The notes below the pieces were generated by a model that worked only from the letters and a program-made list of their open reading frames with translations, was not told the origin of the DNA and did not search any database. Of a stretch of 38,619 bases of DNA, positions 1 to 38,619 are shown one piece after another; the stretch's first letter is position 1; every line of letters begins with the position of its first letter. The translations under genes were made by a program, and so were the position numbers. The stretch is taken from contig JAHFBK010000005.1 of the NCBI GenBank assembly GCA_023250035.1, forward strand, positions 1-38,619, read 5' to 3'. The stretch comes from Candidatus Dadabacteria bacterium. Its GTDB lineage: Bacteria; Desulfobacterota_D; UBA1144; Nemesobacterales; CSP1-2.

Positions 1-44
1 TATAGACAATTGGTATTAGACTGTCGAAATACTATAATTACTCT

Positions 45-1793
45 ATGAGGTTAATTAAGCGTAAAGCCTTTGTCTCGCTTTTTTTGTTCTTTGTTTCTTT
101 TGGTGCATTTGCCTTTTCCCTAAAAAACGATTTTGTCTGGGATGATGTAGAAGTAATAGAAAAAAGCTTTTATTCATTTAAGGCCTCCCGTATAAAATCA
201 ATAGTAATCCCCAAGATCAAAAAGGGCAAGAATGTAGCGCCGTATTACCGCCCTATAATCTTTATCTCAATTGTTCTAGACCGGAGCTTATGGGGCATTT
301 CCTCTTTTGGATTTCATTTGACCAACGTAGTCGTTAATTCCGTATCCACTGTGGTTTTCTACTTTTTAGTTCTCTTTGTGCTTGGAGAATTCGGGGTTAC
401 TCAAAGAGAAACCAAAGCGTTTCTCTCTTCTCTCTTATTTGCGCTTCATCCCATGCATGTTGAATCGGTATCTTGGGTTGTAGGCAGAACGGATTTGTTA
501 TGTGGCTTGTTTTTTTTCATAGCTTTCATCTTTCATATCTTTTCATTTAGAAAGTCGTGGTTTGTGATATTAGCCGCTTCTTCTTTTTTCCTGTCTCTTC
601 TTTCTAAAGAGGTCGCTATTGTTTTTCCTATTGTTGCTTTAGGTTTTGATTTACTTAGTCGTAAGTATGTGAATCGTAACTTTATATTAAAATATTTTGT
701 TTATACATTGTTGGTTTTGCTTTATTTCTACCTGAGAGGAAGGGCCTTTGATGGCGTTCCTGATCTCATATCTCAAAGCTCTACTAATTCCACTTATGAG
801 GGTTACCAAATTTTAGGTCATCTTAAGATACTTCTCAACTCGTATCTCTTCTATATATATAAGCTTGTTTTTCCGTTTGAATTCAATGCGTTTATAGGAA
901 ATGCGCCAAAGGATATTTATTTTTTAGCTTCCTCAATCCTTGTAATTTTTCTTCTATGTGTCATTAGTGTCATATCAATAATAAAGAAGGAATGTGTTAC
1001 TCCCTTCGGTACATTCTGGGTTTTTGTAACCCTTGGTCCTTCTTGTCTTGTGGCAATCTCTGTTTTCTCCTCAGCTCCTCTTGCAGAGAGATATTTATAT
1101 ATTCCTTCCGCAGGATACTGTTTGCTAATTGGTCGTTTTATATTTGAAGTAGGAAAAGGGATAAACTTTCAAAAAGCAGCTTGGGCGTTTGGGTTTCTTC
1201 TCTCTTTTTCGTATCTATTTTTTACTATAGACAGGCAAAAGGTTTGGAAGGATGACTTAATCCTCTGGGAAGACACATAAACAAAAACTACTAATTATGC
1301 AATCCCTCATTCAAACTATGGGATGGCACTTAAAGATGCTGGAAAGCAAGACGAGGCAATTCGAGAGCTTTTGACTGCTCTTGATCCTGAGGTAAAGGAC
1401 ACATACAGAGGAAGGGCTGCTACGGCAAATAATCTTGGGCTTGTATATTTGGATAAAGAGGACTATAAGAATGCAGAAGAATGGTTTCTTAAGGCTCTTT
1501 ACTATGATTCTACGTATGGAAGGACGTATTACCATCTTGGGCTTATTTATTTTATAAAAGGTGAATACGGGAATTCTGTTTCTGATTATAGAATGGCAGA
1601 GAAGTATTTGAAAAAGACATTGGAAATGTACCGCTCTTATGGAAGGGCAAATCTTCTTTTAGCAAAGGTTTATATTCGGCTTGGTGAAAAGGAAAAAGCA
1701 AGAGAAAACGCTGAAAGGGCTATTCGAAGTGGGCTTATCGAGCCATTAAGCATAGAAGCTCAGGGCATTTTAGATGAACTTAAAGATAAATAG
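45..1793 (+). pseudogene. TMTC-like multi-pass membrane protein with C-terminal TPR repeats, interrupted by one in-frame TAA at 1278-1280
   Basis: ORFs 45-1280 and 1323-1793 are in the same frame. Translation across the stop reads ...KVWKDDLILWEDT*TKTTNYAIPHSNYGMALKDAGKQDEAIRELLTAL..., the usual membrane domain to TPR junction of this family. Confidence 0.75.
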
Positions 1794-3009
1794 TCTAAAG
1801 AAATTTGACAGCATCTTTGGAAAACTTGCATGTTCACTTGCAAAGTTTTTTGTAAAACCGAGGAAAGGTTTAGATTGCATGTACAAAAATACACAGCCGC
1901 AACACGGATTTGATTCTCAGCCTGAGAGCGATGGTAGTGGATTATCAGCCATCAGCGAGATCGCCCCTCAGTTTAGTACTGAAGCATTGTCAAAAAAAAT
2001 AAAAATCCTTGTAATACGCCCAGGGGGAATTGGTGATTCCGCACTTCTTTATCCTGCTTTCAAGGTTTTAAGAGAGAGCTTTAATCATTCTGAAATAGAG
2101 GTTCTTGCTGAAAAAAGAAATGCGGGGCTACTTTCGAGTTGTCCTTATATCAAGAGGGTCTTTCTCTATGACTTTCGATTCCCGATTGAGCTTTTTAAAA
2201 CGCTTAGGATAAATTACGATATTGTGATTGATACTGAGCAGTGGCATCGCCTTACCGCTGTAGTGTCTTATTTAACAAGAGCACCTATAAGAGTTGGATT
2301 TGCTACTAATGAGAGGGGAGACCTCTTCACTCATCCAGTTTCATATAACCAGGACGAATATGAGGTTTACAGTTTCTTGAATCTGGTTTCAGCGATTAAA
2401 GGAGAAAGGTTTGATTTTAATGAAGATGAGCCCTTCATTCCTCTTGACTCGGACCTCATTTCTAGTATAGAGCCCAAGGTTACGGAATTTAGAAAAAGAT
2501 GGCTGGCCCTTATAGGAGTGTTTTCTGGAGCAACGATTCCAGAACGAAGATGGGGGACAACTAATTTTGCAGAGCTTTCTAAAAGATTATCTCAAGAGGG
2601 TTTAGGAACAGTACTCGTTGGTGGTAGGTCCGAGGTTAAAGATGCAATAAGGTTTGAAGAAATTGTTGGAAGAGATAAAGTCCTTAATCTTGTTGGGGAA
2701 ACATCTCTTATGGAAACTGCGGCAATAATCTCCAAGCTCGATATATTAATTTCAGGTGACACTGGAATTATGCATATTGCGTACGGAGTTGGAACACCAA
2801 CGGTTTCGCTCTTCGGTGCTGGCATTCAAAAGAAATGGGCGCCAATAGGTAAACGCCACGTAGCGATTAACAAAAATCTATCCTGCAGCCCTTGCACAAA
2901 ATTCGGGTACACACCTAGTTGCCCCTATGAGGTCAAATGCCTTAGAGATATATCAGTTGAGGAAGTAAAGGAAGCGGCGCTAAAACTTTTGTCTCAATGC
3001 AAAAAGTAG
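1774..3009 (+). CDS. Glycosyltransferase family 9 (heptosyltransferase-like)
   Basis: KIKILVIRPGGIGDSALLYPAF near the N-terminus; SGDTGIMHIAYGVGTPTVSLFGA near the C-terminus; typical GT9 pattern. Start uncertain (could be about 1879 or later). Confidence 0.85.
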   Translation: MNLKINSLKKFDSIFGKLACSLAKFFVKPRKGLDCMYKNTQPQHGFDSQPESDGSGLSAISEIAPQFSTEALSKKIKILVIRPGGIGDSALLYPAFKVLRESFNHSEIEVLAEKRNAGLLSSCPYIKRVFLYDFRFPIELFKTLRINYDIVIDTEQWHRLTAVVSYLTRAPIRVGFATNERGDLFTHPVSYNQDEYEVYSFLNLVSAIKGERFDFNEDEPFIPLDSDLISSIEPKVTEFRKRWLALIGVFSGATIPERRWGTTNFAELSKRLSQEGLGTVLVGGRSEVKDAIRFEEIVGRDKVLNLVGETSLMETAAIISKLDILISGDTGIMHIAYGVGTPTVSLFGAGIQKKWAPIGKRHVAINKNLSCSPCTKFGYTPSCPYEVKCLRDISVEEVKEAALKLLSQCKK

Positions 3010-3075
3010 GGAACAACCCTTGTGGCACTCATGTCAACTTAAGCAAATTTTCTTTAACTTCATCTGGATTTTGGA

Positions 3076-3148
3076 ATTCGGATTGCCGATTGCGGATTAC
3101 AGAATGCAGATTTAAAAAATCCGCATTCCACAATCCGAAATCCGCATT
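3076..3148. repeat. Intergenic inverted repeat made of GATTGCGGATT / AATCCGCA units
   Basis: ggattgccgattgcggattacagaatgcagattt...aaatccgcattccacaatccgaaatccgcattg; arms are near reverse complements. Confidence 0.7.
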
Positions 3149-3154
3149 GTGTAG

Positions 3155-4039
3155 CTATACCCCTCTTTCTTCAAGTCCTGGCGGAAGTTCACCGTAGTAG
3201 GGAGATTTTTCATCTTCATAGAGGGCTTTTATGTGCTCTTTGGGCATATCAGGCATATCCTCACTAAATCCGAACATTCTGCATACATGCTTTACCTCTT
3301 CATCTCTTCCTGGAAGCGGGTCCATGGGCTGGATTAGCTTTCTCCTTTTTAGTTCTTCTTTAACGGTGGGGTCTTCATTAAGTGGATTTCCGTATTCATT
3401 CAGGTGAAATAACCTATCAAAACGCTTCCTAGGTCTTTGCCCTGGGGACTCAGCAGGATACCCAACAGCCATAAGCCAAATTGGAACAATGTTCTCAGGT
3501 ACTCCTAACACCTTTGGAAACTCAGCAGGCTTTCTCCCGGTTGCAAGAAGGCAGCACCCAAGCCCGAGGTCGGTTGCTACAAGAAATGCGTTAGCTATCG
3601 CTTGCCCTGCCTCAATTCTAAGGAGCGCTTCAGTCCTTTCTCGTGGAAAGCTCATGAGACGTGGATAAGTAACCTCTGTAAGTAACTTATATGTCCAGCC
3701 GTGAGCCACGCTTACTGCTCTTGCAGGAAATAGAACTGCAAAGGATTGGACTAGTTCCTTATACCAGGCGTCGAGGTTTAAAAGCCATGCGATTACAATC
3801 GGGGCTTGGCGAAGATGGATTTCATTGAATGGTGAGGCGCATTCTATAATCTTCTCAAATTTGTCCTTTGGATATCTTCTCTTATCAATTACAATCGCCT
3901 CGGTTGAAGCGCAGTTGCCCTGGCAAGACGCATATCGTGCGGCTTGAAGCATCATTTGAATCTTCCAATCTTCTACTGCCTTCCATGGTTTAAAAAACCT
4001 TATACTTCTTCTTGATCCTATTGCTTCCATAAGTTCCAT
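3155..4039 (-). CDS. Nitroreductase family protein with C-terminal extension
   Basis: MELMEAIGSRRSIRFFKPWKAVEDWKIQMMLQAARYASCQGN; central AGQAIANAFLVATDLGLGCCLL; strong AAGGAGGG SD upstream of ATG at 4039. Confidence 0.85.
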   Translation of the reverse strand: MELMEAIGSRRSIRFFKPWKAVEDWKIQMMLQAARYASCQGNCASTEAIVIDKRRYPKDKFEKIIECASPFNEIHLRQAPIVIAWLLNLDAWYKELVQSFAVLFPARAVSVAHGWTYKLLTEVTYPRLMSFPRERTEALLRIEAGQAIANAFLVATDLGLGCCLLATGRKPAEFPKVLGVPENIVPIWLMAVGYPAESPGQRPRKRFDRLFHLNEYGNPLNEDPTVKEELKRRKLIQPMDPLPGRDEEVKHVCRMFGFSEDMPDMPKEHIKALYEDEKSPYYGELPPGLEERGV

Positions 4040-4098
4040 ATTTTTACCCTCCTTAATTCTCAATTAAATCATTGTATGATTTTAATGTCAAGGTTTTT

Positions 4099-4133
4099 AT
4101 TGTAGAGACGACCCGGCGGGTCGTCTCTACAAT
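4099..4133. repeat. Perfect 17-bp-arm palindrome (TGTAGAGACGACC family)
   Basis: attgtagagacgacccg g cgggtcgtctctacaat; abuts the stop codon of the minus-strand MBL gene. Confidence 0.9.
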
Positions 4134-4876
4134 TAGATTTCTACCTCTAATAAATCTTCAGCCAAGATTGTTTCTGCATCCACTTGTTCTCTAATCACCT
4201 TAATAACATCTAATTCATCGCAGATTGGGTAGAGGTGAGAGATTATAAGCCTTCTAGCTCTCGATTTATTAGCTATCCTTGATACCTCGGTTGGAGTAAG
4301 GTGACCTTTAACCTTTAATTTGTCGGGCATTGAGCATTCAATAATCAAGCAATCAGAATCTCTTGCAAGCTCAACTAATGATTCTGAATAGTCAGTATCA
4401 CCTGAATAAACTATAGATTTACCTTCACTTTCAATCCGATAAGCGAGGCTACTGTCTATATGAAGGGTTTTTCCTGAAATTAGTGTGAAGTCGTCAAATT
4501 TCATTATACCTTCATCTAGTTCTTCAATGTTTAATTTGTCAGGCTGGATCCAATCATTGTAAGCATTATTTAGTGCCGAGAAGAAACGTTTAAATCCTCT
4601 CGATCCCCAGATATAAAGCGGTTTTACTCTCTTAACTAGGGCATATTTAGTAGCGAATAGAAATGGGATTAAATCTGCCGTATGATCAGGATGAAAGTGC
4701 GATAAGAAAACGTGGTCTACTTCTAGGTAATTGATGCCTAGCTTTCCAAGCTTCCAAGTAGTTCCATTTCCGCAATCAAGTAAAATGGTTGACTTTGAAA
4801 GCCTAAGGGCATACCCTGAAGACCCTCTTCTTTCATAAGGAATGCATGTTCCTGAACCCAGGATATGGAGCTTCAT
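4133..4876 (-). CDS. MBL-fold metallo-hydrolase (ribonuclease Z-like)
   Basis: HILGSGTCIPYERRGSSGYAL...LLDCGNGTTWKLGKLGI...VFLSHFHPDHTADLIPF (HxHxDH), later YSGDTDYSESL and LIISHLYP. Confidence 0.88.
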   Translation of the reverse strand: MKLHILGSGTCIPYERRGSSGYALRLSKSTILLDCGNGTTWKLGKLGINYLEVDHVFLSHFHPDHTADLIPFLFATKYALVKRVKPLYIWGSRGFKRFFSALNNAYNDWIQPDKLNIEELDEGIMKFDDFTLISGKTLHIDSSLAYRIESEGKSIVYSGDTDYSESLVELARDSDCLIIECSMPDKLKVKGHLTPTEVSRIANKSRARRLIISHLYPICDELDVIKVIREQVDAETILAEDLLEVEI

Positions 4877-4977
4877 TTTATTGTCACATTAAATTGTGTA
4901 ACGTTTATATTATAGTTTGGGAATTGGGGATTAGGAATTGGGAATTAGTGAATGAGAAGAAAAAATGGAAAACTAAA

Positions 4978-5784
4978 ATGAAACGCATCATAACCTTAAC
5001 AACCGATTTTGGATTAAAAGATCACTATGTTGGAGCGATGAAAGGGGTCATACTTTCAATAAATCCCGATGTAATAATTACAGATATCACGCATGAAATT
5101 CCGCCTCAAGATATTTTTAATGCTGCTTTAATTCTTCGGAATTTCTACAATTACTATCCTCAAGGGACTATTCATATGGTGGTTGTCGATCCTGGAGTGG
5201 GTAGTAGAAGAAAGCCTATAGTTGTACAAGCCGACAACTATATTTTTCTAGGACCTGATAACGGGATTTTTACCTTTGTTTATAGTGAATTGAAATCAGT
5301 TAAGGCATTCGAGATTTCAAACCCGAAATACACTCTTCCTAAAGTGGGTTCTACTTTTGATGGAAGGGACGTTTTTGCTCCTGCCGCCGCGCACCTTTCT
5401 CTCGGTGTAACAGTAGATGATTTAGGCGGGCAAGTAAGGAAGCCCGTAAAGCTTCAGATTAAAGAGCCAGTGGTTCGGGGAAGTGAAATCATAGGCGAGG
5501 TTATTTACATAGACTCTTTCGGAAACCTTATTACGAACATACCTGCTCAGCTCATAAAACCTGAGTCAAGGGTTTATATAGGCGGTGAGGTAATAAAGGG
5601 AATATCACAATCTTATGCAGAAGTTCCAAAGGGTGAACTTCTAGCAATTATTGGAAGCACAGGTTTTTTAGAAATATCGATTAGTCATGGCAGTGCCTTG
5701 GACATGATTGAAACTCGGCTCAGATCTACAAAATCCAAAAAGATAAAAAAAGTAAAACATATACCCTGTGTTATTCGAATTTAA
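4978..5784 (+). CDS. SAM hydroxide adenosyltransferase family (DUF62)
   Basis: MKRIITLTTDFGLKDHYVGAMKGVILSINPDVIITDITHEIPPQDI...VVVDPGVGSRRKPIVVQADNYIFLGPDNGIF. Confidence 0.9.
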   Translation: MKRIITLTTDFGLKDHYVGAMKGVILSINPDVIITDITHEIPPQDIFNAALILRNFYNYYPQGTIHMVVVDPGVGSRRKPIVVQADNYIFLGPDNGIFTFVYSELKSVKAFEISNPKYTLPKVGSTFDGRDVFAPAAAHLSLGVTVDDLGGQVRKPVKLQIKEPVVRGSEIIGEVIYIDSFGNLITNIPAQLIKPESRVYIGGEVIKGISQSYAEVPKGELLAIIGSTGFLEISISHGSALDMIETRLRSTKSKKIKKVKHIPCVIRI

Positions 5785-5885
5785 TTTGATAATTCTCTGC
5801 AACTTGCTACAAGGTTTCTACTGTCATTGACAGAATCTGATGGGATTGGTTAGGTTTTCAACCCTCGCAAATGATGCTCTTTTCT

Positions 5886-5996
5886 GTCATTGCGAGCGAT
5901 AGCGAAGCAATCCATTGCTAACACTATGTAGGCTCATTACACCCCTCTGCCTGAGTATTCAAGGGATTGCTTCGGAGCATTGCTCCTCCCAATGAC
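5886..5996. repeat. GTCATTGCGAG...GAAGCAATC inverted repeat element
   Basis: gtcattgcgagcgatagcgaagcaatcc at 5886-5913 and ggattgcttcggagcattgctcctcccaatgac at 5964-5996 as inverted arms. Confidence 0.85.
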
Positions 5997-6224
5997 TTCT
6001 AGTATATTCTTTAGGTTTGATGATACCGTGTAGGTTGCTGCAAAGGCTACATTTTCCAATTCAATCTTGAACTTTACTTTTGACTCCGATTTGCGTATGT
6101 ATTGATTGAGAAACATGCCCTCAAGGAAATAGTCTCATCTTTTTATTCTACTCTAGTATCTAATCATTGGTGATCATGTGTTTGTATACATCGGTTTTTT
6201 TACATAAAATAAATCTAATAAGCG

Positions 6225-7394
6225 ATGGCAGATTTTATTTCGAGCCTTCCTGATTATTTAAGAAAATTTGTGGATCCCTCTCTTCCAAAAGAGCAGCGTC
6301 TTAATGCGGCACGGGGCCTTATTACTATTCCGCCAAAGGACCTTGTTAAGGTTCTATATAGCCTGATTCTGGATGAAGATGAAGAAATAAGTAGAGAGGC
6401 TAAGGCTTCTCTAAAATCAATGTCGGACGAAGTAATTGGAACGGTACTTGATGATACATCAACTTCACTTAAGCTCCTCGATTATATTGCTAGAAATACA
6501 ACGAGTGAATTTCAACTTCAAAAGATAATACTAAATCCTTCCACAAATGATGATACCATCGCCTTTCTTGCCGAGACAGTTCATAGTACTCCCATTATCG
6601 AATTAATAACAGATGATCAAAAACGTATCCTAAGGTCAGAGGTTATAGTCGAAGCACTAACCAAGAACCATTCTATAAGTCGCTCTAAACTAGATAGGGT
6701 TATTTCCGTCTTTAAGCTTTATTTAGCTAAAAAAGGTGAAGCTCCTATCAATTATCCAAGATATGATAGTAAAGATGATTCGATTGTGGATGTTTCTGAA
6801 GATGCTATTGATTCTGATTTATCGTCAGAGGATGAAGAAGAGGAAGCTAAATCTACTTTTCTCGAAGATATCAATGAATCTTTTCTGGATGGCATTGATT
6901 TCTCTAATGATCTTACAGAGGAAACTGGAGAAGAGATAGATGAGGCCATTGAACGAAAGCGTCAGAGTCTATTTCATAAAATAAAGCAGATGAACGTTCC
7001 TACAAGGATAAAACTTGCTCTTTTAGGAAATAGAGAGGCACGAGCGATCCTCCTTCGCGATTCAAATAAAATAGTAGCCGTTTCTGCATTAAAGAGCCCA
7101 CGTGTTACCGGTATGGAGATTATACTAATCGCACAATCAAAAACCGCAAACGAAGAGGTGCTAAGACAGATAGCTTCAACTCGTAGATGGACAAGGAACT
7201 ATCAGGTCAAAGTAGCTTTGGTTAACAATCCTAAGACACAAACGTCTTTAGCCCTTCGCTTTATAAGACACCTAAGGGATAAGGAACTGCAAGCACTTTC
7301 AAAAAATAAGGATGTTCCTGGAGTAATAGCAAGCTCAGCTATGAGGCTATATCAACAAAGGATAGAATGGAAAGCTGGTGGAAGAAAGCAATAA
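6225..7394 (+). CDS. Conserved uncharacterised protein, HEAT/leucine-rich-variant-like alpha repeats flanking an acidic linker
   Basis: 389 aa; EEISREAKASLKSMSDEVIG, LRQIASTRRWTRNYQVKVALVNNPKTQTSLALRFIRHLRDKELQALSKNKDVPGVIASSAMRLYQQR; acidic segment DLSSEDEEEEAK. Repeat assignment by eye. Confidence 0.6.
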   Translation: MADFISSLPDYLRKFVDPSLPKEQRLNAARGLITIPPKDLVKVLYSLILDEDEEISREAKASLKSMSDEVIGTVLDDTSTSLKLLDYIARNTTSEFQLQKIILNPSTNDDTIAFLAETVHSTPIIELITDDQKRILRSEVIVEALTKNHSISRSKLDRVISVFKLYLAKKGEAPINYPRYDSKDDSIVDVSEDAIDSDLSSEDEEEEAKSTFLEDINESFLDGIDFSNDLTEETGEEIDEAIERKRQSLFHKIKQMNVPTRIKLALLGNREARAILLRDSNKIVAVSALKSPRVTGMEIILIAQSKTANEEVLRQIASTRRWTRNYQVKVALVNNPKTQTSLALRFIRHLRDKELQALSKNKDVPGVIASSAMRLYQQRIEWKAGGRKQ

Positions 7395-7444
7395 TTATTC
7401 AGGGTTAAAGCATTTTTATAAATAGACTATCCAAGCAATTAAAT

Positions 7445-8401
7445 ATGAATAAGGAAGAATCCACAGAAAGATTTCAAATACCAAAAGACTTATCAGGCAA
7501 GAGAGCAGATGTTGCTATTTCGTCTCTACTTACAAGTATTACCCGTTCTCAAATAAAAAGAATGTTGGACGAAGGTCTTATTTTAGTAGAGGGCAAATCA
7601 ATAAGACCATCCAAGAAACTAAGCGGCGGTGAGGACGTTTGTGTAACCTTTGTCTCCCCTGAACCTCTGGAGGCTCAGCCTCAGGATATACAGGTTCCAA
7701 TTATATATGAGGATGATGACATTATTGTGGTTAACAAGCCTCGGGGAATAACAGTGCATCCTGGGGCTGGAATAAAAGACGGTACTCTTGTAAATGCGCT
7801 CCTTTACAAATGTCTTGGTCTTTCGGGAATTGGGGGAAAACTTAGACCGGGGATAGTGCATAGGCTTGACAAAGGCACCTCTGGCGTTATGGTAGTTGCC
7901 AAGAACGACATTGCTCATAATTCTCTCGTAAATCAATTCAAATCACACGAAACAAAAAAGAGGTATTTGGCATTAGTAGTTGGTGATATTAAAGGAGAAT
8001 CAGGTTCAATTTCTTCTCTCATAGGAAGGCACCCTAAAAATAGAATTAGGATGACAACAAAGGTCAGAGCAGGAAGGGAGGCGTTTACTTCATGGAGGGT
8101 TATAAAAAGGTATAAAGAAGTGACAATGGTTGAAGTTGAGCCTAAAACTGGGAGAACTCATCAGATAAGGGTCCATTTTGCTGAAAATGGTTATCCGATA
8201 TTGGGTGATAAGATGTATGGTGTAAAAAAACATAAATCCGAGTTGTTAGGGAGGCTCTCAAAGTGCCTTGCAAGGCAGGCACTTCATGCGTTAACGCTTA
8301 ACTTCAAGCATCCAAGGACTGGAGAGAATGTGGAATTTTCTGCCCCCATTCCTGATGATATTAAAGCTGTGATTGAATTATTAGAAAATGAGCTGGATTA
8401 A
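7445..8401 (+). CDS. rluD: RluD-family 23S rRNA pseudouridine synthase
   Basis: N-terminal S4 domain; IIVVNKPRGITVHPGAG; RPGIVHRLDKGTSGVMVVAKND; GRTHQIRVHFAENGYPILGDKMYG. Confidence 0.93.
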   Translation: MNKEESTERFQIPKDLSGKRADVAISSLLTSITRSQIKRMLDEGLILVEGKSIRPSKKLSGGEDVCVTFVSPEPLEAQPQDIQVPIIYEDDDIIVVNKPRGITVHPGAGIKDGTLVNALLYKCLGLSGIGGKLRPGIVHRLDKGTSGVMVVAKNDIAHNSLVNQFKSHETKKRYLALVVGDIKGESGSISSLIGRHPKNRIRMTTKVRAGREAFTSWRVIKRYKEVTMVEVEPKTGRTHQIRVHFAENGYPILGDKMYGVKKHKSELLGRLSKCLARQALHALTLNFKHPRTGENVEFSAPIPDDIKAVIELLENELD

Positions 8402-9068
8402 GTCTCAAAGTTTATCTAAAATCGGCGGAATAGTTCACGGATTTTCTAACAAAAAATTCAATGGGAGCGTATCTGATATTGCAAGGTATTTCGGGTTGAG
8501 TAACATTGCCACTATAAATCAAACACATAGTAGTGATGTTTTCGTCATAAATGATGGATTCAAAGATCGGTCAAAGGAGAAAGGGGATGCGATTATAACT
8601 GGTTTAAGAGGAATAGGTATTGGGGTTTTTACCGCAGATTGTGTTCCTATACTTCTTGCGGAGAAAACTGGTTCTTTAGTTGCTGTAGTTCATGCAGGCT
8701 GGCGAGGAACCCTTTCACAGGTCCCGATAGCTGCCCTCACTGAGATGAAAAAAAGATTTGGAATCGAACCATCAAGGGTTTCTTGCGTAGTTGGTCCATC
8801 TATCGGAGGTTGCTGTTATGAGGTTGGTGAGGATGTAGCGTCTCAATTCATTGATAAATTTGATAATTGGAAGGACTTTTTATTCAGAAAAAACAATCTT
8901 AAATACATCCTTGATTTAAAGGGAGCGAATCGAATTAATCTATTTAAAGAGGGTGTAAAGGACATTGAGGTAATGAACATCTGTACAAAATGCAATAGTG
9001 ATTTTCATTCATATAGAAGGGATGGTGAAAATGTAGGGAAGCAACTGAGCTTCATTGGGCTTGTTTAG
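8388..9068 (+). CDS. pgeF: YfiH/PgeF family (multicopper polyphenol oxidase / purine nucleoside phosphorylase-like)
   Basis: NQTHSSDVFVI, FTADCVPILLAE, VVHAGWRGTLSQV, VGPSIGGCCYEVG; overlaps the rluD 3' end by 14 nt. Confidence 0.92.
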   Translation: MSWIKSQSLSKIGGIVHGFSNKKFNGSVSDIARYFGLSNIATINQTHSSDVFVINDGFKDRSKEKGDAIITGLRGIGIGVFTADCVPILLAEKTGSLVAVVHAGWRGTLSQVPIAALTEMKKRFGIEPSRVSCVVGPSIGGCCYEVGEDVASQFIDKFDNWKDFLFRKNNLKYILDLKGANRINLFKEGVKDIEVMNICTKCNSDFHSYRRDGENVGKQLSFIGLV

Positions 9069-9141
9069 ACTGTATTCATTGCATGTTATCATTACTTACT
9101 CCAGTTTAAGGTTTGAATTTAGTAGTTTTCAGGAGGCTAAA

Positions 9142-9582
9142 ATGTTTCAGATTATGTGTGTGCTAACTTCAGAGGATTATTGGTATCTCGATTCGATGAA
9201 GGAGAGTAACATACCCGTTAACTTTTACGGCTATACATTTGAGGTTGAGGGCGGAGGGGAGGCCGAAGGTTTTGGGAAGGTTAAGCTCATGGTAATTGAA
9301 CTAATAAATGCTAGGATGGCTGTAGGGTTTGCTATTCCAAGGAATATGTCTGTAGATGGCGAATTTGAACTTCGATTTTTATGTCATGAAAGTCCTACAA
9401 ACGAAATTCCAATTGTTTGCAAGCTCTCCCAGGAAGTGAAACGTACTACGTATAGGGGTGATGACGATGCAAAGCTAGAATATATCGGTTTTTCACTCGA
9501 GAAATTTTATGAGAGTAAGGGTGCAACATTCTATTTTTATGACCTTAGGGGAAGTCAATTGGATAAACAGATGAGTAAATGA
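9142..9582 (+). CDS. Hypothetical protein (possible diverged PilZ-like beta-barrel)
   Basis: aggagg SD at 9131-9136 before ATG 9142; MFQIMCVLTSEDYWYLDSMKESNIPVNFYGYTFEVEGGG...; no intact PilZ motif. Confidence 0.6.
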   Translation: MFQIMCVLTSEDYWYLDSMKESNIPVNFYGYTFEVEGGGEAEGFGKVKLMVIELINARMAVGFAIPRNMSVDGEFELRFLCHESPTNEIPIVCKLSQEVKRTTYRGDDDAKLEYIGFSLEKFYESKGATFYFYDLRGSQLDKQMSK

Positions 9583-9685
9583 AATCTTTATTTGTTTAGA
9601 CTACCTGATTTTAAAAGTCTAAAGATTTGCTTACACCTTTGCCTTTAACTTTCTTCAAAATGAATTCTTGGAGGCTTTTTTGAAA

Positions 9686-10894
9686 ATGGGAGATATTAAG
9701 AAAATAATACTCGCTTACTCTGGCGGCCTTGACACGTCCGTGATACTCAGATGGCTTGTTGAGCAATACAAAGCAGAAGTAATCGCGTTTGTTGCTGATC
9801 TAGGTCAGGGGGAGGATTTAGGGGAGATAAAAGAAAAGGCTATAAAAACCGGCGCCAGTAAAGTGTATGTAGAAGATTTGAAAGATGAATTTGTAAGGGA
9901 TTTTGTTTTTACAGCCCTTCGCGCGAACGCAGTTTATGAAGGGATGTATCTAATGGGGACCTCTCTTGCACGACCTCTGATTGCCAAGAAGCAGATTGAA
10001 ATTGCAAAAAAAGAAAATGCAGATGCGGTATCACACGGCGCAACAGGAAAGGGCAACGATCAAGTAAGGTTTGAATTGACCTACTATGCGCTTAATCCCA
10101 GTATTCGTGTAATAGCTCCTTGGCGTGAATGGAATTTCAAATCGAGAAGGGATCTTGTTGCCTATGCAAAGAATCATGGTATTCCTGTCCCTGTAACCAA
10201 AGAAAAGCCTTATAGTTGCGACAGGAACCTGTTTCATACAAGCTACGAGGGTGGGATACTCGAAGACCCTTGGGCTGAACCACCTGAAAATATGTTCGAG
10301 ATGACAGTTTCTCCCGAGAAAGCTCCTGATCGGCCAACCTATATTGACATTGATTTTGAAAAGGGTGTTCCGGTAAGGGCTGATGGGGAGGAACTTTCTC
10401 CAGTGGAACTTCTTCATAAACTAAACAAAATTGCTGGAAAGAACGGCGTTGGAAGAGTAGACATGGTGGAAAACAGATTTGTCGGAATAAAATCACGAGG
10501 TGTTTACGAGACCCCGGGTGGTACAATTCTTCATGCTGCACACAGAGCAGTTGAGTCTCTTACAATGGACAGAGAGGTCATGCATCTAAGAGACATGCTT
10601 ACTCCTAAATTTTCGGAGCTTATCTATTATGGGTTTTGGTATTCACCTGAGATGGAAATGCTGAGGGCTGCTATAAATGAGTCTCAAAAGAATGTGTCTG
10701 GAACGGCTAGAATGAAGATTTATAAAGGAGCTGTATCAGTTGTAGGCAGGCGTTCTCCGTTTTCTTTATATCAGAAGGATTTGGCTACCTTCGAGGAAGA
10801 AAAGGTCTATAATCAAACAGATGCTACCGGATTTATAAGAATAAATGCACTGAGGCTTTCGGTGAAGAAACTTTTGGGGAAAGACAAGAAGTAG
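9686..10894 (+). CDS. argG: Argininosuccinate synthase
   Basis: [50 protein letters not shown]. Start may instead be TTG 9680. Confidence 0.97.
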
Positions 10895-10940
10895 AACTAG
10901 ATACTTCCATATAAAAATAGGGCATAAATCTAGATTGATA

Positions 10941-11012
10941 TTTGTAGAGGCGAGCCTCGCGTTCTCCTAGAATGAAAAATAAATGGGCAATCGCAAGGTT
11001 TGCCCCTACAAT
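10941..11012. repeat. Degenerate TGTAGAGGCG...TGCCCCTACAA inverted repeat
   Basis: tttgtagaggcgagcctcgcg...gggcaatcgcaaggtttgcccctacaat. Confidence 0.6.
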
Positions 11013-11081
11013 ACCGCATATTATTTTATACTGTATTTCAATATCAAAATAATATAATGCATTTCTGGTAGAATAACCTTG

Positions 11082-12089
11082 ATGAAGACTGCTGATTTTG
11101 ATTACAGTCTCCCCGAGGAGCTCATAGCGTTCTACCCCGTTTCAAACAGGGAAGAATCTAGGCTGATGGTTCTTAGGAGAGGTAATCAGAAGATCGAACA
11201 CAGAAGATTTCTTGAGTTACCTCAAATCCTAAAAGAAGGGGGCATACTTGTCTTAAATAACACAAAAGTCATCCCTTCCAGGCTTTTCGGGAAAAAAGAC
11301 AAAGGCAAGAAAGTGGAGGTTCTGCTTACAGAAAGGATAAATCCTTGTTTTTGGAAGGCCATTATGAAAAATCCTAAACACGACTCGAAGATCGAATTTG
11401 ATGGAGGTTTGAAGGGGAAGGTGTTAAAAGATGGAAAAGATGAGTGGATAATTGAGTTTGAAGAGGATGCCGATGATTACATAGAGCACTCTGGAAGGAT
11501 GCCTCTTCCACCTTACATTAAGCGCATGCCTGAAGAGAACGATAGGATTTTCTATCAGACAGTTTATGCGGATAAGAAGGGCGCTGTTGCTGCCCCAACG
11601 GCAGGGCTTCATTTCACAAGAAGGCTTTTAGACGAGATACGTCAAAAAGGTATTGAAATTCTTTATATTACATTACATGTTGGGGCTGGTACCTTTAAAC
11701 CAGTTAAAACTAAGAATGTAGAAGAGCACAAAATCCATCCAGAATATAGAGAAATCTCTAATGAAGCGGCTCTTGCTATAAACAGAGCTAGGAGAGAGAG
11801 TAAAAGGATTGTCGCTGTGGGTACCACTGTAGTAAGAACCCTAGAAGGCGCTCTTGATAAAAATGGAAACGTGCAGCCTGCATTTGGCTATACAGATCTT
11901 TTCATTTATCCTGGTTTTAAGTTCCAAATTGTTGATGTTTTGATAACGAATTTCCATCTTCCCCGCTCGACGCTTCTTATGTTGGTCTCAGCATTTGCAG
12001 GCAGGGAGCTTATTCTTAAAGCCTATAAAGAGGCAATAGAAAAGGGATACAGGTTTCTGAGTTATGGGGATGCGATGATTATAATTTAG
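11082..12089 (+). CDS. queA: S-adenosylmethionine:tRNA ribosyltransferase-isomerase
   Basis: MKTADFDYSLPEELIAFYPVSNREESRLMVL; GAVAAPTAGLHFT; LHVGAGTFKPV; FHLPRSTLLMLVSAFAG. Confidence 0.97.
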   Translation: MKTADFDYSLPEELIAFYPVSNREESRLMVLRRGNQKIEHRRFLELPQILKEGGILVLNNTKVIPSRLFGKKDKGKKVEVLLTERINPCFWKAIMKNPKHDSKIEFDGGLKGKVLKDGKDEWIIEFEEDADDYIEHSGRMPLPPYIKRMPEENDRIFYQTVYADKKGAVAAPTAGLHFTRRLLDEIRQKGIEILYITLHVGAGTFKPVKTKNVEEHKIHPEYREISNEAALAINRARRESKRIVAVGTTVVRTLEGALDKNGNVQPAFGYTDLFIYPGFKFQIVDVLITNFHLPRSTLLMLVSAFAGRELILKAYKEAIEKGYRFLSYGDAMIII

Positions 12090-12112
12090 GTTGCTGGATT
12101 AAAGGTTATATC

Positions 12113-13372
12113 ATGCAAGTCGAAATTGAAAAGCTCACATTCGGCGGGGCAGGAATGGCTAGAGCCAATGGTAAGGTGGTCTTTGTAAAGGGTGGGCTAC
12201 CTGGCGATGTTTTAAAGGTTAAAATCACAAAGGACAAAGGTAGTTATGCTGAGGCAATTATTGAAGAGGTTTTAAGAACCTCTCCTGAAAGGACTCAGGC
12301 GCCCTGTCCTGTTTTTGGGGAATGTGGAGGGTGCCAGTTGCAACATCTTAAGTATCCTTCTCAACTCAGCGCTAAAGAAAGCATTCTAAGGGAAACCCTT
12401 GAAAGAATTGGCGGACTAAGATGCATCGAGATTGAGCCCATATTTCCTTCTCTAGAAGAATACAGCTATAGAAATAGGGTTACCCTTTCAACATGGTTTC
12501 AAAAAGGAAGGTATCATCTTGGATTCCATGAAGAGGGAAGTCGAAAACGAGTCCCGATAGAAGGTTGTCCAATTGCTTCGAGTATTATAAATGAAGCGAT
12601 TTTTCGTCTTACTAAGTGTCTTTCTTCGATAGATAATCCACGATACCCTTTGGTTAGAATTCATATAACATCGGATGGAAAAACTGCCCACATTTCTCTT
12701 GTTCCATCCAGCGAGAAGGATCCAAAGAGGCTTAACGGCCTTCGTGATCACATAAAAAAATCGCTAGAGACAGGGAGTGTATCGGTTGCGGGATATAATG
12801 AGGAGGAGTTTGAGTTTAATCAATCTGGGCTGAAGTTCTATTCATCTCCTTCGGTTTTCATCCAGTCAAATAGAGAAATTAATGAGCGATTAGTTGAAAC
12901 TTTGGTTGAATGGTCAGATCTTAAAGGACACGAAAGGGCTTTGGACCTTTACTGCGGGGTTGGAAATTTCTTACTTCATCTTGCAAAAAGGGCTAAAGAG
13001 GTTGTAGGAGTTGATGTCAGCGCAAAGGCTATCAAGCTTGCAAAAAAGGGTGCAGAGGCGAACTCAATAACTAATGTTATCTTTGATTGCTCTCCATCTG
13101 AGCTTTATGTTGAGGAATCGCTAAAAAGGGGCGATAAATTCGATTTGATAATACTTGATCCACCGAGGGAGGGGGCGAAAGAGATATTGAAAGCACTGGG
13201 GCTCCTCTCTCCGAAGAAAATCATCTATGTTTCATGCGATCCACCAACCTTGGCAAGGGATTTAAAGACGCTTACTAAGTTTGGCTATAAACTTATAAAA
13301 ATTCGCCCATATGATATGTTTCCACAGACTTATCATATTGAATCATTAGCTTTGCTTTCAAGACTCATATGA
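12113..13372 (+). CDS. rlmD: TrmA/RlmD-family RNA (uracil-C5)-methyltransferase
   Basis: TRAM-like N-terminus; CPVFGECGGCQLQHLKYPSQL Fe-S cysteines; LDLYCGVGNFLLHLAK; LDPPREGAKE; IIYVSCDPPTLARDL. Confidence 0.9.
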   Translation: MQVEIEKLTFGGAGMARANGKVVFVKGGLPGDVLKVKITKDKGSYAEAIIEEVLRTSPERTQAPCPVFGECGGCQLQHLKYPSQLSAKESILRETLERIGGLRCIEIEPIFPSLEEYSYRNRVTLSTWFQKGRYHLGFHEEGSRKRVPIEGCPIASSIINEAIFRLTKCLSSIDNPRYPLVRIHITSDGKTAHISLVPSSEKDPKRLNGLRDHIKKSLETGSVSVAGYNEEEFEFNQSGLKFYSSPSVFIQSNREINERLVETLVEWSDLKGHERALDLYCGVGNFLLHLAKRAKEVVGVDVSAKAIKLAKKGAEANSITNVIFDCSPSELYVEESLKRGDKFDLIILDPPREGAKEILKALGLLSPKKIIYVSCDPPTLARDLKTLTKFGYKLIKIRPYDMFPQTYHIESLALLSRLI

Positions 13373-13374
13373 AG

Positions 13375-14000
13375 CGGGACTAGAAAGTCCAGCCTATCCC
13401 CCAGAACCTTAACGTTCACCGATAGGCAGGGTTTTCTAACCCTGCACAATGAGACGAGGTTTTCTAACCCCGTCAACCATGCTTCAGTGGATAAACATCC
13501 GCTCATCCTAAGCTAGTCGAAGGGTCGAAGGAATGTGTTCTTAGATTACTTTGAGTTTCAGGGTCCCTCATTGTCATGCTCGAATTCAGCAGCCCCTGAT
13601 TAAATCGAGGGCATCCACCACATGTCATACCCGAATGCTTCCCGCTAGAGACACGCGGGAACAAGCTTTGTCGGGTATCCACATTTTTTACTGGATTCAC
13701 GCTTACTATATGTGGGAATGACAGTGTGCGGTGCATTCCCAATTAAGCTTGTACCCATATGTCTTTAATGGGTAACATTTAGGAATGATAAAACGCCCCT
13801 GGAGACCTAAAGGTCCCCGCTGCATTTAATTTTGCCTCACGTTAACGTAGAGACACGCCATGGCGTGCCTCTACAGGCTGGGGGTTGCACCCTAACATTG
13901 AATAATTGTTGTAACCCTAAGGTTTCCTCTACATTTAAGAGATATAACATACCATAGCTTATGGATAGGAGAGATTTTCCAACCCCGCCAATAATCTTGT
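13375..14000. repeat. Cluster of nested intergenic palindromic repeats
   Basis: gcgggactagaaagtcc; gcagggttttctaaccctgc; gacgaggttttctaaccccgtc; gtcatacccgaatg...gggaatgacag; gtagagacacgccatggcgtgcctctac; gagagattttccaaccccgcc. Confidence 0.8.
13847..13874. repeat. TGTAGAGAC-family palindrome (one mismatch between arms)
   Basis: gtagagacacgcca tggcgtgcctctac. Confidence 0.85.
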
Positions 14001-14052
14001 TTAATCCCTCTATGTAGTTGCATTGCCTTTACTGCTGATATAAAATTTCCCT

Positions 14053-15123
14053 ATGCCTGGAAATTCTTTTGGTAGGCTTTTTCAGATAACTACCTGGGGT
14101 GAATCTCATGGTCCTGCACTTGGGGTAATAATAGATGGCTGTCCTGCAGGGCTTGAGATTTCTGAAGAGGAGATTCAGTATGAACTCGATCGTCGTCGCC
14201 CTGGTCAGAGTAAAGTAACCACCCAGAGAAAAGAACCTGACAAAGTGGAGATACTTTCTGGCGTCTTTGAAGGAAAAACCCTTGGCACACCCATCTCGAT
14301 TATGATTAAAAATGTGGATGTGATTTCAAAATCCTATGAAGATATAAAAGACACTTATCGTCCCGGCCATGCCGATTATACCTATGACGTTAAATATGGT
14401 GTGAGGGACTGGAGAGGAGGCGGAAGATCTTCAGCAAGAGAAACCGTTGGACGCGTTGCCGCAGCGGCTTTTGCTAAGAAAATCCTGAATTTAAACGGAG
14501 TAAAGACTATTGGCTATGTAAAGCAAATTGGAGATATTGTGGCAGAGGAAATAGATTTTAATGAGATTGAAAATAATCCGGTTAGATGTCCAGATCCAGT
14601 AAAGGCAATAGAGATGATAAACCTTATTGAAAAGGTAAGACATGAAGGTGATTCAATCGGTGGAACAGTTGAGGTTGTATCAATCGGTGTCCCTACAGGT
14701 CTTGGCGACCCGGTGTTTAATAAAATTGACGCCGACCTTGCGCAGGCCCTTATGAGTATAGGTGGTATAAGAGGTTTCGAGGTAGGAATGGGGTTTGAGG
14801 TTTCAAGAAGAAAAGGGTCTGAGGTCAATGATGTTATGTATATTGATGATTCTAATAGACTCAGATTTAAAACAAACAATGCAGGCGGAATCCTTGGTGG
14901 GATAACAAGTGGAGAGAATTTAGTAGTTAGGATTGCGATAAAACCAACCTCTTCGATTCCAAAGACTCAAGAAACCGTGGATAAGCATGGCAACATTAAG
15001 GAGCTTGTTGTAAAAGGTAGGCATGATCCTTGCCTTTGTCCGAGGGCAGTTCCCATCGCTGAGGCAATGGTAAATTTGGTATTAGTTGACCATTTGCTAA
15101 TGGCGAAGGTTGCAAGGATTTAA
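14053..15123 (+). CDS. aroC: Chorismate synthase
   Basis: GNSFGRLFQITTWGESHGPALGVIIDGCPAGL; RPGHADYTYDVKYGVRDWRGGGRSSARETVGRVAAAAFAK. Confidence 0.97.
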   Translation: MPGNSFGRLFQITTWGESHGPALGVIIDGCPAGLEISEEEIQYELDRRRPGQSKVTTQRKEPDKVEILSGVFEGKTLGTPISIMIKNVDVISKSYEDIKDTYRPGHADYTYDVKYGVRDWRGGGRSSARETVGRVAAAAFAKKILNLNGVKTIGYVKQIGDIVAEEIDFNEIENNPVRCPDPVKAIEMINLIEKVRHEGDSIGGTVEVVSIGVPTGLGDPVFNKIDADLAQALMSIGGIRGFEVGMGFEVSRRKGSEVNDVMYIDDSNRLRFKTNNAGGILGGITSGENLVVRIAIKPTSSIPKTQETVDKHGNIKELVVKGRHDPCLCPRAVPIAEAMVNLVLVDHLLMAKVARI

Positions 15124-15304
15124 AGTATCTATGGTTTCTTAGCCACGAATTGACACAGATAAACACTAATGAAAATAAGCAGGATGCAGGACACAAGATT
15201 CATCATACATCGTGAATCATGTATCTTGTATCATTTCATTTGCGTAAATTAGTGTCCATTATCCGATAAACGACTACGTCTTGAATATAAGGGAGGAAAA
15301 AGTT

Positions 15305-15835
15305 ATGGAGCTAAAGGGAAAAAGAGTTGCGATCTTAGCTGAGAACCAATATCAAGAATTAGAACTTTGGTATCCGCTTTATAGGTTTAGAGAAGAAGGA
15401 GCGGAGGTAGTTGTAGTAGGAAGTGGAAGTTCTGACACTTATCATAGTAAACATGGGTATCCAGTAAAGATGGACACTGCCGCGGACAAGGTTAAAGGTG
15501 TGGATTTCGATTGTGTCATTGTCCCCGGAGGCTATGCTCCAGATTATATGCGCCGTTACCCAGCAATGCTAAAACTCGTTAAAGATGCCTTTGATCATGG
15601 CAAGGTAATTGGCGCCATCTGTCATGCCGGATGGGTGCTAGTATCTGCTGGAGTGCTAAAGGGGAAAAAGGTGACCTGCGTTAGTGCTATTAGGGATGAC
15701 ATTACAAATGCGGGAGCTGAGTATGTGAATGCTGAGGTCGTAAGAGATGGAAACCTGGTGACATCACGTACCCCAGATGACCTTCCTGCTTTTATGCGTG
15801 AGATTATTAAGGCAATAAAGCAGAAAAAGGGATAA
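15305..15835 (+). CDS. DJ-1/PfpI family (class I glutamine amidotransferase-like)
   Basis: KRVAILAENQYQELELWYPLYRFREEGAEVVVVG; VPGGYAPDYMRR; GAICHAGWVLVSAGVLKGKKVT; GGAGG SD before ATG 15305. Confidence 0.9.
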   Translation: MELKGKRVAILAENQYQELELWYPLYRFREEGAEVVVVGSGSSDTYHSKHGYPVKMDTAADKVKGVDFDCVIVPGGYAPDYMRRYPAMLKLVKDAFDHGKVIGAICHAGWVLVSAGVLKGKKVTCVSAIRDDITNAGAEYVNAEVVRDGNLVTSRTPDDLPAFMREIIKAIKQKKG

Positions 15836-15898
15836 CTATCGTAAATTAAATGTGTTTGATTTTGTCACAGTGAGTAAGTTAAGGAGGAGAGGTTATCT

Positions 15899-17551
15899 AT
15901 GGAAAATCTTATCCAAGAATTACGAGAGCGCCGAAAAACTAAAAGACTTCCTCTAAAACTTGATATTTTTTCAAGAGATACTGGTAAGTTAGTTGGGAGA
16001 TCCTTGAATATTTCTACAGATGGGATGTTTATTGAGACTGATAATATTTTAAAACCTGGTACCAAGGTTTTATTAGTATTTAACTTACCTGGTCAAATAA
16101 TACCCATAAAGGCTTACAGTGATGTTAGATGGATTAGAAAAAACGTGATTCCGGAGGAAGGCTGGCCTTCCGGAATAGGGATTCAATTTATAGGTATGTA
16201 TGAGGCATATAAAAGGAAACTCGAAGAATACCAAGAAAAATCCTTTTTTACAGAAGAGATAAACTCAGATAATTATACTCTAGCTGATTTTATAGAGATT
16301 TCAGACAAAGACTTATTTACAAAGACTAAACTTTTTTGGGAAGCCATAAAAGATATGACCCAGAAGGGTTTTAATACCTATAGAAGGCTATTGCTTTCTG
16401 CATGCAAGAATCGAGTGTTAGTTTGGGATGAAAAAACTGGAAAACCGAGAGAAATGATTATGATGGATAGTAACAACTATCTTGGTCTTACTGTTGATCC
16501 AAAAATGATAAAAGCAACAAAAGAAACGATAGAAAAATACGGTGTTGGTGCTGGCTCTGCTCCTCTTCTTGCAGGAACATACAATTTACATACAGAGCTA
16601 GAAGCCAAGTTAGCTAAATTAACAAGTTGCGATGACGCAGTGGTTTTCCCTACAGGATATATGGCTAATATAGGATGTATCTCGGCATTAATAAAGAGAA
16701 AAGATATAGCCATAGTTGATGATGCAGTTCATGCTAGCATTATAGATGGCTGTAAACTTAGCGAAGGTTCATTTAGAACTTTTAAGCATTCGGATACGCA
16801 GAACCTAAAGCAGGTATTGGAAAGCAGTCAAGATAAATATTTTGGAAAGCTTATAATAGTTGAAGGCATATATGGTATAGATGGTGACATGGCTCCACTT
16901 CCCGTGATCGCTGAAGTTGCCGAGGAATACAGAGCAAAAGTAATGGTGGATGATACACATGCGATAGGGGTGATTGGAGAAGATGGTAGAGGCACTATAA
17001 GCCATTTTAAAATGGAAGGCAAAATTGATATAGTTATGGGCACGCTAAGTCATGCTTTGGGTGGAATGGGAGGATTTATCGCTTCATCTCCTGAGGCAGT
17101 AAATTATCTAAGATATTATGCACGGTCATTCTTTTTCGCCTCATCTCTTCCTCCTTATCTTGCTGCCTCTGCTTTAGCTGCAATTGAAGTTATGGAAAAT
17201 AGACCAGAATTGAATCAAAACTTATGGAAAAATATTAAATATATGAAAGAGAACCTAGAATATCTCGGATTTAGGATTGGAAATTCCCAATCTGCTATAA
17301 TTTCCATTATTATTGGTAATGAGTTGCTTTTGAGACGAATGAACAAAAGACTTCACGAGGAAGGTATTTACTTGAGTGCTCTTCCCTATCCAGCAGTGCC
17401 AAGAGGCCAAGAACGTTTAAGATTAAAGCTTATGGCAACTCATATCCAGGCGGATTTAAATAGAACTTTGGAGGCCTTAGAGAAAGTCGGAAGGGAATTC
17501 GGTGTCCTAGGTAAGTCTTCTGGAACTTACACAAAAGCCTTAGTGGCATAA
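15899..17551 (+). CDS. PilZ domain fused to an alpha-oxoamine synthase-family (KBL/BioF/SPT-like) PLP-fold protein
   Basis: N-term RRKTKR (RxxxR) ... NISTDG ([DN]xSxxG) PilZ motifs; C-term SNNYLGL, GVGAGSAPLLAGTYNLHTELE, VHASIIDG, VEGIYGIDGDMAPL, VDDTHAIGVIGEDGRGT, MGTLSHALGGMGGF; SD aaggaggag. Confidence 0.9.
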   Translation: MENLIQELRERRKTKRLPLKLDIFSRDTGKLVGRSLNISTDGMFIETDNILKPGTKVLLVFNLPGQIIPIKAYSDVRWIRKNVIPEEGWPSGIGIQFIGMYEAYKRKLEEYQEKSFFTEEINSDNYTLADFIEISDKDLFTKTKLFWEAIKDMTQKGFNTYRRLLLSACKNRVLVWDEKTGKPREMIMMDSNNYLGLTVDPKMIKATKETIEKYGVGAGSAPLLAGTYNLHTELEAKLAKLTSCDDAVVFPTGYMANIGCISALIKRKDIAIVDDAVHASIIDGCKLSEGSFRTFKHSDTQNLKQVLESSQDKYFGKLIIVEGIYGIDGDMAPLPVIAEVAEEYRAKVMVDDTHAIGVIGEDGRGTISHFKMEGKIDIVMGTLSHALGGMGGFIASSPEAVNYLRYYARSFFFASSLPPYLAASALAAIEVMENRPELNQNLWKNIKYMKENLEYLGFRIGNSQSAIISIIIGNELLLRRMNKRLHEEGIYLSALPYPAVPRGQERLRLKLMATHIQADLNRTLEALEKVGREFGVLGKSSGTYTKALVA

Positions 17552-17742
17552 TACATGAATCTCCGGCTTTACCAGAGATTAGATTGATGAATCTTTTCTA
17601 CCTTTCCCTTTATTGCTGTCCTTGGTGCACACTTGCTGGCGTAAATATATGCGGTTGTAGCAAGAATCTGCGCATCTATAAAACGGGAGTTCGACAAAAA
17701 ATCTAAGAATTACGCTGATATTTTTCGAGAAAGAAGTTGCAA

Positions 17743-17758
17743 TGGCACGTATTTTGCA
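17743..17758 (+). promoter_or_regulatory. Predicted sigma-54 (RpoN) -24/-12 promoter
   Basis: TGGCACG-TATT-TTGCA matches the TGGCACG-N4-TTGCA core consensus with correct spacing; predicted +1 about 17768-17771. Confidence 0.75.
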
Positions 17759-17783
17759 CTAAAATTGCTTTAGTATTTGGTCC

Positions 17784-17873
17784 TACCGAAATTGCAAACT
17801 ATCCTTATGGATAGGACGCAAAGCCAAAGACTAAAGACCAACGACGAATACTGTGGCTGGGTTGCCGACGTAA
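17784..17873 (+). promoter_or_regulatory. GEMM-I (cyclic dinucleotide, c-di-GMP-I class) riboswitch-like RNA
   Basis: TTGCAAAC-[CTATCC TTAT GGATAG]-GACGCAAAGCCA...CTAAAG...TGGCTGGGTTGCCGACG: GCAAAC, GACGCAAAGCC, CUAA and GGGUUGCCGA motifs in order; AGCCA/TGGCT helix and P2-like hairpin. Confidence 0.85.
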
Positions 17874-17897
17874 GGTAAGTAAACTCTTATTATTAAC

Positions 17898-18674
17898 ATG
17901 ATAAAGGAGAGTAATCTCATCCGAGAATTTCAAAGAAGAAAAACTGTGAGACTCACCCTGGGATTTTGGGCAAAGTACTGTAGAACTTATGACGTCTTGA
18001 ATCGAGCGATTCCTTATCAGGAGTTACTAAGGACTCTCTCTGAAGAACTAGAAATTCGGCCAGGAGAGTTCATTTTGGAAGCTGGATCAGGGACTGGGAA
18101 CTTAGTTCTTGAAATAGAAAAATATAGAGCAATGGTTGTTGGTTTTGACTTTTCTAAGGCTGGCTTAATGGTCCACAAAGAAAAGGAGCCAGATGCACGT
18201 GTTGTCTTAGGGGATCTGGTTTGCCCTCTCCCTTTTCGAGATTGTTCCTTTGATAAGATTGTCTCTTCAAATACCCTCTATCTGATTTCTCCTGAGAAGC
18301 GGGTTAATGTGATACGGGAGTTTTTTCGGATTCTCAAGCCTGGTGGTAAAATCGTCATTGCAAATCTCATAAAGGGATTTAAACCTCGTTACATCTATTT
18401 TAACCATATCCAGAAAGTAATAAAGCAAAGGGGAATACCCTGGACAGTGGTGGAAATCTTTAGTCTTACAGTTCCAACAATCAAAATGTTCTATTATAAC
18501 TATTTCATCCAAAAAGAGGTTCGAAGGGACTGTCAATTTTTCGATCCCAATGAGCAGGAAAGGCTTTTAAAAGAGTTGGGTTTTACAAATATCTCCAATG
18601 CAAAAAGTGTTTTTTCATCCCAGGGGATTCTCGTTAGCGCCTTTAAACCAGAAGGGGAAAATGCTAAATTTTAA
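17898..18674 (+). CDS. Class I SAM-dependent methyltransferase
   Basis: EFILEAGSGTGNLVLEIEKYRAMVVGFDFSKAGL; FRILKPGGKIVIANL. Confidence 0.88.
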   Translation: MIKESNLIREFQRRKTVRLTLGFWAKYCRTYDVLNRAIPYQELLRTLSEELEIRPGEFILEAGSGTGNLVLEIEKYRAMVVGFDFSKAGLMVHKEKEPDARVVLGDLVCPLPFRDCSFDKIVSSNTLYLISPEKRVNVIREFFRILKPGGKIVIANLIKGFKPRYIYFNHIQKVIKQRGIPWTVVEIFSLTVPTIKMFYYNYFIQKEVRRDCQFFDPNEQERLLKELGFTNISNAKSVFSSQGILVSAFKPEGENAKF

Positions 18675-18715
18675 AGGAAGGTTTGATAGGTTAAAAGACA
18701 ACAGTCGTCATTAAG

Positions 18716-21235
18716 ATGAATTATTCTCCGAATATTTTTATTAAAAAATACTTCAAGATTATAGCCCTTATAATAGTCATATTCTCCGCTTTTATATCTA
18801 TTTATAGTTTAATTCAAGCAGTAAAGTGGATAGAAAGACCCTTTCCAGGTTTCTTACTTTATAGAAATTTAATAGTCGCTGAAGTTAGCCTGTCTCATTG
18901 GACGGGCTATAAAGGCGATTTAAAGTCTTACGATAAAATAGTAGATTTAGATGGGAGAATGATCTCCTCAGCAGATGAGGTTTACAGTATTGTTACTAAT
19001 GAACCGATTAGCACCCCAATAAATTATACTATCTCTAGGGGTAATAGGCTTATTACCCTGACTATTCCCACCATGAAATTTGAATTGGTTGATTTCCTCC
19101 TAATATTTGGTGCAGTGTATTTTGTTGGAGTAGTTTTCCTTATAATTGGGATTTTAGTTTACTATTTAAAACCCAATCTAGATTCTAGCAAAGTTTTCCT
19201 AATGGCTTGTTTCTCAATCGGGTTCTGGTTTATATCAATATTTGATACTCAGTCTACATATTCACTTTATAATATTCCATTTCTAGGTTTAGTTATTGCC
19301 CCAGCTTTTTTTATTCATTTAGCGTTTGTATTTCCCTCTAAGAAGAAAGATCACTCGATTATTCTGTTTTCTTATTTGCTCTGTTTTCTATTAGTTATAT
19401 TACACAAATTATATTTTAATTCTCAAAATATCTGGGTAAGGGCGGAGAGGTTATTCTGGCTATATGTGCTTTTTAGTGCATCAATATTTCTAATTTCTAT
19501 AATAATAACCTACCTTAAGTCGAGTTTTGCATTAGATAAACAGAGGGCCCAAGTAATATTAGTAGGATCGTTCATGGGTTTCTTTCTCCCCGCTCTTGGT
19601 GCGGTTATACTTGTTCTATTTAGATTTAGTAATCTTAACAACTTAGCCATACCTGTTATATTTTTCCCAATCTCAGTGGCATATGCTATTGTGAAGCACA
19701 AGCTCTTTGATATAGATGTAATTATTAAAAAGACTCTAGTTTATGGAAGCTTAACGGGAGTAGTAGTTGGGGTTTTCGGTTTAATGGTAATTGCTTTTAA
19801 CGTAGCTTTTGCTAATTATGGCGGTTGGAGGAATCCATTATTCTTTATAATATTAAGTGTTTTTCTTGTTATTGCTTTAAATCCCCTTAAAAATCGGATC
19901 CAGGACTTGATAGACTTAACATTCTTTAGAAAAAGATATGACTATCGTAGAACTATTGAAGAGATGAGTTCTACTCTGACCTCTCTTCTTAATCTTGATG
20001 AAATCGCTGATAAGGTTATTAATTCTGTTGAGCAAACTATGTTTTCAAATTCTGTATCTCTTATTATTTTGAATGAAAGCTCTGGAGCTTACCAAATCTA
20101 TGCTACAAGTGGAAATCCTGGTGGTGTAAGTGGACCCGTGATTAAAGAAGATTGTGAGTTAATCAGCTTACTAAACAGATCCAAAAAAGAGATTTTCAAA
20201 GAGGATTTGATTGCTGATGAAAGATATATAGTACATAAAGACGAACTTATGAAAGTCTTTAACAATTTTAATGCCGCTTTATTTATTCCTCTGTTTTTTA
20301 AGGAACAGCTAATAGGTATCTTATCTTTGGGTGAAAAGAAATCTGGTCTTCTCTATACTTCTGAGGATATAAAATTACTTCGTATTCTTGCTAATCAGAG
20401 TGCGATAGCTATTGAAAATGCCTTTGCTTATAAATTAGTTGAGGATTATGCGAAAAAATTGGAGGGGGCTAATAAAGAGCTTAGAGAAACTCAGGCACAG
20501 CTTATTCAATCAGAAAAGATGTCGGCAGTAGGACAGCTTGCAGCAGGGATTGCACACGAGATTCGTAATCCACTGAATATTATAGAGGGTGCAAGATATT
20601 ATTTATCTCAAATGATAAGCGGAGAAAATTCTAAGATTATAGGAGAGTATCTGGATTATATTAAAAGCGAGATTGATCGAACAAACCGTTTGATTGATAA
20701 CCTACTTAAATTCTCGAAAGTGGGGCCCCAGCATTTTGAGCTAGTAGATATAAACAACATCCTTGAGGACACTCTGACTCTCTTGAGAAAGCAGCTATCT
20801 GATAATAATATCAGACTTATAACAAACTTTAACTACCAGATTCCAAAAATCATGGGTGATCTAAATCAACTCTGGCAGGTCTTTATTAACATTTTAATAA
20901 ATGCTATTCAGGCAATGCCTCAATATGGAGAACTCCGAATCGATACGGGGCTTTATTACGGAAACCAAGACCGCATATTCATAAGCTTTAAAGATACAGG
21001 CTTAGGGATAGACGAGAAGGATCTTCCAAAGATTTTTAATCCCTTTTTCACAACGAAAGACATAGGAACAGGGCTTGGTCTTTCTATAAGCTATAAAATA
21101 GTTGAAGAGCATAAGGGAAGAATTATAGTAAGCAGTGAGAAGGGAAGAGGCAGCATCTTTATTTTAGAACTTCCTGTTAGTTACAGTAACAAGGGAGGAG
21201 AGGATGACCGAGAACAAAAGAGTCTTAGTAGTTGA
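18716..21235 (+). CDS. Membrane sensor histidine kinase (PDZ-like extracytoplasmic segment, multi-TM region, GAF, HisKA, HATPase_c)
   Basis: AAGIAHEIRNPLNIIEGARYYL H-box; INILINAIQAMP N-box; DTGLGIDEKDLPKIFNPFFTTKDIGTGLGLSI; GAF-like LRILANQSAIAIENA. Confidence 0.9.
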   Translation: MNYSPNIFIKKYFKIIALIIVIFSAFISIYSLIQAVKWIERPFPGFLLYRNLIVAEVSLSHWTGYKGDLKSYDKIVDLDGRMISSADEVYSIVTNEPISTPINYTISRGNRLITLTIPTMKFELVDFLLIFGAVYFVGVVFLIIGILVYYLKPNLDSSKVFLMACFSIGFWFISIFDTQSTYSLYNIPFLGLVIAPAFFIHLAFVFPSKKKDHSIILFSYLLCFLLVILHKLYFNSQNIWVRAERLFWLYVLFSASIFLISIIITYLKSSFALDKQRAQVILVGSFMGFFLPALGAVILVLFRFSNLNNLAIPVIFFPISVAYAIVKHKLFDIDVIIKKTLVYGSLTGVVVGVFGLMVIAFNVAFANYGGWRNPLFFIILSVFLVIALNPLKNRIQDLIDLTFFRKRYDYRRTIEEMSSTLTSLLNLDEIADKVINSVEQTMFSNSVSLIILNESSGAYQIYATSGNPGGVSGPVIKEDCELISLLNRSKKEIFKEDLIADERYIVHKDELMKVFNNFNAALFIPLFFKEQLIGILSLGEKKSGLLYTSEDIKLLRILANQSAIAIENAFAYKLVEDYAKKLEGANKELRETQAQLIQSEKMSAVGQLAAGIAHEIRNPLNIIEGARYYLSQMISGENSKIIGEYLDYIKSEIDRTNRLIDNLLKFSKVGPQHFELVDINNILEDTLTLLRKQLSDNNIRLITNFNYQIPKIMGDLNQLWQVFINILINAIQAMPQYGELRIDTGLYYGNQDRIFISFKDTGLGIDEKDLPKIFNPFFTTKDIGTGLGLSISYKIVEEHKGRIIVSSEKGRGSIFILELPVSYSNKGGEDDREQKSLSS

Positions 21236-23108
21236 CGACGAGCATTTGATTCTAAAAATAATCTCAGACATCCTCACAAAAGAGGGTTATGAGGTAAAAA
21301 CTGCTTTTAATTTTGACAAGGCACTTAAGCTTCTAAAGGAATATTCCTTCCATGTTGTTCTTACCGATATCCGAATGCCCGAAAAAAATGGGATAGACCT
21401 TCTAGAGAAAATCCGGACTTTTGATTCAAATATGCCTGTCATTCTTATGACGGGGTTTGCTTCTCTTGAAACCGCGGTAAAAGCAGTCCAGCATGGAGCA
21501 TTTGATTATCTCACAAAACCCCTAGATTATGATAAGCTCAAAAATGTAACAAAACATGCAGTCGAGAGATATGAGCTTCTGCAAGAAAACAGTCGACTTG
21601 TACGGGAACTTCAGGAACTAAATGCAAGTCTTGAACTCAAGGTTAGAGAAAGAACACGAGATCTCGGGAATATACTAAACAGCACTCACGAAAGCATAGT
21701 AACTATGGATAAAGACCTGATTATAAAAAGTGTAAACCCAAAAACTGTGAATATCTTTGGTGAGGCGTGCATTGGACGAAAAATCGGTGATTTTATAGAA
21801 GGTATTAACTATGACTCTATTATTCCCAAAATACTGGCTGATCCCTCTTACAGCACAAAGCACGAGGTGAAATATGGAGATAAATTTTTAGAGATCACTC
21901 TTTCTCCTCTTATTGATTTTGAAACAGGCAACATATTTGGTGTGATGGCTGTTACTGAAGATGTCACAGAGAAAAAGAAATTAGAGGCACAACTGATTCA
22001 ATCTGCTAAAATGTCTGCTGTAGGGCAGCTTGGAGCAGGGATTGCACATGAGTTTGGTAATGTTCTCTCAGTAATTGTGAGTTATACGAGCTTTGCCATG
22101 TCGAGAACCAGCATTGAGCGGATTAGAAAAGACTTAGAGGTTGTAGAAAAAGCTTCAAATAGAGCGATGGATACCGTGAGGAACTTACTTTCTTTCTCAA
22201 GACAAAAGGAGGAGAAATTTCAGCTTGCCTTGATAGAGGAAGTGATAGAAGATACGCTTTCTCTCATAGAGCATTTTTTTCAATCAGAGGGGGTAAAGAT
22301 TCTACATCATTACGGAAAGATTCCTCCTATAAGAATGAGTGTAGGTGAGATTCAGCAGGTTATACTCAATATGGCAATGAATTCAAAGCATGCAATGCCT
22401 AAAGGAGGTGTGATTGCAATAAGCACTGAGTTAGAGGGTGATTATGTAAAAATAGATTTCTCAGATACCGGGATTGGAATTCCGAAAAAAAATCTAGCTA
22501 GGATTTTTGAGCCGTTTTTTACAACAAAAGGAAGCGGTGGGAGCAGTGGAACGCCTGGCACTGGACTTGGACTCTCTGTGACTTATGCAATAGTTAAGAG
22601 GCATGGGGGGCGAATAGATGTTGACAGTGAGGTTGGAAAAGGGACAACATTTACAATACGGCTTCCAAATATTCAAAGCCTCTCCGATTGGACTAAAAGC
22701 GATTCGCTATACAAGGACGACAATAAGGTCCTACAAACAAAAAGAAAGGGAAACATTCTTATAGTAGATGATGAAGAGTTTGTCTGTGAGATACTTAGGG
22801 AATCCCTTTCGAGTGTCGGTCATAATGTTGTTATGGCAAATAACGGGGAGGCCGCCATAGAGCTTGTAAAAAGAAATCACTTTGAGATCGTCTTTCTTAA
22901 TTTAACAATGCCTGGAAAGAATGGTCTTGATGTGCTTAGGGAAATAAAGATTTTGGATCCAAGTTCAGTCGTTGTAATTATAAGTGGAAGGATAGAGGAA
23001 GATATATCAAATAAAGTAATTGCTGAAGGCGCATTTTCTTTCATACGCAAACCTTTTACAGTACCTCAAGTTTATAGTACCGTAGCGAGTATTTTGGGGG
23101 CTGAATAA
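21204..23108 (+). CDS. Hybrid histidine kinase, REC-PAS-HisKA-HATPase-REC; second REC lacks the phospho-acceptor Asp
   Basis: REC1 VVLTDIRMPEKNGIDLL; kinase GAGIAHEFGNVLSVI, DTGIGIPKKNLARIFEPFFTTKG; REC2 NILIVDDEEFV...IVFLNLTMPGKNGLDVL. Overlaps the preceding kinase ORF by 32 nt with its own SD. Confidence 0.92.
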   Translation: MTENKRVLVVDDEHLILKIISDILTKEGYEVKTAFNFDKALKLLKEYSFHVVLTDIRMPEKNGIDLLEKIRTFDSNMPVILMTGFASLETAVKAVQHGAFDYLTKPLDYDKLKNVTKHAVERYELLQENSRLVRELQELNASLELKVRERTRDLGNILNSTHESIVTMDKDLIIKSVNPKTVNIFGEACIGRKIGDFIEGINYDSIIPKILADPSYSTKHEVKYGDKFLEITLSPLIDFETGNIFGVMAVTEDVTEKKKLEAQLIQSAKMSAVGQLGAGIAHEFGNVLSVIVSYTSFAMSRTSIERIRKDLEVVEKASNRAMDTVRNLLSFSRQKEEKFQLALIEEVIEDTLSLIEHFFQSEGVKILHHYGKIPPIRMSVGEIQQVILNMAMNSKHAMPKGGVIAISTELEGDYVKIDFSDTGIGIPKKNLARIFEPFFTTKGSGGSSGTPGTGLGLSVTYAIVKRHGGRIDVDSEVGKGTTFTIRLPNIQSLSDWTKSDSLYKDDNKVLQTKRKGNILIVDDEEFVCEILRESLSSVGHNVVMANNGEAAIELVKRNHFEIVFLNLTMPGKNGLDVLREIKILDPSSVVVIISGRIEEDISNKVIAEGAFSFIRKPFTVPQVYSTVASILGAE

Positions 23109-23272
23109 TGAGAAAGGACTCGAATCTGCTATTTCAGGAAAAACTATAGAAGACCTCAGTTGGGCGACCTGCCGTTCGGCTGAGTTCACAACGAAGCCGG
23201 ATCGTTCTACAATATTTAAGCATAAAACAATAATCGTATAACTTATTTTAAGATGAATTAAAGGAGAAAATT

Positions 23273-25402
23273 ATGTCTGAAGAAAAAAGAAACCGCTTAG
23301 CGAATGAAACTAGTTCGTATTTAAGAAGCGCGAGTCAACAGCCTGTAGACTGGTATCCTTGGTGTGAAGAGGCTTTCCAGAAAGCAAAAGAATTAGGCCG
23401 TCCTGTTCTCCTAGATATTGGTGCTGTATGGTGCCACTGGTGCCATGTTATTGACAGGGAAAGTTATGAAGATGAAGAGATTGCAAAAATAATCAACGCG
23501 AATTTTATCGCAATAAAAGTGGATCGGGATGAAAGACCAGATGTTGATAGAAGATACCAGCAGGCGATAAGCGCTCTTACAGGTCAAGGTGGCTGGCCTC
23601 TTACTGGATTTATGACACCGGAAGGAAAGGTATTTTTTGGGGGCACCTATTTCCCTCCAAGGGATACTCAAAACCTACCTTCTTTTCGTAATGTGCTCAA
23701 TAGGGTTATTGATTATTACAGAAAAAATCAAGGGGCTGTCATTTCCGAGTCAAATAAAATCTACCAAGCGCTTTTGCTAGCAAATCAATTTGAGTCATCC
23801 CCTGGCGAGCTTAACATTCTCTTAGTCGATAGAGCAATTGAAAATATGATGGATTCATTCGACTCGGTAAATGGCGGGTTCGGAGTTGCGCCGAAATTCC
23901 CGCATTCTGGAGCAATAGAACTATTACTTGTTCGTTACCTTGAAACCAAAGACGAAGAGCTCTTACACATTATTGATAAAACACTCACAAAAAGTGCAAA
24001 AGGAGGGATGTATGACCAGATTGGAGGCGGATTCCATCGCTATTCTGTAGATGCTCAATGGATCGTTCCTCACTTTGAGAAGATGTCCTATGACAACTCC
24101 GAACATTTAAAAACCTGTCTTATAGCATATCAGGTTACAGGTAACGATTTTTTCCGTCGCATAGCAGAAGGAATTATAGGTTTTGTGATGGATGTTCTTT
24201 CTGACCAAGAAAATGGAGGGTTTTATGGAAGTCAGGATCCTGATATTGACCTTCACGACGATGGTGATTACTTCACATGGACAAACGAGGAGGTAGAAGA
24301 TGCTCTTAGTTCTGAGGAGGCCAAGGTTATATCTCTTTATTACAATATCTACTCACGAGGCGAGATGAAGCACAATCCTGCGAAGAATCTTCTTTTTATT
24401 GATATGGAATCAGAAGAGATTGCAAGATGGCTTGATATTTCTAATGAGAAAGTGAGAGAGTTAATAGAATCTGGAAAGAGTCGTCTTTTTGAAGCACGAA
24501 AAAGAAGACCTTCTCCATATGTAGATAATATACTTTATACAAATTGGAACGCCATGATGGTTTCAGCTTTTCTTCTAGCTTACAAGGTTCTAGGAGATGA
24601 AGGAGCAAGGGATTTAGCCATAAAGACTCTAGATTTTCTACTTAGAAACTGCTTTGAAGAAGGAATAGGTTTTTATCACACCTATTTTGATGGACAAGCA
24701 AAAGTCGTCGGGTTTCTTGATGATCAAGTAAAAATGGGAATTGCATGTCTAGATGCTTACGAGACCTCAGGAAATGGTTTTTATTTTGAAAAGGCAATTA
24801 ATCTGGCTAATTTGGTCACACAGAAATTCTATGATGAAAGAAACGGGGGATTCTTTGATATAGAAGAGACTGATGATAGAGCAGTCATTTTAAAGAATCG
24901 TTTTAAGCCAATTCAGGATGACCCAATACCGTCACCCAACGCAAGCGCCGCAGCCTTTTTCGACAGATTATACTATCTAACAGACGATTATCGTTATCGA
25001 GAATATTCAGAGAATACACTAATGTATTTTAGTGGAGTAGCTGAGAAGTTAGGTCTTTACGCAGCCACTTACTTTCTTTCTTTACATAATCACGTGAAGC
25101 ATCCACCTCAGGTTGTTATTGTTGGTGAAAGGGATGATCAAAGGGTAGACGAACTTCTAAGAACTGCATGGGCGATTTACACACCGCATAAAATCGTTAT
25201 TCAGATAAACTCATCTAATGGTGAACTAGGGAACCTATCTCGAACTATCCAGGAAATATCAAAATTAAAATCACCTGTTGCTTGCGTCTGTGCTGGTACC
25301 AGATGCGCGGAGCCTATTAATGATCCAAACGTACTCGCTGAGACTATAAGAACTTTTGGAATTAGTTCAATCGAAAAGCCTATCACTACCTTAAATTGTT
25401 GA
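23273..25402 (+). CDS. Thioredoxin-like DUF255 (YyaL/SSP411) family protein
   Basis: NRLANETSSYLRSASQQPVDWYPWCEEAFQKA...AVWCHWCHVIDRESYEDEEIA...GQGGWPLTGFMTPEGKVFFGGTYFPP. Confidence 0.93.
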   Translation: MSEEKRNRLANETSSYLRSASQQPVDWYPWCEEAFQKAKELGRPVLLDIGAVWCHWCHVIDRESYEDEEIAKIINANFIAIKVDRDERPDVDRRYQQAISALTGQGGWPLTGFMTPEGKVFFGGTYFPPRDTQNLPSFRNVLNRVIDYYRKNQGAVISESNKIYQALLLANQFESSPGELNILLVDRAIENMMDSFDSVNGGFGVAPKFPHSGAIELLLVRYLETKDEELLHIIDKTLTKSAKGGMYDQIGGGFHRYSVDAQWIVPHFEKMSYDNSEHLKTCLIAYQVTGNDFFRRIAEGIIGFVMDVLSDQENGGFYGSQDPDIDLHDDGDYFTWTNEEVEDALSSEEAKVISLYYNIYSRGEMKHNPAKNLLFIDMESEEIARWLDISNEKVRELIESGKSRLFEARKRRPSPYVDNILYTNWNAMMVSAFLLAYKVLGDEGARDLAIKTLDFLLRNCFEEGIGFYHTYFDGQAKVVGFLDDQVKMGIACLDAYETSGNGFYFEKAINLANLVTQKFYDERNGGFFDIEETDDRAVILKNRFKPIQDDPIPSPNASAAAFFDRLYYLTDDYRYREYSENTLMYFSGVAEKLGLYAATYFLSLHNHVKHPPQVVIVGERDDQRVDELLRTAWAIYTPHKIVIQINSSNGELGNLSRTIQEISKLKSPVACVCAGTRCAEPINDPNVLAETIRTFGISSIEKPITTLNC

Positions 25403-25447
25403 GGCACAGTAACTTCTCTCTGTTATAATATTTAGAACTATTAGTTT

Positions 25448-25582
25448 ATGGGAAAGGAAGGTCCTGTAATAAATAAAGAAAATGATATTTACGTATGTCC
25501 AAGCTGCCGCAAGCTTCTAATTAGGATTGGTTGTCATGCTATGCGCAAGTACTGTGGATACCAGGAAGAATGTGGAGACTAA
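25448..25582 (+). CDS. Small Cys-rich putative zinc-binding protein (44 aa; absent from the supplied ORF track)
   Basis: MGKEGPVINKENDIYVCPSCRKLLIRIGCHAMRKYCGYQEECGD*; CxxC plus C/H-rich tail; no strong SD. Confidence 0.45.
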   Translation: MGKEGPVINKENDIYVCPSCRKLLIRIGCHAMRKYCGYQEECGD

Positions 25583-25681
25583 CTAGTGTTTCGTGACTTC
25601 GTCGTGAGCTCAGTCGAACGATTCGGTTCACAAAAAACGACCCACAATCCGCAATACACGAATCACGAATTAAGTAAGATA

Positions 25682-26020
25682 ATGGACTTTTTCTTTAGGA
25701 TTTATGTGGATAAAGAAGAAATTTATTCGGGTGATCTGACCGAAGTCCCGGAGAGATTCCGAAAAGGTATAAAAGAGGCTCTTAGTGATTGGTCTGATTC
25801 TTTGGGTAAAAGAGGATTAAATGAGTTAGTTTATTCCCTATTTACCTGGTATAACGATAAGGGTGAGTATTGTGAGAAGTGTGACAAATGGGCTGAAGAA
25901 TCAAATTGCCAGTATTGTGGAGGAGAATTAAAAGAGCGGTTTGTGTATGAACGAAATAAAAAGCTGAATTTACTCTTAACCTGTGTCGGTATTATTTCTA
26001 GGGTTGAAGTTTCTAAGTAA
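25682..26020 (+). CDS. Hypothetical protein with zinc-ribbon-like CxxC...CxxC
   Basis: MDFFFRIYVDKEEIYSGDLTEVPERFRKGIKEAL...EYCEKCDKWAEESNCQYCGGELKERF. Confidence 0.55.
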   Translation: MDFFFRIYVDKEEIYSGDLTEVPERFRKGIKEALSDWSDSLGKRGLNELVYSLFTWYNDKGEYCEKCDKWAEESNCQYCGGELKERFVYERNKKLNLLLTCVGIISRVEVSK

Positions 26021-26080
26021 TTTTTGGTAACTATATTGGCCACGAATTAACACGAATGAACACGGATGAAAAGAAAATAT

Positions 26081-26110
26081 TGTAGGGGCGACCGGCCGGT
26101 CGCCCCTACA
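26081..26110. repeat. Perfect 30-bp palindrome (TGTAGGGGCGACC family)
   Basis: tgtaggggcgaccgg ccggtcgcccctaca. Confidence 0.95.
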
Positions 26111-26196
26111 GAAGGGAAAGATATAATGGGAGATTGTAAGATTCGAGAAGCGGCGGAAGCCTTATTGTTTCTATAATGTGTTTAGAGAGTCTTGTT

Positions 26197-26481
26197 ATGA
26201 AGCTAGAAGTTAAAGGTCAGATATATCCAAAGGTTTGGGATATAGCAGAAGGTGTGAGAATACTAAGAGAAGAAAGAAAGATTGTGAATATTGGCGGAGG
26301 CACTGTGGGATTTACGGTTTATGAAGTGAAGCTTCCGGATGCCACAAAAAAGGAGGGTAAGTTTTTGATTACACCTCAGGGAATAAGGCTTTATTATTAT
26401 CCAGGTAATCAATACGAAATTGGCTATCTAATTTCGGAGCTCGATGAGGACCGGCTTGTAAAAAGGGTTTTTAAAAAGTAG
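26197..26481 (+). CDS. Hypothetical protein
   Basis: MKLEVKGQIYPKVWDIAEGVRILREERKIVNIGGGTVGFTVYEVKLPDATKKEGKFL; ends 8 nt before the DUF192 gene. Confidence 0.5.
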   Translation: MKLEVKGQIYPKVWDIAEGVRILREERKIVNIGGGTVGFTVYEVKLPDATKKEGKFLITPQGIRLYYYPGNQYEIGYLISELDEDRLVKRVFKK

Positions 26482-26489
26482 GAAATCCA

Positions 26490-26915
26490 ATGATAAAGCA
26501 ACTTATTTTGTTCTTAGTTTTAGTTCTAGCTGAAACTGGTTTGGATTCTTATTTGATAACGCTACCTAACGATGTAAAGATAGAAGCTGAGGTAGCGAAG
26601 GACAAGCAGAAAGGACTTCAAGGAAGAAAAGCTCTCTGTTCTAACTGTGGAATGATTTTTATATATGATAGGGAAGCATTTCCTAGTTTCTGGATGAAAG
26701 ATACATTAATTGAACTAGCTATACTATGGATTGATAGTGATGGAATAATTGTCCATATTGTGAACGCTAAACCCTGTGTTGGAAAACAAAATCCCTATTC
26801 TGAATGCAAGGTTTATACACCACTTCGTCCTGCGATATATGTGCTTGAAGTGAACCCTAAGGATGCAACCGGGGTCGAATTAGGAACGAAGATAAAAATT
26901 GAGCCCCCTCTTTAA
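26490..26915 (+). CDS. DUF192 family protein with signal peptide
   Basis: Hydrophobic N-terminus; KDKQKGLQGRKALCSNCGMIFIYDREAFPSFWMKDTLIELAILWIDSDGIIVHI...YVLEVNPKDA. Confidence 0.85.
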   Translation: MIKQLILFLVLVLAETGLDSYLITLPNDVKIEAEVAKDKQKGLQGRKALCSNCGMIFIYDREAFPSFWMKDTLIELAILWIDSDGIIVHIVNAKPCVGKQNPYSECKVYTPLRPAIYVLEVNPKDATGVELGTKIKIEPPL

Positions 26916-27070
26916 AAATCATCTTTGGTTTAATTTGTAAAAATTCTAAACAAGTATTATGATAATTTAAATAGCATTCGATATTATCAGATTCTACTTA
27001 GCAACTTATTCTTTTGAAATTTGATTTAGAAAGGGTAGGGGTTAGTATAAAACTTTGATTAAGGATTAAC

Positions 27071-28702
27071 ATGAAGGCTTCTGAACTGCTCGTGAAATGT
27101 CTTGAAAATGAGGGTGTTAAATATATATTTGGGCTCCCCGGGGAAGAGAATATCGATATCATGGATGCCCTTCTTGATTCAGAAATACGGTTTATATTAA
27201 CACGCCATGAACAGGGCGCGGCTTTCATGGCTGATGTATATGGAAGGCTGAGTGGGAAAGCGGGTGTTTGTCTTTCAACACTCGGGCCCGGTGCTACAAA
27301 CCTTATGACGGGTGTAGCGGATGCTAATATGGATAGAGCCCCTGCTGTTGCAATTACAGGGCAGGCTTCGCTTGATAAAATGCATAAGGAATCTCATCAA
27401 TACATTGATATTGTAGGAATATTTCATCCTATAACTAAGTGGAACACTCAGATCAAAAAACCAGAGGTCATCCCGGAAGCCATAAGAAAAGCGTTCAAAG
27501 TTGCCGAGACGGAAAAGCCTGGAGCCACCCATATTGATTTTCCAGAGGATGTGGCAGGTAAGGACGTTAATGAAAAACCTCTTTTTGTACAGTTTCCTTT
27601 CAGACCGGAGCCTCTTGCCGGACAAGTTGAAAGGGCAGCAAAGATAATCTCCGAAGCAAGGTACCCAATAATTTTAGCTGGAAACGGAGTGATAAGGGAA
27701 AGAGCTTCAGATGCCCTTCGTTTTTTTGCCGAGAAGTTAAACATTCCTGTAGCCCATACATTTATGGGAAAGGGGGCACTTTCCGATTACCACGAGCTTT
27801 CGCTTTTTACAGTAGGTCTTCAAGCGGGTGATTATATCGCGTCTGGATTGGCTAGAGCGGATGTTGTAATTACGATAGGTTATGACCTTGTTGAATACTC
27901 CCCAGAGAAGTGGAATCCAAATCGAGACAAAAAAATCGTTCACATTGATATGTCTCCTGCTGAAGTTGATGCTCACTATATAGTAAGTGTTGGAGTGACA
28001 GGGGATATATCTATATCGCTTAGAGAGATTGCCGATAGAGCAACACCGAATGACGCGAATTACTCAAAGGCTCTTAGGGAAGACATACTAAGAGAGTCTC
28101 AGGTTTATAAAGACGACAAGTCTTTTCCTCCAAAGCCACAAAAGATTCTTGCCGATCTAAGAGATATAATGGGGGAGGACGACATAGTTATCTCCGATGT
28201 CGGGGCCCATAAGCTCTGGGTTGCTAGGGTATATCCATGTTATAAACCAAATACGTGTATCATTTCAAATGGGTTTGCATCAATGGGCATTGGGGTTCCT
28301 GGTGCAATTGCAGCAAAGCTACTTTGTCCTGAGAGAAAAGTGGTAACCGTAACTGGAGATGGCGGGTTTCTAATGAATTCCCAGGAGCTTGAAACAGCCG
28401 TAAGAGAAGGAGTGCCGTTTGTGAGTTTGATTTTTCACGACAAAAGCTACAGTCTCATAGAGATTAAACAACAAATTACTTTTGGAAGAAAATCTCATGT
28501 GAATTTCGGGAACCCTGATTTCGTTAAATTTGCGGAAAGCTTTGGTGCCATTGGGTTTAGGATTGAAGCTGCAGGTGAGCTTAAGCCTGTATTGGAAGAG
28601 GCTTTCTCCAAAGACAAACCTGTTATTATAGATTGTCCGGCTGACTATAGAGAGAACCTCAAGATAGTGGAGAAATTCGGTGGGTTATTAATATTTGCAT
28701 GA
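27071..28702 (+). CDS. alsS: Acetolactate synthase large subunit, catabolic AlsS-like TPP enzyme
   Basis: GLPGEENIDIMDALLDSEIRFILTRHEQGAAFMADVYGRLSGKAGVCLSTLGPGATNLMTGVADANMDRAPAVAITGQA; GDGGFLMNSQELETAVRE. Confidence 0.88.
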   Translation: MKASELLVKCLENEGVKYIFGLPGEENIDIMDALLDSEIRFILTRHEQGAAFMADVYGRLSGKAGVCLSTLGPGATNLMTGVADANMDRAPAVAITGQASLDKMHKESHQYIDIVGIFHPITKWNTQIKKPEVIPEAIRKAFKVAETEKPGATHIDFPEDVAGKDVNEKPLFVQFPFRPEPLAGQVERAAKIISEARYPIILAGNGVIRERASDALRFFAEKLNIPVAHTFMGKGALSDYHELSLFTVGLQAGDYIASGLARADVVITIGYDLVEYSPEKWNPNRDKKIVHIDMSPAEVDAHYIVSVGVTGDISISLREIADRATPNDANYSKALREDILRESQVYKDDKSFPPKPQKILADLRDIMGEDDIVISDVGAHKLWVARVYPCYKPNTCIISNGFASMGIGVPGAIAAKLLCPERKVVTVTGDGGFLMNSQELETAVREGVPFVSLIFHDKSYSLIEIKQQITFGRKSHVNFGNPDFVKFAESFGAIGFRIEAAGELKPVLEEAFSKDKPVIIDCPADYRENLKIVEKFGGLLIFA

Positions 28703-28802
28703 GTGAAGGAAAGAATCATTTCTAATTTGCGTAAGATTTTTCTAAAGATTTAAATAATCTTAATATAATGTTAATTAAAACCAAAATGCGTGGGGGTTTT
28801 TA

Positions 28803-28997
28803 CTATATCTTTCGCCAAACAATCCCGATAAGCACAGATATAACACCGACAACATAGAAAATAAGATACATAATGAATGCAGATGTAGAAAAGTTCCAAA
28901 AAAGAAACTTTACCTCTACGGCTTTGGCGTTTTGTGCTAGCACAATTACAACTAATAGAATAATTATTAGAGTAATGATATTCTTGGGGTTTTTCAT
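28803..28997 (-). CDS. Small LapA/DUF1049-type membrane protein
   Basis: MKNPKNIITLIIILLVVIVLAQNAKAVEVKFLFWNFSTSAFIMYLIFYVVGVISVLIG; SD gggaggaag upstream. Confidence 0.75.
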   Translation of the reverse strand: MKNPKNIITLIIILLVVIVLAQNAKAVEVKFLFWNFSTSAFIMYLIFYVVGVISVLIGIVWRKI

Positions 28998-29094
28998 ACT
29001 TCCTCCCTTAGTGATGTATCAAAATTGTAGTCTAATTATATGGATTTAAAAGGGAATTTCTACATTTCAAATATCTTAAAAGGGGAAATAGTAG

Positions 29095-29718
29095 CTAAAG
29101 TGCAATCTTAATTGCCATCTGTCTTATATGTCTTTCAACCTCGGCAAGGTAATCTAGAATAGCAAGATAAACAGAAGAAGCCTTTGACAAGCATGTGCCT
29201 TCAATCAAACGCTCTTGGTGCGCAAGAGAATATTCGCTAATCATATCCTGAAATTTTTCTCCTTCCTCTTTGACGTATCTTATTAGTACTTTATTTTTCG
29301 TTTTTAGGGCATCACGTAGGCATTCAAGAAGTTCGATAGCCTTATCAAAAAGCGAATTTGTTTCTTTTATCGCTCTTTCACTAAAAAGTGTCCCTTCGTA
29401 TGCCATCGTTCTTATGCATCTTATAAGAAGTTCAATGTTATCTCCGATTCTCTCGAGGTGTGCGGGAAGAAAACCAAGTGCTTCTACGTCTTTAATAGGT
29501 TCTTCTGTTCTCGAAAACTTGGAAATAATTGAATGTGTCAGTTCCTTTTCTCTTTGGTGGATTTCCCGACCTATCTTTTCTGCATAATTTAGACTTTCTT
29601 TATCCTGTCTTCTAAAACCATCTCGTGTTGCGGAAAGCATTTCCCTGGTTGAATCGCACATGCTTATTATTTCTCCTTCTAAACCTTTTGGATCTTCAAT
29701 TGCGGCTTGTCTAGCCAT
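29095..29718 (-). CDS. PhoU-domain-containing protein
   Basis: 207 aa helical; LPAHLERIGDNIELLIRCIRTMAYEG and YLAILDYLAEVERHIRQMA are PhoU-type helices. Confidence 0.65.
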   Translation of the reverse strand: MARQAAIEDPKGLEGEIISMCDSTREMLSATRDGFRRQDKESLNYAEKIGREIHQREKELTHSIISKFSRTEEPIKDVEALGFLPAHLERIGDNIELLIRCIRTMAYEGTLFSERAIKETNSLFDKAIELLECLRDALKTKNKVLIRYVKEEGEKFQDMISEYSLAHQERLIEGTCLSKASSVYLAILDYLAEVERHIRQMAIKIAL

Positions 29719-29889
29719 CGTATTTTCCTTTATGAAATAATTAATAACTATGTACTCTAACTAAAATTATAGCATTCAAACGGTGATCTTGTAAATTTTG
29801 AATTTTTATTTGTGATTTTTGCGGATTCGGATGAAATGTCTAATTTTCGATCAGGTTTTTCTAACGATCATTTCCAGAAATCATTAAGG

Positions 29890-30702
29890 TTAATAAATCC
29901 AAATTGCCCCGTAGCCCACAACGTGATTGTAATCTCCACTTATATCACCTGATGTAGCGTGTTTTAGAAGCTCGGCTTTCTTTGCTCCAAGCTCAAGACA
30001 TAAAATGAGCATAACGGCTGTTGGGATTACACCACACATTGAAATATCATACCTTGATGTAACATCAAGAAGCCCTTTAGGGTCGAGTGAAAGCACCTTT
30101 CCTATTGCCATCATATCTTTTTTCTCGGTTACTTTTTGATCCTCATAGTGGTTTAAATCTGAGCTTGCTATTATTAGGACCTCTTCTCCCAATTCCCTGA
30201 TTGAATCACTAATCGCTCTCCCTAGGATTTCACATTCATTAAATGTAAGATGCATGAGCGTAATTGGAACTATCTGAAAATCGCTCTTTAGATGCTGAAT
30301 GAAAGGCAGTTGAACTTCGAGCGAGTGTTCAAAAAGATGAGCATCCGTTTCTCTTACTATTGATTTATACCTTGATTGAATAAGGGTACAAAGCTCTGAA
30401 TCAACCTTTACATTACCTAGGGGCGTTTCCCAGTATCCATCTGGAAATATAGAGAATCTTGCTCCGTATCCTGTGTGGTTGGGAGAGAGAATTACGATTT
30501 TTTGAGGTATCTGTATTCTTGAATAAAGTTCGCCCGCCACATGACCTGAGTAGATATACCCTGCATGTGGAGAGATTCCTCCAAGGATCTTTCTCTTTTC
30601 AACATCGGGGAGTGGTTTTACTAATAGACTTAGCTCCTTAATTAATTCCTCAGCATTTCCCTCATAAAATTTGCCTGCTACTGCTGGTTTTCTTGTTACC
30701 AT
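29890..30702 (-). CDS. amrB: MEMO1 family / AmmeMemoRadiSam system protein B
   Basis: TRKPAVAGKFYEGNAEELIKEL...GGISPHAGYIYSGHVAGELYSRI...ILSPNHTGYG...IIASSDLNHYE. Alternative TTG start at 30735. Confidence 0.92.
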   Translation of the reverse strand: MVTRKPAVAGKFYEGNAEELIKELSLLVKPLPDVEKRKILGGISPHAGYIYSGHVAGELYSRIQIPQKIVILSPNHTGYGARFSIFPDGYWETPLGNVKVDSELCTLIQSRYKSIVRETDAHLFEHSLEVQLPFIQHLKSDFQIVPITLMHLTFNECEILGRAISDSIRELGEEVLIIASSDLNHYEDQKVTEKKDMMAIGKVLSLDPKGLLDVTSRYDISMCGVIPTAVMLILCLELGAKKAELLKHATSGDISGDYNHVVGYGAIWIY

Positions 30703-30791
30703 TTTGCTTGCCCCGTAGTTAACTACTTCCACCAAATAATTTTAACATAATCTTTTGACTCTTATTTATAACGTATGTATTTTTAAATAAA

Positions 30792-31718
30792 ATGGGTTTG
30801 AACGATCAAGACAATCTTTCATCAAAAATGGAATTGAAAGAGAAGAATGCTCTTATAGTTGTACTTTGTCTGACTGTTAGTTTCATGCTAGTAGAAGGTG
30901 CGGCTGGGTTTTTGACAGGAAGCCTTGCTTTACTTTCCGATGCAGCACATATGTTGATAGATGTTGTTTCTATTACACTCGCCCTTTTCGCGCTATGGTT
31001 TTCACTTAAGCCACCTACTTCTCAAAAAACCTTTGGATTTTATAGAGCTGAGATACTAGCTGCTTTCTTAAATAGTCTTCTTCTCTTTGGCATCTCATTC
31101 GTGATAATTGTTGAGGCATATGACAGATTGAGAATTCCAACCGAAGTAAAAAGCCTTGAGATGACGGTGGTTGCTTTTTTTGGTCTCCTCATAAATCTTT
31201 TTAGCGCATATCTTCTTTCAAGAATTAAAAGCATTAGCTTAAATATTAGGGGGGCCATTTATCATGTCATTAGTGATGCGCTTGGTTCCTTTGGCGCGCT
31301 TGTTGCAGGTTTAGTAATGCTAAAAACCAAATGGTATTATGCCGATCCGATAATAAGTATCTTGATTTCGGTTTTGATACTTAGAGGCGCTTGGAAAATA
31401 TTTACTGAATCTGTTCATGTTCTTCTTGAAGGAACTCCAAAGGGAATAGACCTCGAATCTCTTGAATTGGCTATCCGATCTCATAAAGGTGTACTCGGTG
31501 TGCATGATCTTCATGCCTGGACTCTGACCCAAGGGTTTGAAGCACTAAGTGCGCATCTTGTGATTGAAGATATTAACTTGAGTGAGAAAATTATTGATGA
31601 AATTAAAAGGGATCTACACGACGAATTCGCAATCCACCATGTAACACTGCAAATAGAAACTACAAAATGTAATCCTTTAAGTGTGGGTTGTTACGAAACG
31701 AGAACACCATCTGTGTAA
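30792..31718 (+). CDS. Cation diffusion facilitator (CzcD/ZitB-like)
   Basis: GSLALLSDAAHMLIDVVSITLALFALWFS; YHVISDALGSFGALVAGLVM; GVHDLHAWTLTQGFEALSAHLVIED. Confidence 0.92.
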   Translation: MGLNDQDNLSSKMELKEKNALIVVLCLTVSFMLVEGAAGFLTGSLALLSDAAHMLIDVVSITLALFALWFSLKPPTSQKTFGFYRAEILAAFLNSLLLFGISFVIIVEAYDRLRIPTEVKSLEMTVVAFFGLLINLFSAYLLSRIKSISLNIRGAIYHVISDALGSFGALVAGLVMLKTKWYYADPIISILISVLILRGAWKIFTESVHVLLEGTPKGIDLESLELAIRSHKGVLGVHDLHAWTLTQGFEALSAHLVIEDINLSEKIIDEIKRDLHDEFAIHHVTLQIETTKCNPLSVGCYETRTPSV

Positions 31719-31800
31719 GGTTGGGTATTCCTTTATAAGACGGTTTATAGTTAATTACATATCTAACTTCTCTTGATCGTAATCCTTAAATTATCTTTTT

Positions 31801-31960
31801 TCCCTGTTGCTGCGAGCTGAGACGAAGCAACCCATTCTTTATATATGAGATTGCTTTGGGACTCTGCCCCTCGCAATGATATTCCCGTATTGTCATTGCG
31901 AACACGTTCGCCATGCTCAGTGTAAACTCCGTGAAGCAATCTCTGCTTTTAGATTGTTTT
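31801..31960. repeat. Tandem partial copies of GTCATTGCGA...GAAGCAATC repeat
   Basis: ttgctgcgagctgagacgaagcaacc...gagattgctttggg...cccctcgcaatgat...ttgtcattgcgaacacg...gaagcaatctctgc. Confidence 0.75.
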
Positions 31961-32074
31961 TTCGCTCCTCTCTTCAAGTGACGGACTAGGATTTTTAGCC
32001 TCGCACTACTCAGCGCTTCACTTCGCTCTAGCGATAATAAAGTAGTTACGTTTGTTTTTGGGTAAATATATAAT

Positions 32075-33312
32075 TTAGATTTCTTTTGATTCTTGAATAA
32101 GATCTGCCGCATACCTTTTCATATCTTCGGCAATATTTTTAAGCTCCGGTTTAGTGCTGATATATTTATCCAGAGCCTCCACAATATCCATAGATTTTGA
32201 TAATTCTGCTTGCCTGAATACTTTTTCTTGCTTTTCAAAGATTTTTTCTATTTTTATTGAATAAGCTTCATTTAGGGCTTCCTTAATCCTCTTTTCATCG
32301 ACATCTTCTGGTTTTGATGCTCTTAACCTAACTCTAACAACGGCATCTCGGACATCCTCTTTTTTAATTAAGTTAACTATTTCTTCGCTTGTGTTTATAT
32401 CTTTCTCTGCAGCTTCTATGGTAAGAAACCTTCTTGCTTCCGTTTCAATAAATTCATAATTACATTCCCAACCGCTTTCACCTCTAAATATCTCACCTAT
32501 AACAAATCCCTTTTTTTCTTTTTCTTCTGAAAAGTCAATCCTTTCTAGACTACCTGAATAAACTATTGGAGGTTTATTACCCTTATTCAAATTCTGAAAT
32601 TTATGTACATGACCGAGAGCTACATAAGTAAACACAGAGTTTGCAAGCTCACCCCTTGGGATTGTCGGGTCTTGTGTAAGAAGAGTGGTCATTTCTGTAC
32701 CTGAACGCGTTGCCTCTCTTAGAGCAATATGTCCTAGAAAAACAGCAGGATATGTGCTTTCTATTCTCTTAATTAAGTCACGTATTATATGTATTAGCCT
32801 TCTTTCAGTCTCTAACTGAAGCGCATCCGAAGAAAGCGATTTGTATTCGTCCTTTGTTAGTAACGTGCTAATTCTTGCCCAAGGAAGGCAGGCAATCTGA
32901 ACTTGTCCATTTTTTGTAATTACAGGGTAAATATCAGGTCTTTTTGCGATTGTTACTCCTTCAAGATTGAGAGCAGGAAATATTTCAACAGCAGCGGCTT
33001 TTCCAAAGCTTGTTGGATAGTCGTGGTTGCCAAGTACTATAACAACCTGTGTTCCACCTTGGGAGACGAGTTTCGATATTCGCTTTGCAAACTCAGTCTC
33101 TTCCGTAGGATGGGGGTTTTCTCTATGGAAAACGTCACCAGCTATTAGGACTAAATCTACTGACTCTCGAATAGCAGTCTCAAAAACTGAATCTAGCAGT
33201 CTAGTACATCTTCAAGCCTTGTGTTTCTTCCTGTTATGGGATTTAACCTTCCGTGAGTTTCAAACCCGATATGAATGTCAGAAAGATGAATGAATTTAAT
33301 TGCGGTTTTCAC
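32075..33312 (-). pseudogene. SbcD/Mre11-like DNA repair exonuclease, disrupted by a -1 frameshift near 33193-33205
   Basis: GTG start at 33312: VKTAIKFIHLSDIHIGFETHGRLNPITGRNTRLEDVLDC*; continues in another frame as LDSVFETAIRESVDLVLIAGDVFHREN...VVIVLGNHDYP...AVFLGHIAL...YVALGHVHKF and runs into ORF 32075-32692. Confidence 0.85.
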
Positions 33313-33442
33313 TGATTTTGCCACAGAGACCACAGAGTTCACGGAGAGAGATTCTTTTTTTCATTCATAAACTCTGTGTTCTCATTGCTTTCTTAAGGTC
33401 TAGGAATTTCTTATGAACTCCCGTTAAGCATGTGTCAATTTT

Positions 33443-33522
33443 GTCGTGCCCGAATGTTTTTATCGGGCATCCATATACGTTTGAAATGTTGGATTCCCGC
33501 TTAATATATGCGGGAATGACAA
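33443..33522. repeat. GTC(A/G)TxCCCGAATG...GGATTCCCGC...GCGGGAATGAC inverted repeat
   Basis: gtcgtgcccgaatgtttttatcgggcatcca...tggattcccgcttaatatatgcgggaatgac. Confidence 0.8.
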
Positions 33523-33550
33523 CCTTAGCGCATAATATTCCTTATGAACC

Positions 33551-34690
33551 TTATTCCACTCCCAAAATGTCAGAGGCCCTTCTTGACCCTGCTCCAAAAT
33601 CGAATTTATATCCAAGATCTCTAAGAACGCATTCGAGAGCCGAGATAACGGCAATGATATCAGCCCTATCAATGAATCCCATATGAGAGATTCTAAAGAT
33701 CTTTCCTTTTGCCTGGTCCTGTCCTCCAGCAATGGTCATTCCAAATCTGTCTCTCAGTCCGCTTATAATCTTTCCTGCATTTATATCTCCGGGAGAAATG
33801 GCTGCTGTAAGAGCAGTGCTCGGCGAATGCTTCGCATAGAGTTCAAGCCCTATTGCTTTTATCGCTTCTCTTGTAGCTTGGGCAAGCCTTGCGTGGCGCT
33901 GAAACATTTTCTCAAGACCTTCATTTTTAAAGTTTCTTAGAACCGAAGCAAGACCTATGACAAGAGTTATAGCTGGTGTCCATGGTGTGGTGTTACTCTT
34001 TGCATCTTTGAGATACCTTTTGAAATCAAAATAGAACTTGGGCAGATTCGATCTTTCATTAAATTTCCACGCCTTTTTACTCAAAGCGGCAAATGCGAGT
34101 CCTGGAGGGAGCATAAATGCCTTTTGAGAGCCTCCAACAAGAACATCTATACCCCATGCATCAAGGGGTTGGGGGAATACACCAACTGCGCTAATTCCAT
34201 CTACTATTAGAATAACGTCATCCCTTTCTTTTGTAATTTCAGCAATCTCTTTTGTCGGATGCATAACTCCGGTTGACGATTCGCTTGCCTGTATTAGAAC
34301 TGCGCGGGTCGAAGGGTTCTTGTTAAGGGCGCCTTTTATCTCAGAAGGATCAACAGCCTCACCCCATTCAACCTTTATTTCATGGACTTCAATGCCATAA
34401 GCCTGACAGATTTTCACCCACCTCTCGCCGAACTTTCCACCATTTACAACAAGAGCGGGATCTCCGCGAGAAAGTGTATTGGCCACTGCCCCTTCCATTG
34501 CCCCTGTGCCTGAAGAAGCAAGTACAAAAACCTCTTCTTTTGTTTGAAATATGTACTTGAGTCCTTCTCTAACCTCGGCGAATATGTTTTCGAACTCTAC
34601 GGTTCTATGGTGTATTATCGGCTTTGCCATTTCAAGAAGTATTTCCTCTGGAACTGGGACAGGACCTGGTGTGAAGAGATACTTTTTCAC
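33551..34690 (-). CDS. Class V aminotransferase (alanine-glyoxylate / serine-pyruvate aminotransferase-like)
   Basis: YLFTPGPVPVPEEILLEMAKPIIHHRT; SSGTGAMEGAV; VDGISAVGVFPQPLDAWGIDVLVGGSQKAFMLPPGLAF. Confidence 0.92.
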   Translation of the reverse strand: MKKYLFTPGPVPVPEEILLEMAKPIIHHRTVEFENIFAEVREGLKYIFQTKEEVFVLASSGTGAMEGAVANTLSRGDPALVVNGGKFGERWVKICQAYGIEVHEIKVEWGEAVDPSEIKGALNKNPSTRAVLIQASESSTGVMHPTKEIAEITKERDDVILIVDGISAVGVFPQPLDAWGIDVLVGGSQKAFMLPPGLAFAALSKKAWKFNERSNLPKFYFDFKRYLKDAKSNTTPWTPAITLVIGLASVLRNFKNEGLEKMFQRHARLAQATREAIKAIGLELYAKHSPSTALTAAISPGDINAGKIISGLRDRFGMTIAGGQDQAKGKIFRISHMGFIDRADIIAVISALECVLRDLGYKFDFGAGSRRASDILGVE

Positions 34691-34826
34691 GTTAATTATT
34701 CTCCCTTTCGTTTATGAATAGGTTTTAAAAATCTACCTTACACAAGGGATAATTCAACTAACGACTTGTTTTTATCACATTCAGATCTTATACTAATTTA
34801 TATATGAACATGGAGGATTTAATTTA

Positions 34827-35952
34827 ATGTTTGCAGAAAATAAAGAGAAAATTGAAGAATTGAAAAAGAGAATACAAATCCTAAGAGACTTTCTTTGACC
34901 TTCCTAAGAAGAAAACGCGCCTAGAAGAATTAGAAACAATCATCAGTGATTCAAACTTCTGGACAGAACCTGAGAAGGCTCAAGAAGTGCTAAAAGAACG
35001 AGCGCAATTAAAAAGCGTTATTGACGACTTAGAGTATCTTTACCATGAGCTTGAGGATGCGGAAGTGTTGGCGGAGCTATCTTCTGAAGAGGAGGATGAA
35101 GAAACGGCAAAAGAGACTCGAGCAAAAATCTCTGATATCGAAGACAAAATCGAGAGCTTGGAATTTAAACGAATGCTCGGGAACCAGGATGACGAAAAGA
35201 ACGCTATAGTTTCTATCAATGCTGGCGCAGGTGGAACAGAGGCGCAAGATTGGGCTGAGATGCTTCTTAGAATGTATCTCAGGTATGGGGAAAGAAACGG
35301 ATACCAAGTAGAAATGCTCGACTATCAACCGGGGGATGGAGCTGGAATAAAAAGCGCAACATTTTTTGTAAAGGGTCCTTACGCCTATGGGTATCTCAAA
35401 GCAGAGAGTGGCGTACATCGTCTAGTCCGTATATCTCCATTTGATGCGAACAAGAGAAGACACACCTCTTTTGCATCCGTATTCGTTTCACCTGAGATAG
35501 ATGAAGATATTCAAGTAGAAATTGATGAGAAGGATTTAAGGATTGATACATTTCGAGCAGGTGGTAAGGGTGGCCAACATGTAAATAAAACCGACTCTGC
35601 TGTGAGGATTACACATCTTCCGACCGGGATAGTGGCTAGTTGTCAGAATGAGCGTTCTCAGCATCAAAATCGTGTTGTAGCGATGAAGGTCCTTCGTGCA
35701 AGGCTATACGAGCTTGAAAAGGAAAAACAAAGAGAGAAGCTCGAAGAACTACATGCAACGAAAAAGGACATTGCATGGGGTAGTCAGATTCGTTCTTATG
35801 TGCTGCATCCATATAGGATGATTAAGGATCATAGAACTGGTTACGAGACGGGAAACGTTGAGCCGGTCCTGGATGGAGATTTAAGTGAATTTATAAAAAG
35901 CTATCTACTTTACCAGGCGGGGGAGAAGAAGGAAGAAGAGGCGTCAAATTAG
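34827..35952 (+). CDS. prfB: Peptide chain release factor 2, +1 programmed frameshift at CTT TGA C (join 34827..34895, 34897..35952)
   Basis: Zero frame MFAENKEKIEELKKRIQILRDFL-TGA at 34896-34898; +1 frame DLPKKKTRLEELETIISDSNFWTEPEKAQEVL...GAGGTEAQDWAEMLLRMY...RAGGKGGQHVNKTDSAVRITHLPTGI; GGAGG SD at 34812. Confidence 0.95.
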
Positions 35953-36107
35953 AAAGGATAGTCAGGACTTTCTAGTCCCGCATTTGCAGGCTCTATGGAT
36001 GAGAAAGAGGAAAAAGTCTCTTTCCAATATTTAGCCACAGATATTTGATTCTTTAAATCATCAACGTATATTATATTCAAATTACCCAGACTGTAGAAAA
36101 TCCACGA

Positions 36108-37004
36108 ATGGCAGATGATTTAGTGGGAGGCAGGAGAATTTTGAGAATCGGTATTATTGCCAAAACTAATAAAAAGGAAACCCTTGAGATAACAAAGGGG
36201 TTATCCACGTGGCTTGAAAAAAGAGACGTTAAGGTTTATATAGAGAAAGAACTTGGAACTCAAATAGCTCATCCAAACTCAGTCTATCGGGATGAACTCC
36301 CGGAATTGGTAGATTTGGTTTTAGTCTTTGGTGGAGATGGAACCTTTCTTCGGGTTTCCCGCCTTTTGTGCAAGTACGGTATCCCAATTCTCGGCGTGAA
36401 TCTCGGCAGGCTAGGCTTCCTCACGGAGATTACCCTCGATGAACTCTATCCGATGATGGAGTATATTCTTTCTGGTAAATACGAAATTGAAAAAAGAGAA
36501 ATGCTTTCTGCAGTGATTCATAGAAAGAATGAAATAGTAGGTAATTACCTAGTTCTTAACGATGTTGTGATCAACAAGGGAGCAGTTGCAAGAATAATTG
36601 ATCTTGCAATATACATAAATGATTCTCATGTAACCACCTTTAAGGCAGATGGAATAATCCTTTCGACTCCAACAGGCTCTACTGCTTATTCTCTTTCTGC
36701 TGGGGGTCCCATTGTTTTTCCAACGCTTCCTCTTACAATCATTACTCCGATCTGTCCACATACACTTACTGCTCGCCCTCTTGTTGTTTCAAATGAAACT
36801 ACAATTAGGGTTAAGGTTATTACTGATACACCTGATATTTACCTGACTCTCGATGGGCAGGTAGGAGTAAGCTTGAATATGGGAGATGTGGTTGAGGTAC
36901 GAAAGGCTGACACTTCTGTTAAGTTGATTAAATCCCCATTCAGAGATTATTTTACGATTCTTAAAACCAAGCTTAAGTGGGGAGAAAGATATGGAGCGGG
37001 CTAG
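36108..37004 (+). CDS. nadK: NAD kinase
   Basis: LVFGGDGTFLRVSRLL; GVNLGRLGFLTEI; ADGIILSTPTGSTAYSLSAGGPIVFPTLPLTIITPICPHTLTARPLV. Confidence 0.95.
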   Translation: MADDLVGGRRILRIGIIAKTNKKETLEITKGLSTWLEKRDVKVYIEKELGTQIAHPNSVYRDELPELVDLVLVFGGDGTFLRVSRLLCKYGIPILGVNLGRLGFLTEITLDELYPMMEYILSGKYEIEKREMLSAVIHRKNEIVGNYLVLNDVVINKGAVARIIDLAIYINDSHVTTFKADGIILSTPTGSTAYSLSAGGPIVFPTLPLTIITPICPHTLTARPLVVSNETTIRVKVITDTPDIYLTLDGQVGVSLNMGDVVEVRKADTSVKLIKSPFRDYFTILKTKLKWGERYGAG

Positions 37005-37359
37005 GGATGAACAGTTTCTCCACGATTGGGTAATTAGCAAGATAAAAGAGAAATACTCAAGGCTCTATAAAGAAGTCCACACGAATCCGGGAGAAGAAAA
37101 GAACTTCGAGTTTAAAGGGTATTATCCCGATGTAGTTTTTGTAAACTACGGTCAGATTATGTTGATAGCAGAGGTAGAGACCCAGGAGACTATAAATGAA
37201 GAAGAGGTTCAAGAGTGGAGAGAGTTATCAAATCTTGGCACTCAGCTTGTGCTTTTAGTCCCGAAGGAATTGCAAAATGCTGCGCGAGATATATGCTGGA
37301 AGAATGGAATTGCATCTAAAGTAAAGATTGGTTTTTTTGAGGTGGTTTTGAGTATTTAG
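36991..37359 (+). CDS. Hypothetical protein, PD-(D/E)XK-like core
   Basis: YYPDVVFVNYGQIMLIAEVETQETINEEEVQEWRELSNLGTQLVLLVP; start overlaps the nadK 3' end by 14 nt. Confidence 0.6.
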   Translation: MERARDEQFLHDWVISKIKEKYSRLYKEVHTNPGEEKNFEFKGYYPDVVFVNYGQIMLIAEVETQETINEEEVQEWRELSNLGTQLVLLVPKELQNAARDICWKNGIASKVKIGFFEVVLSI

Positions 37360-37469
37360 AAAGAGTTTCTGCGAGTTTTAACGAATCTGAAACGAGGTGT
37401 AATTCCAAACCATGTCCTGAGTTCAAACGAAGAGCACAAACTAAACAGTCATGAAAAAGCACACAACAA

Positions 37470-37520
37470 TGTCATTTCGAACGAATGTGAGAAATCTAGA
37501 TTTCTCGTTTCGAAATGACA
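37470..37520. repeat. TGTCATTTCGAA...GAGAAATCTAGATTTCTC...TTTCGAAATGACA inverted repeat
   Basis: Nested palindrome: central 18-bp perfect palindrome plus outer tgtcatttcgaa / ttcgaaatgaca arms. Confidence 0.9.
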
Positions 37521-37589
37521 AATCGGGCCCTCCACATCACTTGTGGCTGAAACGACATATGAATTCTGACAGAATGTGTCATCTTAAAG

Positions 37590-37655
37590 CTTGTCCTGAG
37601 TCGAAGCTCTGAGCCCTTCGGCTTCGCTTAGGGTAAACTCCGTCGAAGGGTTCCT
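37590..37655. repeat. CTTGTCCTGAG...CCCTTCGGCTTCGCTTAGG...GTCGAAGGGTTCCTGA repeat
   Basis: cttgtcctgagtcgaagctctgagcccttcggcttcgcttagggtaaactccgtcgaagggttcctgac. Confidence 0.7.
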
Positions 37656-37697
37656 GACATTGACAGGCTTTTTGCACACTATAAAATCGACTAAGTA

Positions 37698-38619
37698 TTA
37701 ACTCCCCAGTATCGTTCCCTCTTTGATTTTCCTTCCTCTTAAGAACTCTTTGGTCTTTAGTTTTTTCCCTCCCTCAATTTGAAGTTCCAGAATATCAAGA
37801 GTGTCTTTTCCTGTTGCAACTCTCAAAATCCCAGAATCTGATTTCATTACTTCTCCTGGATTTCCCTCACCTTCGATAATACGAGCTTTATATATTTTTA
37901 GGAGTTTTCCCTCAAGATTTGTATAGGCACTAGGCCATGGAAGGGCTCCACGGATCAGGTTTCTAATCTCTTTTGCTGGTTTTTCCCAATCTATCTTTCC
38001 GTCCTCTTTTTTAAGCATTGGCGCGTAAGTAGCCTGTGAGTGATCTTGAGGAATAGGACTCAGCTTTCCTTCTTTCAGAAGCCTTATTGTTTCAATTAAA
38101 AGCTTGGCTCCTATCTCAGAAAGTTTCTCAGATAATGTTTCTCCAGTATCTTCATCATCAATCGGTACCTCTTTTTTAAGGAGCATATCGCCAGTGTCCA
38201 TTCCCTCATCCATTTTCATCGTAGTAATTCCTGTAATTTTTTCACCTCGAATTATCGTCCAGTTGATAGGTGCGGCGCCTCTATATTTGGGAAGAAGTGA
38301 TGCGTGGACATTGATAGAACCATGGGGAGGAAAGTCTAGTATATTCTTCGGTAGGATTTTTCCGTAAGCAGCAACACAGATTAGGTCTGGACTAAATTTT
38401 TTGAGCTCGTTAAAAAACTCCTCTGTTTTAATCTTAGCGGGTTGCAAAACAGATATTCCGTGCTTTTCGGCAAGAACCTTAGTAGGAGGCGGAGCGATCT
38501 CAAGCCCTCGCCCTTTAGGTTTATCAGGCTGGGTTACAACTGCAACAACCTCCTCTCCTGACTCAATCAGAGCTCTCAGGGAAGGCACAGCAAATTCAGG
38601 CGTCCCCATGAATATTATT
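37698..38619 (-). CDS. fmt: Methionyl-tRNA formyltransferase (N-terminus truncated by window edge)
   Basis: IIFMGTPEFAVPSLRALIESGEEVVAVVTQPDKPKGRG; NVHASLLPKYRGAAPINWTIIRGEKITGITTMKMDEGMDTGDML. Confidence 0.95.
   Translation of the reverse strand, partial: IIFMGTPEFAVPSLRALIESGEEVVAVVTQPDKPKGRGLEIAPPPTKVLAEKHGISVLQPAKIKTEEFFNELKKFSPDLICVAAYGKILPKNILDFPPHGSINVHASLLPKYRGAAPINWTIIRGEKITGITTMKMDEGMDTGDMLLKKEVPIDDEDTGETLSEKLSEIGAKLLIETIRLLKEGKLSPIPQDHSQATYAPMLKKEDGKIDWEKPAKEIRNLIRGALPWPSAYTNLEGKLLKIYKARIIEGEGNPGEVMKSDSGILRVATGKDTLDILELQIEGGKKLKTKEFLRGRKIKEGTILGS

Follow-up and report, generated by a model that had tools for sequence, protein, structure and literature searches.

An operon in the 38,619-nt stretch of DNA analysed here (the window) is probably driven by sigma-54 and headed by a decayed GEMM-I leader. 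We propose that a sigma-54 promoter would drive transcription of genes for a methyltransferase, a histidine kinase and a response regulator/kinase, and that the transcript would open with a decayed riboswitch whose GEMM-I ancestor had an expanded P3. The aptamer appears to have lost the G20 contact, the P2 GNRA tetraloop, and the P3 5′ arm together with the tetraloop-receptor strand, and the leader is predicted to pair with the residual P3. With the aptamer decayed, expression would be governed by RpoN and by an activator encoded outside the window, and c-di-GMP would have little or no direct effect. The changes in the sequence, the synteny, the enrichment of the motif and the lack of the locus in a sister genome are observed; that the promoter is active, that binding is lost and that the alternative fold forms are predictions. 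Coordinates are collected in Table 1.

Table 1. Features of the leader, the operon and the region immediately upstream.
Feature	Position	Strand	Basis
PilZ domain fused to alpha-oxoamine synthase (serine palmitoyltransferase-like)	15899–17551	+	
Lipoprotein gene remnant	17602–17685	−	tblastn with G002 protein
Sigma-54 −24/−12 element TGGCACGTATTTTGCA	17743–17758	+	Exact consensus match
Leader arm, 92% complementary to 17824–17836	17768–17780	+	Inverted repeat
Degenerate aptamer derived from GEMM-I (c-di-GMP-I, RF01051)	17783–17869	+	cmscan, order-specific model
Equivalent of Vc2 G20 (ligand contact): U	17793	+	Model alignment column
P2 hairpin CUAUCC-UUAU-GGAUAG, stem intact, GNRA tetraloop lost	17799–17814	+	Loop column counts
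P3 remnant	17824–17868	+	Local alignment to expanded P3 at G002:C68
Predicted hairpin over ATG 17898 and the AAAGGAG sequence	17883–17912	+	Minimum-energy leader fold
SAM-dependent methyltransferase	17898–18674	+	Pfam Methyltransf_25 and Methyltransf_11
Sensor histidine kinase (GAF-HisKA-HATPase, AtoS/ZraS/PrsK-like)	18716–21235	+	Pfam and NCBIfam
Response regulator/histidine kinase hybrid, two receiver domains	21204–23108	+	Pfam

The likely operon and its predicted sigma-54 promoter

The methyltransferase, kinase and hybrid genes likely form an operon, because only 42 nt separate the first two ORFs and the kinase ORF overlaps that of the hybrid. The region described in an earlier reading of this DNA, made from the sequence alone, does take in the methyltransferase ORF up to 18674. 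The start of this ORF is ATG 17898, or GTG 17946 judging from the homologue in G016, which is 50% identical. When the methyltransferase was used as query, a protein scan of the genome contig collection returned no relatives.

The element TGGCACGTATTTTGCA, which the sequence-only reading had picked out as a −24/−12 promoter, fits the consensus TGGCAC-N5-TTGCA exactly and with correct spacing, and is the sole zero-mismatch match in the window. Judging from the motif, transcription would start near 17769, 12 nt past the −12 C. The host genome (2.39 Mb in 224 contigs, 89% complete, the window being contig C107) encodes RpoN (PF04552, E 2.6e-55) and has 14 matches to PF00158, the family of sigma-54 activators, at least nine of them strong (E < 1e-60). 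None of the 14 lies on C107, so that the earlier statement that the window encodes no enhancer-binding protein holds. Across the genome the pattern TGGCAYN5TTGCW occurs at 21 sites and the reversed control pattern at none, and relatives show a similar enrichment over the reversed pattern.

The site shares perfect consensus and spacing with other RpoN promoters, in a genome that encodes both RpoN and activators; it differs in directly preceding a GEMM-I leader. Taken with the recurrence of such sites at other GEMM-I RNAs, described below, the evidence makes it very likely that the operon is under sigma-54 control.

Two further observations concern promoter sequences. Sigma-54 sites are densely clustered on contigs C46 and C203 of G000 and on contig C5 of G001, with up to 13 on a single contig in G001, possibly reflecting a large RpoN regulon. 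A sigma-70-like sequence that overlaps the element (TTGCAA-17-TAAAAT, 9/12) was rejected as a candidate promoter, as matches of this quality are at chance level (1 found, 1.1 expected).

Sigma-54 sites upstream of GEMM-I RNAs across the order

A sigma-54 site feeding a GEMM-I RNA is a recurrent arrangement in the order. For the 82 GEMM-I RNAs of the order with sufficient upstream sequence, a slightly relaxed pattern places a site within 150 nt upstream of 10, and the strict pattern does so for 6. The controls for the same 82 RNAs returned no site in antisense, none further upstream, none with the reversed pattern and one downstream, and it is on this difference (10 against 0–1) that we regard the arrangement as recurrent. 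Among the genes that follow the other pairs are those for the PilB pilus ATPase and for secreted proteins, one of which has a CBM96 domain. From the −12 C to the start of the aptamer match is 26 nt in the window, the shortest such distance, versus 43–79 nt in the others. In the literature that we searched, no description was found of a sigma-54 promoter directly before a GEMM-I leader.

A GEMM-I aptamer with a changed pocket and a missing arm

The RNA elements named in the sequence-only reading are all there, and the Infernal cmscan search against RF01051 that it called for returned a significant match to the window of 45.5 bits, above the gathering cut-off of 35 (E 6.6e-6). An order-specific model, built from 20 relatives and used to align 93 aptamers (that of the window and 92 others), scores the same RNA at 56.3 bits. 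It is the one GEMM-I found in the host genome.

The signature listed in that reading needs correction at one base: the nucleotide preceding GCAAAC is U in the window, where GEMM-I has G20 and where all 92 aligned relatives have G. The pattern TGCAAACN{12,22}ACGCAAAG, applied to 44 genomes of the order, was found in the window alone (1/44). In Vc2, c-di-GMP is contacted by G20, A47 and C92, and mutation of G20 is reported to lower c-di-GMP binding 30,000-fold (PMC4744006).

P2 and P3 have also changed. Whereas the P2 loop begins with G in 90 and ends with A in 91 of the 92 relatives, it reads UUAU in the window. At 42 of 45 positions (93%) the P3 remnant is identical to one arm, the 3′ one, of an expanded P3 in the GEMM-I at G002:C68, with a local alignment score of 80, compared with 32 for the next-best aptamer. 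About 60 nt are absent, including the 5′ arm with the CCUAAG receptor strand, and a P2 GNRA tetraloop docking into a P3 receptor is not found in the window, where the loop is UUAU and the receptor arm is missing. A receptor score with two mismatches stems from the 3′ arm of P3 and is not positional evidence. The CTAAAG that the sequence-only reading counted as part of the GEMM-I signature likewise belongs, by alignment, to the relative's expanded P3 on its 3′ side, not to the receptor strand. G002 contains many copies of the repeat that builds the expanded arm, and the window's genome few. At G002:C68 the expanded P3 is formed by degenerate heptamer-like repeats (GACYAAMGACYAAMG), which are spread across G002 (25 matches; control matches, 0).

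Set against RF01051 as a whole, the window RNA keeps the core sequence, including GCAAA and ACGCAAA, the P2 stem, the contacts A47 (A 17820) and C92 (C 17865), the interhelical C44–G83 pair (C 17817, G 17856), the position ahead of an operon and the score above cut-off. It departs from the family in U20 for G20, UUAU for GNRA and the loss of the P3 5′ arm and receptor strand. Pure drift would not favour retention of the P2 stem, GCAAA, ACGCAAA, A47, C92 and the C44–G83 pair, which counts against decay.

These retained features, the core purines among them, and the score above cut-off are what would be expected if the RNA were still a functional c-di-GMP riboswitch, possibly of lower affinity, acting with sigma-54 in AND-type control. 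Such a switch would also be in keeping with the canonical diguanylate cyclase of the host, with the intact sigma-54/GEMM-I pairs in relatives and with the otherwise canonical U20 RNAs found elsewhere (see below). Set against it are the loss of the G20 contact, the tetraloop and the P3 receptor arm, as well as a leader that is predicted to compete with P3 by about 9 kcal/mol, and we consider continued c-di-GMP sensing improbable.

Predicted fold of the leader

The leader arm and 17824–17836 are predicted to form an alternative helix that encloses P2, and this helix is used in the predicted fold. The leader in the window has 11 expected pairs with the core, and none of nine other sigma-54/GEMM-I leaders has more than 1. 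By predicted secondary-structure energy, the fold with leader–P3 pairing is about 9 kcal/mol better than the one in which the leader is forced to be single-stranded. The leader has a folding z-score of −2.5, and shuffling it gives P ~0.03 for the complementarity. The hairpin predicted over the start codon may, speculatively, be what remains of a translational expression platform. A terminator-type platform was rejected, there being no terminator on the + strand of the leader.

The same helix and start-codon hairpin might instead mean that the leader has been repurposed for ligand-independent control of stability or translation. The folding z-score and the absence of leader–core pairing from the nine other leaders are consistent with this, but the complementarity is weakly significant and comes from a single sequence; we regard repurposing as very unlikely.

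Cyclic dinucleotides and variation at position 20

The sequence-only reading had proposed that the operon needs both RpoN and a cyclic dinucleotide. The RpoN half has stood up well: the motif is perfect and is enriched genome-wide, the genome encodes RpoN and activators, and the arrangement recurs at other GEMM-I RNAs of the order. The dinucleotide half is weakened by U20 and by the loss of the tetraloop and the P3 arm. Judging from these changes, direct control of the operon by a cyclic dinucleotide is doubtful, and a response to any ligand seems unlikely.

An A at position 20 is the mark of the cGAMP variant of GEMM. We rejected cGAMP as the ligand on two grounds: the U at position 20, and the canonical N/D specificity residues of the only GGDEF protein found in the host genome (89% complete). 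This protein is common to the host and G001, and no Hypr-type cyclase was found in the host genome at that completeness. The window RNA shares with the Geobacter cGAMP-sensing GEMM-I RNAs of the A20 type its fold family and a base other than G at position 20, but it has U20 and its host has no detected Hypr-type cyclase. Rare GEMM variants do sense c-AMP-GMP (PMC7266159).

GEMM-I RNAs with U20 that are otherwise canonical occur in Firmicutes, Fermentibacterota and other groups, and some precede ORFs that by eye resemble pilin or chemoreceptor genes. Such loci were picked by a search pattern that itself contains U20, and their counts are not frequencies; the wide pattern scan returned 77 stretches, some of which were then checked with Rfam and many of which are chance matches. 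A U at this position is thus compatible with function and is by itself no proof of loss; some of these RNAs might have another ligand. Compared with these RNAs, the window additionally lacks the tetraloop and the P3 arm.

On Fermentibacterota-type contigs, of Aegiribacteria and others (L150, L155, L158, L160, L170, L179, L184, L186 and L190; L155 is labelled Syntrophaceae), GEMM-I RNAs were seen in tandem, both copies having A, C or U in place of G20. These pairs precede a gene for a small secreted protein.

The recurrence of non-G20 RNAs in other phyla, including the conserved Fermentibacterota tandems, raises the possibility that the window RNA responds, through U20, to a ligand that is neither c-di-GMP nor cGAMP. 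Rfam has a variant model, RF03168 (c-di-GMP-I-UAU), and U20 is seen in one match to it (L153). However, the window lies below the 65.9-bit cut-off of that model, with only RF01051 reported at gathering threshold, and its lineage is not shared. In addition, U20 occurs in no near relative and the search pattern in just one of the 44 order genomes, and loss of the P3 arm would be unexpected in a working pocket. We give altered specificity a small chance. The wider conjecture, that GEMM-I RNAs without G20, among them the Fermentibacterota tandems and the window RNA, make up an overlooked group with some other ligand, which the operon in the window would read along with the sigma-54 signal, strikes us as a long shot.

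Synteny and probable decay of the locus

The favoured reading, in which sigma-54 drives an operon whose leader has decayed, can be viewed against the gene order common to relatives: chorismate synthase, PfpI, PilZ/alpha-oxoamine synthase, kinase, hybrid kinase. Several relatives have an intact G20 GEMM-I upstream of the PilZ gene. Downstream of the PilZ gene and ahead of the kinase, G003 carries a 59-bit GEMM-I without a sigma-54 site, G005 a 20-bit relic (order model), and G016 a methyltransferase without GEMM-I. Together with the window (45.5 bits, Rfam), these form a graded series at one syntenic site. In G001, of the same genus as the host, both the kinase and the PilZ gene are missing and the locus is absent.

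Neighbouring genes have changed too. Upstream of the promoter, the window retains only a remnant (50% over 28 aa to the G002 protein, E 2.5e-5 by tblastn) of a lipoprotein gene of which G002 and G016 have intact copies. In the PilZ-fused acyltransferase, the PLP lysine has become His (codon 385, CAT, 17051–17053), a change that needs two base changes; 12 relatives have Lys at this position, and His is found in the window's genome alone. The PilZ motifs of the protein are intact. The locus as a whole looks like one in decay.

The slot that separates the PilZ and kinase genes varies in content (L036, L237, L238, L239), holding a methyltransferase, a conserved family of ~340–390 aa, an OleD-like NAD-dependent reductase, or nothing. 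The G002 member of the ~340–390 aa family has no NCBIfam match. The setting of PilZ/acyltransferase and reductase recalls, by analogy, bacterial sphingolipid gene clusters. The fusion of PilZ to a serine palmitoyltransferase-like enzyme is itself conserved across the order and would tie c-di-GMP to lipid synthesis.

Implications

The RNA in the window should be labelled a GEMM-I-derived element and not a c-di-GMP riboswitch. It passes the Rfam cut-off with pocket and arm broken, illustrating that a family match can mask a dead sensor. The elements found at a single syntenic position, from intact through damaged to relic, would represent riboswitch loss in progress. Elsewhere in the order, intact GEMM-I RNAs that recurrently follow sigma-54 sites and precede genes for pili and secreted proteins suggest control by two signals.
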